Below are positions 1 to 64,000 of a stretch of DNA of 64,000 nt, piece after piece (position 1 is the first letter of the stretch; each line of letters starts with the position of its first letter). The translations under genes were made by a program, and so were the position numbers. Origin of the DNA: Pelagibacteraceae bacterium AG-390-L03 (GTDB lineage: Bacteria > Pseudomonadota > Alphaproteobacteria > Pelagibacterales > Pelagibacteraceae). The notes below the pieces were generated by a model. That model was not told the DNA's origin. It searched no databases and saw nothing but the letters and a program-made list of their open reading frames with translations. The stretch covers positions 496,001 through 560,000 of the forward strand of contig QCHA01000001.1 of the NCBI GenBank assembly GCA_003279685.1, in the 5' to 3' direction.

Positions 1-1
1 T

Positions 2-796
2 GTTTTGGTAGATGTAGGTAATGCGTCTGGATTTATTTTCCCATTGATAGCAGTTCATTTATTTGTTTTTTATTTTGGATTAATGGCTGATGTTACTCCA
101 CCAGTTGGGTTAGCATCTTATGCTGCTGCAGCTATTTCTGGAGGTGATCCACTTAAAACAGGATTACAAGCATTTTGGTACAGCTTAAGAACAGGTATTC
201 TTCCAATTGTCTTTTTATTCAACCATGAGCTACTTTTAATTGGAATAGAAAATGTCTGGCATGCATTAATTGTAATAATAACTTCTTTAGCAGGAATATT
301 GGTGTTTACTTCAGCAACTCAAGGCTGGTTTTTTAATAAATTAAAATGGTATGAGATAATTATTTTTTTGATAATATCTATCTCATTACTTTCACCAGAG
401 TTTGTTCTTAATAAAATTTATCCAAAATATAATTACCAAGAAACTATCGAAATTCATTCAGTTGTTTTAGATCCAAAAAAAGAAGTACGTTTTAAAATTA
501 CTAGACCAAGTCCATATGGTGAAAGATATAAGTTATTTGTGATTGATAAAAATACTTTTGAAAAAGCGTATAATTTAGAGGATTATGGAATTAGTCTAAT
601 TAATAAAAATAATAAAATTATTGTTGATAACCTAAAATGGAATGGTCAAGCTAAAAAAAGTGGCTTTGAAATAGGTGATTATATAAGTGAACTTAAGATA
701 GAAAATTTAAATAGACCTAGTAAGGTAGCTGTTTATCCAATAGCAATTTTATTTTTATTAATTTTTGGCTACTTGAATTATAGAAGAAAAGAATAA
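2..796 (+). CDS. TRAP transporter fused permease, C-terminal part (partial at left edge)
   Basis: This is the C-terminal end of a fused small/large permease of a TRAP (tripartite ATP-independent periplasmic) transporter, which couples solute uptake to ion gradients across the inner membrane. The frame is open to the first base of the window, so the gene starts upstream. Near its beginning it shows the family signature ADVTPPVGLASYAAAAI, followed by hydrophobic segments. The last ~130 residues form a soluble domain and a final membrane helix, as in the C-terminal domain (DUF3394) attached to fused TRAP permeases. The substrate and the periplasmic binding protein lie outside the window, so no substrate is claimed. 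The stop codon abuts the stop of the convergent thioesterase gene with no gap. Confidence 0.85.
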   Translation, partial: VLVDVGNASGFIFPLIAVHLFVFYFGLMADVTPPVGLASYAAAAISGGDPLKTGLQAFWYSLRTGILPIVFLFNHELLLIGIENVWHALIVIITSLAGILVFTSATQGWFFNKLKWYEIIIFLIISISLLSPEFVLNKIYPKYNYQETIEIHSVVLDPKKEVRFKITRPSPYGERYKLFVIDKNTFEKAYNLEDYGISLINKNNKIIVDNLKWNGQAKKSGFEIGDYISELKIENLNRPSKVAVYPIAILFLLIFGYLNYRRKE

Positions 797-1222
797 TTAA
801 CCACCAGGACCTAAATTTGAAGGTTTAACTTTTAATATTTTCCAGACACCAGATGCAGATGTGATAATTTTATCATTACATCTCAATTCACAATATAAAA
901 ATATAAGTGTATTTGTTTTTTTTAATATCTTTGTAAATCCAGTTATTTCATCTCCAATTTTTGAAGCACCAATAAATTTTAAATCTAAAGAAATAGTTAC
1001 ACAAGGAGCACCACTTGCTGCTCTATGAGCTGCAGTTCCTGCACCAGCATCTATTAGTGCTGATAAATAACCTCCATGAGTTATTCCAGCAGCATTTAAA
1101 TGATTTTCATTAATTGTAGATTTAAATTCATATTCTGTTTCTGATATAGTTCTAAATAAAACACCACCATTGTGTTTCATGAAACCAGCTTTAATGCTTA
1201 TTTGTTCGAACTCTTTGCTCAT
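797..1222 (-). CDS. PaaI-type hotdog-fold acyl-CoA thioesterase
   Basis: A 141-residue single-domain hotdog protein of the PaaI family, whose members hydrolyse acyl- or aryl-CoA thioesters in the cytoplasm. The family signature is visible as ITHGGYLSALIDAGAGTAAH, with His49-Gly50-Gly51 and Asp58 in the positions used for thioester binding and catalysis. The length is typical. The gene is convergent with the TRAP permease and stop-to-stop spacing is zero. It starts 6 bases after the stop of a 32-codon membrane micro-ORF on the same strand (1229-1327), so the two may be co-transcribed, possibly with tRNA-Arg upstream. The physiological substrate cannot be told from the sequence. Confidence 0.85.
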   Translation of the reverse strand: MSKEFEQISIKAGFMKHNGGVLFRTISETEYEFKSTINENHLNAAGITHGGYLSALIDAGAGTAAHRAASGAPCVTISLDLKFIGASKIGDEITGFTKILKKTNTLIFLYCELRCNDKIITSASGVWKILKVKPSNLGPGG

Positions 1223-1228
1223 ATTTTT

Positions 1229-1327
1229 TTATAATACAAAAGTTAAAATTAATAAAATTATTAAAACAATTATAAAAAAATAAATAACTGATTTTTGCAA
1301 AGATGATTTAAATAGCCAATCTAACAT
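1229..1327 (-). CDS. 32-aa single-pass membrane micro-protein (candidate)
   Basis: A short frame encoding about 32 residues: a charged start (MLDWLFKSSLQKS) followed by a continuous hydrophobic helix of ~19 residues ending at the stop. It is preceded by a good Shine-Dalgarno sequence (AAGGA) 5 bases before ATG, which is stronger than at most genes here. It begins 11 bases after the encoded CCA of tRNA-Arg and ends 6 bases before the thioesterase ATG. I do not recognise the family and it could be spurious, but the ribosome site, the transmembrane character and the tight packing support a real gene. Confidence 0.45.
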   Translation of the reverse strand: MLDWLFKSSLQKSVIYFFIIVLIILLILTFVL

Positions 1328-1338
1328 TTTTTCCTTTT

Positions 1339-1415
1339 TGGTGGACCGCCCAGAACTCGAATCTGGAATCTCCCGGTTCGTAGCCGAGCGCCTTATCCAA
1401 TTTGGCCAGCGGTCC
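1339..1415 (-). tRNA. tRNA-Arg (anticodon ACG), CCA encoded
   Basis: The reverse complement folds into a standard cloverleaf. The acceptor GGACCGC pairs with GCGGTCC, the discriminator is A, and an encoded CCA occupies 1339-1341. The D-arm contains the GG pair. The anticodon stem is CTCGG/CCGGG around loop CTACGAA, giving anticodon ACG (A34, expected to be deaminated to inosine, reading CGN). The T-arm is CCAGA-TTCGAGT-TCTGG with a canonical T-loop. A small membrane-protein frame and a thioesterase follow on the same strand. Confidence 0.97.
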
Positions 1416-1577
1416 TTATTAATTTAGTTTTTAAAACACACTAAAGTTACTGTATTTTTCAATTTTATTAACAATTTTTGTTCAAATTAAATACAGGTTT
1501 GCATAAAAAGCCTTATTAATGTGCTAAATTAACATTAAATATACTTTTTTTTTAGGTATATAAACCGTTTTAAAATA
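1416..1577 (+). other. aceE upstream region with inverted repeats
   Basis: This 162-base spacer between tRNA-Arg and aceE has no gene. CTGTATTT (1450-1457) pairs with AAATACAG (1489-1496) around a smaller AACAA/TTGTT hairpin, and TTAATGT (1516-1522) pairs with ACATTAA (1532-1538), followed shortly by a run of T (1545-1553). This might be an operator or an attenuator leader, but repeats of this length are expected by chance in such AT-rich DNA. Confidence 0.25.
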
Positions 1578-4500
1578 ATGAGTGAAAAATTACTTGTCCC
1601 AGATATTGGAGATTTTGAGGAAGTTGAAGTTATTGAAATTCTTGTCAAACAAGGAGATCAGATAAAAGAAAATGATCCAGTGGTTACAATTGAAAGTGAC
1701 AAGTCTAGTGTTGAAATTCCATCTACAATTTCTGGTAAAATTGAAAGTATAGCAATTAAAGTTGGCGACAAAGTTTCAAAAGACGATTTGCTTTTAAACA
1801 TCATATCACCCAATAAAAATAAAGATGATAAACCTATTCCAAAAGATACAGAAAATATCATTAAGCAAGCTGAAGCTGCAATGATAGAAAAAAAAGAGGA
1901 AATGTTAGTTAATAAAGAGCCAGTTCAAAAAAAAGAGCACTCAAAAATTCAAGTAACAAAAAGTGGGGATATTGATCCTTTGGAAACTCAAGACTGGCTA
2001 GAGTCTTTGTCAGCAGTTATTTCAAAAGACGGTAATCAAAGAGCTCACTTTTTAATTAAGGAATTAATCAACAAAGCATATCGAGAAGGAGCAAATATTC
2101 CTTATACACAAAATACACCTTACATAAACACAATTCCACCTGAGGCAGAAGTAAAATCAAATGGTGATCAAAATATTGAAAGAAGAATAAGATCTTTTAT
2201 TAGGTGGAACGCAGCTGCAATGGTAGTAAGAGCAAATAAAAAATTTCCTGAACTAGGAGGACATATAGGAACATTTGCATCAGCTGCTACGTTATATGAT
2301 GTAGGAATGAATCACTTTTGGAGAGCTAAAAATAATAAATTTGGTGGAGATTTAGTTTATTTTCAAGGTCACAGCGCGCCAGGTATGTATGCAAGAGCTT
2401 TTTTAGAAGGAAGGTTAAATGAAAAACAATTAGATAGTTTTAGACAAGAAGTAAATCCAGGTGGCCTTTCTTCATACCCACACCCATGGTTGATGCCAAA
2501 GTTTTGGCAATTTCCAACAGTCTCTATGGGTTTAGGTCCTATGCTTGCAATTTATCAGGCAAGATACATGAAATATCTAATTAATAGAGGCCTGATAAAA
2601 GATGAAGGTCGAAAAGTGTGGGCCTTTTTAGGTGATGGAGAAATGGATGAACCAGAGTCTATGGGTGCCATAGGTTTAGCTGCTAGAGAAAAATTAGATA
2701 ATTTAATATTTGTAGTTAATTGTAATCTTCAAAGACTCGATGGTCCCGTGAGAGGAAATGGTAAAATTATTCAAGAATTAGAAGGTAGCTTTCGGGGAGC
2801 TGGTTGGAATGTAATAAAAGTAATTTGGGGTTCATATTGGGACTCCTTGATAGCAAATGATAAAACAGGTCATTTAGTTAAAATAATGAACGAAACAGTT
2901 GATGGTGAGTATCAAGCTATGAAAGCTCGAGATGGAGCTTATGTAAGAGAAAATTTTTTTGGAAAATATCCTGAAACACAAGATTTAGTATCAAGTTTAT
3001 CCGATAAAGATATCTGGAGGTTAAATAGAGGTGGTCATGATCCACACAAGGTATACGCAGCTTATGATAAGGCATCAAAAAACCAAGGAAGTCCCACTGT
3101 TATTATAGCTAAGACTATCAAAGGATATGGCATGGGCAAGTCAGGTGAAAGTGTCAACACTACTCACCAAACAAAAAAATTAGATGTAGACGACTTATTA
3201 TATTACAGAGATCGTTTTGATGTTCCTTTAACTGATCAACAAGTTAAAAATATTGAATATTTTAAACCTGATGAAAAATCACCAGAAATTAAATATTTAA
3301 AGGAAAGAAGATTGAATTTAGGTGGTTATTTACCTGAAAGAACAACTTATGCAAAACCAATTAAGGCACCAACAAAAGATATTTTTGATTTCATGAAAGC
3401 TTCTACTGGTGAAAAAGAGATGTCCACAACAATGGCATTAGTTAGGATGTTTACTAATTTACTTAGAGATAAAAATATTTCACCAAGATTGGTTCCTATT
3501 ATTCCTGATGAAGCAAGAACATTCGGTATGGAAGGTTTTTTTCAAAAAGTAGGTATTTACGCGCACGAAGGTCAAAAATATGAGCCAGAAGATGCTGCAC
3601 AGTTAAGTTCTTATCGTGAAGATAAAAGTGGCCAAGTGTTAGAAGAAGGAATTAATGAAGCTGGAGCTATGTCATCTTGGATTGCTGCAGCAACATCATA
3701 CACAAATCATGATATAGAAATGATTCCAATCTATATTTTTTATTCTATGTTTGGATTTCAAAGAATAGGAGATCTTGCATGGGCTGCTGGTGATAGTCAA
3801 GCGAGAGGATTTTTAATTGGTGCTACTGCTGGAAGAACTACTTTAGCTGGAGAAGGACTTCAACACCAAGATGGACATAGTCATTTAATAGCTTCAACAA
3901 TACCTAATTGCGTAACTTATGATCCAACTTTTCATTACGAGCTAGCAGTGATTTTTAGAGAAGGCTTAAGAAGAATGCATGAAAACAAAGAAAATGTTTT
4001 CTATTATATTACCACAATGAATGAAAACTATTCCCATCCTGAAATGCCAAAAGATAAAAATTGTGAAGAGGGAATTCTTAGAGGTATGTATAAAATAAAA
4101 GAATTCAATAAGTTTAAGAAGATAAAAATTCAACTCTTAGGATCAGGCACTATCCTTCGTGAAATGATGGCTGCTGCCGAAATTCTTCAAAATGAATATC
4201 AAATTGATAGTGAAATTTGGAGTGTAACCAGTTTTAATGAATTAAGAAAAGATGGAATGGAAGTTGAAAGATACAATCTTTTAAATCCAGATAAAGAACA
4301 AAAAACTTCATATGTAGAAAAATGTTTAGGAAAATCTGAAGGTCCGATAATGGCTGCATCAGATTATATGAGAATGAATTCAGATCAAATTAGACCATTT
4401 ACTAATAAAAGTTTTTACTCTTTAGGAACTGATGGTTTTGGTAGAAGTGATACTAGAAAAAATTTAAGAAAGTTCTTTGAAGTAGATAAAGAACATTTGG

Positions 4501-4616
4501 TTACTTATAGTTTAAGTGTTTTAGCAAAAGAGCAGTTAATAGCCTCAAAATATGTAAAAGAGGCAATTAAAAAATATAATATTGATGGTGAAAAACCAAT
4601 GCCTACTAAATTATAA
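1578..4616 (+). CDS. aceE: Pyruvate dehydrogenase E1 (homodimeric AceE type) with N-terminal lipoyl domain
   Basis: Thiamin-diphosphate-dependent E1 of the pyruvate dehydrogenase complex, which decarboxylates pyruvate and transfers the acetyl group to lipoamide. The product has 1012 residues, ~125 more than the ~890 usual for AceE. The excess is an N-terminal lipoyl domain (residues ~1-76) with the lipoylation motif IESDKSSVE at Lys42, then a charged linker to ~130, then the whole AceE core. The thiamin-diphosphate site GDGEMDEPESMG is near residue 352. The stop overlaps the ATG of aceF by one base (TAATG), so E1 and E2 form one operon. No E3 (lpd) is in the window. The lipoyl domain closely resembles that of the neighbouring E2, which suggests duplication. 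An AT-rich ~160-base leader with inverted repeats precedes the gene. Confidence 0.96.
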   Translation: MSEKLLVPDIGDFEEVEVIEILVKQGDQIKENDPVVTIESDKSSVEIPSTISGKIESIAIKVGDKVSKDDLLLNIISPNKNKDDKPIPKDTENIIKQAEAAMIEKKEEMLVNKEPVQKKEHSKIQVTKSGDIDPLETQDWLESLSAVISKDGNQRAHFLIKELINKAYREGANIPYTQNTPYINTIPPEAEVKSNGDQNIERRIRSFIRWNAAAMVVRANKKFPELGGHIGTFASAATLYDVGMNHFWRAKNNKFGGDLVYFQGHSAPGMYARAFLEGRLNEKQLDSFRQEVNPGGLSSYPHPWLMPKFWQFPTVSMGLGPMLAIYQARYMKYLINRGLIKDEGRKVWAFLGDGEMDEPESMGAIGLAAREKLDNLIFVVNCNLQRLDGPVRGNGKIIQELEGSFRGAGWNVIKVIWGSYWDSLIANDKTGHLVKIMNETVDGEYQAMKARDGAYVRENFFGKYPETQDLVSSLSDKDIWRLNRGGHDPHKVYAAYDKASKNQGSPTVIIAKTIKGYGMGKSGESVNTTHQTKKLDVDDLLYYRDRFDVPLTDQQVKNIEYFKPDEKSPEIKYLKERRLNLGGYLPERTTYAKPIKAPTKDIFDFMKASTGEKEMSTTMALVRMFTNLLRDKNISPRLVPIIPDEARTFGMEGFFQKVGIYAHEGQKYEPEDAAQLSSYREDKSGQVLEEGINEAGAMSSWIAAATSYTNHDIEMIPIYIFYSMFGFQRIGDLAWAAGDSQARGFLIGATAGRTTLAGEGLQHQDGHSHLIASTIPNCVTYDPTFHYELAVIFREGLRRMHENKENVFYYITTMNENYSHPEMPKDKNCEEGILRGMYKIKEFNKFKKIKIQLLGSGTILREMMAAAEILQNEYQIDSEIWSVTSFNELRKDGMEVERYNLLNPDKEQKTSYVEKCLGKSEGPIMAASDYMRMNSDQIRPFTNKSFYSLGTDGFGRSDTRKNLRKFFEVDKEHLVTYSLSVLAKEQLIASKYVKEAIKKYNIDGEKPMPTKL

Positions 4617-5881
4617 TGTCAGAAACAGAAATTAAAGTACCAAATATTGGAGATTTTAAAGATGTTGAGGTAATAGAAGTTCTGGTTTCTGAAGGCAAAA
4701 CTCTTCAAAAAAACGATCCTTTGATAACAATTGAAAGTGATAAATCTAGCGTCGAGATTCCCTCTAATTTAGAAGGGAAAGTTAAATCTTTAAAAATAAA
4801 AGTAGGAGATAAAGTTTCGGAGGGTGATTTAATATTAATATTAGAAGGTAAATCAGAAAACGACAAAAGTAATGAGGAAAAGCCAAACGTTGAAAAAGAA
4901 TTAAAAAAAATTAAAGTAATAAAACCTGAAATAGAACAAACAACGATTAATCAAGTTAAAACTTTACCTAAAGAAATTTCATCTGCAAGTCCAAAGGCCA
5001 GAAAATTTGCAAGAGAACTTGGAGTAGATATCACTCAAGTTTTGGGAAGTGAAAAAGATGGAAGGGTTATTGAGGAAGATATTAAAAAATTTGTTTCATC
5101 TAAACCAAAAAATATTAATGAAATAAAAGAAGATAAAAAAAATAAAATTAAAAATGAATTTGAACATTCTGATTTTGGAGAAATTGAAATTAAAGATATT
5201 CCAAGAGTAAAAAAATTATCTTCAGTTTATTTAACGAATTCTTGGACAACTATACCACATGTCACAAATCATGATGAAGCGGATATAACAGAAATGGAGA
5301 ATTTTAGAAGTTCTTTAACTGATATATATACTGGAGAAAAAATTAAGATCACTCCTTTGGCATTTATAATTAAAGCATTAGTAGCCTCTTTAAAAAAATA
5401 CCCAAGTTTTAATTCTTCTATTGATGAAATTGAAAATGGAAAAATGACATTGAAAAAATATTTTCATATTGGAATTGCTGTTGACACCCCTAATGGTTTA
5501 ATGGTTCCTAAAATCAGAAATGCTAATAACAAAAAAATTTCATTACTTAGTAAAGAATTAAAAGAAGTAAGTGAACTTTGTAGAAGTTTAAAAATTGACA
5601 AAAAGGAATTATTTGGTGGCTCTATGACTATAACGAGTTTAGGTGGAATAGGAGGATCATTTTTTACACCAATTATAAATTTTCCTGAAGTTGCAATTTT
5701 AGGAGTTGGTAAATCTCAAAAAAAACAAATATTCATTAACGGAAAATTTCAAACAAGAACAATGTTACCTATATCATTATCTTATGATCATAGAATTATT
5801 GATGGAGCAGAAGCAGCAAGATTTAACAATGATTTAAAAGAAAATTTAGGTAAAAATTTTGCCTATAAGTTAGCCGTTTAA
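4616..5881 (+). CDS. aceF: Dihydrolipoamide acetyltransferase, E2 of pyruvate dehydrogenase
   Basis: Core acetyltransferase subunit, which moves the acetyl group from lipoamide to CoA. Domains in order: one lipoyl domain (~1-78, Lys43 in IESDKSSVE), a charged linker, a peripheral subunit-binding domain near 123-158 (ASPKARKFARELGV, then DGRVIEEDI), a second linker, and the catalytic domain (~190-421) with the C-terminal active-site motif SYDHRIIDGAEAARF, in which His and Asp are catalytic. At 421 residues it has a single lipoyl domain, fewer than the three in E. coli AceF; the extra one here sits on E1. The start overlaps the aceE stop by one base. An EamA transporter follows after 8 bases. 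Confidence 0.96.
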   Translation: MSETEIKVPNIGDFKDVEVIEVLVSEGKTLQKNDPLITIESDKSSVEIPSNLEGKVKSLKIKVGDKVSEGDLILILEGKSENDKSNEEKPNVEKELKKIKVIKPEIEQTTINQVKTLPKEISSASPKARKFARELGVDITQVLGSEKDGRVIEEDIKKFVSSKPKNINEIKEDKKNKIKNEFEHSDFGEIEIKDIPRVKKLSSVYLTNSWTTIPHVTNHDEADITEMENFRSSLTDIYTGEKIKITPLAFIIKALVASLKKYPSFNSSIDEIENGKMTLKKYFHIGIAVDTPNGLMVPKIRNANNKKISLLSKELKEVSELCRSLKIDKKELFGGSMTITSLGGIGGSFFTPIINFPEVAILGVGKSQKKQIFINGKFQTRTMLPISLSYDHRIIDGAEAARFNNDLKENLGKNFAYKLAV

Positions 5882-5889
5882 TAAAAGTT

Positions 5890-6783
5890 ATGTCTAAAAC
5901 TATTTCTTTATTAAGTGCTTTGCTGTGTACTTTTATTTGGGGTACAACTTTTATTGCTCAAGATACTGGTATGGACAATATAGGTCCATTCACATTTAAT
6001 GCTGTGAGGTTTTTTATAGGTTTTTTGGCTATCACGCCATTAGTCTTATTATTTGAAATAAAAAAATTTAAATCTGAGTTTAAATCTGACAAAAAAACTT
6101 TCATAAATCTGTCAATTTTAATTGGTATATCTTTATTTCTAGGTTCAGCTTTGCAACAAGTTGCTCTTCTTTACACAGATGTTGCAAATGCTGCATTTTT
6201 TACAATTTTTTATGTTCCAATGGTGCCAATTATAATTTTTTTATTTAAACGAACATCAATTCATTGGAGTGTTTGGCCCTCTGTAGTTTTGTGTTTAATC
6301 GGAGGGTACTTATTAACAAATTTTTATGATGCAACAGTAAGACGTGGAGATAGTTTAGTAATTCTTGGAGCTTTATTCTGGAGTACGCATATAATTTTTA
6401 CTGGAATAATTGTAAAAAAATATGATCTTCCGCTAACAATTGGTGCAGTACAAACTTTAATTGTTGCTTTATTCTCTTGTGTAATAGCACTTATTTATGA
6501 AGAATTTATTTTCATTGAAATTATGAAAGAAATAAATTCTATTTTATATGCTGGTATTTTATCTGGAGGTTTTGCTTTTGTGTTACAAATTTATGCTCAA
6601 AAAAATATAACCCCTGCCCCTGCGGCAATAATTTTTTCATTAGAAGGAGTATTTGCAACTATAGCAGCGTGGTATATCTTAAATCAGATTTTAGATATTA
6701 ATAATTTGCTTGGATGTTTATTTATTTTATGTGGTGTATTATTATCTCAATTGTTACCACTGGTCAAAAAAAGATATTCTTAA
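5890..6783 (+). CDS. EamA/DMT-family transporter
   Basis: A 297-residue inner-membrane protein with about ten hydrophobic segments arranged as two EamA repeats (~1-145 and ~152-290), typical of drug/metabolite transporters that export amino acids, metabolites or drugs. The first repeat opens with the characteristic FIWGTTFIAQD, and a small motif rich in Pro and Ala (TPAPAAIIFSLEGVFA) occurs in the second. It sits 8 bases after aceF on the same strand and may be read from the same transcript. Its stop shares the four bases TTAA with the convergent uppP stop. The substrate is unknown. Confidence 0.88.
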   Translation: MSKTISLLSALLCTFIWGTTFIAQDTGMDNIGPFTFNAVRFFIGFLAITPLVLLFEIKKFKSEFKSDKKTFINLSILIGISLFLGSALQQVALLYTDVANAAFFTIFYVPMVPIIIFLFKRTSIHWSVWPSVVLCLIGGYLLTNFYDATVRRGDSLVILGALFWSTHIIFTGIIVKKYDLPLTIGAVQTLIVALFSCVIALIYEEFIFIEIMKEINSILYAGILSGGFAFVLQIYAQKNITPAPAAIIFSLEGVFATIAAWYILNQILDINNLLGCLFILCGVLLSQLLPLVKKRYS

Positions 6784-7544
6784 TAAATTATAGAAAATAA
6801 AATCAAAGCTATTAATATTCTATAAATAACGAAAGCATTCATTGAAAATTTGTTTATGTAAATTAAAAAAAATTTCACTGTCATAAAAGAAAAAATAAAT
6901 GATGTAGCTATAGCAATTACCACTAAATAATTAAATTCAACTGATTGATAAAATACATCTTTTAATCCTAAAAAACTTGCACCTCCTAAAGCTGGTATAG
7001 AAAGTAAAAATGATATTTTACTTGAGTCTAATCTATTGAATCTTAATATTCTTGCAGCCGTAATAGTTATACCCGCCCTACTTACCCCTGGTACTAATGA
7101 AAGGATCTGAAATAAACTTATAAACAGAATTGACTGAAGATTTAAATTTGAAGAAATTTTTTTATCAAAGCGATTTCTATCTGCAATAAATAGTACGATT
7201 CCAAAGATTAGAGTAGTCCAAGCTATAATTTTAATATTTCTAAGTTCGTAAATGATGCCAGTTGAATACAAGATATACCCAACAATTATCAATGGAATTG
7301 ATCCCACAATAATAAGGCTTAAAAGTCTTTTATTATTTTTAACATCTAATAAATCCATTCTAAAAAAATAGATAATCGCAAATAAGGAGCCCAGATGTAG
7401 ACTTATATCTATTAATAATGAACTTGATTTAAATTCATATAAACTTGAAACTAATATTAGATGTGCCGATGAACTTATTGGTATAAACTCTGATATACCT
7501 TGAATAGCTGAAAGTATTATAACTTCTATAATGTTCTGAAACAT
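6780..7544 (-). CDS. uppP: Undecaprenyl-diphosphatase (UppP/BacA)
   Basis: Integral membrane phosphatase that converts undecaprenyl diphosphate to the monophosphate lipid carrier needed for peptidoglycan and polysaccharide export. It has 254 residues, near the family length, with about eight hydrophobic helices. Both family signatures are present: EFIPISSSAHL near residues 19-29, and PGVSRAGITITAAR near 152-165, which carries the catalytic Ser-Arg. It is divergent from gltD across a 182-base spacer with several inverted repeats. Its 3-prime end overlaps the EamA gene by four bases. Confidence 0.95.
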   Translation of the reverse strand: MFQNIIEVIILSAIQGISEFIPISSSAHLILVSSLYEFKSSSLLIDISLHLGSLFAIIYFFRMDLLDVKNNKRLLSLIIVGSIPLIIVGYILYSTGIIYELRNIKIIAWTTLIFGIVLFIADRNRFDKKISSNLNLQSILFISLFQILSLVPGVSRAGITITAARILRFNRLDSSKISFLLSIPALGGASFLGLKDVFYQSVEFNYLVVIAIATSFIFSFMTVKFFLIYINKFSMNAFVIYRILIALILFSIIY

Positions 7545-7588
7545 TTTATCTAACTAGCTTAAAAAATATTTATTTAAAACAATTCGAT

Positions 7589-7670
7589 TTAAGCATATTA
7601 GCTATGCAATTATTAGAAACTTCATAATTTTCTAACTTATAGTGCTTAATAAGGTCATAATAACTGACCT
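7589..7670. other. Nested inverted repeats in the uppP-gltD divergent spacer
   Basis: An outer 7-base pairing TTAAGCA (7589-7595) with TGCTTAA (7643-7649) encloses a hairpin TTAGAAA (7613-7619) with TTTCTAA (7629-7635). A separate hairpin AGGTCA (7652-7657) with TGACCT (7665-7670) follows, then a short T-run. The set could be an RNA fold in the uppP 5-prime leader or operator sites for gltD. AT-rich DNA yields such repeats by chance fairly often, so confidence is low. No known riboswitch class was recognised. Confidence 0.3.
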
Positions 7671-7699
7671 ATTTTTAGCTTTATTTAATAAAAACAAGG

Positions 7700-7705
7700 T
7701 ATAAT
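7700..7705 (+). promoter_or_regulatory. Candidate -10 box of the gltDB operon
   Basis: An exact TATAAT preceded by GG lies 21 bases before the gltD ATG, placing a start site near 7712 and giving a very short leader. No good -35 hexamer is visible 16-18 bases upstream, so activation by a regulator binding the inverted repeats upstream is possible. This is an inference from position and consensus only. Confidence 0.35.
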
Positions 7706-7726
7706 TTGCCATAATTAATAAAAATT

Positions 7727-9166
7727 ATGAATGATAAAATGCTTAAATTCGTAAAAATAGGTCAACAAACTCCACCTAAAAGGGAGATTGATGTCAGAAA
7801 AAAAGATTTTAACGAGATTTATGACGAATTTATTAGTGAAAAAGCAAAAGAGCAATCCAGTAGGTGTTCTCAGTGTGGTGTCCCCTTTTGTCAGGTTCAT
7901 TGTCCATTAAGCAATAATATTCCAGATTGGTTAAAGCTGACTGCAGAGGGAAGGCTTAAAGAAGCTTATGAATTATCTCAAAGTACAAATAATATGCCAG
8001 AAGTCTGCGGAAGAATATGTCCACAAGACAGATTGTGTGAAGGAAATTGTGTTATTGAACAATCTGGCCACGGAACAGTAACCATTGGTTCAATGGAAAA
8101 ATATATTACTGATAATGCTTGGGAACAAGGTTGGGTAAAACCTATAAATGTTTCTAATGAAAAAAATGAAAGTGTTGGAATAATTGGTGCTGGACCAGCT
8201 GGTCTAGCTGCAGCTGAGGAATTGAGAAAAAGTGGATACAAAATTACAGTTTATGACAGATATGATAGAGCTGGTGGATTATTGATTTATGGAATACCAA
8301 ATTTTAAACTTGAAAAAGAAGTTGTTGAGAGAAGAACTAAACTTTTAAAAGATGGAGGAATTGAATTCATTCAAAATTTTGAAGTAGGTAAAGATGCGAG
8401 CTTGGAACAATTAAGAAAAAAACATGATGCAATTTTAATTGCAACAGGAGTTTACAAAGCTCGAGAGGTAGAGCTTCCAGGTAATGACCTAAATAATATT
8501 TTTCCTGCAATGGATTTTCTAACAGCATCAAATAAAAAGGGATTAGGTGATAAAGTAGAATTATTTGATAAAGGAGTTTTAAATGCTGAAGGAAAAGATA
8601 TTGTTGTAATTGGTGGTGGAGATACAGCAATGGACTGTGTAAGAACATCAATAAGACAAAAAGCAAAATCAGTTAAATGTTTGTATAGAAGAGACAAAGA
8701 GAATATGCCTGGATCAGCAAGAGAGGTAGCTAACGCTGAAGAAGAAGGAGTTGAATTTGTTTGGTTATCAAGTCCTAAGGAATTTAAAGGTATTAACAAA
8801 GTTGAAAAATTGATTGTCGACCAAATAAAATTAGGTGACCCTGATGAAAGTGGAAGAAGAAAACCTGAAGTTCAACAAAACTCAAGTTTTGAGGTCAAAG
8901 CTGACATGGTTATAAAAGCTTTAGGTTTTGATCCTGAAGATTTGCCAACTTTATTTGACTCAAACGAACTACAAGTGACAAAATGGGGAACTGTAAAAAC
9001 TGATTTTGATACAATGGAAACAAATTTAAGTGCGGTTTTTGCTGCAGGTGACATAATTAGAGGTGCATCTTTAGTTGTCTGGGCGATTAAAGATGGAAGG
9101 GATGCGGCTGCTTCAATTAAAAAGCATTTGGAAAAAAAGCAATTAAAACAGGTAAAAGTAGCCTAA
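7727..9166 (+). CDS. gltD: Glutamate synthase (NADPH) small subunit
   Basis: The beta subunit of glutamate synthase, which passes electrons from NADPH through FAD and iron-sulfur clusters to the large subunit. 479 residues, family-typical. Eight cysteines in two groups (47, 50, 55, 59 and 94, 98, 104, 108) provide the N-terminal [4Fe-4S] ligands. An FAD Rossmann motif GIIGAGPAGLAAAEEL is at ~151-166 and an NADPH motif VVIGGGDTAMDC in the second half. A second possible start is Met5. The stop overlaps the gltB ATG (TAATG). The order gltD-gltB is the reverse of that in enterics. Confidence 0.96.
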   Translation: MNDKMLKFVKIGQQTPPKREIDVRKKDFNEIYDEFISEKAKEQSSRCSQCGVPFCQVHCPLSNNIPDWLKLTAEGRLKEAYELSQSTNNMPEVCGRICPQDRLCEGNCVIEQSGHGTVTIGSMEKYITDNAWEQGWVKPINVSNEKNESVGIIGAGPAGLAAAEELRKSGYKITVYDRYDRAGGLLIYGIPNFKLEKEVVERRTKLLKDGGIEFIQNFEVGKDASLEQLRKKHDAILIATGVYKAREVELPGNDLNNIFPAMDFLTASNKKGLGDKVELFDKGVLNAEGKDIVVIGGGDTAMDCVRTSIRQKAKSVKCLYRRDKENMPGSAREVANAEEEGVEFVWLSSPKEFKGINKVEKLIVDQIKLGDPDESGRRKPEVQQNSSFEVKADMVIKALGFDPEDLPTLFDSNELQVTKWGTVKTDFDTMETNLSAVFAAGDIIRGASLVVWAIKDGRDAAASIKKHLEKKQLKQVKVA

Positions 9167-12100
9167 TGAAAAAATATAAAAAAAATTTTGAAATATTAAA
9201 GAAAAACAACGTTTACTCTGAAGACATGGAGCATGATGCTTGTGGTGTTGGTTTAATTGCGTCTACTGAAGGAAAGAAATCACGTAAAATTGTTGAGTAT
9301 GGAATTGAAGCTTTAAAAGCAGTTTGGCACAGAGGAGCGGTTGATGCTGATGGAAAGACGGGAGATGGTGCAGGTATTCATGTAGAAATCCCAAAAGATT
9401 TTTTTATAGAAAAAGTAGAAGTCACAGGTCACACATACGATAATTCAGAAATATGTGTTGGAATGATTTTCTTGCCGAGAAATGATTATGCTGCACAAGA
9501 AAGCTGCAAATCAATAGTTGAGAGCGAACTAACAAAAAATGATTTTAGTATTTATGGTTGGAGACAAGTTCCGGTCAATCCAAAAGTATTAGGTGAAAAA
9601 GCATTTCAAACAATGCCCGAAATTATTCAAGTACTTTTTAAATCTAATAACCCAGAATTGCTGAATAAAGATCTTGAGAGAAAAATTTATGAAACAAGAA
9701 GAATAATAGAAAATAAAGCTTTTCAAATTTCTTTAAATAATTTTTATATTTGTTCTCTTAGTTCAAAATCAATCATTTATAAGGGGATGTTTTTAGCTGA
9801 GGCTATTTCTGAATTTTTCTTAGATTTAAAAGATGATAGATTTGTTTCAAGATATGCAATTTTCCACCAAAGATTTTCAACTAATACTGCACCAAGTTGG
9901 AATTTAGCTCAACCTTTTAGAGCAATTGCTCATAATGGAGAAATCAATACATATCGTGGTAACAAAAATTGGATGAAGGTTCATGAGCAAGAAATGAACA
10001 GTCCACTATTTGATAACATAGAAAATTTAAAACCAGTAATTCAACAAGGTGCATCAGACTCAGCTGCGTTAGATAATGTTTTTGAATTATTAAATATTTC
10101 AGGTCAGCCTGCTCCTTTAGCAAAATTAATGTTAGTGCCTGATGCTTGGTCAAAAAAGAATAAAACTCTGTCTAAAGATCATCAACAATTGTTTAATTTT
10201 TTAAACAGTACCATGGAACCTTGGGACGGACCCGCAGCTATTGCAGGAACAGATAATGAATGGGTAATTGCTGCGAATGATAGGAATGGATTGAGACCAT
10301 TGAGATATACAATCACTAAAGATAATTTATTATTTGCAGGTTCAGAAACAGGAATGATCGAACTTAATGAGAAAAAGATTTTAACGAAGGGAAGGTTAGG
10401 TCCAGGAGAAATAATTGGGGTTAGAATAGAAAAAGGAAAAGTATTTACTAATAGTAAAATTAAAGATTATTTAGCAAAGGAATATAAACACTTTAATTCT
10501 CAAATTATTGATTTAGATGAAAAAATTACAATCTCTGGAGAAAACCATTCATTTTCTGGAGATGATCTAAGAAGAAGACAATATACATTTGGATTGAGCT
10601 TAGAAGACTTAGAACTTATTTTGCACCCAATGGCTGAAGACGCAAAAGAAGCAATAGGCTCCATGGGCGATGATACTCCACTTGCAGTGTTGTCAGACAA
10701 ATACAGACCCCTTTATCATTTCTTTAGACAAAATTTTAGCCAGGTAACAAATCCTCCAATAGACTCATTGAGAGAAAATAAGGTAATGAGTTTAAAAACA
10801 AGATTTGGAAATTTGGGTAACATTCTGGATTTTGATAATTTAACTAAGCAAAATATTTATGTTTTAAATAGTCCAATTTTATCAAACTCACAATTTGATA
10901 AATTTATTAATTTTTTTGGTAAAAATTCATTAGTCATAGATTGTACTTTTTCAAAAGATCAGTCCTTATTTGAAGCAATAAAACAAGTTCAAAAAGATGC
11001 AGAAATTGCTGTAAGACAGGGTGTTACTCAATTAATTTTAAGTGATAAAGGATTATCAGAAACTAATTTACCCATCCCAATGCTGTTATGTGTAGGAGCA
11101 ATCAATTCGTTCTTAATAGAAAAAAAATTAAGAGGCTATGTATCTATAAATGCCCAATCTGGAGAAGCTTTAGATACTCACTCATTTGCTACTTTAATTG
11201 GTGTGGGAGCAACCACAGTAAACCCATATCTTGCTTTTGATAGCTTATATCAAAGACATGAAAAAAAACTTTTTGGAAAATTTAGTTTTGATGAATGTGT
11301 GCAGAGATATATCAAATCAGTGAATGCTGGACTTTTAAAGATTATGTCTAAAATGGGAATCTCTGTTTTGAGCTCATATAGAGGAGGATGTAACTTCGAA
11401 ACTGTAGGTTTAAGTAGAACAATTGTTTCTGATTATTTTCCTGGTGTTGTATCAAAAATATCTGGGATTGGATTAACAGGAATAGAAAAAAAAATTAGAT
11501 CTATTCATAAAGAAGCATTTGAAAGTTCTGAAACTATTTTACCAATAGGTGGAATATATAGATATCGTAAAAATGGAGAAACACATCAGTATCAAGGAAA
11601 ATTAATTCATTTATTACAAAGTGCAGTGGGATCTAATTCTTATGAAGCATATAAAAGATATGCTGAGGGAATATATAACTTACCACCAATAAATTTGAGA
11701 GATTTGATTGATTTTAGATCAAAAAAATTGAAAGGACCAATAGATATTTCAGAGGTTGAGCCAATACAAAATATACTTAAAAGATTTGGAAGTGGAAGCA
11801 TGTCACATGGAGCACTCTCAAAAGAAGCCCACGAAACTCTTGCTACTGGAATGAACAGAATTAAAGGAGCCTCCTGTAGTGGTGAAGGTGGAGAAGATGA
11901 GAGTAGATTTAAAGTTCTAGAAAATGGAGATAGTGCAAATTCTAGAGTAAAACAAATAGCTTCAGCAAGATTTGGTGTAACTGTTAATTACTTAAATAAT
12001 TGTAATGAAATTGAAATTAAAATAGCTCAAGGAGCAAAACCAGGAGAAGGTGGGCAATTACCAGGGTTTAAAGTTACAGATGAGATTGCAAAATTAAGAC

Positions 12101-13671
12101 ATTCAACACCTGGAGTGACTTTAATATCACCTCCACCGCATCACGATATTTATTCAATAGAAGATCTTGCTCAACTTATTTACGATTTGAAACAAATAAA
12201 CCCTAAAGCAAGAATTGGGGTTAAACTTGTTGCATCATCAGGTGTAGGAACTATTGCAGCTGGTGTTGCTAAAGCTAAGGCAGATATAATATTAATATCA
12301 GGACACAACGGTGGCACTGGCGCAACACCACAAACTAGTGTTAAGTATGTTGGAATACCATGGGAAATGGGATTAACAGAAGCTAATCAAGTTTTAACTT
12401 TAAACAATCTTAGACACAAAGTTACTTTAAGAACTGATGGTGGTATTAAAACAGGAAGAGATGTTGTTATTGCAGCAATGATGGGAGCTGAAGAATATGG
12501 AGTGGCAACTACTGCATTGGTTGCGATGGGTTGTATCATGGTTAGACAATGTCATTCAAATACATGTCCAGTTGGTGTGTGTACTCAAGATAATAAACTT
12601 AGAGAAAAATTTACAGGCACTCCAGATAAAGTAGTTAACTTATTCACTTTTATAGCATCTGAGGTAAGAGAAATTTTAGCAAAAATAGGTTTTAAATCAT
12701 TGAATGATATAATTGGAAGGACGGACCTTTTAATGCAGGTTAGTAAAGCATCTCCAAATCTTGATGATTTAGATTTGAACCCACTTTTTGTACACGCAGA
12801 TAATGGTAACAATAAAAGATATTGCGAAAATCAGGAAATAAATCATGTACCAGATACACTTGATCAAGAAATTTGGCCAGAGATTGAAAAATTTTTAGAT
12901 AATTCTGAAAAGGTTGAGAAAGAATATATTATCAAAAATACTAATAGAGCTGTTGGAACAAGAATATCTCATCATCTTTACAAAAAATATGGATATGAAA
13001 AGCTAAATGAAAACTTTTTAGTATTAAATTTTAAAGGTTCAGCAGGTCAATCATTTGGAGCTTTTTCTACAAAAGGCTTAAAACTTGTTCTAAAAGGAGA
13101 TGCTAATGATTATGTGGGTAAAGGGTTATCAGGTGCTACAATTTCAATCAAATTGTCCGATGAAAGTAATTTAATTTCAAATGAGAATACCATTATAGGT
13201 AATACTGTTTTATATGGTGCAACCTCAGGAAAACTATTTGCAGCTGGACAAGCGGGAGAAAGATTTGCTGTTCGAAATTCTGGAGCAACTACAGTAATTG
13301 AAGGATGTGACTCGAATGGTTGTGAATACATGACAGGAGGAACAGTAGTAATTTTAGGTGATGTAGGTGATAATTTTGCAGCTGGTATGACAGGGGGGAT
13401 GTCATTTATTTATGATAAATCAAGAGAATTTGAAAAAAAAGTAAACAATGAATCTGTTGTATGGCAAAATGTAGAAACAGATTATTGGAAAACATATCTT
13501 AAAGATTTAATAAAAGAGCATTTTGAGGAAACCGGATCTAATTTATCAAAATTGTTAATTGAAAATTATGATGAGGAGCTAAAGAATTTTGTACAAGTTT
13601 GCCCAAAAGAAATGCTTGATAAGTTAAGCAATCCAATTAGTCTTAAACCAGTTATTAAAGAAGTTAGTTAA
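9166..13671 (+). CDS. gltB: Glutamate synthase (NADPH) large subunit
   Basis: The alpha subunit makes two glutamates from glutamine and 2-oxoglutarate in the GS-GOGAT ammonia-assimilation route. 1501 residues, full length. The class II glutaminase nucleophile is Cys26 in HDACGVG, so the first 25 residues are a propeptide expected to be cleaved. The amidotransferase domain runs to ~430, followed by the central and FMN-binding synthase domains. The [3Fe-4S] ligands Cys1123, Cys1129 and Cys1134 (C-x5-C-x4-C) are visible. The C-terminal part is the glycine-rich beta-helix (GXGXG) domain. Its stop shares the four bases TTAA with the convergent hydrolase gene. Confidence 0.97.
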   Translation: MKKYKKNFEILKKNNVYSEDMEHDACGVGLIASTEGKKSRKIVEYGIEALKAVWHRGAVDADGKTGDGAGIHVEIPKDFFIEKVEVTGHTYDNSEICVGMIFLPRNDYAAQESCKSIVESELTKNDFSIYGWRQVPVNPKVLGEKAFQTMPEIIQVLFKSNNPELLNKDLERKIYETRRIIENKAFQISLNNFYICSLSSKSIIYKGMFLAEAISEFFLDLKDDRFVSRYAIFHQRFSTNTAPSWNLAQPFRAIAHNGEINTYRGNKNWMKVHEQEMNSPLFDNIENLKPVIQQGASDSAALDNVFELLNISGQPAPLAKLMLVPDAWSKKNKTLSKDHQQLFNFLNSTMEPWDGPAAIAGTDNEWVIAANDRNGLRPLRYTITKDNLLFAGSETGMIELNEKKILTKGRLGPGEIIGVRIEKGKVFTNSKIKDYLAKEYKHFNSQIIDLDEKITISGENHSFSGDDLRRRQYTFGLSLEDLELILHPMAEDAKEAIGSMGDDTPLAVLSDKYRPLYHFFRQNFSQVTNPPIDSLRENKVMSLKTRFGNLGNILDFDNLTKQNIYVLNSPILSNSQFDKFINFFGKNSLVIDCTFSKDQSLFEAIKQVQKDAEIAVRQGVTQLILSDKGLSETNLPIPMLLCVGAINSFLIEKKLRGYVSINAQSGEALDTHSFATLIGVGATTVNPYLAFDSLYQRHEKKLFGKFSFDECVQRYIKSVNAGLLKIMSKMGISVLSSYRGGCNFETVGLSRTIVSDYFPGVVSKISGIGLTGIEKKIRSIHKEAFESSETILPIGGIYRYRKNGETHQYQGKLIHLLQSAVGSNSYEAYKRYAEGIYNLPPINLRDLIDFRSKKLKGPIDISEVEPIQNILKRFGSGSMSHGALSKEAHETLATGMNRIKGASCSGEGGEDESRFKVLENGDSANSRVKQIASARFGVTVNYLNNCNEIEIKIAQGAKPGEGGQLPGFKVTDEIAKLRHSTPGVTLISPPPHHDIYSIEDLAQLIYDLKQINPKARIGVKLVASSGVGTIAAGVAKAKADIILISGHNGGTGATPQTSVKYVGIPWEMGLTEANQVLTLNNLRHKVTLRTDGGIKTGRDVVIAAMMGAEEYGVATTALVAMGCIMVRQCHSNTCPVGVCTQDNKLREKFTGTPDKVVNLFTFIASEVREILAKIGFKSLNDIIGRTDLLMQVSKASPNLDDLDLNPLFVHADNGNNKRYCENQEINHVPDTLDQEIWPEIEKFLDNSEKVEKEYIIKNTNRAVGTRISHHLYKKYGYEKLNENFLVLNFKGSAGQSFGAFSTKGLKLVLKGDANDYVGKGLSGATISIKLSDESNLISNENTIIGNTVLYGATSGKLFAAGQAGERFAVRNSGATTVIEGCDSNGCEYMTGGTVVILGDVGDNFAAGMTGGMSFIYDKSREFEKKVNNESVVWQNVETDYWKTYLKDLIKEHFEETGSNLSKLLIENYDEELKNFVQVCPKEMLDKLSNPISLKPVIKEVS

Positions 13672-14411
13672 ATAATCAATTTAAGTTCATTTATTATTAT
13701 TTTAAGCCATTTTTGACTTGATAAACTATGATCACCATCTTTAACAATAACTAATTTTTTTTTCGCTTTTTGAAATATTTTTAAAACTTTTCTTGAATAA
13801 GAAACTGGCACTACTTCATCTTTTTGACCATGGACCAAAGTAACACTTATTTTGGAATTTATTTTTTTATTTAAAACCTTGTTTTTTCTACCATCTTTTA
13901 TTAATTGAAGAGTAATTGGATATTCAAAATTTCCATGCTTTAATTGTAAAATTCCTTTTTGAATAGTTTCGGACTTCATTTTTTTAGTGAATTTTTTCCA
14001 CATTAAATTTTCTAAAAACTCAGGAGCTGAACCAATACCTAAAAAACCTTTTATTTGTTTTTTAAATTCTTGAAATTGTTTTATTGCTAACCACGCACCC
14101 ATGCTTGAGCCAACAATAATAAAGTCATTTTTTTTAACAAATTTTTTAATAAGAGCTGATGTTTCATTGCTCCATTTTGTAATATTACCATTTATGAATT
14201 TTCCTGATGATTTTCCATGTCCTGAATATTCAAGTGCTAAAAAACTTAGTTTGTTTTTTTTAGCAAATTTTAAGAAAGCATTTGGTTTTTTTCCTTCTAA
14301 ATCAGACATAAAGCCATGTAAAAAAACAATAAAAGGAGCATCTCTATAAACATTGCAAATAAATCTAATTTTCTTATTTTTTGAGATTTTATGATATTTG
14401 AAATTAGTCAT
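13668..14411 (-). CDS. Alpha/beta-hydrolase
   Basis: A 247-residue alpha/beta-hydrolase fold protein, probably a cytoplasmic serine esterase or acyl hydrolase. The oxyanion segment IVFLHGFMSD is at ~28-37, the nucleophile elbow GSSMG at 101-105 (Ser103), an acid candidate in LVHGQKDEVVP and the catalytic His in DGDHSLS near the C-terminus, so the triad looks intact. The substrate cannot be inferred. It is transcribed divergently from the glycosyltransferase gene across 42 bases and is convergent with gltB, sharing four bases. Confidence 0.85.
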   Translation of the reverse strand: MTNFKYHKISKNKKIRFICNVYRDAPFIVFLHGFMSDLEGKKPNAFLKFAKKNKLSFLALEYSGHGKSSGKFINGNITKWSNETSALIKKFVKKNDFIIVGSSMGAWLAIKQFQEFKKQIKGFLGIGSAPEFLENLMWKKFTKKMKSETIQKGILQLKHGNFEYPITLQLIKDGRKNKVLNKKINSKISVTLVHGQKDEVVPVSYSRKVLKIFQKAKKKLVIVKDGDHSLSSQKWLKIIINELKLII

Positions 14412-14453
14412 AATCGTTTATATGTTTAGTCTAATATTATATAATAATATCAA

Positions 14454-15608
14454 ATGTCTTCTAATTTAAAAGTTTTACAAGTTATACCAAAATTAGGATA
14501 TGGGGGAGCAGAAACGGGTTGTTATGACATTGCTCATTATTTACCAGAAAACGAATGTAAATCTTATATCGTAACTAGTGGAGGGGAACTTCTCAAATTT
14601 ATAGATAAAAAAAAAGTAAAAATAATAAAACTTCCTGTTCATAGTAAAAATCCGTTAATTATATTTATAAATTTTTTAGCTTTAATTGGTGTGATACTGA
14701 TTAATAATATCTCAATTGTGCATGCTAGAAGTAGAGCTCCTGCTTGGTCATGTTTGTTGGCAGCTAAAATTACTGGTAGAAAATTTGTTACTACTTTTCA
14801 TGGAACTTATAATTTTAATAGTAAATTTAAAAAATTTTATAATTCTGTAATGGTTAGGTCAGATTTAATTATAGCTGGATCTAATTTTATTTTTTCTCAT
14901 ATCAAAGAAAATTATACAAAATATCTTGATGCTAAAAAAAAACTTTTAGTTATTTTTAGGGGTATCAACGTTGATTATTTCGATCCAACTACTAAACTAG
15001 ATAGTGATGAAAAAGAATTATTAAAAGAATGGCAAATAAAAAAAGATAAAAAGATAATCCTTTTACCTGGAAGACTAACAGGATGGAAAGGACAAGAAGT
15101 TTTTATAGAAGCAGTTAATTTAGTAAATATTGAACTTGGATATGAGGCTTTTTATGCAATAATACTTGGAAGTGACCAAGGTAGAGAGCTATATAAAAAA
15201 AAACTTATTAGACTTTCAGAGCAGTATAGATTGATTAATCAGATAAAATTTATTGATCATTGTAAGGATATGGCCTTAGCTTACAAAGTTTCTGACATAG
15301 TAGTATCAGCTTCAATTGAACCAGAGGCTTTTGGAAGAGTTGCTGTTGAAGCTCAATCGATGGAAAGACCAATAATAGCAAGCAATATTGGGGGATCTAA
15401 TGAAACTGTAATTGATGAAAAAACTGGTTTTTTATTTGATTCTAACAACGCAAAATCATTAAGCAAAAAAATTTTAAAGGTACTTTCTATGGATGAAGCA
15501 TCATTAAAATCGATAGGTAAAGAGGGAAGAAAAAACATAATTCAAAAATTTAATGTTGAAAAAATGTGCTTTTCTACCTATTCAGAGTATAAAAAAATAT
15601 TAAATTAA
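14454..15608 (+). CDS. Family 4 glycosyltransferase (GT-B)
   Basis: A 384-residue GT-B fold transferase with the GT4 arrangement: an N-terminal acceptor domain beginning GYGGAETGCYDIAHYL, an interdomain donor-binding segment LLPGRLTGWKGQEVFIEA, and the C-terminal motif EPEAFGRVAVEAQSMERP that contains the conserved E-x7-E. Such enzymes act on the cytoplasmic face in lipopolysaccharide or other envelope glycan assembly; the acceptor and sugar donor are not known. Its stop overlaps the thrS ATG by one base, so it heads the thrS-infC-rpmI-rplT transcript. TATAAT at 14440-14445 lies only 8 bases before ATG, which would give an almost leaderless message if functional. Confidence 0.88.
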   Translation: MSSNLKVLQVIPKLGYGGAETGCYDIAHYLPENECKSYIVTSGGELLKFIDKKKVKIIKLPVHSKNPLIIFINFLALIGVILINNISIVHARSRAPAWSCLLAAKITGRKFVTTFHGTYNFNSKFKKFYNSVMVRSDLIIAGSNFIFSHIKENYTKYLDAKKKLLVIFRGINVDYFDPTTKLDSDEKELLKEWQIKKDKKIILLPGRLTGWKGQEVFIEAVNLVNIELGYEAFYAIILGSDQGRELYKKKLIRLSEQYRLINQIKFIDHCKDMALAYKVSDIVVSASIEPEAFGRVAVEAQSMERPIIASNIGGSNETVIDEKTGFLFDSNNAKSLSKKILKVLSMDEASLKSIGKEGRKNIIQKFNVEKMCFSTYSEYKKILN

Positions 15609-17524
15609 TGCCTATAATTACATTACCAGATGGAAATAATTTAACATTTTCAGACAAAGTTACAGGTCTAGATGTAGCTGAAAAAATTAGTAAGTCCCTT
15701 GCTAAACAAGCTATGGTCATAAGTGTTGATGGTGATTTAAAAGATTTAGATTTTTTAATAGAAAAAGATTGTTATATTAAAATTTTTACATCGAAAAATC
15801 CTGAGGGCTTAGAAACAATAAGACATGATACAGCTCACATATTGGCTATGGCTGTTCAAGAACTATTTCCAGGAACACAAGTAACTATTGGGCCAGTTAT
15901 TGAAAATGGTTTTTACTATGATTTTGCAAGAAAAGAACCTTTTACTGAAGATGATTTAGAAAAAATTGAAAATAAAATGAAAGAAATTGTCGATAGAAAT
16001 GAAATTACAAAAAGAGAAGTTTGGGAGAGAAATAAAGCTATTTCACATTTTAAAGAAAAAGGAGAAATTTATAAAGCAGAATTAATTGAAGCAATCCCAG
16101 AAAATGAAGATGTATCTATTTATTTTCATGGTGAATGGCATGACTTATGCAGAGGACCACATCTTTCTTCAACAGGTAAAATTGGAAAATTTTTTAAGCT
16201 TACGAAAGTTTCGGGAGCTTATTGGAGAGGTGACTCTAATAATGAAATGTTGCAAAGAATATACGGTACAAGCTGGGCAACCCAAAAAGATCTAGATGAA
16301 TATTTAAAAAGAATTGAAGAAGCTGAAAAAAGAGATCACCGAAAACTTGGAAAAGAAATGGATTTATTTCATTTTAGAGAAGAAAGTCCAGGTTCAGTAT
16401 TTTGGCACGAAAAAGGTTGGGCTTTATTTCAAAAATTAATTAATTATATGAGAGCTAGACAAGATGCTGCTGGTTATAAAGAGGTCAATACTCCAGAGAT
16501 ACTTGATAGGCAGTTGTGGGAAAAATCTGGTCATTGGGAAAAATATGGTGAAAACATGTATACTTCACAAACTCCAGACGAAAAAGTATTTGCTATTAAA
16601 CCTATGAATTGTCCTGGGCATATTCAGGTATTTAATCAAGGTTTAAAAAGCTATAGAGATCTCCCTTTACGTATAACAGAATTTGGAAAAGTACATCGTT
16701 ACGAACCTTCAGGAGCACTACATGGCTTACTAAGAGTGAGAGCATTCACTCAAGATGATGCTCATATATTTTGTTCTGAGGATCAAATTACAAGCGAATG
16801 TTTAGAAGTAACTAATTTAATTTTAGATATTTATAAAGATTGGGGTTTCGAAAATGTAATTCTAAAATATGCAGATAGACCAGATGTAAGAGTTGGTGAT
16901 GATGAAGTTTGGGATAAAGCTGAAGCCTCTTTACTCGAAGCAGTCAAAGCCTCTAAGTTGGAATATAGCATTAACAAAGGTGAAGGGGCATTTTATGGTC
17001 CTAAAATTGAATTTGTTTTAAGAGATGCTATAGGCAGAGATTGGCAGTGTGGAACTTTACAAGTAGATTTGAATTTGCCTGGAAGATTAGATGCTTCTTA
17101 TGTCGATAAAGATGGAACAAAAAAAGTTCCTGTTATGTTACATAGAGCATTGTTTGGTTCTCTAGAAAGATTTATAGGAATTTTAATTGAAAATTATGCT
17201 GGAAAGTTTCCTTTTTGGATATCTCCTTTACAAACTATGGTAATACCGATTTCAGAGGAATTTAATGATTATGCAGTTAAGGTATCAAAAAAAATAAAAG
17301 ATGCAGGCATTAGTTCTGCAGTTGATTTGAAAAATAATAATTTAAATTATAAAATTAGAGATCATTCTCTAGCAAAAATACCGCTTTTGTTAATTTGTGG
17401 TAAAAAAGAAGTTGACTCCAATTCAGTAACGATTAGAAGATTAGACTCTAATAAACAAGAAAATATGGGTATAGAACAATTTTTAAAAATATTCTCTGCT
17501 TTGAATAAAGCATCATCAAACTAA
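15608..17524 (+). CDS. thrS: Threonyl-tRNA synthetase
   Basis: Class II synthetase charging tRNA-Thr. 638 residues, the usual full length. Domains: an N-terminal TGS domain (~1-61), an editing domain with the HDTAHILAMAVQELFPG helix (deacylates Ser-tRNA-Thr), the catalytic core with MNCPGHI and the motif 2 region (FGKVHRYEPSGALHGLLRVR), motif 3 HRALFGSLERFIGILIE, and a C-terminal anticodon-binding domain. ATG overlaps the preceding stop (TAATG), and infC begins directly at its own stop, so translational coupling is likely. Confidence 0.98.
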   Translation: MPIITLPDGNNLTFSDKVTGLDVAEKISKSLAKQAMVISVDGDLKDLDFLIEKDCYIKIFTSKNPEGLETIRHDTAHILAMAVQELFPGTQVTIGPVIENGFYYDFARKEPFTEDDLEKIENKMKEIVDRNEITKREVWERNKAISHFKEKGEIYKAELIEAIPENEDVSIYFHGEWHDLCRGPHLSSTGKIGKFFKLTKVSGAYWRGDSNNEMLQRIYGTSWATQKDLDEYLKRIEEAEKRDHRKLGKEMDLFHFREESPGSVFWHEKGWALFQKLINYMRARQDAAGYKEVNTPEILDRQLWEKSGHWEKYGENMYTSQTPDEKVFAIKPMNCPGHIQVFNQGLKSYRDLPLRITEFGKVHRYEPSGALHGLLRVRAFTQDDAHIFCSEDQITSECLEVTNLILDIYKDWGFENVILKYADRPDVRVGDDEVWDKAEASLLEAVKASKLEYSINKGEGAFYGPKIEFVLRDAIGRDWQCGTLQVDLNLPGRLDASYVDKDGTKKVPVMLHRALFGSLERFIGILIENYAGKFPFWISPLQTMVIPISEEFNDYAVKVSKKIKDAGISSAVDLKNNNLNYKIRDHSLAKIPLLLICGKKEVDSNSVTIRRLDSNKQENMGIEQFLKIFSALNKASSN

Positions 17525-18070
17525 GTGGCAGATTTCAAACAAAACTACTTTCAAAGAAGAACTAAAGATCGAGGTCCAAGATCTAATAATAGGATTTCAT
17601 CTCCCGATGTTCAAGTCATTGCTAGCGATGGTGAAAATCTTGGTGTGATGAATACTAATGAAGCAATCTCAATGGCAAAAAATCAAGGGCTAGATTTAAT
17701 TGAGATAGCAGCTAATGCAAACCCGCCTGTTTGTAAAATTATGGATATGGGTAAGTTTAAATACGATGCTCAAAAGAAGGCAAATATTGCAAAGAAAAAA
17801 CAAAAAATTGTTTTATTAAAAGAAATTAAAATGAGACCTGTTACAGAAACTCATGATTATGATTTTAAGGTTAAAAATGCAAAAAAATTTATAGCTAAAG
17901 GTGATAAAGTAAAATTTACTGTCAGATTCAAAGGTCGTGAATTACAACACTCTCATTTAGGAAAAGAATTAATGGACAAGATCAAAGATGACATGAAGGA
18001 TATTGGTAAGGTAGAATTACACCCTAAGTTTGATGGTAAGCAAATGATAATGGTAATTCAGCCTTTATAG
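17525..18070 (+). CDS. infC: Translation initiation factor IF-3, GTG start
   Basis: IF-3 binds the 30S subunit, blocks premature 50S joining and checks the start codon. The 181 residues include the linker and C-terminal domain motifs (KEIKMRPVTETHDYDFKVK, FTVRFKGRE). The most likely start is GTG directly following the thrS TAA, with zero spacing. A non-ATG start is typical of infC, where it supports autogenous control because IF-3 discriminates against poor start codons. Here it is GTG rather than the enterobacterial ATT. An in-frame ATT exists about 23 codons further in, but starting there would remove the N-terminal extension. Confidence 0.96.
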   Translation: MADFKQNYFQRRTKDRGPRSNNRISSPDVQVIASDGENLGVMNTNEAISMAKNQGLDLIEIAANANPPVCKIMDMGKFKYDAQKKANIAKKKQKIVLLKEIKMRPVTETHDYDFKVKNAKKFIAKGDKVKFTVRFKGRELQHSHLGKELMDKIKDDMKDIGKVELHPKFDGKQMIMVIQPL

Positions 18071-18123
18071 GCCTTAATATAGGTTGTAAATTTATATCAA
18101 TCTTTGTATAACACCGCAGAATT

Positions 18124-18330
18124 ATGCCAAAATTAAAAACAAAAAGCTCAGCAAAAAAAAGATTTAAAATATCTGCAAAGGGTAAAGTTATGACTGCCCA
18201 AGCTGGTAAAAGACATGGTATGATTAAAAGAACGAATTCTCAAATAAGAAAATTAAGAGGCACAACAACTATGTCTAAACAAGATGGCAAAATTGTTAAA
18301 TCATACATGCCTTACAGTTTAAGAGGTTAA
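18124..18330 (+). CDS. rpmI: Ribosomal protein bL35
   Basis: A 68-residue basic protein of the large ribosomal subunit. It opens with the family pattern [20 protein letters not shown] and contains the KRHGM segment. It lies between infC and rplT in the classical infC-rpmI-rplT order, 53 bases after infC and 2 bases before rplT. In other bacteria this operon is repressed by L20 binding to a leader RNA; no such leader can be asserted here. Confidence 0.97.
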
Positions 18331-18332
18331 TA

Positions 18333-18689
18333 ATGGCAAGAGTAAAAAGAGGCGTAACCAGCAAAGCAAAACATAAAAAAGTTTTAAAAGCTGTCAAAGG
18401 TCAATGGGGCAGAAGAAAAAATACTATTAGAGTTGCTAAGCAAGCAATGGAAAAAGCAATGCAATATGCTTACAGAGATAGAAGAAATAAAAAAAGAGAT
18501 TTTAAATCTTTATGGATACAAAGAATCAATGCTGGTGTTAGAGCTGAAGGTTTGACCTATTCTAAATTTATCAATGGCCTTGGAAAATGTGGTATTACAA
18601 TTGATAGAAAAATTCTTGCTGAAATTGCTTACGATAGCCCAGAAGCATTTAAAACAATTGTTCAAAAAGCTCAATCCGCTTTAAATTAA
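18333..18689 (+). CDS. rplT: Ribosomal protein bL20
   Basis: A 118-residue basic protein needed for early 50S assembly, with the family start [19 protein letters not shown] and the helical C-terminal half ending [13 protein letters not shown]. Length is standard. It closes the infC-rpmI-rplT block; pheS follows after 43 bases, in the same order as in many proteobacteria. Confidence 0.98.
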
Positions 18690-18732
18690 TCTTCTCTATT
18701 GTTTTTATTTCTTAAGGAAATAATCTACCAAT

Positions 18733-19800
18733 ATGTCAGACATAAAAAATATTCATAATGACTATTCGGCTAAACTAAATAACAATTTAAGTTTAGAAGA
18801 AATTAATCAAATCAAAACTGAGTTGTTCGGCAAAAATGGTTTGATTTCTTCTCAATTCAAAAATATCGGATCTATACCAGAGACTGATAGAAAAAAATTT
18901 GCATCAGATCTAAATCAAATTAAAGATGAGTTGCAAAACTTAATTGCAAATAAAGTTAATAGTATTGAGTCAAAAAAAATAAATGAAAAATTAGAAAAAG
19001 AAAAAATTGATGTAACTCTTCCTGAAAGATCATTTGTTAGAGGTAAAATTCATCCTGTTTCACAAACTATAGATGAAATTTCATCAATCTTTTCTGAAAT
19101 TGGATTTAGTGTTGAAGAGGGTCCAGATGTTGAAAATGAATATAATAATTTTACAGCTTTAAATACCCCTGACAATCATCCAGCAAGAGATATGCATGAC
19201 ACATTTTATCTTGATGATAATAAAGAGATTTTATTAAGAACCCATACATCTCCAGTTCAAATTAGAACTATGTTAAAAGATAACCCCCCATTTAAAATTA
19301 TTGCACCTGGAAGAACTTACAGATCTGATAGTGACCAGACACACGCTCCAATGTTTCATCAAGTAGAGGGCTTACATATAGATAAAGACATAAATATGGG
19401 ACACTTAAAGGGTTGTTTAAATTATTTTATTAAAGAGTTTTTTGAAGTTGAAAAAATTAAAATGAGATTTAGACCAAGTCACTTTCCGTTTACTGAACCA
19501 TCAGCAGAAGTAGATATTGGTTATGAAATTAAAGATGGAAAAATTATAATTGGAGAAGGTGATCAATGGCTTGAAATTTTAGGATGTGGAATGGTTCATC
19601 CAAATGTTTTAAAAAATGTAAAAGTTGATCCCTCAAAGTATCAAGGATATGCATTTGGGATTGGGATTGATCGATTAGCGATGCTCAAGTATGGCATTAA
19701 TGATTTAAGAGCTTTCTTTGATTGTGATTATAGGTGGTTAAATCATTTTGGTTTTGATCCTTTGGATGTACCAACAAATTATAGAGGTTTAAGTCGATGA
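18733..19800 (+). CDS. pheS: Phenylalanyl-tRNA synthetase alpha subunit
   Basis: The catalytic subunit of the (alpha-beta)2 class II enzyme that charges tRNA-Phe. The 355 residues comprise an N-terminal coiled-coil tRNA-binding arm (~1-100), motif 2 ([19 protein letters not shown]) and motif 3 ([16 protein letters not shown]). The stop overlaps the pheT start by four bases (ATGA), so the two subunits are translationally coupled. An AAGGA ribosome site precedes the start by about 15 bases. Confidence 0.98.
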
Positions 19801-22205
19801 AAATCACATTTGATTGGTTGAAAGATCATTTAGATACAAAACTAAAAGAAGATAAGCTTTTAGAACAATTAACAAATGTTGGTCTTGAGGTTGAAAGTGT
19901 AGCAAATTTATCTGCTGGTCTTGATTTATTCAAAGTGGCAAAAATTTTAAAGACAGAAAAACATCCAAATGCAGATCGACTTAAAGTTTGTGATGTTGAT
20001 ATTGGAGAAAAAGTAATAAAGAAAGTTGTATGTGGTGCGTCTAATGCCAGAGCAGGATTATTTACAATATATGCTCCTCCAGGAGCCGTTGTTCCAAAAA
20101 GTAAAGTAAAGTTGGTTGTAGCTAAGATTAGAGATGTTACTTCTTATGGAATGCTTTGTTCCGAATCTGAATTAAATTTGTCTGATGAAAGTGAAGGAAT
20201 TATAGAATTATCGTCAAAAAAATATGAGAAGAGTGTTGGAAAAAGTTATTTTTTAAAATCAGACTCTAATCTTATAGATATATCAATTACTCCTAATAGA
20301 CCAGATTGTCTTGGTGTTAGAGGAATAGCAAGAGATCTTGCCGCTTCAGGTTTTGGAAAAATTAAAAATTTAAAAGAAAAAAAAATTAAGTCAAACATCA
20401 AACAAACTATAAAAATTAAAATTACTAAAGAAAAGAATCAAGCATGTAGTTCTTTTGGTAGTTGTTTAATTACTAATGTAAAAAATACTGAAAGTCCTAA
20501 ATGGTTAAAAGATAAATTAGTTTCAATTGGTCAAAAGCCAATTTCAGCAATAGTTGATGTTACTAATTATGTAATGCTTGATAATAATCGTCCATTACAC
20601 GCTTATGATGCTGATAAAATTGAAAAAGGCATTGTAGTTAGAAATTCAAAATTTGGAGAAGAGTTCACAGCTCTAGATAATAAAAATTATAAATTAGATG
20701 ATGGGATGTGTGTAATTAGTGATAACAAAGGTGTATTAGGATTAGGTGGAATTATTGGAGGAATAAGATCTAGTACAGAACTTGATACTAAAAATATATT
20801 ATTAGAATCGGCATACTTTGAACCTAGATCTATAAGAAGTACATCAAAAAAACTAAACCTAGATACAGATGCAAAGTTTAGGTTTGAAAGAGGTATTGAT
20901 CCATTATCTATTGAAGATGGATTAAATAAAGCTGCATTATTAATTAAAGAGATTTGTGGTGGAGAAATTAGTAAGATTGATATTCAAAGAATTGAAAAAG
21001 AAAAAATTAAAACAATTAAATTTGATATTGATTTATTTGAAAAAATAACAGGTTTTAAAATCTCTACTAAGGAAATTTTTAAAATCTTAGAAAATCTTGG
21101 TTTTAAAATTAAAAAAGAAAAAAAATATTTAAAATTATCAGTTCCAACCTGGAGACCAGATATTTCACAGGAAATAGATATTGTTGAAGAATTAGTAAGA
21201 ATAACTGGTTATGATAAGATAAAAATTATAGATCCAATTAAAGAAAGAACTAAATCTACATTAACTCAGTCGCAAAAGTTATTTCATTTTTTACAAAGAG
21301 CAATTGCTTCAAAAGGATATTTAGAAGCAATAACTTGGTCATTTACAGACTCAAATTATAATGATCATTTCAAAGATAAGAATAAAGAAATTAAAATTAT
21401 AAACCCTATAAGTTCAGATCTAGGAGTTTTGAGAAACTCAATATTTTCAAATTTAATTATGCACATGAATAAAAATTTGGATAGAGGCTTTAAAGATTTA
21501 TCAATATTTGAAATAGGGCCAATTTTCACTGGTTTAAATCCAGGGGAACAAAACACAGTAGTATGTGGTTTATCAGCAGGTAAAAAATCAAGACTATCAT
21601 GGGTTGAAAAAGAGAGAAATGTTGATGTATTTGATGTTAAACGAGATGTAGTTCAAACTTTAGTTGAAGCAGGTTATAATTCGGATAAGTTTTTTATAGA
21701 CAGTGAAACACCTAATTACTACCACCCAGGTAAGTCAGGTAGATTGTTTTTAAATAGAGGTAAAGATCAAATAGCAGCTTATTTTGGTGAAATTCATCCA
21801 AATATTTTAAAAAAGATAGATATTAAAACAGAAACTTTAGTGGGTTTTGAAATTTTTGTAGATAATTTAAAAATACCAAAAAAAGCATTAAAAGATCAAA
21901 AGACTAAATTTGAAGTATCAGATTATCAAAAATCTGAGAGAGACTTTGCTTTTATAGTTAATAAAGAGATTAAAGCTCAAGATTTAATCAATGCAGTCTC
22001 AAGTGTAGATAAAAAACTAATTAGTAATATCAGAGTATTTGATGTTTATGAGGGTGAAAATATTCCAGAGAATCAAAAATCAATAGCAATTAATGTAACT
22101 ATACAGTCGTCTGAAAAAACATTGAATGATAATGATTTAGAAAATATTAATAATTCTATAATAAAAACAGTTGAAAATAAAACTGGTGCTAAGATACGTT
22201 CTTAA
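19797..22205 (+). CDS. pheT: Phenylalanyl-tRNA synthetase beta subunit
   Basis: An 802-residue editing and tRNA-binding subunit that pairs with PheS. The N-terminal half contains the EMAP-like tRNA-binding domain (~39-150; [19 protein letters not shown]), the middle B3/B4 editing region and B5 domain, and the C-terminal ~90 residues the ferredoxin-fold anticodon-binding domain ([14 protein letters not shown]). Full length. It overlaps pheS by four bases and lies 5 bases before lepA, so the three genes probably share a transcript. Confidence 0.98.
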
Positions 22206-22210
22206 AGCAA

Positions 22211-24019
22211 ATGAGTAATATCGATAATATTAGAAATTTTGCGATCATAGCTCATATCGATCATGGTAAATCTACAATAGCAGATAGAATAATCCATAGT
22301 TGTGGTGGGCTTACAGAAAGAGAAATGAAAGCTCAAGTATTAGATTCAATGGATATTGAGCGCGAAAGAGGAATTACAATCAAGGCTCAGACAGTAAAAC
22401 TTAACTATAAAGCAAAAGATGGTAAAGATTATATTTTAAATATTATCGATACCCCAGGTCATGTAGATTTTAGTTATGAGGTTAGTAGATCTCTTTATGC
22501 TTGTGAAGGATCGATTTTAATTGTTGATAGCACTCAAGGAGTAGAGGCACAAACTCTTGCAAACGTTTATCAAGCTTTAGATATTGATCATGAGATTGTG
22601 CCAGTTTTAAACAAAGTAGATCTTCCAGCATCAGATTTAGATAGAACAAAAAAACAAATCGAAGAAGTAATAGGTATTGATACAGAAAGTGCAATTCCAT
22701 GTTCTGGAAAAACAGGCGAAGGTATAAAAGATATTTTAGAACAAATTATTACAACTCTACCTAGTCCTAGAGGTGTGAGCTTAGGTGATTTAAAATGCTT
22801 ATTGGTTGATAGTTGGTACGATACATATCTTGGGGTTGTTATTTTAGTTAGAGTTATTGATGGTAAAATTTCAAAAAATATGAAAATTAAAATGTTGTCG
22901 ACTAATCAAGAATATATTGTCGAAAAAGTTGGTGTATTTACGCCAAAAGCCACAGATATCAATGAACTAAATGCTGGAGAAATAGGTTTTATAACAACAG
23001 GAATAAAAGTTTTATCAGAAACAAAAGTTGGTGACACAATATGTGATGCTGCAAAACCTTTAAAAGAAGCTCTCCCTGGTTTTAAACCAAGTAAGCCGGT
23101 AGTTTTTTGTGGATTATTTCCAGTAGATAGTTCTGAATATCAAAAATTAAAAGATGGTTTAGCTAAACTACAATTGAACGATGCAAGTTTTTCATTTGAT
23201 CCCGAGTCCTCTTCTGCATTGGGATTAGGTTTTAGATGTGGGTTTTTAGGATTACTACATTTAGAAATTGTTACAGAAAGATTAGAAAGAGAATTTGATG
23301 TAAACTTGTTAACAACAACTCCAGGGGTAGTATATAAACTTCATATGAATAGCGGAGATATAATTGATCTGCATAATCCTTCAAGTTTGCCAGATCCAAC
23401 TTTAATTAAGTTAATTGAAGAACCTTGGATAAAAGCTACAATAATTACTCCAGATGAATACTTGGGCTCAATAATAAAAATGTGCCAGGATAAAAGAGGA
23501 GTACAAACAAATTTAAGCTATTCTGGAAATAGAGCTGTTGTAAATTATGAATTGCCTTTAAACGAAGTTGTTTTTGACTTTAATGATCGATTAAAATCAA
23601 TGACTAGTGGATATGCTAGTTTTGATTATGAAATTATAGAACACAGAGAAGGTGATTTGGTAAAACTTGGAATTCTAGTTAATGCTGAGCCAGTAGATGC
23701 ATTAGCAATGATGATACATAAAGATTTTGCTCAAAGAACAGGAAGAGAAGTTTGTGAAAAACTTAAAGATTTAATCCCAAGACATAATTTTATGATACCA
23801 GTTCAAGCTGCAATTGGTGGAAAGATAATAGCAAGAGAAACTATTAAAGGTTTTAAAAAAGATGTTTTAACTAAAATTCATGGTGGAGGAGCTACAGATA
23901 GAAAAAGAAAACTCCTTGAAAAACAAAAAAAAGGTAAGGCTCGATCAAAACAGTTTGGAAGAGTAGAAATTCCTCAGGAGGCATTTATTGGTGTTCTCAA
24001 GATTTCTAAAGAAAAATAA
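22211..24019 (+). CDS. lepA: Elongation factor 4 (LepA GTPase)
   Basis: A ribosome-associated translational GTPase related to EF-G, implicated in back-translocation and in initiation or ribosome biogenesis. 602 residues, family length. G1 is [10 protein letters not shown]3 DTPGHVDF and G4 NKVD, followed by EF-G-like domains II, III and V and the LepA-specific C-terminal domain ([32 protein letters not shown]). tRNA-Ser starts two bases after the stop, so it is probably processed from the same transcript. Confidence 0.98.
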
Positions 24020-24021
24020 TT

Positions 24022-24111
24022 GGAGAGGTGGCCGAGTGGTTGAAGGCGCACGCTTGGAAAGCGTGTAAAGGAGCAATCCTTTCATGGGTTCGAATCCCAT
24101 TCTCTCCGCCA
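24022..24111 (+). tRNA. tRNA-Ser (anticodon GGA), CCA encoded
   Basis: A class II tRNA of 90 bases with the long variable arm of serine tRNAs. The acceptor GGAGAGG pairs with TCTCTCC, the discriminator is G as required for serine identity, and CCA is encoded. The anticodon stem CACGC/GCGTG flanks loop TTGGAAA with anticodon GGA (reads UCC/UCU). The T-loop is TTCGAAT. It begins two bases after the lepA stop. Confidence 0.98.
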
Positions 24112-24176
24112 TCAAATAAGCCTTAATTTACAGTCTCAATTAACGGTTTTTTACTTAATTTAGTGAAGATAAATAA

Positions 24177-26279
<2,103 letters not shown>

Positions 26280-26281
26280 TA

Positions 26282-27562
26282 ATGAAGTTCTTTGAAACTT
26301 CAAAAAATCATTTTTTTAAAAAATCAACTTATATAAGTTTAAGATGGATTGGTATTTTAGGGCAATTAATATCAGTTAATTTTGTTTATTTTTTTTTAAA
26401 TTTCAAATTTGATTTTATAATTTCAAATTTAGTTATTTTCTTAGGTATTTTAAGCAATTTATTTTTAATTTTTATTTATAAAAAAACACAATTATCAGAA
26501 AGGTCAGCTTTTATTTTTTTAGTAATAGATATAATGCAGCTTGGTGTTTTGCTTTATCTAACTGGGGGAGTTACCAATCCATTTGTTATTTTTTTATTAA
26601 TTCCAAGTATTTTTTCATCATCCAATCTTAGTTATAAAACTAATTTTTTATTAGTATTCCTAACAATAATTACAATTTTTATACTTACATTTTATTCACT
26701 TGATCTACCTTCTCCGATTAGTGATCATTTTCATGTAAGCCCATATTATTTTTATGCAATTCCAATTGCTCTCGTAATTGCCTTAATTTTTTTAAATTAT
26801 TTAGCAATGTCTTTTGGAGCACAATCAAGATTAAGAAGAGAAGCACTAGCAAAAATGGAAGAAGTAATGGCTACTGAACATGAGCTTTTATCTTTAGGAG
26901 GCCAAGCAGCCGCAGCAGCTCATTCTCTTGGGACACCTTTATCAACTATTAAAATTATCACTCATGATTTAGAAAAACAATTTAAAAATCAAGAGGATGT
27001 TAAAAAAGATATAGAGTTATTGTCTAGTCAGGTAGAAAGATGTAATGAAATTTTAAAACGATTAACCTTAAATCCTGTAGAAGAAGATGATTTTATTGAT
27101 AAAGATCTTTCAATGAAAGAATACTTAAGTGAAATTATAAATTCATTTAGAGAGATTAGTCAAAAAAAATTTATCTTTAATCATGATCAATTTTCAAATC
27201 TAAAAAAAATAACTAAATCTATAGAAATTGTATATGGCCTAAGAAATTTTATTGGAAATGCTAATAAATTTTCCAAAGAGGCAATTTATATAACTTTAAA
27301 AAGTGATAGTGAAGTCACTGAAATTACCATTGAAGACGATGGTAATGGTTATCCAAAAGACGTCTTGTCAAAAATCGGGGAACCATATTTAAGAACAAAA
27401 GATCCCATTGAAAAGTCTAAAGCTGGTCTAGGATTAGGCTTGTTTATTGGAAAAACACTTTTAGAAAAAAATTTTGCCTCAATCAATTGTAGAAATTCAA
27501 AAACTAGAAGTGGGGCAGAGGTGATTATTAGATGGAAAAATGAAGATTTAATTAATATTTAG
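26282..27562 (+). CDS. regB: RegB/PrrB/ActS-type redox sensor histidine kinase
   Basis: A membrane sensor kinase of the RegB family, which reports the ubiquinone pool or redox state to a RegA response regulator. About six hydrophobic helices occupy ~15-178 and include the quinone-site motif GGVTNPF (95-101). The H-box [19 protein letters not shown] carries phospho-acceptor His214. Cys254 in QVERCNEIL matches the redox-active cysteine of the RegB redox box. The ATP-binding domain shows an N-box ([10 protein letters not shown]) and G-boxes ([18 protein letters not shown]). 426 residues. No regA lies in the window. It follows gyrB by two bases and its stop shares four bases (TTAG) with the convergent cobT-like gene. 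Confidence 0.88.
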
Positions 27563-29358
27563 TGAAATTTTCTTTTAGTTTCAAATAAAGAACTTAATTG
27601 AGATATCATAACATCTCCTAATTCATTTACATCTGTAATTTTTATTGCCTTATCATAATATCTCGAAACATCGTGACCAATACCAATTGCCAAAACTTCA
27701 ATTTCAGTTTTGTTTTCTATGAATTTAACTATCTTCTTTAAATGTTTTTCTAAAAAATCCCCTGAATTAACTGAAAGAGTTGAATCATCTACAGGCGCAC
27801 CATCAGAAATTACCATCATAATCTTTCTTTCCTCTTTTCTTTTCTTTATTCTATTGTAAGCCCAAGAAATAGCTTCACCATCAATATTTTCTTTTAATAA
27901 ACCTTCTTTTAACATCAACCCTAAATTATTTTTAGCTTGTCTCCAGTGAGTGTCAGCCCCTTTGTAAATTATATGTCTTAAATCATTTAATCTTCCAGGA
28001 GTTTTAGGTTTTGAATTTTTATTCCAAAGCTCTCTACTTTGTCCACCTTTCCAATTTTTTGTTGTGAAACCTAAAATTTCAACCTTAACAGAACATCTCT
28101 CTAAAGTTCTGGACAATATATCTGCACATATTGCAGCTATTGTAATAGGCCTTCCTCTCATTGATCCAGAATTATCGATTAATAAAGTAACAATTGTATC
28201 TTTAAAATCTAAATCTTTTTCTTTTTTAAATGATAATGAATTATACGGGTCCATAATAATTCTTGGAAGCTTTGAACTATCAAGTAAACCTTCTTCTAAA
28301 TCAAAATCCCATGCTCTATTTTGTTTTGCAAGTAACTGTCTTTGCAGTTTATTGGCAAGTTTAGTTATTACATCTTGAAATCCAACTAGCTGTTGGTCTA
28401 ATGTTCTTCGAAGTTTTGCTGCTTCGTCTATGTTTTCTAATTTCTCAGCTTTTGTTATTTCATCGTATTGAGTTGTAAAAATTTTGTAATCTAAATTAAC
28501 ATTATCAAGATTTTTTTGAACGATTTGTTCTGAACTTTGTTCATCTGACTCAGTATCTGAAAGTTGTTCATCAAGATTAAATTCATCAAGATTATAATCA
28601 GCATCTAAACTAGCTTGTGTTTCCTGGTCATTATTTTCATCTTTATTGTCTTCATTATCTTTGTCTTGATCCTCATTTGATGGATTGTCATGTCCTTGAT
28701 CTTGATTTTCCTCTTTTTTTTCTTCATCTTCTTCACTTTGAAAAATATCCATTTCTTGCAAAATTTGAGAAAATCTTGACCCATAATTATCTTGGTTCTC
28801 CAAGTTCTCTTGCAAGAATTGTTTGTGTTTTTCTATGGATTGTTCAAAGTCTTTTTCCCAAAAATTTAACATTTTTGATGTCAAAGAATTGAGTTTTATT
28901 TGATGAAAGTTTTTAAGCATGTATAGCTCAAATGCCTCTGTTACAGGAACGTCTTCTTTTGTTTTTAACTGATCTTTCCTTTTAGAATTAATTATATGTG
29001 AGTAATTTTCTTGAAAATTTTTTTCAATCCCCCTAAGCATTTTACCACCTAATGCTTCATATCTTATTTTTTCAGCTATATTGTAGAGAGATCTTGAGGA
29101 ATTATTGGAAGGAAGATTTTTTCTATAAACAGTTTCATTAGAAAATTTTTTTTTTAAAGCAGAAGAGTCTGTTTCAGCACGTAATTTAATAAAATCACTT
29201 GGCTTTGTTAAACTATCAATTTCAATTGAGTTTAAATCTTTTTTTTTATCACTCTCTGATGATTTGTTTATTAAATCAAAATCATCTGAAATTACTTTTG
29301 CTGTTGAAGTTAAAGCAAGTCTAAATTTTTCTTTTAAGTTAGCAATTTTGTCACTCAT
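27559..29358 (-). CDS. cobT: CobT-like VWA-domain protein (cobaltochelatase CobT family)
   Basis: 599 residues with the CobT layout: an N-terminal helical domain, a highly acidic low-complexity stretch (~208-275, mostly Glu, Asp, Asn and Gln), and a C-terminal von Willebrand A domain whose MIDAS motif DNSGS is at 395-399. In aerobic cobalamin makers CobT and CobS form the AAA+ chaperone that drives CobN to insert cobalt. No other cobalamin gene is in the window, and SAR11 genomes are known to lack this pathway, so the partner and substrate here are uncertain. The ATG lies directly after the cobS stop. The gene symbol reflects family only. Confidence 0.85.
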
Positions 29359-30333
29359 TTAAATTTGAATATTCATCAACGACTCTGGAAGTTCTTCACC
29401 AAAACATCTTTGATAATATTCTGCGATAGTATTTTTTTCAATTTCATCACACTTGTTAAGAAAAGTTACTCTAAAAGCATAGCCTGTATCTTTAAAAATT
29501 TCTGAGTTTTCCGCCCAATGCATTACTGTTCTTGGGCTCATTACTGTTGAAATATCACCTGCTATAAAACCTTTTCTTGTCAAAGAAGCTACTTTGATCA
29601 TATTGGTAACTTTTTCTTTACCTTTTGTATTATTAAGATTTTTATTCTTTGCTAAAACTATATCTAATTCTCTTTCAATACCGAGATAGTTAAGTGTGGT
29701 TACAATATTCCATCTATCCATCTGACCCTGATTTATTTGTTGAGTTCCATGATACAGACCTGTTGTGTCACCAAGTCCTACAGTATTTGATGTTGCAAAT
29801 AATCTAAAAAACTTGTGTTGTTTAATAACTTTATTTTTATCAAGAAGTGTAAAATTACCTTCAGCTTCTAAAACTCTTTGAATTACAAACATTACATCTG
29901 GTCTTCCAGCATCATACTCATCAAAAACAAGTGCCACTGGATTTTGTATAGACCAAGGTAAAATCCCTTCGTTAAATTGAGTAACCTGTTTTCCATCTTC
30001 AAGAACTATTGCATCTTTTCCTATCAAGTCTATTCTACTAACGTGACTATCTAAGTTTACTCGAATACACGGCCAGTTCAATCTAGCTGCAATTTGCTCT
30101 ATATGAGTGGATTTTCCAGTACCATGATATCCTTGAACCAATACTCTTTTGTTGTAGGCAAAACCAGAAATTATTGCCATTGTTGTGTCTCTATCAAATT
30201 TGTAACTTTTGTCTATTTCAGGAACATATTCAGTTTTTTTTGAAAATGCCTCCACTTCCATCTCTGAATCAATTCCAAAAGTTTGTTTTAATGAAATTTT
30301 TATATCAGGTTGAATGTCAAGATTTGGTGTCAA
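29359..30333 (-). CDS. cobS: CobS-like MoxR-type AAA+ ATPase
   Basis: 324 residues, an AAA+ ATPase of the cobaltochelatase CobS family, related to MoxR. Walker [10 protein letters not shown] is at 68-76, Walker B ALVFDEYD near 134-141, and a sensor segment LFATSNTVG lies further on. It is directly upstream of its expected partner CobT (stop and ATG adjacent) and its own start overlaps the J-domain gene by 17 bases, so J-protein, CobS and CobT are one operon. As for CobT, a role in cobalt chelation is doubtful without CobN; remodelling or metal loading of another protein, with the J-protein recruiting DnaK, is a plausible alternative. Confidence 0.88.
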
Positions 30334-30850
30334 TTTTTTCTCTATAAGTATTTTTAAGTTGTGTATAAGCTAAAGTAATTAATTTAAGTTTTTCTTCATA
30401 TTTAATATTCCCAGCATTTATATCGGGGTGATATTTTTTGACAAGTAATTTGAACTTATCTTGAACTTTTTCCCACTTCAATCCTACGGAAACTCCCAGT
30501 ATTCCAAAGGCTTTGATATCTTTATGATTAAATTTAAATTGACGCATATGATTATATTCGCCGTTAATTTTATCTTTATCCAATTCATCCCTTAAAGTGT
30601 TGTTCCAAAGAACTTTAAAGAAATTATCTGAAGAGCTGAAGCTTTGTGTTGGTTTGTGCCAAATCATATCTGATTTTAAAAAATTCAAAACTTGGTCATC
30701 ATTCATTCCTGAAAAATAATTCCAGTTTTTATTAAACTCTTTCACATGCTCTAGACAAAGCATTCTATATTTTTTGCTATTATCTTTTTCAACTGGTGCT
30801 TTATATTCACCGATTTCGTTACAATTATTCCAGTCGCAAATATTTTTCAT
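30317..30850 (-). CDS. J-domain protein of the BolA/CobST neighbourhood
   Basis: 177 residues. The C-terminal ~65 residues form a J-domain with the HPD motif at 141-143 ([10 protein letters not shown]), expected to stimulate the ATPase of a DnaK-type Hsp70. The N-terminal region has Cys5, Cys10, Cys32 and His35 in a pattern that might bind a metal ([12 protein letters not shown] ... [11 protein letters not shown]). It is not DnaJ itself: there is no Gly/Phe linker or zinc-finger array. Its ATG is only 21 bases from the divergent bolA ATG. The same J-protein, CobS, CobT order next to bolA occurs in other alphaproteobacteria. Confidence 0.85.
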
Positions 30851-30854
30851 GATG

Positions 30855-30860
30855 TATAAT
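30855..30860 (+). promoter_or_regulatory. Candidate -10 box for bolA in a 21-base divergent spacer
   Basis: TATAAT lies within the 21 bases that separate the divergent ATG codons of the J-protein gene and bolA. If used, transcription would start about five bases before the bolA ATG, making a nearly leaderless mRNA, and the -35 region would lie inside the J-protein coding sequence. Consensus-based inference only. Confidence 0.3.
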
Positions 30861-30871
30861 AGACTTAGTTT

Positions 30872-31132
30872 ATGGATATAAATGAGTTAATTGCAATTGT
30901 AAAAAAAAAACTTACTGGTCAAATTGATATTGAAAGTATTGAAATAGAGGATAAATCTTTTCTTCATAAAAATCATGCTGGTAATCAGGAAGGTAGATAT
31001 CATTTAAAAATTATTTTGACTTCAAGTGAGCTAAAGAATTTAAATAGAATAGAGAGTAATAAAAAAATTTATAAAATATTAGATTATGAATTAAAAAATT
31101 ATATACATTCAATACAAATTTTAATTTCTTAA
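30872..31132 (+). CDS. bolA: BolA-family protein
   Basis: An 86-residue BolA-fold protein. BolA proteins partner with monothiol glutaredoxins to bind or transfer [2Fe-2S] clusters and influence envelope and stress physiology. Visible features are the short N-terminal helix (MDINELIAIVKKKL), a segment with HKNHAGNQEGRYHLKIIL and a C-terminal helical/strand end (DYELKNYIHSIQILI). It is divergent from the J-protein operon and overlaps the convergent aroB 3-prime end by 12 bases. Confidence 0.82.
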   Translation: MDINELIAIVKKKLTGQIDIESIEIEDKSFLHKNHAGNQEGRYHLKIILTSSELKNLNRIESNKKIYKILDYELKNYIHSIQILIS

Positions 31133-32227
31133 TTCATTTTTAAGAAATTCAGCTAAAATATTTTTTTTATATTCTCTATTTATTAATGGATATCCAATTT
31201 TTTTTAACAAAACTAAATTAATCTCGTCTGAATTATTTTTTTTATCTTTAACCATAAAAGATAAAATCTTATTTAAATCTTCAATTTTAAAAAATTTATT
31301 TATTTTCGAAGGTAAATTTGCTTTATAAATATGACTTATGATTGATTTATAGTCATTTTTTTGAATCAAATTTTTTTTAGAACTAAAATTTAAAGCACTT
31401 TTCATACCAAGAATAACTGCTTCACCATGATTAAGTTTTTTTGAATAACCCAAAGAAGCCTCATAAGCATGTGCGAATGTATGACCAAAATTTAGAATTT
31501 TTCTTAGCCCTTTTTCTTTTTCATCTTTTTCAACAACATTTTTTTTTATTTTACAGCTTTCGTATATAGCTTTTTCAATAAATGGAGATGAAAGTTTCAA
31601 TACTTTATCACTATTTTTATCTAAAAATTTATAAAAACTTTTGTTAGCAATTAATGAATGTTTTAAAATTTCACCATAACCACATATCAATTCTCTTTTT
31701 GGCAATGTTTTTAAAAATTGAACATCAGATATTACTAAGTCTGGTTGATAAAAACTTCCTATTAAATTTTTCCCATATTTGGTGTTTACACCTGTTTTAC
31801 CTCCTATAGATGAGTCAACTTGAGACAATAAAGTAGTTGGAATGTTGACAAATTTTAAACCTCTTTTAAATAAACTAGCTGCAAAACCACTTACATCACC
31901 TGTAATTCCTCCGCCAATAGATATAACGCAATCTTCCCTTGAAAAATTTTTTTTTAGCAGAACATCCAAGATTTTACTTGCACTACTAAAATTCTTGTTG
32001 ATTTCATTAGCTTTAAACAAATGAATAAAAATATTTTTTTTATTAAGAGATTTTTTGATTTTTGAAATAAATTGTTTTGAAATATTTCTATCAATAATAA
32101 GTAAGCATTTTTTAAAATTAATTGAATTCTCTTCTAAAATTTTTGATAAATTGGCTCCTAAATTTGAACCAATAATAATTGAATATTTTTGAGTTTTTGT
32201 ATTTATTTTTAATTTAATGGATTTCAT
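31121..32227 (-). CDS. aroB: 3-dehydroquinate synthase
   Basis: The second step of the shikimate pathway, converting DAHP to 3-dehydroquinate with NAD+ and a divalent metal. 368 residues. Family motifs: IGGGITGDVSGFAASLFKRG (NAD-binding), PTTLLSQVDSSIGGKTGVN, and the metal ligand region LNFGHTFAHAYEA plus NHGEAV. The start overlaps the aroK end by 14 bases, so the two shikimate genes are coupled. It converges on bolA with a 12-base overlap. Confidence 0.97.
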   Translation of the reverse strand: MKSIKLKINTKTQKYSIIIGSNLGANLSKILEENSINFKKCLLIIDRNISKQFISKIKKSLNKKNIFIHLFKANEINKNFSSASKILDVLLKKNFSREDCVISIGGGITGDVSGFAASLFKRGLKFVNIPTTLLSQVDSSIGGKTGVNTKYGKNLIGSFYQPDLVISDVQFLKTLPKRELICGYGEILKHSLIANKSFYKFLDKNSDKVLKLSSPFIEKAIYESCKIKKNVVEKDEKEKGLRKILNFGHTFAHAYEASLGYSKKLNHGEAVILGMKSALNFSSKKNLIQKNDYKSIISHIYKANLPSKINKFFKIEDLNKILSFMVKDKKNNSDEINLVLLKKIGYPLINREYKKNILAEFLKNELRN

Positions 32228-32726
32228 AATTTTTTAAAACTTTTTTAACTATTTCACTCTTAGACATTCTATCACATTTAATTTCATATAAAGCTTTAGA
32301 ATAAATGTTAGATCGTTTTTTTATTAAATCAATCAATTCATTTTCTGTTGAATTAAAAGCAAGAGGTCTTTTTTTACTATTTTTAATTCTATTAAGTAAT
32401 ATTTCATTATTCCAGTTTAGCCAAAAAGAGATGTGGTTTTTTAGCACTTCTTTTCTAATCATTTTATTTACAAATGCTCCTCCACCAAGAGATACTACAG
32501 CTGAATTAATTCTAAGTATTTTTAGTGTTATTTTTTCTTCAAATTTCCTGAAGTAATCTTCACCTTTTGTCTCGAATATTTTTGATATGGATATGCCTAA
32601 TTCTTTTTCAATTTCTTTATCAACATCAATGAAATTCAATTTTAATTTTTTTGCAACTAAAGAACCAATTGAACTCTTTCCTGATCCCATCATACCTAAA
32701 AATACAAGATTTTCTTTTGATTTCAT
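32214..32726 (-). CDS. aroK: Shikimate kinase
   Basis: Phosphorylates shikimate at the 3-hydroxyl using ATP. The 170-residue product from ATG at 32726 has the P-loop GMMGSGKSS at 11-19, the shikimate-binding DVDKEIE region, and SLGGGAF. The reading frame is open 21 codons further upstream to 32789, but that extension has no family similarity and would overlap the divergent small-membrane-protein gene, so 32726 is preferred. It overlaps aroB by 14 bases. Confidence 0.95.
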   Translation of the reverse strand: MKSKENLVFLGMMGSGKSSIGSLVAKKLKLNFIDVDKEIEKELGISISKIFETKGEDYFRKFEEKITLKILRINSAVVSLGGGAFVNKMIRKEVLKNHISFWLNWNNEILLNRIKNSKKRPLAFNSTENELIDLIKKRSNIYSKALYEIKCDRMSKSEIVKKVLKNYEIH

Positions 32727-32783
32727 AAGTTTCTCTATTGAAAAAACACAAATATGTCTTAATTTGAAATTAACTAAAGTTAT

Positions 32784-32966
32784 ATGCAATTTAATAAAAA
32801 TACAAGTTTAGGCAAAACCAATATTATTGGTTTAATTATTAAATCTATTATTGGTCTTGTAGTAATTCTAGGACTTGTTTTTTTAATTAATAAAATTGAC
32901 TTTCCAGCTCCAAAAAAAGAAATAGAAAAAGTTATCCCAAATGAAAATTTTAAAATTGTTAAATAA
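32784..32966 (+). CDS. Small single-pass membrane protein, unrecognised
   Basis: 60 residues: a short polar N-terminus, one hydrophobic helix (~14-36, rich in Ile, Leu and Gly), and a charged C-terminal tail with a Pro-Ala-Pro segment. No family is recognised. The orientation is probably N-in with the tail in the periplasm. Its 3-prime end overlaps the start of the 588-residue secreted protein by 26 bases in a different frame, which suggests translational coupling and a shared envelope role. It is divergent from aroK across 57 bases. Confidence 0.65.
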   Translation: MQFNKNTSLGKTNIIGLIIKSIIGLVVILGLVFLINKIDFPAPKKEIEKVIPNENFKIVK

Positions 32967-34707
32967 TAAGAATTTATCAATTATAATTATTTCTTTATTA
33001 TTAAGTTTCTCTTCAATAGCTGAAGAGAAACCAGTAGATATTTGGAATTTAGAAAGGGAAAAAACTGAAAAAATTTCTGAGGAAAATTTATCTGTCGAAG
33101 AAAAAAATCAAGAAATATTTCAAAGCAGCATTTATAAAATGCAATCAGATAAAAAAGAAGAGACTATTAAATTAGATGATAATCTTACATCAAAAACAAT
33201 TAAAATAGCTGGATTATATGATCCTCAAGATTATGGCCTAAGTATTAACATGTGGTCAAATTCTGACGGTTTAACTTTAAAAAAACTTTTCAAAACCATA
33301 GAAAAATATAATCTTTCAAAAGATGCCTCTGAAATTCTTAATATTTCTTTATTAACGAATGCTTATTATCCCAATCAAAACATTACAGAGGATGAGTTTT
33401 TAAGATTTAAGACAAATTGGCTAATCAAAAATTCTAACTTGGAATTAATTGAGGAGTATCTTATTACCAACCAAATAACAAACCTTCATCCAGAATTGAT
33501 GAGGCATATGGTTGATAAATATTTATCACAATCAAATGTTAAAAAATCATGTGAAATTTTTTCTAAAATCAAAGAACCTCTAGATAATGAATATTTATCA
33601 AAATTTAATTTATATTGCTTAATTAATTATGGAAAAAAAGAAGAAGCTCAACTAATTTTAGATTTAAAAAAAGAATTAGGCTTCAATGATGAGTATTTTG
33701 AAAATAAAATTAATTATCTATTTGGATACATTGATGAAGTTAATAGAGAAATCTCTGAGAATTCAATTTTAGATTTTCATTTGGCCCATAGAACAAATTC
33801 TGAATTTATGTTTGAACCAAATAAAGATACTTCAAAGTTAATTTGGAAATATTTATCAGCTTCTAATTTATTATATAAAATTCAAGATGTGGAAATTACG
33901 GATATAGATAGAATATCAGCAATAGAAAAAGCTACACATGACAAAATTTATCCAGAAGAAGAATTATTTGAGTTTTATAAAGGATTTCAATTTAATATTA
34001 GCCAACTGTTAAATACAAAAGAATCTTATAAAACTTTATCCTCTATTGAAGGCAAGGCATTAGTTTATCAAAGATTACTTTTAACTGAAGAGCCAAAATT
34101 AAAACTTGAACTTGCAAAGATTTTAAAAGATATTTTTAAGTCTGAAGATATTGAAAATGCCTTTGATTTAGAGTTAGAAAGATTTCTAAAAAAAATTGAT
34201 AAAGCAGATGTGCCATCTAATTTTACCACTTTCTACAATCAAAATATGAATGATGATGAAACTATTAATAAAAAAATTAAGTATAATAATAAAATATTAC
34301 ATCAATCCAAGTTATTAAATTATTTTAATGGAAACTATGCCAAATCAAAATTAGAAGAAGATCTTAATAAATTTTTAAACAAGATAGAAAACGATAAAAA
34401 ATATTTCCTATCCAAGAAAGATATAATTTTTCTTGAGGCGTTAAAATCTGATGGAATTGAAATTTCAGAAAAATATGAAAATCTATATGAAATTAATAAA
34501 TCTGAAATGCCATCAGATATTCAAAGAATGGTTGATAATAAGGAAATTGGAGCAGCATTACTTAGAATTATAGAGGTTATTGGTTCAAAAAAAATTGAGA
34601 ATATTGATGAAGATAAAGTTTATTTTATTTTTAATACTTTGAACCAATTAAATGCAGACTTAATTAGGAATAAACTTTTACTAAAAGTTCTTCCTTTTAA
34701 AGTATAG
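32941..34707 (+). CDS. Secreted/periplasmic helical protein of unknown function
   Basis: 588 residues with a clear signal peptide: a Lys/Asn-rich start, a hydrophobic core of ~16 residues (IIIISLLLSFSSIA) and probable cleavage after Ala27 before EEKP. No lipobox is seen. The mature part is mostly predicted helix, rich in Lys, Glu, Leu and Asn, with helical pairs that resemble solenoid (TPR/Sel1-like) repeats by eye, but no diagnostic motif is present and I do not recognise the family. It overlaps the 60-residue membrane protein upstream and is followed 23 bases later by def. Confidence 0.75.
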   Translation: MKILKLLNNKNLSIIIISLLLSFSSIAEEKPVDIWNLEREKTEKISEENLSVEEKNQEIFQSSIYKMQSDKKEETIKLDDNLTSKTIKIAGLYDPQDYGLSINMWSNSDGLTLKKLFKTIEKYNLSKDASEILNISLLTNAYYPNQNITEDEFLRFKTNWLIKNSNLELIEEYLITNQITNLHPELMRHMVDKYLSQSNVKKSCEIFSKIKEPLDNEYLSKFNLYCLINYGKKEEAQLILDLKKELGFNDEYFENKINYLFGYIDEVNREISENSILDFHLAHRTNSEFMFEPNKDTSKLIWKYLSASNLLYKIQDVEITDIDRISAIEKATHDKIYPEEELFEFYKGFQFNISQLLNTKESYKTLSSIEGKALVYQRLLLTEEPKLKLELAKILKDIFKSEDIENAFDLELERFLKKIDKADVPSNFTTFYNQNMNDDETINKKIKYNNKILHQSKLLNYFNGNYAKSKLEEDLNKFLNKIENDKKYFLSKKDIIFLEALKSDGIEISEKYENLYEINKSEMPSDIQRMVDNKEIGAALLRIIEVIGSKKIENIDEDKVYFIFNTLNQLNADLIRNKLLLKVLPFKV

Positions 34708-34730
34708 AAATTATTATAAAATAATTCATA

Positions 34731-35246
34731 ATGACTGTTAAAACTATAATCACTGAACCAAATAAATTGCTTCGACAGATTTCAAAACCTGTACAAAATG
34801 TTGGTAAAGAAGAGCAGCATCTGATGAATGATATGTTGGATACCATGTATGATGCAAATGGTATTGGTCTTGCGGCAATTCAAATAGGGATACCAAAAAG
34901 AATTATAGTGATGGATATTGGCAAAGAAAAAAAAAAGGAACCCAGATATTTTGTTAATCCAGTTATTATAAACAAAGACCCAATCAAAAATACACATGAA
35001 GAAGGATGCTTATCAGTACCCGAACAATTTGCAGAAATAGATAGACCAAGGAAATGCGAACTAGAGTATCTTGATTATAATGGAAAAAAACAATTGTTAA
35101 AAGCTGATGGATTGCTTGCAACGTGCATACAACATGAAATGGATCACTTAGAAGGAATATTGTTTATTGATTATCTTTCAAAATTAAAGAAATCTATGAT
35201 TGTAAAAAAACTATCTAAATTAAAATCAAATACCGCAATTCTTTAA
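34731..35246 (+). CDS. def: Peptide deformylase
   Basis: Metalloenzyme that removes the N-formyl group from nascent proteins. 171 residues with all three motifs: GIGLAAIQIG (44-53; the usual Pro of GLAAPQ is Ile), EGCLSVP with ligand Cys93, and QHEMDHL with ligands His135 and His139 and catalytic Glu136. It is immediately followed by fmt, the enzyme that adds the formyl group, and then truA, the classical arrangement. Confidence 0.97.
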   Translation: MTVKTIITEPNKLLRQISKPVQNVGKEEQHLMNDMLDTMYDANGIGLAAIQIGIPKRIIVMDIGKEKKKEPRYFVNPVIINKDPIKNTHEEGCLSVPEQFAEIDRPRKCELEYLDYNGKKQLLKADGLLATCIQHEMDHLEGILFIDYLSKLKKSMIVKKLSKLKSNTAIL

Positions 35247-35249
35247 TTG

Positions 35250-36173
35250 ATGGCTAAAAAGATTGTTTTTATGGGAACGCCAATGTTTGCTGTTCCTATT
35301 TTAAAATCATTATATCAAAATGGATATCCAATATCTGATGTGTATACTCAACCTCCACAAAAATCTCAAAGAGGACAAAAAATAAATAAATCTCCAGTTC
35401 AAGGAATTGCTGAAACTTTAAATTTAGAATTTAGAACTCCAAAATATTTAAAAGATAACAATGAAGAATATGACTATTTTAAAAATATAAATGCTGATCT
35501 TGCGATAGTTGTTGCTTTCGGACAAATTATACCAAAAGAATTTTTAAGTTTAACTAAAAAAGGATTTATTAATATTCATGCATCTTTATTACCAAAATGG
35601 AGAGGTGCAGCACCCATACAAAGATCTATAATGAACCTTGATAAAGAAACTGGAGTTAGTATTATGAAAATAGCTGAACAACTTGATACAGGTCCAGTAT
35701 GCAATACTTATAAAATTAATTTAGAAAATAATTTAAATGCAAGTGACGTATCTGATAAATTATCTTTAATAGCAGCTGAGAAAATATTAGATAATGTTGA
35801 TAATATTTTGGAGGATAAAGTAAAATTTATTGATCAAGATCATTCAAAAGCAACATATGCCTCTAAAATTCAAAAAGCTGAGGGTGAAATTAATTGGAAT
35901 GACAAAGCAAATATTATTATTGGTAAAATAAATGGTTTATATCCTGTACCAGGTGCTTTCTTTATATATAAAGGGGAAAGATACAAAATTTTAAAAGCGG
36001 AAATTGGCAATGGAGCAGGAAAGCCAGGAGAAATTGTTTCTGATTATTTAGAGGTTGTTTGCGGAGATAAGCAAACAATAAGGATTAAAGAGATCCAAAG
36101 ACAAGGCAAAAACCCACAAAATATTGGTGAATTCATGCTTGGCTCACAAATAAAAAAGGGTGCAGTTATCTAA
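35250..36173 (+). CDS. fmt: Methionyl-tRNA formyltransferase
   Basis: Formylates initiator Met-tRNA using 10-formyl-THF. 307 residues from ATG at 35250, three bases after the def stop; an in-frame TTG one codon earlier is rejected because ATG gives the conserved start MAKKIVFMGTPMFAV. The N-terminal transferase domain has the formyl-THF motif HASLLPKWRGAAPIQR and the EQLDTGP segment. The C-terminal OB-like domain covers ~205-307. truA starts directly after the stop. Confidence 0.97.
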   Translation: MAKKIVFMGTPMFAVPILKSLYQNGYPISDVYTQPPQKSQRGQKINKSPVQGIAETLNLEFRTPKYLKDNNEEYDYFKNINADLAIVVAFGQIIPKEFLSLTKKGFINIHASLLPKWRGAAPIQRSIMNLDKETGVSIMKIAEQLDTGPVCNTYKINLENNLNASDVSDKLSLIAAEKILDNVDNILEDKVKFIDQDHSKATYASKIQKAEGEINWNDKANIIIGKINGLYPVPGAFFIYKGERYKILKAEIGNGAGKPGEIVSDYLEVVCGDKQTIRIKEIQRQGKNPQNIGEFMLGSQIKKGAVI

Positions 36174-36914
36174 ATGGCTAGGTATCAAATTCTTATTGAA
36201 TATGTGGGCACAGATTTTAGGGGGTGGCAAATTCAAAAAAAAGGATCAACCATTCAAGGGCTTATTCAGAAAAAGCTCACAAAGCTTTTAAGTGAAAAAA
36301 TAATTTTAAATGGTTCGGGTAGAACTGATGCAGGCGTTCATGCGATTGAACAGTCTGGTCATTTTGATTGCAAAAATGAGATCACAGATTTAATAAAGTT
36401 TTTAAAATCAATTAATCATTTTTTAAATGATAAAGGTGTAGCCATCAAAAAAATTAGAAAAAGAAGTAATAAATTCCACTCAAGATTTTCTGCAAAGCAA
36501 CGGGTTTATAAATACATAATTTTTAATCAGATAAGTGCTCCTGTAATTGAAAATAAAAGAGGATGGCACGTAAGAAAATCATTGGACTTAGATTTGATTA
36601 AAAAAGGAGCTAAGAAATTAGTTGGAACTCATGATTATTCTACTTTTAGATCTTCAAGTTGCCATGCAAAAAGTCCAATTAAAACAATTAAATCTGCAAA
36701 AGTTAAATCATCAAAAAATAAAATAGAAATAGAATTTAAATCACAATCTTTTTTACAACAACAAGTTAGATCTATGGTTGGTTGTTTAAAATATTTAGGT
36801 GAAAAAAAATGGGATTTGAAAAAATTTAATAAAGTTTTTAAATCAAAAAAAAGGGTTTTGTGTGCTCCACCAGCACCTCCAGAAGGACTTTTTTTAACGA
36901 GAGTTATTTATTAA
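36174..36914 (+). CDS. truA: tRNA pseudouridine(38-40) synthase
   Basis: Isomerises uridines at positions 38-40 of the tRNA anticodon arm. 246 residues with the catalytic motif GSGRTDAGVHA (Asp52), the FHSRFSAKQRVYKYII segment and the C-terminal QQVRSMVGCLKYLG helix. It ends the def-fmt-truA block, directly after fmt. Its last 21 bases overlap the 3-prime end of the convergent SET-domain gene. Confidence 0.97.
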   Translation: MARYQILIEYVGTDFRGWQIQKKGSTIQGLIQKKLTKLLSEKIILNGSGRTDAGVHAIEQSGHFDCKNEITDLIKFLKSINHFLNDKGVAIKKIRKRSNKFHSRFSAKQRVYKYIIFNQISAPVIENKRGWHVRKSLDLDLIKKGAKKLVGTHDYSTFRSSSCHAKSPIKTIKSAKVKSSKNKIEIEFKSQSFLQQQVRSMVGCLKYLGEKKWDLKKFNKVFKSKKRVLCAPPAPPEGLFLTRVIY

Positions 36915-37385
36915 TTTACTTTTATTGCTCATAGCAAATTTCTTATTAATTCGCCATCTTGATTCTGATCGTACTATATAGCCACAACAATTTTTAGATT
37001 TGCATTTACATTGGAATTGTTTGTAGTTTTCATCAAATCCAAATCCATAATCACAAGTAAATTCTTCACCTTTTTTTATATCTTTAATTGCTTTAACCCA
37101 AATCTTAAGACCTTTACCGTCATAGTCACAATTATTATTACACGAATGATTAATTAAACCTGCTGTATTCCACGAAAAGTCTCCATCTAAATCGTATCTC
37201 TTATTAATAGTAAATAAATAAATTGGCTTACCATTATCATACTTATCTGACTCTTCAGTTTCTTTTTTTGTAATTAGTTTTCCAACATAATCAATTATTT
37301 TGGTACCTGCTTTAATATTTTTAGTTGCATAAAGGCCTCTACCTTTTTTATCAATATTAGACTTTTTAATTTTATAAAGTTTCAT
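36894..37385 (-). CDS. SET-domain protein lysine methyltransferase-like
   Basis: 163 residues, a minimal SET domain. The opening GRGLYATKNIKAGTKIIDYVG, the pseudoknot motif NHSC at 79-82 and the catalytic tyrosine segment CDYGF (Tyr113) form the AdoMet and lysine sites. A post-SET cysteine cluster (Cys126, Cys128, Cys133, with Cys134) would bind zinc. Enzymes with this fold methylate protein lysines; bacterial targets are mostly unknown. It lies 31 bases downstream of a histone-deacetylase-fold gene on the same strand, so the pair may be co-transcribed. Confidence 0.88.
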   Translation of the reverse strand: MKLYKIKKSNIDKKGRGLYATKNIKAGTKIIDYVGKLITKKETEESDKYDNGKPIYLFTINKRYDLDGDFSWNTAGLINHSCNNNCDYDGKGLKIWVKAIKDIKKGEEFTCDYGFGFDENYKQFQCKCKSKNCCGYIVRSESRWRINKKFAMSNKSKLINNSR

Positions 37386-37416
37386 ACGAGTTTTTTTAGA
37401 GTTTATATTTGAATTA

Positions 37417-38346
37417 TCAATTAAATTCTATCAGAGCGTCTACATGTCTTTTCGAGCTATTTTGAAGAGCTTGGAGGTCATAGCCTCCTTCAAGAATTGA
37501 AACTACATTTCCATTACATGTTGATTTAGAAATTTCTAATGTTCTTTTTGTTAATTTATAAAAATCTTCTGAACCCAACCTTAGTTGTGCTAAGGGATCA
37601 TCAATATGGGCATCAAAACCCGCAGAAAACAACAAAAATTCAGGTTTAAACTCCTTCATTTTTTTTAAAACATTTTCATACGCATTTAGATATTCTTCAG
37701 CAGTAGTGCCAGCTTCAAGTGGTATATTTAAAATATTATTAAACTTACCTACTTCCTTTTCTGAACCAGATCCAGGATAGTAAGGATATTGATGTGTAGA
37801 AATATATAACACTTTTTCATTATCATAAAAAATGTCTTGGGTTCCATTTCCGTGATGAACATCAAAATCAATAATTGCAACTTTATTATACTTATATTTT
37901 TCAATTAAATAGTTAGCACCAACAGCAACATTGTTATATATACAAAATCCCATCGCCTTATCTTTTTCTGCATGATGTCCTGGTGGTCTTACAGCACAAA
38001 ACGCATTTTTATATTCTTTCCGTTGAACACCATCGATGGCTGTGATTATAGATCCTACAGCATCTTTCGTTGCTTCTTTGCTTCCAGGTGACACAACTGT
38101 GTCTCCATCAAGAAAAGCCAATCCATTTTCTGGAAATGATTTATTTACGAGATCTATATATTTAGAAGAATGCGTATTAATTAAAAAAGACTGATCAAAT
38201 TTAGTTGGCTTTTTCCAAATTAATTCTTTGTTATCAATTTTTTTAAAGTTATCAATAATGGCTGTAACCCTATCAATTTTTTCTGGATGTCCTTCACCTG
38301 TATTATGATTTTGATAAGTATCAGAGGTAACTAGACCAGTTTTCAC
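37417..38346 (-). CDS. Histone deacetylase-fold amidohydrolase (class II HDAC/acetylpolyamine type)
   Basis: 309 residues of the arginase/deacetylase fold. The active-site pair His124-His125 lies in RPPGHHAEKDKAMGF, the zinc ligands Asp162 and His164 in IIDFDVHHGNGTQDIF, and the third ligand is the Asp of SAGFDAHIDDPLAQL. Bacterial members deacetylate polyamines, acetoin-related compounds or protein lysines; the substrate cannot be read from the sequence. The start overlaps the dapE stop by four bases, so it is part of the argB-HAD-dapD-dapE transcript, with the SET gene downstream. Confidence 0.9.
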   Translation of the reverse strand: MKTGLVTSDTYQNHNTGEGHPEKIDRVTAIIDNFKKIDNKELIWKKPTKFDQSFLINTHSSKYIDLVNKSFPENGLAFLDGDTVVSPGSKEATKDAVGSIITAIDGVQRKEYKNAFCAVRPPGHHAEKDKAMGFCIYNNVAVGANYLIEKYKYNKVAIIDFDVHHGNGTQDIFYDNEKVLYISTHQYPYYPGSGSEKEVGKFNNILNIPLEAGTTAEEYLNAYENVLKKMKEFKPEFLLFSAGFDAHIDDPLAQLRLGSEDFYKLTKRTLEISKSTCNGNVVSILEGGYDLQALQNSSKRHVDALIEFN

Positions 38347-39500
38347 TTAAAATAATTTTGTAAAATATTTGAATAAATCAAAGTAAGTCTTTTTAAGTCT
38401 GACAATGAAACAGCTTCATCTACTTTATGCATTGTCTTACCAACTAAACCAAATTCTAAGCAGGGAGCTATTTTTCTAATAAATCTTGCATCAGAAGTAC
38501 CGCCAGTTGTTGAAAGCTGAGGTTTAATTTTTGTTATTTTTTTTATAATATCTCTTATCATAAAAGTAGTATTGTTTGGTTTTGTAATAAACGCTTCTCC
38601 AGAAACACTATAATCAATTTTATATTTTGATTTATTCTTATTGCTTATCTTTTTTATAATTCTATCAATTTTCTTTTTAATAGAACTTGAGGTGTGTTTG
38701 TTATTGAATCGAATATTGAATTTAGCATTAGCTAATCCTGGGATTACATTATCAGCAGAATTGTCAATATTTATCTTAGTAATCTCAAGATTTGTTGGTT
38801 GAAAATCCTTTGTACCATTATCAAATTTAATCTTATTTAGTTCATTTAAAATTTGCACAAGTGCAGTTGATGGATTATTTGCTCTTTGAGGATAAGCCAC
38901 ATGGCCCTGAACACCTATAATTGAAAGTCTACCAGTCATGCTTCCTCTTCGTCCTATTTTAATCATTTCACCCAACTTATTAGGATTTGTAGGTTCACCC
39001 ACTAAACAAAAATCTATTTTTTCTTTTTTCTTTTTTAAATAATTAACTACTTTTTTTGTTCCATTTATTGCTACTCCTTCTTCATCCCCTGTAATTAAAA
39101 GACTAATAGAGCCATTAAATTTTCTTTTATTTGCAATGAAATTACTCACCGCAGAAACAAATGCTGCGATCGAACTTTTCATATCATTAGCACCCCTTCC
39201 AATTAAGTGTCCTTTTTTAACAGAGGGTTTAAATGGGTTTACTGTCCATTCTTTTAAATTTCCTGCCGGTACAACATCTAGATGACCTGCATAACAGAAA
39301 TTTGGACCTTGATTACCAAGTCTTGCGTAAAGATTTTTTACTGGTTTGCTATTCTTCTCTTTAAACTCTAAAATTTGTGTCTTAAACCCAAGTGTTTTAA
39401 GTTTTTTTTCTAAGAACTTCATTATCCCAGCATCAATAGGTGTAACAGTTGGAAATTTAATTAGCTCCTTAGCTAATTGAAGTTCATTAATTGAAGCCAT
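38343..39500 (-). CDS. dapE: Succinyl-diaminopimelate desuccinylase
   Basis: M20-family zinc enzyme that releases succinate from N-succinyl-LL-diaminopimelate in the lysine/peptidoglycan pathway. 385 residues. The metal and catalytic motifs are YAGHLDVVP, GRGANDMKSSIAAF, GDEEGVAINGT and GEPT. It follows dapD by seven bases, keeping two acyl-pathway enzymes together, and overlaps the HDAC-fold gene by four bases. Confidence 0.96.
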   Translation of the reverse strand: MASINELQLAKELIKFPTVTPIDAGIMKFLEKKLKTLGFKTQILEFKEKNSKPVKNLYARLGNQGPNFCYAGHLDVVPAGNLKEWTVNPFKPSVKKGHLIGRGANDMKSSIAAFVSAVSNFIANKRKFNGSISLLITGDEEGVAINGTKKVVNYLKKKKEKIDFCLVGEPTNPNKLGEMIKIGRRGSMTGRLSIIGVQGHVAYPQRANNPSTALVQILNELNKIKFDNGTKDFQPTNLEITKINIDNSADNVIPGLANAKFNIRFNNKHTSSSIKKKIDRIIKKISNKNKSKYKIDYSVSGEAFITKPNNTTFMIRDIIKKITKIKPQLSTTGGTSDARFIRKIAPCLEFGLVGKTMHKVDEAVSLSDLKRLTLIYSNILQNYFK

Positions 39501-39507
39501 AATAAAT

Positions 39508-40338
39508 CTATTCTCTTAAAAGATCGTTAACAGAAGTTTTAGATCTTGTTTTTTCATCAACCTGTTTAATGATAACTGCACAATAAAGCGATGGGGCGGA
39601 GGCATTATTTTTATCAGGTAAGGATCCAGGTACTACCACAGAATAAGGAGGAATTTTTCCATAAGTTATTTCTCCAGTTTTTCTATTTACTATTTTAGTA
39701 GATTGTCCAATATACATTCCCATACTTAAAACAGATCCTTCTCCAACAATCACACCTTCAACAACTTCTGACATTGCGCCGATAAAACAATTATCTTCAA
39801 TAATAGTTGGTAATGCTTGGGCAGGTTCTAGCACTCCACCAATTCCACTTCCTGCAGAGATATGACAATTTTTTCCAATTTGGCAACAACTACCAGCACG
39901 ACTGAAGGTGTCCATCATAGTACCCTCATCGATATAAGCTCCAATATTTACATAGCATGGCATTAGTACTGCATTTTTACCAACAAAAGATCCTTTTCTT
40001 ACAGGAGAGTTTGGTACCATTCTAAATCCAGCTTTCTCATGATCTTCTTTCGTCCAACCAGCTGTCTTACCTTTTAATAAATGAGCTTTATCGTACCAGC
40101 TACTATAAGGTCCATTTAAATTTTCCATTGGGTAAATTCTAAAACTTAGCATAATAGCTTTTTTAATATGTTGATGAGTAACCCACTCCCCATTAATTTT
40201 TTCAGCAACTCTAACTTTACCACTATCTAAATCAGCAATCATTTGATTGATTGTATCTTTTAAACTTTGCTCAGATTCTTGGTTTACATTATCTCTATTT
40301 TCCCATGCTTCGTTTATTATTTTTTCAATATCACTCAT
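39508..40338 (-). CDS. dapD: Tetrahydrodipicolinate N-succinyltransferase
   Basis: Transfers succinyl from succinyl-CoA to tetrahydrodipicolinate. 276 residues with an N-terminal helical domain (~1-95), a left-handed beta-helix of hexapeptide repeats (VPNSPVRKGSFVGKNAVLMP onward) and the C-terminal segment. The length is typical. It lies between the HAD nucleotidase and dapE on the same strand. Confidence 0.97.
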   Translation of the reverse strand: MSDIEKIINEAWENRDNVNQESEQSLKDTINQMIADLDSGKVRVAEKINGEWVTHQHIKKAIMLSFRIYPMENLNGPYSSWYDKAHLLKGKTAGWTKEDHEKAGFRMVPNSPVRKGSFVGKNAVLMPCYVNIGAYIDEGTMMDTFSRAGSCCQIGKNCHISAGSGIGGVLEPAQALPTIIEDNCFIGAMSEVVEGVIVGEGSVLSMGMYIGQSTKIVNRKTGEITYGKIPPYSVVVPGSLPDKNNASAPSLYCAVIIKQVDEKTRSKTSVNDLLRE

Positions 40339-40360
40339 ATTTTTTATTTAGATAGTTAAT

Positions 40361-41032
40361 TTAATTGTTTTTTAATATATTAATTTCTTGTAGAAAAGAA
40401 GGCAAGTTCTTAATCTTGTAATCTATATATGGTTTGTCAGAGTCTTTTTTAGCAAAGGTCTCATCATTTTCTAACCAACAAGTTTTCATTCCTAAATTCT
40501 TTGCCTGCTCTAAGTTGTGAGCTATATCTTCAATTAAAATTGATTGATTTGGATCTAAATCAAATTTTTTCATCAATTTTTGATATGGATCTAAGTGTGG
40601 TTTTGGCACATAATTTGCATCTGTAATGTCAAATGCTCCATCAAATAAGCCATCAATACCAAGTTGTTTTGTAACATTTTCAACATGAGCATGTGAACCA
40701 TTGGTAAATATAATCTTTTTTTCTTTTAATTTAATTAGCTCTTCTCTTAAAACCTTGTCTTTTGGTAGCCAACTAATGTCAATATCGTGAACAAATTCTA
40801 AAAATTCTTGTGGATCGATATTATCATGGTTCATTAAACCTGATAAAGTTGTTCCATATTCATAAAAGTATTTTTTTTGAATTTCTTTTGCTTTTACAAG
40901 ATCAACACTAAATTTTTCAGATATAAAAGAAGACATCTTTTTATCAACTTCAGAAAAAACTTGAGTTTGACCACTATAAAGAGTGTTATCAAGGTCAAAT
41001 ATCCAATATTTTATATCAATTAAATCTTTCAT
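40361..41032 (-). CDS. HAD-family pyrimidine 5'-nucleotidase-like hydrolase
   Basis: 223 residues of the haloacid-dehalogenase superfamily, with the nucleophile motif FDLDNTLY (Asp13, Asp15), a helical cap, motif II in KKIIFTNGS and motif IV LIEDIAHNLEQAK. It most resembles the SDT1/UMPH-type pyrimidine 5'-nucleotidases seen in the same argB-dapD context in alphaproteobacteria. It overlaps argB by four bases. The exact phosphate substrate is unproven. Confidence 0.85.
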   Translation of the reverse strand: MKDLIDIKYWIFDLDNTLYSGQTQVFSEVDKKMSSFISEKFSVDLVKAKEIQKKYFYEYGTTLSGLMNHDNIDPQEFLEFVHDIDISWLPKDKVLREELIKLKEKKIIFTNGSHAHVENVTKQLGIDGLFDGAFDITDANYVPKPHLDPYQKLMKKFDLDPNQSILIEDIAHNLEQAKNLGMKTCWLENDETFAKKDSDKPYIDYKIKNLPSFLQEINILKNN

Positions 41033-41895
41033 TGTCTTATCAAGGTTCCTGACCCCTTATCAGATAATAGTTCAAAAAGAATAGAATGGTTTTTTCTACC
41101 ATCAATAATTACAACACCCTTTACTCCATTACTTGCAACATCTAAACAATTGTTAATTTTAGGGATCATGCCTCCAGTTATTGTTTCATTTTCAATTAAC
41201 TCTTTGATTGAACTCGAATTAATTTCAGAAATTAATTTTTGGTTATTATCTAGAACACCTTCGACGTCACTCATAATGATTAATCTTCTTGCTTCAATTT
41301 TTTTCGCAATAGAGCCAGCTGCTGTATCAGCGTTTATATTATAAGTTTGGTTATTTTCATCTAAACCTAACGGTGCAATTACTGGAACTTTTTTATCATT
41401 AACAATTTTATCAATAATAGTTTTATCAATTTTAGATGGTGACCCTACAAATCCTAATTCATCATTTTCTTTGACTACACTAATGATATTATTATCTTTA
41501 GAATTAATTGTTTCACTATTGCAAGATTGATTTTTAAGAGCTTCAACTATTTCTTGATTAAATTCTATTAAAACTTTCTCGACTACTTTAATTGTTTCTT
41601 TCCCTGTAACCCGAAGTCCTTTTATAAATTCACTATTAATTCCTAATTCATTTAATTTATTACTTATTCTTTTACCTCCACCATGAACAATTACAGGAAT
41701 AAAACCCAATTTATTTAATGTTGTAATATCTTTTATAAAAATATTGAATAAGTTTTGATTAACTAAAACGCTTCCACCACACTTAATAACAATGTATTCA
41801 TCGTTATACTTCTCAAGATATCTTCCTACCTCATCAATTGAGGGACCATCAGATGGTAGGATTTTTTTTAACTCTTCTTCTTTGACTTCCAACAT
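41029..41895 (-). CDS. argB: Acetylglutamate kinase
   Basis: Phosphorylates N-acetylglutamate in arginine synthesis. 288 residues of the amino-acid kinase fold with IVIKCGGSVL, VIVHGGGKRIS and the C-terminal GGMIPKINNCLDVASNGVKG motif. An N-terminal extension of ~30 residues precedes the core, as in arginine-feedback-sensitive forms. It overlaps the yidC stop by one base. The ribosome-biogenesis GTPase engB, often found between yidC and argB in alphaproteobacteria, is not here. Confidence 0.96.
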   Translation of the reverse strand: MLEVKEEELKKILPSDGPSIDEVGRYLEKYNDEYIVIKCGGSVLVNQNLFNIFIKDITTLNKLGFIPVIVHGGGKRISNKLNELGINSEFIKGLRVTGKETIKVVEKVLIEFNQEIVEALKNQSCNSETINSKDNNIISVVKENDELGFVGSPSKIDKTIIDKIVNDKKVPVIAPLGLDENNQTYNINADTAAGSIAKKIEARRLIIMSDVEGVLDNNQKLISEINSSSIKELIENETITGGMIPKINNCLDVASNGVKGVVIIDGRKNHSILFELLSDKGSGTLIRQ

Positions 41896-43571
41896 TAAGT
41901 GGTTGTTTTAATAGTAGTTCTTTTCATAATGAACACTTGTTGAGCCATTGTTAAAATATTATTAACAGTCCAGTATATTACTAATCCTGCAGGGAATGGT
42001 GCCAGTATTACTGTTAGTAAAAGTGGAAAGAACATAAATATTTTTGCCTGCATTGGATCTGTTGGAGCTGGATTAAGTTTTTGTTGAATAAACATTGATA
42101 CACCCATTGCAATAGGCCAAGCACCAATCATTAAAAATGAAGGAACATCATAAGGCAATAAACCAAATAAATTGAAGAGAGATGTAGGATCTCTTTCTGA
42201 TAAATCTTGTATCCATCCAAAAAATGGCATTTGTCTCATTTCAATTGTTACAAACAACACTTTATATAACGCAAAAAATACTGGAATTTGAACTAGTATA
42301 GGTAAACATCCAGACATAGGGTTAACTTTCTCTTTTTTATAAAGAGCCATCATTTCTTGCTGTAATTTCATTTTATCTTCTTTGTGAAGATCTTTAAGTC
42401 TAGCCATTTCAGGCTGTAGAGCCTTCATTTTTGCCATGCTTCTAAATGAAAAGTTTGCAAGAGGAAAGAATGCTAGTCTAATACAAATTGTAATAGCAAT
42501 AATTGCTAGACCATAATTTCCAAGTAATTTAAAGAAGTAATCTATCCCATAAAATAAAGGTTTAGTGATAAAATATAAAAACCCCCAATCAATCGCTAAA
42601 TCAAATTTATCTATCTTTAAAGATTCAGCATAGCCATCAATTACATCCACTCTTTTTGCTGCAACAATTATTTGCATCTCATCTTCTATGTTAGAGTTTT
42701 GTTTTAGTTCTAGAGGTTCTGTTCCTACGAAGTTTGCTCTAAATTTATCTTTGTAGTCAAATGTAGTTTTAAATTCCTTACCTTTTGGAGGTATTAATGA
42801 AGTAATCCAAAATTTATCTGAAATTCCTAGCCATCCTTTTTGTGAGGTTCTTGAAAATTTTTCTTCTTGGATGTCATCATAATCTTCTTCGATTAGCTCA
42901 TCATCTAATGTTGCTAGAAGTCCTTCGTGAAGGATATAAAAATTTGATATATCAGGAATTTGCTTTCTAATTATTTGTCCATATGAATAAAAATCATACT
43001 CTTTACTAGTAGAGTTAATTACTTTCTGTTTAATTGTGAATAAAAATTTGTCATCTAAAGTTATCACTTTTTCAAAAGTAATTCCCTGAGCGTTAGTCCA
43101 AGATAATTTAACAGGGGATTGATTAGTTAGCTTGTTGTTTCCTGATATAGACCATACAGAGTTTGAATTTGGAATATCAATATTTTTATCTGTAGTTATA
43201 AATCCACTTTCTATTAAGTATCCATCTTTAGTATTTCTTGGTGATAAAAGTTTAACTTTTTCATCACTTTCTAAAGCAACATTATATTCTTTAAAAGTTA
43301 AGTCATCTATTGCAGCACCTTTTAAAGAAATCGAGCCAATTATATTTTGGTTTTCGAATTGAATTCTTTTATTTTGGTTTAAAGCTTCTTCCCTTGTAAT
43401 TTCAGTTACAGTCTCCTTTTGATCTAAACTAGGCGCATCTGAATTTTGTTCAGTTTTATTTTTTTCAGCTAAGCTCTCTTTTGTAATTGGAGGAGGGGCA
43501 AAAAATAAGCTATATAAAATAATAACTGCAGCAGACAAAGAAATAGCTGCAATAACGTTTTTAGTATCCAT
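41895..43571 (-). CDS. yidC: Membrane protein insertase YidC
   Basis: Inserts and folds inner-membrane proteins, alone or with Sec. 558 residues: an N-terminal membrane helix (~5-25), a large periplasmic beta domain (~50-340) and the conserved C-terminal bundle of helices (~350-550) beginning YGLAIIAITICIRLAFFPLA, with the hydrophilic loop ALQPEMARLKDLHKEDKMKL. It overlaps yidD by one base in the rpmH-rnpA-yidD-yidC cluster. Confidence 0.97.
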   Translation of the reverse strand: MDTKNVIAAISLSAAVIILYSLFFAPPPITKESLAEKNKTEQNSDAPSLDQKETVTEITREEALNQNKRIQFENQNIIGSISLKGAAIDDLTFKEYNVALESDEKVKLLSPRNTKDGYLIESGFITTDKNIDIPNSNSVWSISGNNKLTNQSPVKLSWTNAQGITFEKVITLDDKFLFTIKQKVINSTSKEYDFYSYGQIIRKQIPDISNFYILHEGLLATLDDELIEEDYDDIQEEKFSRTSQKGWLGISDKFWITSLIPPKGKEFKTTFDYKDKFRANFVGTEPLELKQNSNIEDEMQIIVAAKRVDVIDGYAESLKIDKFDLAIDWGFLYFITKPLFYGIDYFFKLLGNYGLAIIAITICIRLAFFPLANFSFRSMAKMKALQPEMARLKDLHKEDKMKLQQEMMALYKKEKVNPMSGCLPILVQIPVFFALYKVLFVTIEMRQMPFFGWIQDLSERDPTSLFNLFGLLPYDVPSFLMIGAWPIAMGVSMFIQQKLNPAPTDPMQAKIFMFFPLLLTVILAPFPAGLVIYWTVNNILTMAQQVFIMKRTTIKTTT

Positions 43572-43822
43572 TATTTTTTAACTCTCATTTCTTTTTTAAC
43601 TGGGTCATAACCATCTCCACCGCCTAAAAATTTTATGGGATGACAAGATAATATTCTTTTTAAGCTCATAAAACTTCCTTTAACTAAACCAAATTCTTTT
43701 AAAGCCTCAATACTGTATTCAGAACAAGTTGGTAAATATCTGCAAGATTGACCAAGCAACGGACTAATAAGAAATTTATATCCTTTAATAAATTTAATTA
43801 AAATAATTGTGAAAATATTCAT
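43571..43822 (-). CDS. yidD: YidD membrane protein insertion factor
   Basis: An 83-residue small protein that assists YidC-dependent insertion. Family signature: [20 protein letters not shown] with the two conserved cysteines, and the C-terminal [20 protein letters not shown]. An amphipathic N-terminal helix is present. It overlaps rnpA and yidC by one base each. Confidence 0.96.
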
Positions 43823-44163
43823 TATTTAATTTTTTCTAAATCTTGAAATAAGGTTTCTTTTATATTTTTGTATTCATTGTTTAGCATAGTTGACTTAGCA
43901 ATAACAAGATATGAATAGCTAAATTTTAATGATACTTTTTTTACTGCTTCATTAACAATATTTCTTAATCTACGTTTAATTTTATTTCTTTTTACTGCAT
44001 TTCCGATTTTCTTTTTAGTCACAAAACTAATATTTAGTTTACTGTTATCTTTATTAATTAAATTACCAAAAAAAATTGTAACATATTTGTTAGAAATTTT
44101 TTTTTGTTTTAGGAGATTTTTAAATTCTTCATTTTTTGAAAGAGCAAGTATTTTGCTTTTCAT
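43822..44163 (-). CDS. rnpA: Ribonuclease P protein component
   Basis: The protein cofactor of RNase P, which matures tRNA 5-prime ends. 113 residues, very basic, with the RNR-type motif [16 protein letters not shown] following [10 protein letters not shown]. It starts four bases after the rpmH stop and overlaps yidD by one base. Confidence 0.95.
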
Positions 44164-44167
44164 TTAT

Positions 44168-44308
44168 CTAAACTGATACAGTTAACGATTTTCTTCCTCT
44201 TGCTCTTCTTCTGGCTAAAAGTTTTTGTCCACCCTTAGTTTTCATTTTAGATCTAAAACCGTGTTTTCGAGCTCTTTTAACGTTAGATGGTTGATATGTT
44301 CGTTTCAT
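44168..44308 (-). CDS. rpmH: Ribosomal protein bL34
   Basis: A 46-codon gene on the minus strand. It begins with the family pattern [20 protein letters not shown] and continues with a Gly-Gly and Arg-rich tail ([10 protein letters not shown]). It heads the rpmH-rnpA-yidD-yidC cluster, four bases before rnpA. A promoter match is present upstream at 44340-44368. Confidence 0.97.
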
Positions 44309-44339
44309 AAATGTGGTTAATTTTTATTAAATTTCGCCC

Positions 44340-44368
44340 TTTATAGTAATTAAATATATAAATAGCAA
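44340..44368 (-). promoter_or_regulatory. Candidate sigma-70 type promoter of rpmH
   Basis: On the minus strand, TTGCTA (44363-44368) is separated by exactly 17 bases from TATAAA (44340-44345), matching the -35 and -10 consensus at 4/6 and 5/6. The inferred start near 44333 gives a leader of about 25 bases before the rpmH ATG at 44308. This is the best two-box promoter match I found in the window. Confidence 0.45.
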
Positions 44369-44399
44369 ATAGAAGATTTTATAAATAGCATTAGATTCA

Positions 44400-45122
44400 A
44401 TGGAAAAAACTAAAAAAATTAAAATATTTATTGGTATATTTTATCTAACGGCTATTTGTTTATTTTTATATTTTTTCTTTTCTAAATTTAGCCTGCAAGA
44501 TCTTACATCTTATGATTTTATAAAGGAAAATAGATCCTACTTTTTTGATCTAAAAAATTCTAATTTATTTTTAATTTCAATAATTTTTTTATTACTAACA
44601 ATAATTTGGGTTTTCCCATTTTTAGGATTTGGTTCCCCTGTTGCATTGCTAGGGGGATTTATTTTTGGTGAATGGATTGGAACATTAATCGTTGTGTTAG
44701 GATTAAGTATTGGTGCAACTTTTATATACTTGTTTGGTAATTATTTTTTAAAAGAATTGATTAGAAAAAAATTTTTAAACAAATTTAAAAATCTTGAACA
44801 AAAATTTAAAAAATCTGAATTTATTTATTTACTAATATATCGTTTTATAGGAGGGATACCATGGCAATTAAGTTGTCTCCTGCCGACTCTTTTTAATGTA
44901 AAAGTAAATAATTTTTTCTTTGCAACTTTAATTGGAATTATACCTCAAATATTTTTGGCTGTTTCTATTGGCAGCGGATTAGAAAAAGTTATAGATCAGA
45001 ACTCAGAAGCTCCTAGAATAAGTGATATTATTTTTTCAGCAGATATTTATTTACCAATTCTAGCTTTTTTTGGATTAATTTTAATATCAATTTTTTTAAG
45101 AAAAATTTTCTATAAAAATTAA
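44400..45122 (+). CDS. TVP38/TMEM64 (VTT-domain) membrane protein
   Basis: 240 residues with about six hydrophobic segments and the VTT/DedA-like core: FLGFGSPVALLGGFIFGEW, then GLSIGATFIYLFGNYFL and YRFIGGIPWQLSCLLP. Related proteins act as lipid scramblases or undecaprenyl-phosphate flippases, so a lipid-transport role in the inner membrane is plausible but not shown. It is divergent from rpmH across 91 bases. A tRNA-Thr-like gene lies on the opposite strand four bases after its stop. Confidence 0.85.
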   Translation: MEKTKKIKIFIGIFYLTAICLFLYFFFSKFSLQDLTSYDFIKENRSYFFDLKNSNLFLISIIFLLLTIIWVFPFLGFGSPVALLGGFIFGEWIGTLIVVLGLSIGATFIYLFGNYFLKELIRKKFLNKFKNLEQKFKKSEFIYLLIYRFIGGIPWQLSCLLPTLFNVKVNNFFFATLIGIIPQIFLAVSIGSGLEKVIDQNSEAPRISDIIFSADIYLPILAFFGLILISIFLRKIFYKN

Positions 45123-45125
45123 TTA

Positions 45126-45199
45126 TGGTGCTCCCACCCTGTACTGACCAGGAAATTAGTCATTACCAATGACTTGATATACCATTTATCTATAGGAGC
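45126..45199 (-). tRNA. tRNA-Thr(GGT)-like gene with non-canonical T-loop, CCA encoded
   Basis: The reverse complement folds into a complete cloverleaf. The acceptor GCTCCTA pairs with TGGGAGC (7 of 7, one G-T), with discriminator A and encoded CCA. The D-stem is GATA/TATC with A14, GG18-19 and A21. The anticodon stem AGTCA/TGACT surrounds loop TTGGTAA, giving anticodon GGT (Thr ACC/ACU). The variable loop is AATT. The T-stem TCCTG/CAGGG closes on loop GTCAGTA instead of the usual TTCRANY: T54 is G and A58 is G, while T55 and C56 remain. All other tRNAs here keep the CGA core of the T-loop. The weak D-stem is also unusual. It could be a functional divergent tRNA, a tRNA with a special role, or an early pseudogene. 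Confidence 0.75.
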
Positions 45200-45214
45200 T
45201 GATTAACAAAATAA

Positions 45215-45244
45215 TATTTATTGATAATAGAGCATTTTTTTCAA
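45215..45244 (-). promoter_or_regulatory. Candidate promoter of the tRNA-Thr-like gene
   Basis: On the minus strand, TTGAAA (45239-45244) and TAAATA (45215-45220) are separated by 18 bases, and the second box ends 15 bases before the tRNA 5-prime end at 45199. The spacing fits a dedicated promoter. The DNA is very AT-rich, so the match may be fortuitous. Confidence 0.25.
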
Positions 45245-45299
45245 AATATTGCCTTAATTTTTTGATAATTATGCTTTATATCTACCTGAAGAAAATTTT

Positions 45300-45500
45300 A
45301 TGGGAATTCATTACGATTATAAATCCACTAAAGGAAATAAGCTTATGGAGAAGCAAGCTAAAAGAGAGAAAAAGCTTGCTGAAAAAAAGGCTAAACGTTT
45401 AGCTAAAGAAGGTCCAAAAGAAGAGGAAGTTAAACCTAAAATATTAGATGCCTCAAAGCCTATAACTTTAGACTTTCTTACAAACCCAGATAAAGAATGA
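45300..45500 (+). CDS. Small highly charged protein, unrecognised
   Basis: 66 residues, dominated by Lys, Glu and Ala, with a central helix such as KQAKREKKLAEKKAKRLAKEG and a less charged C-terminus (ITLDFLTNP). No family is recognised. An in-frame Met at residue 16 (45345) is an alternative start that would keep the whole charged helix. The stop overlaps the ATG of the next 33-codon gene (ATGA), and that gene overlaps dcd, so three genes are tightly coupled. It may bind nucleic acid or ribosomes, judged only from its charge. Confidence 0.6.
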   Translation: MGIHYDYKSTKGNKLMEKQAKREKKLAEKKAKRLAKEGPKEEEVKPKILDASKPITLDFLTNPDKE

Positions 45501-45598
45501 ATTCTAAAGAAAAAAATGAGCGTTTAAGTTTAGCGCTAAGAAAAAATTTAAAAAAACGAAAACTTTTTCAAAAAAAAACTAAGAAGAAAACTAAATAA
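45497..45598 (+). CDS. 33-aa basic protein between the charged protein and dcd
   Basis: A 33-codon frame starting [20 protein letters not shown] and ending in a run of Lys. It overlaps the preceding stop by ATGA and the following dcd ATG by TAATG. The pattern [15 protein letters not shown] resembles short conserved alphaproteobacterial proteins with an RLxxALRxNLxRRK core (recollection of the pattern, not a search). Both its position, filling exactly the space between two coupled genes, and its composition argue that it is real. Function unknown. Confidence 0.65.
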
Positions 45599-46152
45599 TG
45601 TCAGTTCTTTCAGATAAGTGGATTAGAAAAATGTCAAAAGAAGAAGACATGATTTCTCCTTTTGAGGAAAAACAAGTCAGAGGAGACAGTATTTCTTATG
45701 GGCTATCATCATTTGGATATGATGCAAGAGTTTCTGATGAGTTTAAGATTTTTACAAATGTGAATTCAGAGATAGTGGATCCAAAAAATTTTAAACCAAC
45801 AAACTTTGTCACAAAAAATGTATCAGAATGTATTATTCCACCCAATTCCTTCGTTTTAGCAAGAACAGTCGAAAAGTTTAAAATTCCAGATGACATATTG
45901 GTTATTTGTCTTGGTAAATCTACTTATGCAAGATGTGGGATTATTGTAAATGTTACACCTTTAGAACCAGGCTGGGAAGGGTATGTAACACTTGAATTTT
46001 CAAACACCACCCCTTTACCTGCAAAAATATATGCAAATGAAGGTGTTGCACAATTTGTCTTTTTAAAGGGAAATGAAAAACCAGAAGTTACATATGCAGA
46101 TCGTGATGGAAAGTATATGGGTCAAACTGGAGTAACGTTACCTAAAGTTTAG
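45598..46152 (+). CDS. dcd: dCTP deaminase
   Basis: Deaminates dCTP to dUTP on the route to dTMP. 184 residues, trimeric dUTPase-like fold. Motifs: [37 protein letters not shown] with the Ser/Arg and catalytic Glu region, [18 protein letters not shown] and the C-terminal [11 protein letters not shown]. It follows the tiny basic gene with a one-base overlap and precedes murA by two bases. Confidence 0.97.
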
Positions 46153-46154
46153 TT

Positions 46155-47411
46155 ATGCAAAAACTAGAAGTCTTTGGAGCAAACAAGCTCAAAGGACAAA
46201 TAAAAATATCAGGTTCAAAAAACGCATCTCTACCAATTTTAGCTGCAACTTTGTTATCAAGAAAAAAAATTTACCTAAAAAATTTACCTAGAGTAAAAGA
46301 TATTGAGACGATGGTTAGCCTGTTGCAATCGTTGGGATCTAAAATTAACTTTAATAAGAATAATTTAATTATTGATAACAAAAATCAAAACAAAAATTTT
46401 GCATCTTATAGTTTGGTTAAAACCATGAGAGCAGGAATTTTAGTTCTTGGTCCTTTATTAGCTAAATTTGGTAAAGCAAAAGTATCTCTTCCAGGAGGTT
46501 GCGCAATTGGCACAAGACCTGTTGATATACATTTAGATGCTTTATCTAAGCTAGGAGTTAAGTATAAAATTATTCAAGGGTACGTACACGCTACTGCACC
46601 TAAAGGATTAATTGGAAGTAAAATTAAATTTTCAAAAATATCAGTGGGTGCTACCGAAAATTTAATAATTGCATCAAGTTTTGCAAAAGGAACTACTATT
46701 TTAAATAACTGTGCAATTGAACCTGAAATAAAAGATTTAGTTAATTTTTTAAAAAATATGGGATGTAATATCAAGTGGATCAGCAAACGTTCAGTCAAAA
46801 TTGAAGGGGTATCAAAAGTTAAAGAAACCACTTATCAAGTTATGTTTGATAGAATTGAGGCTGGAACTTATTTAGTTGCAGCAGCTATAACTGAGGGAAA
46901 TTTAAAGATAAAAAATATAGTGGCTAAAATTATTCAAACAGAAATTAATACTTTAAAAAAAATAGGTGCAAAAATTAATGTTAAAAAAGATGAAGTTCAT
47001 ATTGTGGGTAATAAAAAAATTAAAAGTATCAATATTAAAACTGCACCTTATCCTGGCTTTCCAACAGATTTGCAGGCTCAAATGATGGTATTGATGTGTA
47101 AAGCAAACAAACAATCTGTGATTAAAGAGGATATTTTTGAAAACAGATTTATGCATGTTGCTGAATTAAATCGAATGGGTGCTAAAATCTCAACAGATGG
47201 AAATAAGGCAAAAGTTACTGGTAAAATTAATTTTGAAGCAGCTGAATTGATGGCAACGGACCTTAGAGCTTCTGTCTCTTTAATTTTAGCAGCATTAACT
47301 GCAAAAGGAAAATCAGTTATCAATAGAATTTATCATCTAGATCGAGGATACGAAAATATAGAAAAGAAATTGAAAAAAGTGGGAGCAAAAATTAGAAGAA
47401 TTAATGGATAA
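46155..47411 (+). CDS. murA: UDP-N-acetylglucosamine 1-carboxyvinyltransferase
   Basis: The first committed step of peptidoglycan synthesis, adding enolpyruvate from PEP to UDP-GlcNAc. 418 residues with Lys22 in ISGSKNAS, the catalytic loop PGGCAIGTRPVD (Cys116, the fosfomycin target, present) and the DRIEAGTYLVAAAITEG segment. Length is standard. Its end overlaps the DUF2948 gene by eight bases. Confidence 0.97.
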   Translation: MQKLEVFGANKLKGQIKISGSKNASLPILAATLLSRKKIYLKNLPRVKDIETMVSLLQSLGSKINFNKNNLIIDNKNQNKNFASYSLVKTMRAGILVLGPLLAKFGKAKVSLPGGCAIGTRPVDIHLDALSKLGVKYKIIQGYVHATAPKGLIGSKIKFSKISVGATENLIIASSFAKGTTILNNCAIEPEIKDLVNFLKNMGCNIKWISKRSVKIEGVSKVKETTYQVMFDRIEAGTYLVAAAITEGNLKIKNIVAKIIQTEINTLKKIGAKINVKKDEVHIVGNKKIKSINIKTAPYPGFPTDLQAQMMVLMCKANKQSVIKEDIFENRFMHVAELNRMGAKISTDGNKAKVTGKINFEAAELMATDLRASVSLILAALTAKGKSVINRIYHLDRGYENIEKKLKKVGAKIRRING

Positions 47412-47802
47412 GAAATATTTAGCAAAAATTATAGCTTCTGATAATGAAGGTTTACAGATGATTTCAGCATGTAGTGCTGGAGCTAAAGTAAAAGTGTCTG
47501 ATATAAAATATTTAGCATCAAATAAAGTTTTCTTATTATCAATTGAGAGAACTAAAATTGAGACAGATCAAGAAGACAAGAAAATTAACAGTATTTGCAG
47601 GTTTGATTTTGTCGATAAAGTAAAATCTAAAAATATAGATCAAAAAAACGAGGATTTAGTTTTAGAATTGATCGCAATAGATTATCTAAAAAATAAAGAT
47701 GATTATGAAATTAATTTAATTTTTAATAATAATGCCCACATTGCTTTGACTACAGAAACAATTGAAGTAAGACTAGAAGATCAAAACGAAATTAAAGACT
47801 AA
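47404..47802 (+). CDS. DUF2948-family protein
   Basis: 132 residues. The start (KYLAKIIASDNEGLQMISAC) and the RFDFVDKVKSKNID and ELIAIDYL segments match the DUF2948 family, found in alphaproteobacteria between murA and hisD, exactly as here. It overlaps murA by eight bases and hisD by one (TAATG). Function unknown; the conserved position suggests coupling with envelope or histidine genes, or merely ancient operon structure. Confidence 0.8.
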   Translation: MDKKYLAKIIASDNEGLQMISACSAGAKVKVSDIKYLASNKVFLLSIERTKIETDQEDKKINSICRFDFVDKVKSKNIDQKNEDLVLELIAIDYLKNKDDYEINLIFNNNAHIALTTETIEVRLEDQNEIKD

Positions 47803-49085
47803 TGAAAATATTAAACAGCAAAAGTAAAAATTTTGATAAAAATTTAGATAGTTTTCTTTTGCAAAGAAAGAAAAAAGTACAATCTAACTCAGTTTCAGTT
47901 TCAAGTATTATTAAAGATGTTAGAAAAAATGGAGACAAAGCTTTAGTAAAATATGAAAAAAGATTTAATAAAAATACTATAATTGTTCCTTCACAAAAAC
48001 AGATTACTAGTTCAATCAAATCACTAGATAAGAAAGTAAAGCAAGCAATCGATATTGCATACAATAGAATTTATAAGTTTCATTCACTTCAAAAATTTAA
48101 AAACGTCTCTTACGTTGATAAGTACAAAAACAAACTTGAGTATAAATATCTACCTTTAGAATCAGTTGCAATTTATGTGCCTGGTTCAACTGTTTCATAT
48201 CCCTCAAGTGTATTAATGAATGCTATTCCAGCAATAGTTGCAGGAGTTAAAAGAATTGTGATGATTAATCCAGGGTTTAAAGGAAAACAAAATCCAGCAG
48301 TATTGTACGCGGCACGTAAATGTAAAATTAAAGAAGTCTATTCAATAGGTGGACCCTCAGCAATTGCAGCTGTTGCTTATGGAACAAAGAAAATAAATAA
48401 AGTTAATAAAATAGTAGGACCTGGCAATGCTTATGTTGCTGCAGCTAAAAAAGAGGTTTTTGGTGATGTTGGAATTGAGGGAATGACTGCAGGCCCCTCT
48501 GAAGTCACTATAGTTTGTGATAAATTTTCAAATCCAGAATGGGTTGCAAGTGATTTAATTGGACAAGCAGAACATGATAATCTTGCACAATGTATTCTAA
48601 TCTCAAAAGATAGATCTTTAATAGATAAAGTTCAAAATGAAATTACTAAACAATTAAAAGAAATTCCAAGATCATCTATTGCAAGACACAGTTTATCAAA
48701 CAATGGAATTTTAATGCACATTAGTTCTGACAAAAAAATAATTGAGGTTGTAAACAAAATAGCCCCTGAGCATTTAGAGTTAAATATTAAAAATTATAAA
48801 TCTTTTGTACCTAAAATTAAAAGTTCAGGATCTGTTTGTTTAGGAAAATATGCTGTTATGGCAATGACTGATTATAATGTTGGCTCTAACCATATATTAC
48901 CAACCAATGGTTCAGCAAAATATTCAAGTGGGGTAAGTGTAAATGAATTTTATAAACGGATTTCCTATATAAACTTATCTAAAAAGGGTATTGAAAAGCT
49001 TGGTCCTTCGGTTATAACTCTTGCAAATTATGAAGGGTTAGCAGGACATGCTCAATCTGTAAAAAAAAGAATTAGGAGAAAATAA
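47802..49085 (+). CDS. hisD: Histidinol dehydrogenase
   Basis: Zinc enzyme for the last two steps of histidine synthesis, oxidising histidinol to histidine. 427 residues. Motifs: [37 protein letters not shown], the zinc and active-site segment [15 protein letters not shown], and [17 protein letters not shown]. It overlaps DUF2948 by one base; infA follows after two bases. The other his genes in the window (hisZ, hisG) are about 2.3 kb downstream. Confidence 0.97.
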
Positions 49086-49087
49086 AT

Positions 49088-49303
49088 TTGGCAAAGCAAG
49101 ACTTACTTGAATTTAAAGGAAAAGTAATTGATTTACTTCCTAACGCTATGTTTAGAGTTGAACTCGAGAATGGCGCAAAAGTTACCGCCCATACAGCAGG
49201 TAAGTTGAGAAAAAATAGAATTAGAGTATTGCAAGGCGATAACGTGACAGTCGAGATGACACCTTACGACCTTACAAAAGGTAGAATAATCTTTAGGGGT
49301 TAA
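49088..49303 (+). CDS. infA: Translation initiation factor IF-1, TTG start
   Basis: 71-residue OB-fold protein that binds the 30S A site. The conserved sequence begins at TTG (read Met), then [18 protein letters not shown]; there is no ATG in a suitable position, so TTG is the start. The C-terminus [10 protein letters not shown] is typical. It lies two bases after hisD, and tRNA-Phe starts five bases after its stop, so both may come from the murA-hisD transcript. Confidence 0.97.
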
Positions 49304-49308
49304 CTTTT

Positions 49309-49383
49309 GCCTCGGTAGCTCAGGAGTAGAGCAGAGCCCTGAAAAGGCTTGTGTCGGAGGTGCGAATCCTTCCCGAGGCACCA
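49309..49383 (+). tRNA. tRNA-Phe (anticodon GAA), CCA encoded
   Basis: The acceptor GCCTCGG pairs with CCGAGGC, with discriminator A and encoded CCA. The D-arm is GCTC/GAGC. The anticodon stem GAGCC/GGCTT surrounds loop CTGAAAA with anticodon GAA. The T-loop is TGCGAAT. It starts five bases after the infA stop. Confidence 0.98.
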
Positions 49384-49465
49384 CCATCATCTTTTCATCT
49401 TGAAATTATTAAAAAATCAAATTAGCTTTAAGGAATAACAAATAATATAAGGACTTAGAAATAAG

Positions 49466-49678
49466 ATGAGTACACTAACTGGTAAAATTAAATGGTATAA
49501 TGGTAAAAAAGGCTATGGTTTCATCGAAAGAGATGACAAAGAAAAAGATGCCTTTGTGCATGCTTCAGCAGTAAAAGCAGCTGACATGAGATATTTAAAT
49601 GAAGGTGATAAACTCGAGTTTACACTTGAAGATGGTCCAAAAGGTCCTTCTGCGGTTAATCTAAAAAAAATAGACTAA
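49466..49678 (+). CDS. cspA: Cold-shock-domain protein
   Basis: 70-residue single cold-shock domain that binds single-stranded nucleic acid as an RNA chaperone or antiterminator. RNP1 is KKGYGFIERDD and RNP2 DAFVHASAV, flanked by GKIKWYNGKKGYGF and the C-terminal EDGPKGPSAVNLKKI. The gene is preceded by an 82-base spacer after tRNA-Phe and followed by a strong intrinsic terminator, so it is probably monocistronic. Confidence 0.96.
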   Translation: MSTLTGKIKWYNGKKGYGFIERDDKEKDAFVHASAVKAADMRYLNEGDKLEFTLEDGPKGPSAVNLKKID

Positions 49679-49692
49679 TTCTAAAATATTTT

Positions 49693-49739
49693 AAAGGGCG
49701 TTAAATCTACAAATAGATTAACGTCCTTTTATTTTTACT
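49693..49739 (+). terminator. Intrinsic terminator of cspA
   Basis: A long stem of about 16 pairs: AAAGGGCGTTAAATCTA (49693-49709) pairs with TAGATTAACGTCCTTT (49714-49729), with one G-T pair, one bulged A and a four-base loop, followed by a T-rich tract. It lies 15 bases after the cspA stop. It is the clearest intrinsic terminator in the window. Confidence 0.9.
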
Positions 49740-49742
49740 TGA

Positions 49743-49760
49743 ATAATGACAATTATTGTC
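49743..49760. promoter_or_regulatory. Fur-box-like palindrome
   Basis: ATAATGACAATTATTGTC matches 15 of 18 positions of the classical Fur box core (ATAATGATAATCATTATC) and contains the perfect palindrome GACAAT-T-ATTGTC (49748-49760). It lies after the cspA terminator and upstream of a ~90-base unassigned stretch ending in a hairpin. It could be an operator for an iron-responsive small RNA or for tRNA-His/hisS. The regulator is inferred by resemblance only; alphaproteobacterial iron regulators often differ from classical Fur. Confidence 0.3.
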
Positions 49761-49764
49761 TAAA

Positions 49765-49858
49765 AGACTGCCCATGATTATAAATATTACATACAGAGAG
49801 ACTTCAAGAAGCACTCATAGAATCTGTTTCCATAGCCTGTAGGCTATTTATTTATAAT
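49765..49858 (+). ncRNA. Candidate small RNA between cspA and tRNA-His
   Basis: After the Fur-like palindrome, the stretch holds a stem ACAGA (49793-49797) with TCTGT (49823-49827) that encloses a short CTTC-AA-GAAG hairpin, then a perfect stem ATAGCC-TGTA-GGCTAT (49832-49847) followed by TTATTTAT, which resembles a weak terminator. There is no convincing reading frame. No known RNA family was recognised. The T-tract is imperfect, so the evidence is modest. Confidence 0.3.
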
Positions 49859-49900
49859 ATAATTTTTAATCCACACAAAAATAATATAAAAACAAGGAAT

Positions 49901-49975
49901 GCCTGGGTGGTGTAACGGTTAGCACGAAAGTTTGTGGAACTTTAAGTTTGAGTTCGATTCTCAGCCCGGGTACCA
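49901..49975 (+). tRNA. tRNA-His (anticodon GTG) lacking G-1, CCA encoded
   Basis: The acceptor GCCTGGG pairs with CCCGGGT (one terminal G-T and one internal T-G), with discriminator A73 and encoded CCA. The anticodon stem AAAGT/ACTTT surrounds loop TTGTGGA, anticodon GTG. The T-arm is TTGAG-TTCGATT-CTCAG. The base before G1 is T, not the near-universal G-1, and position 73 is A rather than C. Loss of G-1:C73 has been described for a group of alphaproteobacteria. Its 3-prime end is four bases from the hisS ATG. Confidence 0.97.
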
Positions 49976-49979
49976 AAAA

Positions 49980-51374
49980 ATGAATAAAGAAAATAAATTA
50001 GTACCTGGATTACCTTCAGGTTTTGAAGATCGTTGGGATAAAAAACTTCTTCTCAAAAAAAAGCTATTAAAAGCTATTGAGAATAATTTTATTAAGTTTG
50101 GAGCAGAGGCTCTTGAAACCCCTTCGTTTGAAATTAGTGAAAACATAGGATCTTTTCTAGCAGAAGATGATAGTAATCCTATGTCTGACGTATTCTCATT
50201 TCAGGATGGTGAAAAAAGCATTACCCTTCGATATGATTTATCTAGCCCCTTAGCAAGATTTGTTGCTCAAAACAATCAAGAGCTTCCTTCAATATTTAAA
50301 AGATATGCAATCCAAAATGTATTTCGTAACGAAAAAGCTGGAAATGGTCGTTACAGAGAATTTATGCAGGCTGACTTTGATATAGTTGGAAATGTCAATC
50401 CTGCTCAAGCAAATGCAGAGCTTTGTAATTTAATTTCAAGCACATTGTCAGACTGTGGATTAAATAAAGATCAATTCACTATTAATGTAAGTAATAGAAA
50501 GATTGTTCAAGGATTAATAGATGAATTAAAAATTTCTGAAGAAAAACAAATTAAAGTCATTCGAGCAATTGATAAATTAGATAAGCCTGGATTTGGCTTA
50601 AAGGGAGTTGAAGACCTCCTTAAAAAAGAAAGAAAAGATCAAAGTGGTGCTATTACTAAAGGTGCAGATCTATCTAATGATCAAGCAGTACAAATATTAA
50701 ATTTTTTAAAGATTAAAGACTTAAAACAATTAAAAGAAACTCTAAAAAATCCTTTATCTCAAGAAGGAATAAGTGAGCTTGAAGATGTATTTGAGGTATT
50801 AGGATATGGATTGAATTACAATCAAGTGAAGACTAATTTTACAATCGTTAGAGGTCTTGCTTATTATTCAGACTTTATTGTAGAGACTAATTTAAATTTC
50901 AAAGTCACCAACAACAAAGGAAAAGAAGTAGATATTGGAAGTATATGTTCAGGTGGAGCTTACGCAAAATTGATATCAAGATTTAGAGGTGTTGATATTC
51001 CAGGAACAGGAATAAGCTTTGGTGTAGATAGATTGCTGTTTGCTTTAATGCAATTAGATCAAATTAAAGTTGAAGATCAAAAACCAGTTTTAGTTTGTGT
51101 CATGGATCAAAAATATTTGAAAAATTATTATGAATTAGTTGATCTATTAAGAGATAACAATATTAACGCAGAAGTTTTTTTAAATACTAAGAAAAACCTA
51201 GGCAAACAACTTGATTTAGCAAATAAACGTCAATTAACCGTTGCTGTTATTTGTGGGGAAAATGAATTTAACGATAACACAGTCACTATTAAAAACCTTA
51301 AAGGCGTTAAGGGTGAAAACAATCAAACAATTCCAAGAGCTGATTTAATTAATGAAATCAAAAAACTTATCTGA
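49980..51374 (+). CDS. hisS: Histidyl-tRNA synthetase
   Basis: Class II synthetase charging tRNA-His, 464 residues from ATG at 49980. The reading frame is open upstream through the tRNA gene to 49932, but that part is tRNA and is excluded. Motif 2 is FRNEKAGNGRYREFMQADF, the histidine-specific motif reads VRGLAYYSDFIVE (usual RGLDYY or RGLEYY, here Ala), and motif 3 is GISFGVDRLLFAL. The usual GGGRYDGL is CSGGAYAKL, so this is a divergent HisRS. The start is four bases after the CCA of tRNA-His, leaving no room for a Shine-Dalgarno sequence outside the tRNA. It overlaps hisZ by 23 bases. Confidence 0.95.
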   Translation: MNKENKLVPGLPSGFEDRWDKKLLLKKKLLKAIENNFIKFGAEALETPSFEISENIGSFLAEDDSNPMSDVFSFQDGEKSITLRYDLSSPLARFVAQNNQELPSIFKRYAIQNVFRNEKAGNGRYREFMQADFDIVGNVNPAQANAELCNLISSTLSDCGLNKDQFTINVSNRKIVQGLIDELKISEEKQIKVIRAIDKLDKPGFGLKGVEDLLKKERKDQSGAITKGADLSNDQAVQILNFLKIKDLKQLKETLKNPLSQEGISELEDVFEVLGYGLNYNQVKTNFTIVRGLAYYSDFIVETNLNFKVTNNKGKEVDIGSICSGGAYAKLISRFRGVDIPGTGISFGVDRLLFALMQLDQIKVEDQKPVLVCVMDQKYLKNYYELVDLLRDNNINAEVFLNTKKNLGKQLDLANKRQLTVAVICGENEFNDNTVTIKNLKGVKGENNQTIPRADLINEIKKLI

Positions 51375-52404
51375 AAATATCCTTAGATCGGTAAAATCTA
51401 AAGGATTTAAGTATATTGATTTACCATCAGTAATCGAGGCCAATCACATCGTTCAAAGATCAGGTGAAAATTTTAGAAAATTTATATTTTCTTTCATTGA
51501 TCAAAACGGAAGTGAGCTTTGCCTTAGACCTGACTTAACTATTGCTTCATGCCTTAGATATTTAGAGAACAATTTAAAAGGTAAAGAAAAGATTTTTTAT
51601 AGTGGTCAAGCTTATAGAAAGTCACAAAATAAAAAAGATTCTATAATTAGAGATCAAGTTGGCTTTGAGATTATCGGATCTAAAGATGAAAAAAATGATG
51701 ATAAAGAAATCATCAATACTTCTTTAAAATCTCTTCAAAATATAAAATATACATCTGGAACACTAACTATTGGCAATGTTGAAATTTTTAATTTGTTAAT
51801 TTCAAAATTAGATATTCCAAAGCGTTGGAAGTTAAGATTATCTAGACATTTTTGGAGAGAAAAATATTTTAACGATCTTTTAAAGAGATTAGAAACTAAT
51901 TCAGATGTAGATCCAACTATCGTTGAGATTGATAAGAAGCGATATTTTAGAATGTTAAAAGAAGATCTATCTAAAGTTGTTGCAGGAAGGTCAATTGATG
52001 AAATTTTAAAAAGATTTGATAACAAAATTAGGGATCCAAGAGGAACCAAAAAAGGAGAAAATGTATCAAAAATAATTAAAGAGTTTTTAAAGATTAAATG
52101 TCCAATTAATAAAGCTGCAAGTGAACTTAATAAATTTTTTAAAAAGAATAAGATTAATTTAGTAGTTGATCAAAAATATTTTCCAGTCTCTGAAAATAAA
52201 ATCTCAAAATTAAATGTTATATTTTCAGCTTCATTTGGAAGACAGTTAGAATATTACACAGGCATGGTATTTAAAATTGATATCAATTCTAAATCAAAAA
52301 AAAGGAACATAATTAACGGTGGAAGATATGATAAATTAATTTCAGATCTTGGGGCTAAAAATCAAGTAGCTGCAGTTGGAGCTGCTTTAAATTTAAATTA
52401 CTAA
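51352..52404 (+). CDS. hisZ: ATP phosphoribosyltransferase regulatory subunit
   Basis: 350 residues, a paralogue of the HisRS catalytic core without tRNA-binding function. It has the class II-like segments ELCLRPDLTIASCLRYLENN, YSGQAYRKSQNKKDSIIRDQ and GRQLEYYTGMVFKID. HisZ is required with the short form of HisG to make an active, histidine-inhibited enzyme for the first step of histidine synthesis. It overlaps hisS by 23 bases and hisG by one base, so the three genes are coupled. The start chosen is the only ATG near the family start. Confidence 0.92.
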   Translation: MKSKNLSENILRSVKSKGFKYIDLPSVIEANHIVQRSGENFRKFIFSFIDQNGSELCLRPDLTIASCLRYLENNLKGKEKIFYSGQAYRKSQNKKDSIIRDQVGFEIIGSKDEKNDDKEIINTSLKSLQNIKYTSGTLTIGNVEIFNLLISKLDIPKRWKLRLSRHFWREKYFNDLLKRLETNSDVDPTIVEIDKKRYFRMLKEDLSKVVAGRSIDEILKRFDNKIRDPRGTKKGENVSKIIKEFLKIKCPINKAASELNKFFKKNKINLVVDQKYFPVSENKISKLNVIFSASFGRQLEYYTGMVFKIDINSKSKKRNIINGGRYDKLISDLGAKNQVAAVGAALNLNY

Positions 52405-53096
52405 TGAGCAAAAATATAATAAATATTGGTATTCCAAGTAAAGGTAGACTTAGAAAAGATATTTTAAAAATATTCAAAAATAATAAATTAAATCTAGTTT
52501 CTGAGCGTGGCGAAAGAGATTTATTAGGATCCATAAAACAATTCAAAAATGTTAAAGTTTTATATCTCCATGCAAGAGAGATAGTTGAAAGACTGGGAGA
52601 TGGTTCATTAGATCTTGGTTTTTCTGGTTATGACTTATTAAAAGAGAGTGAAGTTAATATTCAAAACAAAATCAATGTATCTAAAAGATATGATTTTGGA
52701 AAAGCAACCTTAGTTGTTGCAATTCCTGATCCATGGATTGATGTTCAAACGGTTGCAGATTTAGAGGAAATCGCATTTGAATTTAAAGATAAAAAGAAAA
52801 AAAGATTAAGAGTTGCAACTAAATATCCAAATCTAACTAGAGAATTCTTATTTTCAAAAGGGGTTACACAATTTAAATTAGTTGGAAGTTTAGGGGCAAC
52901 GGAGGCTTATCCTTTTACTGGATCAAGCGAAATTATCACTGATATAACCTCAACCGGTGAGACTTTAAAAGCTAATAATCTTCGTATTTTAAAAGATGGA
53001 AAAATATTAAAATCTGAAGCATGTATGATGACATCAAAATCATCTGTAAAAAAACTAGAAGTTAAGAAACTAGCTAAATTACTTTCTAAGAATTAA
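52404..53096 (+). CDS. hisG: ATP phosphoribosyltransferase, short form
   Basis: Condenses ATP and PRPP, the first step of histidine synthesis. At 230 residues it is the short form lacking the C-terminal regulatory domain, consistent with HisZ encoded directly upstream (TAATG overlap). Motifs: IGIPSKGRLRKDI, LDLGFSGYDLLKE, RVATKYPNLTREF and the PRPP loop EIITDITSTGETLKAN. Confidence 0.96.
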   Translation: MSKNIINIGIPSKGRLRKDILKIFKNNKLNLVSERGERDLLGSIKQFKNVKVLYLHAREIVERLGDGSLDLGFSGYDLLKESEVNIQNKINVSKRYDFGKATLVVAIPDPWIDVQTVADLEEIAFEFKDKKKKRLRVATKYPNLTREFLFSKGVTQFKLVGSLGATEAYPFTGSSEIITDITSTGETLKANNLRILKDGKILKSEACMMTSKSSVKKLEVKKLAKLLSKN

Positions 53097-53210
53097 ATCT
53101 TTCCAATAAATTAAAATAATCTTAATAATATCAAGGTTTCTAGCGATTGCATAAACTGCAATTACTGCCCCTATAATAAATATAACTTTCAATATTAAGA
53201 ATAATTCCAT
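53079..53210 (-). CDS. 43-aa membrane micro-protein (weak candidate)
   Basis: On the minus strand a 43-codon frame starts MELFLILKVIFIIGAVIAVY and continues with a second hydrophobic stretch and a Lys/Arg end. It would be a small membrane protein, converging on hisG with an 18-base overlap. No clear Shine-Dalgarno sequence is visible and AT-rich DNA generates hydrophobic frames by chance, so this is weak. If it is not a gene, the 179-base spacer between hisG and rmuC holds nothing I can identify. Confidence 0.28.
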   Translation of the reverse strand: MELFLILKVIFIIGAVIAVYAIARNLDIIKIILIYWKDLILRK

Positions 53211-53275
53211 CAGATATGTTTTAAATAATTAAATATATTAATCATATTTTTACTATAAAATAAATTATTAGAATC

Positions 53276-54373
53276 ATGGATATAATCTTAATTGTTTTGT
53301 TAGTTTTATTGGTAGGAATTGCTTCATCAATTCTTTATCTAAATCTAAAATCTAAGCCTAGAGATGATAATGAAAATAAGGAAGCTGAGGAGATAGCTAG
53401 CTTAAAGACTGAAATACAGAATTTAAAAGATACTCTTAATAATACTATTAATACGTCACTTGGCTCAATGTCGACCTCATTTAATAATTTATCTACAGGG
53501 GTTACAAAAGATATGGCTGAGGCCTTAACCAAAGTAGATGAAAAAGTTGGAAATTTTAATCAGCAAGTTCAATTATTAAATCAAAGCCAAGAGGGGATCA
53601 CTAAAATTTTAGCAGGTGTTAAAAAGTATGGAACGCTTGCTGAATTTAGTTTGGATGCTTTAATCAAAGATTTATTACCTGCTTCTCAATTTATGACTAA
53701 CGTTAAGATGAAAGAAGATACCAGTGAAAATGTTGAATTTGCAATTAAGCTTCAAGGAAATATATTAGTTCCAGTTGATAGCCATTTTCCAGTAGAAAAA
53801 TTTAAAGCAATTACCGATGGTCATGATGCGCAAGATAAAAGAGCTGTAGCAGATGCTAGAGCAAAATTAGCCACTGCTTTTAAAGCAAAAGCTAAAAGTG
53901 TTAACGAAAAATATATCGTTCCACCAAAAACTACAGATTTTGCAATTGTATATGCGCCAACTGAAAGTTTATATAAAGAATTAACCGAATACCAAGATCC
54001 AAGTACCAAAGAATTGTTAACTCAAGAACTAATGAAAAAACATAAAGTTGTAATCTGTGGCCCTAATACTCTTTCAGCTTACTTACAATCTTTACACATG
54101 GGTTTTCAATCTTTAAAAGTTCAAAAAGGTGCTACCGAAATTTATAATCACTTAAAAACAATCACATCGAGATTTGGAAAACATTTTGATAATATAATTT
54201 CTCTTAGAAAAAAATTAGAAGAAGCTATGTCTGTTGTCGATAAGTTTGGAACAGACGCAAGATCAATTACTAGAACACTTGAAAGTATTAAAGATCCTGA
54301 ACAACTTGAAAAAGCAGTCCAAACAGAAAATGTAGAAAAATTTGTTAATCGTTCAAAACAAGCAAATAATTAA
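53276..54373 (+). CDS. rmuC: RmuC-family DNA recombination protein
   Basis: 365 residues. An N-terminal membrane anchor (~2-22) is followed by a coiled coil (~35-110) and the RmuC domain, a PD-(D/E)XK-related nuclease-like fold (VEFAIKLQGNILVPVDSHFP, AKSVNEKYIVPPKTTDFAIV, PNTLSAYLQSLHMGFQSLK). RmuC limits inversions at short inverted repeats in E. coli and is thought to process DNA structures. It is followed by an exonuclease-like gene (37 bases) and sbcB, forming a DNA-processing cassette. Confidence 0.93.
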   Translation: MDIILIVLLVLLVGIASSILYLNLKSKPRDDNENKEAEEIASLKTEIQNLKDTLNNTINTSLGSMSTSFNNLSTGVTKDMAEALTKVDEKVGNFNQQVQLLNQSQEGITKILAGVKKYGTLAEFSLDALIKDLLPASQFMTNVKMKEDTSENVEFAIKLQGNILVPVDSHFPVEKFKAITDGHDAQDKRAVADARAKLATAFKAKAKSVNEKYIVPPKTTDFAIVYAPTESLYKELTEYQDPSTKELLTQELMKKHKVVICGPNTLSAYLQSLHMGFQSLKVQKGATEIYNHLKTITSRFGKHFDNIISLRKKLEEAMSVVDKFGTDARSITRTLESIKDPEQLEKAVQTENVEKFVNRSKQANN

Positions 54374-54410
54374 TTTCTTTTTTTCTAAAATAGCGAATAT
54401 AAGAAATCAC

Positions 54411-55097
54411 ATGGAGTGGAATAATAAATATAACTATCCAACATCAACTAGATCAATAGTAGATGGCTCAAGACATTATTCTGTAAATGAAGAAAGATTA
54501 CCTTCTGTGACAACAATTTTAAAGGCAACCGAATCTGAAGAAAAAAAAGCATCTCTTCAAGCTTGGAAGCAAAGAGTAGGTCAAAAGCAGGCTGAAATTA
54601 TTACACGTGAAGCAAGTAGTAGAGGAAGCTCAATGCATGAATACTTAGAAAAATTTTTACTGGGTAAATTAAATTTAGATTTACTAGGAGACAATACTAG
54701 AGAACGAATGATGGCAGACCAGATTATTGAGAATGGACTAAGAAACAAGCTTGATGAAATTTGGGGGTGTGAGGCAACATTATATTATCCTGGAAAATAC
54801 GCCGGAGCTGCAGATTGTATTGGTGTTTATGAGAATAAAGAGACCATAATTGATTTTAAACAAAGTAATAAACCTAAAAAAGATGAATGGATTGATGATT
54901 ATTATTTGCAATGTGCAGCATATGCTTTAGCACACAATACAGTTCACGGATCTAATATTACCCAAGCAGTCATATTGCTTTGTACAAAAGATAATATGTT
55001 TCAAAGATTTTTAATTGAGGGTGACAGATTAAAAGATTATCAAAATAAATTTTTAGAAAAGGTTGAACAATTTTATACACAAAGGAGAGCAAATTGA
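54411..55097 (+). CDS. PD-(D/E)XK exonuclease resembling MGME1/phage exonucleases
   Basis: 228 residues from ATG at 54411; the frame is open 23 codons earlier but that part overlaps rmuC and looks unlike the domain. Catalytic features: Asp135 in AGAADCIG, then Asp148-x-Lys150 in TIIDFKQSNKPKK, exactly 13 residues apart as in the Asp and Asp-x-Lys motif of human mitochondrial exonuclease MGME1 (LDC ... IDWKTSEKPK). His76 in RGSSMHEYLE may correspond to the conserved His of that family, and LQCAAYALAHN follows as in phage homologues. Likely a single-strand DNA exonuclease. The stop overlaps the sbcB TTG start by four bases. Confidence 0.8.
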   Translation: MEWNNKYNYPTSTRSIVDGSRHYSVNEERLPSVTTILKATESEEKKASLQAWKQRVGQKQAEIITREASSRGSSMHEYLEKFLLGKLNLDLLGDNTRERMMADQIIENGLRNKLDEIWGCEATLYYPGKYAGAADCIGVYENKETIIDFKQSNKPKKDEWIDDYYLQCAAYALAHNTVHGSNITQAVILLCTKDNMFQRFLIEGDRLKDYQNKFLEKVEQFYTQRRAN

Positions 55098-56539
55098 ATT
55101 ACGTAGTTTGGGATATTGAGACCGACTCTGCTCAAACAGATTGGGCAACTATTATTGAAATAGGTGGGATTTTACTTGATGAAAACTTCAAAGAAAAAGA
55201 GCGATTTTCTGCAAGGTGTAGGCTGCCTCAAGATAGAGTTCCAAGTGCTACAGCGCTTTGTATCAATAAATCAAATGTAGATTTATTAACCAAAGGTAAT
55301 TTAAGTCATTACGAAATGTTAACTCAGGTTGAACGAAAATTTAGAGAATGGTCACCTGCAACCTTTTTAGGTTATTCAAGCATTAACTTTGACGATGAAG
55401 TAATTAGAAAAGAATTTTTTAAATCTTTAAGAAAACCTTACCTAACAAACACAGAAGGAAATGTTCGTCATGATGCTTTGAATATAGTTAGAGCAGCATT
55501 TGCAATCGATGATGATGTTTTAAAAACTGAATTAAATGCTAAAGGAAATAAATCAATGAAACTAGAGTCTTTAGCAAGATTAAATGGTTTTGAATCTGCT
55601 GGAGCTCACTCTGCATTATTTGACACTGAACTGACTGTTAAGGTTTTAGATTTAATTAAACAAAAACAACCAACCCTTTGGCAAGAATATTTTAAAACAA
55701 GTAGCAAAGTAATTGTTGAGAACATGATTAAGCAAGAAAAGATATTTACTCTTAATGAATATTTTTATGGAATAAGTCGATTATATTTATGTGCTCCGCT
55801 TCATCCAAATGCTTGCATGCATCCAATGTATAAATGGGGTCAAGCAGTAGATCTTAGAGTTGATATTGAAGCCATTCAAAAATTAAACTATGAAGATTTA
55901 AAAAAAGAGATGAAAAAGTCTCCAAAGTTTTTAAGAACTATTAGATCGAATAAAGCACCAATTATATTAGATCAAAGTTTTGGAATGAAAGTTGAACCAT
56001 ATAGTAAGCTAGATCCTAACTTGATTAAGAAAAGAGCTGAATTAGTAAAAACCAATGAAAAGTTTTCACAAGATATTTGTAATATTTTAAGAGAAGCTGC
56101 TGAAGAAAAAATGGAAACTTCTTCTCAAGAGGATATAGAACCAGAAGAGTCCATTTATTCTGGAGGATTTACCTCTGCTAAAGATCAAGCTTTATTTCCT
56201 AAATTTCATACAGGGGATTGGAAAGAAAAGTTTGCGCTATTAGATAAATTTGAAGATGAAAGATTAGTTACTTTTGGCCATGGGCTTATATTTAATGAGG
56301 CACCTGAAATTTTACCAAAAGAAGTTCACAAAAAAATTAAACGTCGAATAGCTTCAAGAATATTGAGCACTAATAAGGAGAAATGGTGGACAGTTTCTGC
56401 TTTTTATTCAGAGTGTGATGAGATCAGAGAAAATGAAGATAAGATGTTTTCATTTAAAACTGTAGATGAAAAGCTCAAATTTTTAGATGGAATTAATGAA
56501 TATGTGATGAATTTAGAGCAAAAGTATTCAGACGCATAA
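55094..56539 (+). CDS. sbcB: Exodeoxyribonuclease I, TTG start
   Basis: A 3'-to-5' single-strand DNA exonuclease of the DEDDh class. 481 residues, matching E. coli ExoI length. ExoI motif DIETD (Asp7, Glu9), ExoII FLGYSSINFDDEVIRKEFF, ExoIII with HSALFDTELTV, then the SH3-like and C-terminal helical parts typical of ExoI (QAVDLRVDIEAIQKL; FGHGLIFNEAPEIL). The start is TTG, overlapping the preceding stop (TTGA), with an AAAGGAGA ribosome site 5-12 bases upstream inside the previous gene. Confidence 0.93.
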   Translation: MNYVVWDIETDSAQTDWATIIEIGGILLDENFKEKERFSARCRLPQDRVPSATALCINKSNVDLLTKGNLSHYEMLTQVERKFREWSPATFLGYSSINFDDEVIRKEFFKSLRKPYLTNTEGNVRHDALNIVRAAFAIDDDVLKTELNAKGNKSMKLESLARLNGFESAGAHSALFDTELTVKVLDLIKQKQPTLWQEYFKTSSKVIVENMIKQEKIFTLNEYFYGISRLYLCAPLHPNACMHPMYKWGQAVDLRVDIEAIQKLNYEDLKKEMKKSPKFLRTIRSNKAPIILDQSFGMKVEPYSKLDPNLIKKRAELVKTNEKFSQDICNILREAAEEKMETSSQEDIEPEESIYSGGFTSAKDQALFPKFHTGDWKEKFALLDKFEDERLVTFGHGLIFNEAPEILPKEVHKKIKRRIASRILSTNKEKWWTVSAFYSECDEIRENEDKMFSFKTVDEKLKFLDGINEYVMNLEQKYSDA

Positions 56540-56570
56540 TTTAATTAATCAAAAAAACCTATTTTTGCCC

Positions 56571-56593
56571 ATTGAATAATCAATTGAATCAAT
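56571..56593. repeat. Three overlapping ATTGA/TCAAT half-sites upstream of the thioredoxin gene
   Basis: ATTGAATAATCAATTGAATCAAT contains ATTGA (56571-56575), TCAAT (56580-56584), ATTGA (56583-56587) and TCAAT (56589-56593), that is two inverted repeats sharing bases. The element ends 12 bases before the thioredoxin ATG and might be a regulator site. It could also be chance in AT-rich DNA. Confidence 0.25.
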
Positions 56594-56605
56594 TATATCA
56601 GTAAT

Positions 56606-56923
56606 ATGCTTAATGATTTTAAAGACGAGGATTTTGATAGTAAAATAAAAAACGAAGATATTTCAGTAATCCAGTTCTCAGCTGCTTGGTGTGGTCCTTG
56701 TAAGGCTCTCGTACCAGTAATGACTAAGCTTTCAGACGAATATAAAGATAAAGCTGGTTTTTATTACGCAGATATTGAAGATGGTGGAATTAATACTGGA
56801 AGTGCTGCAGGAATTAGAGGTGTGCCGACAGTTATCATCTATAAAAAAGGTGTTGAAGTAGATAGAAAAGTTGGTGGAGTTCCTGAAAGCCACATGAAAG
56901 AATTTTTAGATAAAAATATCTAA
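56606..56923 (+). CDS. trxA: Thioredoxin
   Basis: 105 residues with the thioredoxin fold and redox motif WCGPC (Cys29 and Cys32), plus the cis-Pro segment GVPTVIIYKKG. It reduces cytoplasmic disulfides using thioredoxin reductase. Length is typical of TrxA. Residues around the usual buried Asp26 read QFSAAWCGPC, so that position is not Asp, which may mark a paralogue rather than the main TrxA. Its stop shares four bases (CTAA) with the convergent folC stop. Confidence 0.88.
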   Translation: MLNDFKDEDFDSKIKNEDISVIQFSAAWCGPCKALVPVMTKLSDEYKDKAGFYYADIEDGGINTGSAAGIRGVPTVIIYKKGVEVDRKVGGVPESHMKEFLDKNI

Positions 56924-58188
56924 TTTAAATTCAATACTTCCCCAGCAAGATATAAAGATCCAGTAATTAGGATAATATCGTTTTCCTTGACCGGAATTGA
57001 CCTAATAGCATCCTGTATACTTTCTTGGTAATTGATATTTTTGAAGCTATTTAGCTTATCTTTAAGCTCTTTTCCTTTAATGGAGTTTGGTTGATTTGGG
57101 ATATCTATAGTGGTCAAGGTTTTAACATCCTTGAAGTAACTCATATATTCATTATGATCTTTATTCGCCATCATTCCTAAGATGATGTGTTTATTGCAAT
57201 TTAAACTTTCTAAATATTCATTTAATACTTTTGCACCTAAAGGATTATGCGAGCCATCAACAAAAAGTTGATGATCTTTTGCAAGCGCTTTAAGTTTACC
57301 TGATTTAATTTCTTGTAATCTTGCAATACTGTTTATTTTTGTAATTCCTTTTTTGATGTGTTCATCTTTTATATTTAAATCTTTTATAGCTCTTAACGTT
57401 GCAATACCTGTAGAGATATTTTCTAATTGAAATTGACCTTTAACATTAGGCATTGGTAATTTTAGACCACCCAATTGATCCTCATAATAAAAGAAATCGT
57501 TTTCTTTCATTATAAAACTATAATTTTCATCATGAAAAAACTTATTTGAACCATTATTTGAAATTGTTTTTTTAATACTATCTGTAATTTCTTTAGAACT
57601 TTGTTTTGCAACTATAATATTTGAATTTAAAAGAGTTGATGTTTTCTCATAAATAATTTTTTCAACAGTTTGTTCATTTTCAGGTAGCCAGTCTAAATGA
57701 TCAAGGCCAATAGAAGTTACAATGCTAGCTAGATTAGTTTTAAGGATATTAGTCGCGTCAAACCTATGAAACAAGCCAGTTTCTATTAGATTGATATTAT
57801 CTAGATATTGAGAAGCTTTTAAAAAGTAAGCTGCAGTTAATATCTCAAAAAAGGTAATGGGTTCGTTATTATTTGCACTTTCAATTTCTTCAAATAAATT
57901 AGCTAATTCTTCATCATTAAGTTCTTCATTATTAAAAACAAACCGTTCATTAATACTTTTAATATGAGGACTAGTGTAAATATTACATTTAATATTTGCT
58001 TCTTTTAAAATAGCAAACATTGCTTGGATGGTTGAATACTTTCCATTGGTTCCTACAATTGAAATTGCTTTAATTTTATCTTGAGGATTACCTAATCTTT
58101 GACAGAGATTTTGAATGCGATCTAAACTAAGATCTATTTCCTTAGGATGCAGCTCTTGTAAGCGACTGACTATCTTCTGAAGTTTCAT
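56920..58188 (-). CDS. folC: Folylpolyglutamate synthase / dihydrofolate synthase
   Basis: Adds glutamate to dihydropteroate and folates. 422 residues of the Mur-ligase superfamily with the P-loop VGTNGKYSTIQAMFAIL (usual GTNGKGS, here GTNGKYS), the KTSTLL and LFVDGSHNPLGAKVL segments and the C-terminal ligase domain. The start overlaps the accD 3-prime end by 47 bases, but the N-terminal residues match the family so the overlap is accepted. It is last in the rpsA-to-folC run. Confidence 0.93.
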   Translation of the reverse strand: MKLQKIVSRLQELHPKEIDLSLDRIQNLCQRLGNPQDKIKAISIVGTNGKYSTIQAMFAILKEANIKCNIYTSPHIKSINERFVFNNEELNDEELANLFEEIESANNNEPITFFEILTAAYFLKASQYLDNINLIETGLFHRFDATNILKTNLASIVTSIGLDHLDWLPENEQTVEKIIYEKTSTLLNSNIIVAKQSSKEITDSIKKTISNNGSNKFFHDENYSFIMKENDFFYYEDQLGGLKLPMPNVKGQFQLENISTGIATLRAIKDLNIKDEHIKKGITKINSIARLQEIKSGKLKALAKDHQLFVDGSHNPLGAKVLNEYLESLNCNKHIILGMMANKDHNEYMSYFKDVKTLTTIDIPNQPNSIKGKELKDKLNSFKNINYQESIQDAIRSIPVKENDIILITGSLYLAGEVLNLN

Positions 58189-59071
58189 TTTGCTCAGAAC
58201 TTATAACAGAATTTTGCTTTAACAATATTGATAATAAAGTTCCTATTTTGGATGCAAGATCTTTACGCTCAACAATTAAATCAACAAAACCTGTTTTTTC
58301 CACATATTCACTTTTCTGAAATCCTTCAGGCAATTCTTCTTTAACTGTCCCTTGAATAACTCTAGCACCAGCAAAAGCAATTAATGCACCAGGTTCAGCG
58401 ATATGAATATCTCCTAACATTGCATAAGAAGCAGTAATACCACCCGCTGTTGGATCCGTAATGCATACTAAATAAGGTAAACCATTTTTCTTTAATTCAT
58501 TGATTGCAAGGGTTGTTCTAGTCATTTGAGAAAGTGAAATTAAACTTTCCATCATTCTCATTCCACCTCCAGCACTGATACATAAAAAAGGAGTTCTATT
58601 TTCTATTGAGTGTTGAATGCCATATAAAAAAGCTTCTCCTTCAGCAGCAGCCATTGAAGCGCCTAAAAAATCAAAATCAGATGCAACTGCGGTAATCTTG
58701 ATATTATTAATAGTCCCACATGCAACCATCATTCCACATTCCATACCTGTTTTTTTACGAGCAGCTTTTAATCTATCTTTGTAAGATTTAGAATCTGTCC
58801 AATTTAATGGATCATCTTTTGGTATAGGGGTTTTAAATACTTCATAATTGTTTTTACCAAATAAAATATCAAATCTTTGGCTTGGTTTAATTCGATGATG
58901 CTTATTACAATCTGGGCAAACCCATAAGTTTTGCTCTAAATCTTTTTTAAGAATAGGGCCTCTACAACAACTGGTCCAATCACTTTTTGCGATGTCTTCT
59001 TTTGTAGCTCGTTCATGAAAAGCAGTTTTGATCTTTTCACTTGCTTTTATTATTTTGGTAATCCAATTCAT
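58142..59071 (-). CDS. accD: Acetyl-CoA carboxylase carboxyltransferase subunit beta
   Basis: Carboxyltransferase beta subunit for malonyl-CoA synthesis. 309 residues with crotonase-like motifs: SAGGGMRMMESLISLSQMTR, VCITDPTAGGITASYAMLGD and AFAGARVIQGTVKEELPEGF. The N-terminal zinc ribbon has the second pair as CPDC, but the first pair reads SCCRG: one Cys aligns with the second ligand of the usual C-x2-C, while the first ligand position is Thr and an extra adjacent Cys is present. trpA lies upstream with a four-base overlap, as in other alphaproteobacteria. Confidence 0.95.
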   Translation of the reverse strand: MNWITKIIKASEKIKTAFHERATKEDIAKSDWTSCCRGPILKKDLEQNLWVCPDCNKHHRIKPSQRFDILFGKNNYEVFKTPIPKDDPLNWTDSKSYKDRLKAARKKTGMECGMMVACGTINNIKITAVASDFDFLGASMAAAEGEAFLYGIQHSIENRTPFLCISAGGGMRMMESLISLSQMTRTTLAINELKKNGLPYLVCITDPTAGGITASYAMLGDIHIAEPGALIAFAGARVIQGTVKEELPEGFQKSEYVEKTGFVDLIVERKDLASKIGTLLSILLKQNSVISSEQNETSEDSQSLTRAAS

Positions 59072-59868
59072 TTAATTTTATTTTTTAATCTTTTCACGAT
59101 ATTAGTAACATTTGTGACAGGATTTTGTCTCTTTTTAATAGAGTTTGAAATTTCTTTGCAAATTGCACTTCCAACCACTAATCCATCAGCTTTTTTAAGA
59201 GATTTTATAGTCTTTTCAGTAATTCCAAATCCGATGACAACATTTTTAGATTTATTGTGATTTTTAATTTTGCTGTATTTTTCAAGTATCTTTTTAGGAG
59301 AAACTTTTAGTTTTCCTCCAGTAGTTGATAGCATACTAATATAATAAACCATATCGTGAGAGTCCTTGATAATTTTTTTTAATCTTACCGAAGATGTGGT
59401 TGGAGAAACTAATTGAATAAAGTTAACTCCTCTTTTTTTACATTTAGCAGCAAATTTTTTATTTTCAGGGTAAGGAAGATCTACCACTATTAAACCATCA
59501 ACTTTAACTTTCTTACATTTATCTAAAAATTTATTTTCATTATATTGAAAGATCATATTGTAATAACCCATCAAAATAATTGGTTTAGTTTTTTTTAATT
59601 TTTTAAAATCGTTTGTTATTGAGAAAACATCATTAATTTTAATTCCATTTTTAATTGCTCTATATGCACTGGTTTGAATTTGGCCTCCATCTGCAATGGG
59701 AGTATTATGAGGAAATCCTAGTTCACAGATATCTGCATAATTAGAAATTGATTTAAGTATCTCTAGTGATTTCTTTTTAGTGTTATCACCCGCAACAGTA
59801 TAAGTAAGTAGAGCTGGTCTATTTTCATTTTTTGCATTTTGAAATGCTTGACTTAATAAAGAAGCCAT
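59068..59868 (-). CDS. trpA: Tryptophan synthase alpha chain, divergent interface
   Basis: Cleaves indole-3-glycerol phosphate to indole, which is channelled to TrpB. 266 residues, TIM barrel. The catalytic acids are kept: Glu in ICELGF (Salmonella Glu49) and Asp in PIADGG (Asp60). The loop between them reads FPHNTPIADGG, so the position of Salmonella Asp56, which makes a salt bridge to TrpB Lys167, is Thr. Loop 6, usually SRAGVTG, reads STTGGK. It overlaps trpB by one base and accD by four, and follows trpB in the operon. Confidence 0.95.
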   Translation of the reverse strand: MASLLSQAFQNAKNENRPALLTYTVAGDNTKKKSLEILKSISNYADICELGFPHNTPIADGGQIQTSAYRAIKNGIKINDVFSITNDFKKLKKTKPIILMGYYNMIFQYNENKFLDKCKKVKVDGLIVVDLPYPENKKFAAKCKKRGVNFIQLVSPTTSSVRLKKIIKDSHDMVYYISMLSTTGGKLKVSPKKILEKYSKIKNHNKSKNVVIGFGITEKTIKSLKKADGLVVGSAICKEISNSIKKRQNPVTNVTNIVKRLKNKIK

Positions 59869-61097
59869 TATCTTTTACCTAATCTTTCTCTTAAAATATC
59901 TCGATCTTTTTTTGCATCCCCACATGAATTCACAATAATGATTGTATCTTTACTTAATTTAGGTGCGATTTTGATAGCTTCAGCAAATGCATGACTAGGT
60001 TCTAAGCTTGGATTTAAATTTTCATATTTTGTAACCATTACATGTGCGTTAAGAGCGTCCTCATCTGTTGCATAAGTATACCTTGCTCTTCTAGTATCTT
60101 TTAAAAAACAATGAATAGGGCTAACACCTGGATAATCTAATCCAGCACTAATAGACTCTGTGTCATTGATTTGTCCTTCACTATTTTGACAAAGATAAGA
60201 TGCTGCTCCATGTAAAATTCCAATTTTAGCATTTCGACTTAATGGTGCTGCATGAAGTTTTGATTTTTTAGGTCCACCAGCTTCAACACCAATTAATTCA
60301 ATTTGCTTTCTATTGTAATCAACAAATTCACTCCAAAAACCATAAGCAGAGCTTCCTCCACCAACACAGTTAATTAGTTTAATTTTATTTGGAATTTTTT
60401 TAAATTCTAATTTTAATTGTACTTTTAATTCTCTAGAAATTTGTGCGGTACTCCAACCACAAATTTTAACAAATATATTAGGTCCTACAGTGCTTCCAAC
60501 ACACATATGAGTGTTATCACAATTAGACACCCAGTATCTCATACATTCACTCACAGCATCTACTAGTGTTTGACTACCTGAATAAACTGGAACTATTTCA
60601 GCTCCATTTTTTCTCATTGCATCACAGTTAGGCTTTTGTCTTTTAATATCCTTTGCACCCATAAATATCTTACACTTAAGGCCAAATTTTTTAGCAGCCA
60701 TACTAAGCATCTTTCCAGCATACCCAGCTCCTGTGTCACCTACGATATATTTCTTACCCATTGCTTTACAGATAAGCGCATGAACAGTTGCATTGTATAT
60801 TTTATGCGCACCTCCATTAGCCTCAGAGACAACCTTTGCCCAAATCTGAGCACCACCTAAGTGATTAGTTAGATTATTTAGTTTTACAAATGAAGTAGGG
60901 TTTCCAATATAGTTTTTGAAATAAAAATCTCTTTTTTTTAAAAATTTTTTATCTTTTCTAAGTTTTTTAAATTCGTTTGTTAAATCCTCTACAGGTTTTT
61001 TTAATGTCTCAGGAATAAAGCTTCCTCCAAATTTACCACCCCAAAAGCCATGTTGGTCGTGCTGATCAATTAAAGGAATTCCTTTTTTAAGTTTCAT
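59868..61097 (-). CDS. trpB: Tryptophan synthase beta chain, divergent active site
   Basis: PLP enzyme joining indole and serine. 409 residues. The PLP lysine is in GGAHKIYNA and the phosphate loop is GGGSSA. An ungapped alignment from the catalytic loop shows two key changes: the usual ETGAGQHG is DTGAGYAG, so catalytic Glu109 (Salmonella numbering) is Asp, and TLKDA is TLVDA, so Lys167, partner of TrpA Asp56, is Val. Arg141 and most of the fold are kept; the C-terminal SGRGDKD is NSCGDAKKD. It sits between trpF (11-base overlap) and trpA (1-base overlap). Confidence 0.95.
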   Translation of the reverse strand: MKLKKGIPLIDQHDQHGFWGGKFGGSFIPETLKKPVEDLTNEFKKLRKDKKFLKKRDFYFKNYIGNPTSFVKLNNLTNHLGGAQIWAKVVSEANGGAHKIYNATVHALICKAMGKKYIVGDTGAGYAGKMLSMAAKKFGLKCKIFMGAKDIKRQKPNCDAMRKNGAEIVPVYSGSQTLVDAVSECMRYWVSNCDNTHMCVGSTVGPNIFVKICGWSTAQISRELKVQLKLEFKKIPNKIKLINCVGGGSSAYGFWSEFVDYNRKQIELIGVEAGGPKKSKLHAAPLSRNAKIGILHGAASYLCQNSEGQINDTESISAGLDYPGVSPIHCFLKDTRRARYTYATDEDALNAHVMVTKYENLNPSLEPSHAFAEAIKIAPKLSKDTIIIVNSCGDAKKDRDILRERLGKR

Positions 61098-61716
61098 TTT
61101 TTACCTGCTCTACTTTGTTTAAAAATATATCTATTTTGGATTTATCTTTTATCCTAGAAGTCTCAAGACCCCCAGATATATCTATAATATCTGCTATTTT
61201 TTTATAATTATCAAGATTATCATTTACCTGAATGTTTCCTGCTATCATTAATGGTTTATTGATCTTTACTTTTTTAATAAGCGAGTGGTCAAAAGCCAAA
61301 CTTTTTTCATAACCTTTGCTATCAAATAAATAAATATCAGTTTCCTCAGAAAATAATTGATACTTTTCAACGTCGGTTTCATCTTTTATAGTTAGAGCAG
61401 TAATAATTTTCTTATTATATTTTTGCTTAATTTCTTTTATTTCTTCCGGGGTGCAGTCATAAATTTGATAATAATCAAAAGGTAGATGTTTAATTTCTTC
61501 TAAAATAGTCTGATCCGGTTTTACAAGCACAGCAACAAAATTAGATTTCTTTTTATCTAATTTCAGTAACTCATTTAGCTTTTTAACTTCTACATATCTT
61601 GAGCTTTTTTTATAATTACAAATGAAGCCAATAAATTGGGGCGGATAGGGATGATTGATTATAAAATTAAGAGTATCAAGATCTGAGATCCCACAGATTT
61701 TAGACCCCTTGATCAT
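61087..61716 (-). CDS. trpF: Phosphoribosylanthranilate isomerase
   Basis: Amadori rearrangement step of tryptophan synthesis. 209 residues, TIM barrel. The general base Cys is in SKICGISD near the N-terminus and the general acid Asp in TDIYLFDSKG; the phosphate-binding segments read PLMIAGNIQVND and IIDISGGLETS (usual SGVE). It is divergent but complete. It overlaps pyrF by four bases and trpB by 11. Confidence 0.9.
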   Translation of the reverse strand: MIKGSKICGISDLDTLNFIINHPYPPQFIGFICNYKKSSRYVEVKKLNELLKLDKKKSNFVAVLVKPDQTILEEIKHLPFDYYQIYDCTPEEIKEIKQKYNKKIITALTIKDETDVEKYQLFSEETDIYLFDSKGYEKSLAFDHSLIKKVKINKPLMIAGNIQVNDNLDNYKKIADIIDISGGLETSRIKDKSKIDIFLNKVEQVKNET

Positions 61717-62405
61717 TTCTTTAAGTGGTCAATTAATTTTTGAATATTATTTTTAATATTTCCTTTAATTAATGATCTTCCCATTACTATTCCAGACACT
61801 TTATTTTTAAAAGCATCATTAGGTGTCATTACACGTGATTGATCGTTAGCACTATCTCCAGGTAATCTTATTCCAGGAGTAACAATAAATAAGTTATTAT
61901 ATTTTTTTCTAACCATTTTTGCCTCTTGTGCAGAACAAACAATACCATCACAGCCTGATTTTTTAATCAATCCAGCTTGTTTTAATACCAATTGTTCAAC
62001 AGATTTTGTGTGTCCTATATCCTTAAGTGATTCTTTATTAAGACTTGTTAAAATTGTAACTCCCAGTACTTTTAAATCTTTATTAATTGACTTAGCTTTC
62101 TTTTTAATGGCCTTTAACATCTCAAGACCCCCATTTGCATGCACAGTTATATATTTACATTTTTTTAAATCTTTTAAACTATCTAGTGCAGATAAAGCGG
62201 TCTGCGGAATATCATTAATTTTCAAATCTAGCCAAAAATCTTTTTTAAAATTTTCTAGAAATTTTCTTCCATTTTTTGAGTAAAAAAACTGCAAGCCAAA
62301 TTTGGGCACAACTTTAAGTTTATTTGTCTGAGTTTCTTTAATGATGTTTTTTATTTCACTTAAATTAGAAGTATCACAAGCAACAAAAATGTTTTTATGT
62401 TTCAT
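61713..62405 (-). CDS. pyrF: Orotidine 5'-phosphate decarboxylase
   Basis: Last step of UMP synthesis. 230 residues with the catalytic tetrad region WLDLKINDIPQTA (Asp-x-Lys-x2-Asp), the HANGG segment and the phosphate loop VTPGIRLPGD, then GIVMGRSLIKG. It is placed between ihfB (11-base overlap) and trpF (four-base overlap). Confidence 0.96.
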   Translation of the reverse strand: MKHKNIFVACDTSNLSEIKNIIKETQTNKLKVVPKFGLQFFYSKNGRKFLENFKKDFWLDLKINDIPQTALSALDSLKDLKKCKYITVHANGGLEMLKAIKKKAKSINKDLKVLGVTILTSLNKESLKDIGHTKSVEQLVLKQAGLIKKSGCDGIVCSAQEAKMVRKKYNNLFIVTPGIRLPGDSANDQSRVMTPNDAFKNKVSGIVMGRSLIKGNIKNNIQKLIDHLKK

Positions 62406-62685
62406 CGTTTAATTTTTTAAACAAGTCTTTTGACATTTTAAAGTGAATTGTTTTCTTTTCTGGTGTATTTACCTTTTCACCTGTTTTAGGGTTTCTGCTA
62501 ATCCTTGCTTTTTGGATATTGGTTGAAAATACTCCAAAACCTCTTAGTTCAACTCGATCACCTCTTTTAAGGGCACGTTTAATTTCGTTTAAAATTATAT
62601 TAGTAAATTTTTCGAGGTCTTTTTTTAGAAAATTGGGGTAGTTTTCTGAGAGTTGTTTTAAAAGCTTTGATTTTACAATAGCCAA
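62395..62685 (-). CDS. ihfB: Integration host factor beta subunit (HU/IHF family)
   Basis: 96 residues, a DNA-bending dimeric protein. The start MAIVKSKLLKQLSENYPNF and RGDRVELRGFGVFSTNIQ, plus the DNA-intercalating arm region RISRNPKTGEKVNTPEKKTI with the conserved Pro, identify the family. Assignment to IHF-beta rather than HU rests on its position directly after rpsA, a long-conserved link, and on the VELRGFGVF pattern. It lies 14 bases after rpsA. Confidence 0.92.
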   Translation of the reverse strand: MAIVKSKLLKQLSENYPNFLKKDLEKFTNIILNEIKRALKRGDRVELRGFGVFSTNIQKARISRNPKTGEKVNTPEKKTIHFKMSKDLFKKLNDET

Positions 62686-62699
62686 TTTAAATCTTCTGT

Positions 62700-64000
62700 T
62701 TACTCTTTATCTTCTTCTTTTTTCTTTAAATCTTCAGAAAGTGATGAGAATGGTAAGTTTTTACCTGAACCTTCAGATCCATATTTATCTAAAGCTTCTT
62801 TTTTCTCAATTTCTTCTAATAGTTTAATACTTAAAACTACTTTTCTCTTATCTATTTGGATTTCTTTTATAGCAACATCAACTTTTTCACCACCCGTCCA
62901 TCTTGATGGTCGTGCATCTGCGGCATTAATGGCAATTTCTGATTTTTTAATTTGGAAATCCATTTCACAATTTTCAGGTCTAACCATTAAACCTTTGTTG
63001 TCAGTAGAAATTATTTTTACTGTAATTGTTTGATTTTTTTCTTTGTCATTAAAATAATCAAAAGGATCAGCTTGAGTTTGTCTTAAGCCAACTCTAATTT
63101 TTTGTTCTGTAGCTTTTACTTCAAGTACTTTAACTTTAATTTTATCACCCTTTTTGTACTTCTCTAATTCTTCCTCTCCATTGTTAAGATAAGTTAAATC
63201 ATTGCAGTGTAAAAATGCATCTACGTCTAAGTCTTCAACCTTTACAAATAGTGAATATTCATTTTTATTCACAACTTCACCTTCAACAACTGTTCCAACT
63301 GGATATTTAGTTTCAAATGTTTCAAATGGATTATCTTGAGTTAATCTATGCGAAATTGCAACACGTCTTTTATCTTTATCAATTTCAGTGATTATACAGT
63401 CAATCTCATCTCCAACTTTAAACATTTTCTTAGCTGAAATGTTTTTCTTAGTCCAGCTTAACTCACTTGAGTGAAGTAATGTTGTAAGTCCTGGCTCTAA
63501 TTCACAAAATGCACCAAAGTCCATTAGTTTTACGACTTTAACTTTATAAATTTTATTTAATTCATAGTTTTCAATATGTTCAAAAGGATCTGGAGATAGT
63601 TGTTTTACAGAACAGCCAACTTGTAGCTTTTCTTTATCTACTGTGATTACTTTTAAATCATGTTTTTCACCAATGTTAAAAACTTCATCCGGATGATTAA
63701 CTCTTGAATAAGAAATTTCTTGTAAGTGAACCAAAACATCTAGCTCACCATTAACATTAAAGAAACATCCAAAAGAACTATAACCTTTAACTTCAGCACC
63801 CTTGATGATGTCTCCAACTTTGTATTTTTCAATAATTTTTGCTTTATCTTCTTTTTTAAATGATGAAATTATTTCTCTTCGAGAAACACAAGCATTCCCT
63901 CTAACTTTGTCTAATTTGATTAAAGCAAATTTTTGAGGTTCGTTCATTAAGTGACTAATATCTTTTAATGGCTTATCACTAATTTGTGACCCAGGTAAAA
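62700..64000 (-). CDS. rpsA: Ribosomal protein bS1, C-terminal part (partial at right edge)
   Basis: S1 binds mRNA on the 30S subunit with tandem OB-fold (S1) repeats. The apparent Met at 63947 is internal: the frame stays open to the edge, and the residues just before it (LPGSQISDKPLKDISHLM) match the end of an S1 repeat. At least four further repeats are visible, each with VGDI- or VGTV-like starts and G-(C/L)-F-x-E/V cores (VKGYSSFGCFFNV, LMDFGAFCELEPG, NKNEYSLFVKV). The C-terminus is charged. The 5-prime end is outside the window; usual length is ~560 residues, with ~433 visible. Confidence 0.95.
   Translation of the reverse strand, partial: LPGSQISDKPLKDISHLMNEPQKFALIKLDKVRGNACVSRREIISSFKKEDKAKIIEKYKVGDIIKGAEVKGYSSFGCFFNVNGELDVLVHLQEISYSRVNHPDEVFNIGEKHDLKVITVDKEKLQVGCSVKQLSPDPFEHIENYELNKIYKVKVVKLMDFGAFCELEPGLTTLLHSSELSWTKKNISAKKMFKVGDEIDCIITEIDKDKRRVAISHRLTQDNPFETFETKYPVGTVVEGEVVNKNEYSLFVKVEDLDVDAFLHCNDLTYLNNGEEELEKYKKGDKIKVKVLEVKATEQKIRVGLRQTQADPFDYFNDKEKNQTITVKIISTDNKGLMVRPENCEMDFQIKKSEIAINAADARPSRWTGGEKVDVAIKEIQIDKRKVVLSIKLLEEIEKKEALDKYGSEGSGKNLPFSSLSEDLKKKEEDKE

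Follow-up and report, generated by a model that had tools for sequence, protein, structure and literature searches.

Minus-strand positions 45126..45199 of the window, the 64,000-nucleotide stretch of a Pelagibacterales (SAR11) genome analysed here, are a real tRNA-Thr(GGT) gene of 74 nt with an encoded CCA, in which the U54 and A58 letters of the canonical TTCRANY T-loop are absent and G54 and G58 stand in their place. Comparison with related genomes makes it very probable that the gene specifies a working, single-copy elongator tRNA-Thr(GGU) in which a G54-G58 pair probably substitutes for U54-A58. A functional divergent tRNA was one of the options offered in the original prediction for this stretch, and it is supported by synteny, single-copy status, covarying stems and the repeated occurrence of the odd loop.

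The gene, its locus and its stems

The letters parse as a 7+4+5+5 cloverleaf with 21 of 21 pairs formed, T8, A14, GG18-19, A21, T33, the discriminator A73 and CCA, all as predicted. The anticodon GGT (45165..45167), identified by both ARAGORN and our cloverleaf filter, lies in the loop TTGGTAA, where it is flanked by U33 and A37 as in an elongator tRNA-Thr(GGU). The cloverleaf parse places the D-loop, AATGGTA with G18 and G19 retained, at 45180..45186. The T-loop GTCAGTA (45142..45148; G54 U55 C56 A57 G58 U59 A60, read from 45148 down to 45142) is closed by the T-stem TCCTG/CAGGG, and the core of this T-arm, CCTG-GTCAGTA-CAGG (45138..45152), was the exact search pattern in the scans described below; all of these features are on the minus strand. 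U55 and C56 are retained along with G18 and G19, as in a canonical loop, and the letters agree with the contacts that had been claimed to be lost (54-58) and kept (18-55 and 19-56), the geometry of which we infer. The D-stem, GATA/TATC, had been described as having a G-C pair at each end; it actually has a single G-C (G10-C25) and three A-U pairs.

Folded alone, the tRNA forms the cloverleaf at -23.8 kcal/mol (z -2.69), and 2 of 200 shuffled sequences fold equally well. The gene had been called hidden, which is true of one search only. The filtered Rfam cmscan did not report it at the gathering threshold nor at E<=10, but ARAGORN called it with the correct anticodon and a whole-genome search with RF00005 scored it at 45.1 bits (E 1.1e-8, cut-off 29). 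As 45.1 bits stands well above the cut-off, cmscan presumably lost the gene at its pre-filter. With the covariance model R1, which has this gene in its training set, the score was 93.5 bits. The 5 promoter-like sites between 44900 and 45600 (2.8 expected) include no conspicuous promoter, and the interval has no terminator-like site.

Convergent with the tRNA gene is a gene for a VTT-domain (DedA-like) protein (44400..45122, plus strand; Pfam PF09335). On the other side lie a divergent, conserved 66-aa ORF without a Pfam match (45300..45500, plus strand) and a conserved dCTP deaminase-like gene, dcd (45598..46152, plus strand; Pfam PF22769). In genus g1 loci, tRNA-Thr(GGT) is flanked by the VTT-domain gene and the 66-aa ORF, which mark the orthologous locus, with rnpA, dcd and murA nearby. 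This synteny was established by coordinates in L001-L007, L011-L013, L015-L021, L316 and L328-L357, as far as each locus extends, and in the named loci fetched with the T-arm pattern (at least 119) the neighbours were checked only for presence within the locus. None of these neighbours is present in 33 of 194 loci; 27 of the 33 are f2, viral or off-target loci (L008-L010, L014, L022-L030 and L358-L371), and the remaining six match by count the f2-type loci among the named ones.

Two variations were seen at the locus. The dcd beside the tRNA gene is either approximately 52-61% or 82-97% identical to that of the window (70% in L015), and these identity classes are scattered among near relatives, for example L004, L005, L006 and L011; allelic replacement of dcd is possible. 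The tRNA-Thr(GGT) genes at L316 11481-11556 and L016 1502-1575 end ACCG, leaving the terminal A of CCA unencoded.

Stem conservation was assessed in an alignment, A1, of 16 tRNA-Thr(GGT) genes from the order, 15 of which are distinct. Across the distinct homologues 99.0% of 315 cells of the cloverleaf are paired, compared with 80.1% in shuffles, and sliding the partners by 1-3 columns reduces pairing to 40-45%. Double changes affect 13 of the 21 pairs and amount to 54 cells where shuffles give 14.1, and on every measure of pairing or covariation none of 500 shuffles reached the observed value. Among 28 distinct 74-nt GTCAGTA cloverleaves, a double change is found at 18 of 21 pairs, the pairing level itself being fixed by their preselection at ≥20/21 pairs. 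When one filter (≥20/21 pairs, T8, A14 and CCA) was applied to 5.06 Mb, much of it collected because it carries these tRNAs, GTCAGTA yielded 27 cloverleaves and six permuted control loops yielded none. Covariation, control loops and the fold z-score all indicate that the four-helix cloverleaf is under selection in tRNA-Thr(GGU). The original prediction, which regarded chance formation of the helices as very unlikely and looked to the stems of relatives for compensatory changes, is borne out on both points.

Pairs 1-72 and 2-71 are determinants for the E. coli ThrRS. In A1, columns 1-72 (GC) and 2-71 (CG) and the anticodon are invariant. The window tRNA appears to have the ThrRS identity letters in its acceptor pairs and anticodon and would be expected to be charged. 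In the parts of PMC9976931 drawn on here, Thr identity is placed in the acceptor stem and anticodon.

Elbow types and their spread

Judged from their D- and T-loop letters, the tRNA-Thr(GGU) genes of the order appear to have four elbow designs, three at the g1 locus and a fourth elsewhere in a sister family. At the g1 locus, type I combines the D-loop AATGGTA with the T-loop TTCAATT or TTCGATT (G18), type II, to which the window gene belongs, combines AATGGTA or AATGGCA with GTCAGTA (G18; a few have one extra D-loop base), and type IV, found in the closed relative G012, combines AGGTAGTA with TGCAAGT (A18). In the f2 family tRNA-Thr(GGT) is at another place, and there L008-L010 are type II and L023 and L025-L030 are type III, AATAGTA with AGCGTAA (A18). 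ARAGORN found no gene in any of the seven type III loci examined (the same L023 and L025-L030); cmscan scored the type III genes of L023 and L026 at 50.9 bits and does find the f2 type II gene in L008. As filtered cmscan misses the type II gene of the window and ARAGORN misses type III, gaps in codon decoding that SAR11 annotations show may in some cases be artefactual. At L213 4700-4764, a type II tRNA-Thr is missing 9 bases between the D-loop and the anticodon stem, a loss that is either genuine or an artefact of assembly.

The exact T-arm CCTGGTCAGTACAGG occurs once per genome in 75 of 296 genomes of the order (73 from genus g1 and two from f2), and the reversed T-arm in 0 of the 296. The original prediction had asked for conservation of the odd loop; the loop is shared by these 75 genomes, and other loop types occur in relatives. 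All but one of the 75 sites lie inside a match to R1, at offsets of 47 (69 sites), 48 (four) and 49 (one); the remaining site is in a disrupted gene in G054. R1, which was built on the A1 genes, matches 295 of the 296 genomes, a figure that is not a count of tRNA-Thr(GGT) because R1 also matches other tRNAs, up to nine per genome. Its best 30 loci, which are biased to the types in its training set, have TTCAATT in 26 cases and GTCAGTA in four. Class-wide, the T-arm is present in three of 389 genomes, namely SAR11 G000 and G112, and G335 (1/382 others). As the reversed pattern is equally frequent class-wide, also with three matches, occurrence outside SAR11 is at chance level. A GTDB scan returned at least 119 T-arm loci that, among the matches listed, are all titled Pelagibacteraceae, Pelagibacterales or Pelagibacter; they were fetched by the T-arm itself and are uninformative on its constancy.

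On a neighbour-protein tree (three proteins, 47 of 48 loci, a non-random sample picked by likeness to the window tRNA or by model score, with L007 and L346 on long branches), the elbow types need 4 changes against a shuffled mean of 11.0, and the data reject a topology uniting the 11 type II rows (p-AU 0.0007).

Searches of viral contigs with the exact T-arm gave 14 stretches: nine fold as cloverleaves with 20-21 of 21 pairs, and the other five are not tRNAs. The nine, which include two identical pairs, are five Thr(GGT), one Thr(CGT) and three Ile(GAT). One of them, in L362, ends TCTA instead of CCA, and a tRNA-Thr(GGT) in contig L368 differs from that of the window by two bases. With a looser pattern there were 13 stretches; five of these had not been found before, and none of the five (scores 14-16) is a tRNA. 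Of the 120 matches to a third pattern that were scored among those listed, one, L462, is a convincing tRNA, a tRNA-Gln(TTG) with GTCAGTA on a different T-stem, CCCCG/CGGGG; five others reach 18-19 of 21 pairs without G18-G19, a level that chance alone can thus attain when length is left free. An AGCGTAA pattern matched 10 viral contigs and no tRNAs, and distant blastn against an annotated phage collection gave no match to the window tRNA. The GTCAGTA loop of L192/L014 is on yet another stem, CCCTT/AAGGG. That GTCAGTA recurs with several T-stems and in several isotypes suggests a loop design that stands by itself. The viral GTCAGTA tRNAs with other isotypes (Ile GAT, Thr CGT and Gln TTG) are in L359, L362, L365, L371 and L462.

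The host tRNA-Thr(GGT) of AG-894-A11 (L192, the same place as L014) is split at the anticodon loop, with its 3' part at L192 5090-5133 on the minus strand. A complete and distinct tRNA-Thr(GGT) with GTCAGTA lies at L192 5384-5457, and an ORF of 415 aa, whose domains are Arm-DNA-bind_3 and Phage_integrase, overlaps its end. L192 5090-6680 is probably an integrative element that carries its own replacement tRNA. Given this element and the near-identical tRNA in L368, whole-gene replacement is a live route for type switches and may apply at the locus of the window gene. It is possible, and compatible with a working elongator, that the loop types spread in this way, via phages or integrative elements, and not stepwise, which the rejection of a single type II clade would also fit. 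However, no integrase was recognised in the scanned neighbouring genes of the window or, by a crude motif look, beside the viral tRNAs, where the one flagged ORF (L367) resembles a transporter by eye, and the neighbouring genes may themselves have recombined.

Elbow contacts and T-loop modification enzymes

Among 87 distinct SAR11 tRNAs, 79 have G18 with U55, eight have A18 with G55 and none is mixed, a count that is inflated by sequence relatedness and for which position 18 was assigned by a simple D-loop rule. The set includes the at least 119 pattern-fetched loci and the type III sequence, added by exact string since ARAGORN misses it; of 90 sequences, three were dropped because their 3' end or T-stem was faulty. 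In G012, G18 accompanies U55 in 29 of 32 tRNAs, and A18 accompanies G55 in exactly Phe, Val(GAC) and Thr(GGT). The window also contains a tRNA-Phe(GAA), called by ARAGORN at 49309..49383 on the plus strand, whose elbow is altered in this way (D-loop AGGAGTA, T-loop TGCGAAT, A18/G55). A18/G55 appears from these letters to be a covarying alternative elbow. A tRNA-Val(GAC) at L062 19301-19375 has AATAGTA and AGCGTAA, again with A18/G55.

TruB (PF01509) was not found at E<=1 in any of 13 genus g1 genomes, closed ones included, or in either of two g12 genomes. It is present in all five genomes from g7, g10 and g11 and in all five from f2. The truB gene usually lies between rbfA and rpsO. In the infB-rbfA-rpsO-pnp cluster of G012 (L320 14307-19271), which is without TruB, rbfA is followed directly by rpsO, 7 bases apart; the same order, also without TruB, is found in the window genome (L079 154-3512), with a spacing of 12 bases and the genes named by likeness to G012 and by an rpsO match. 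TrmFO (TIGR00137) was above the cut-off in 0 of 25 genomes, all of which have a weak match in a frame of 622-640 aa that is presumably MnmG. The TrmA-type domain PF05958 matched in three of the 25, two of them above the cut-off, and all three matches are partial and outside g1. Among 14 genomes used as controls, all 14 pass for TruB, seven for TrmFO and 11 for PF05958. A search of open-licence literature found, among the matches listed, no publication that describes unusual T-loops, or the absence of TruB, for SAR11.

As no full-length match to a known m5U54 enzyme was detected in the genomes searched, nor in g1 the Psi55 synthase TruB, T54 and U55 are probably only weakly constrained by the usual need for enzyme recognition. 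A lack of m5U54 enzymes would fit all of the odd-loop genomes. Loss of TruB as the sole or general cause of the odd loops does not hold, since type II (G041) and type III (G037) loops also occur in f2 genomes that have TruB.

In the canonical T-loop, according to the sections of PMC7912444 used here, U54-A58 stacks on G53-C61, residues 59 and 60 are flipped out, and U55 and C56 meet G18 and G19, respectively. A natural purine-purine 54-58 combination, A54-A58, occurs in eukaryotic tRNAi and tRNA-Ala together with a purine at 60, as set out in part of PMC7566577. In the window tRNA, U55 and C56 would likewise dock on G18 and G19, keeping the L-shape and the outward-facing G19-C56 pair, and U59 and A60 would stay flipped out. 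G54-G58 was reportedly among the active combinations in the suppressor tRNAs selected by Zagryadskaya, Doyon and Steinberg in 2003. As A54-A58 is tolerated and G54-G58 is said to be active, G54-G58 most likely stands in for U54-A58, probably as a purine-purine trans Watson-Crick/Hoogsteen pair.

It is distinctly less likely that the loop of a working elongator is folded otherwise, for example shortened by a closing sheared pair between G54 and A60. In favour of this, types II and III have A at position 60, and a purine at 60 is also found with A54-A58 in tRNA-Ala (in that part of PMC7566577). Against it, type II retains U55, C56, G18 and G19, as would suit a T-loop that docks normally. We tentatively propose that the SAR11 elbow behaves as an exchangeable module. 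Loss of modification enzymes may have freed T54 and U55, and tRNA-Thr(GGU) may have moved repeatedly between three types at this single locus (the sister family has a fourth), partly via complete tRNA genes brought by phages and integrative elements; the same freedom may have led to A18-G55 in Phe, Val and Thr.

Copy number, codon use and comparison with known tRNAs

The assembly of the window genome (19 contigs, 93% complete, 7,364 N) was scanned in pieces that cover all but 112 bases. One tRNA-Thr was detected, the window gene, and a whole-genome model search spanning the piece joints shows no other. The second, ordinary tRNA-Thr(GGT) whose existence had been raised as a possibility was not found in this assembly, the missing sequence of which might hold one. 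To the extent of a 93% complete assembly, the window tRNA is therefore orthologous, single-copy and at a conserved locus. Genes for tRNA-Thr(TGT), Trp, Tyr, Gly(TCC) and Leu(TAA) were not found in the assembly either. G012 has 32 tRNAs, among them a single Thr(GGT) and a single Thr(TGT); there the Thr(TGT) gene is adjoined by those for Trp, Tyr, Gly(TCC) and Leu(TAA), and one assembly gap would therefore explain all five. The Ala, Ile, Asp, Leu(TAG) and Val(TAC) tRNAs are also absent from the assembly, which needs further gaps or masked stretches.

The Thr codons in nine neighbouring ORFs are ACT (51), ACC (9), ACA (35) and ACG (4). The tRNA-Thr(GGU) would read ACC, and ACU via G-U wobble; these make up 60 of the 99 codons, and the window tRNA is the only tRNA-Thr found with a matching anticodon. 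For that reason it is highly improbable that it has been diverted from elongation, for example as a poor EF-Tu binder serving another pathway, with ACC and ACU read by tRNA-Thr(UGU). EF-Tu contacts the T-stem, near which the T-loop is altered, and nonproteinogenic tRNAs with odd loops exist elsewhere; however, the T-stem and acceptor of the window tRNA are ordinary, and relatives have a canonical loop at the same locus.

That the gene is a pseudogene, an ordinary tRNA-Thr(GGT) copy that has decayed or is decaying, as the original prediction had also allowed, is scarcely credible. The odd T-loop, the weak D-stem and the miss by filtered cmscan are what such a copy might show, and broken copies do occur elsewhere (L192/L014 and L213). 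However, this is the only GGT copy found, compensatory changes keep its stems, the same T-arm recurs across the order, 74 times in register within a tRNA match, and other loop types sit at the same locus; beyond the two broken copies, neither stem-breaking in relatives nor a functional duplicate was seen. A chance hairpin is ruled out by covariation, synteny and single-copy status, a thrS-leader-like mimic by the element's full acceptor stem and CCA and its position on the minus strand between plus-strand genes, and a piece of tmRNA by the genome's own tmRNA elsewhere, which ARAGORN flags as permuted.

Few parts of tRNA are as conserved as the T-loop, and the window gene, together with the other elbow designs of its relatives, suggests that a part thought to be fixed can change and still work. 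A natural, single-copy bacterial G54/G58 elongator that has canonical-loop relatives at the same locus lets the roles of the 54-58 pair and of T-loop modification be compared directly between closely related genomes. With canonical bacterial tRNA-Thr(GGU) (RF00005), the window tRNA shares its cloverleaf, anticodon, G1-C72, C2-G71, A73, CCA, G18-U55 and G19-C56, and orthologues at the same locus carry the canonical TTCAATT or TTCGATT. It differs from tRNA-Thr with a TTCRANY loop in having G54/G58 for U54/A58 and A60 for a pyrimidine, and cannot carry m5U54 or m1A58. The suppressor tRNAs of Zagryadskaya and colleagues are said to be functional with the same letters at 54 and 58; they were selected in the laboratory, whereas that of the window is natural and single-copy. 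Eukaryotic tRNAi-Met and tRNA-Ala(AGC), as covered in the relevant part of Westhof 2020 (PMC7566577), likewise have a purine-purine 54-58 combination and a purine at 60, but theirs is A-A with R15/A48, while that of the window is G-G with A15/T48. Altered D-/T-loop contacts are also a feature of tRNA-Sec, tRNA-Pyl and mitochondrial tRNAs in the portion of PMC7609411 considered here; in contrast to these, the stem lengths, connector and variable loop of the window tRNA are ordinary, and only the letters of its T-loop differ.
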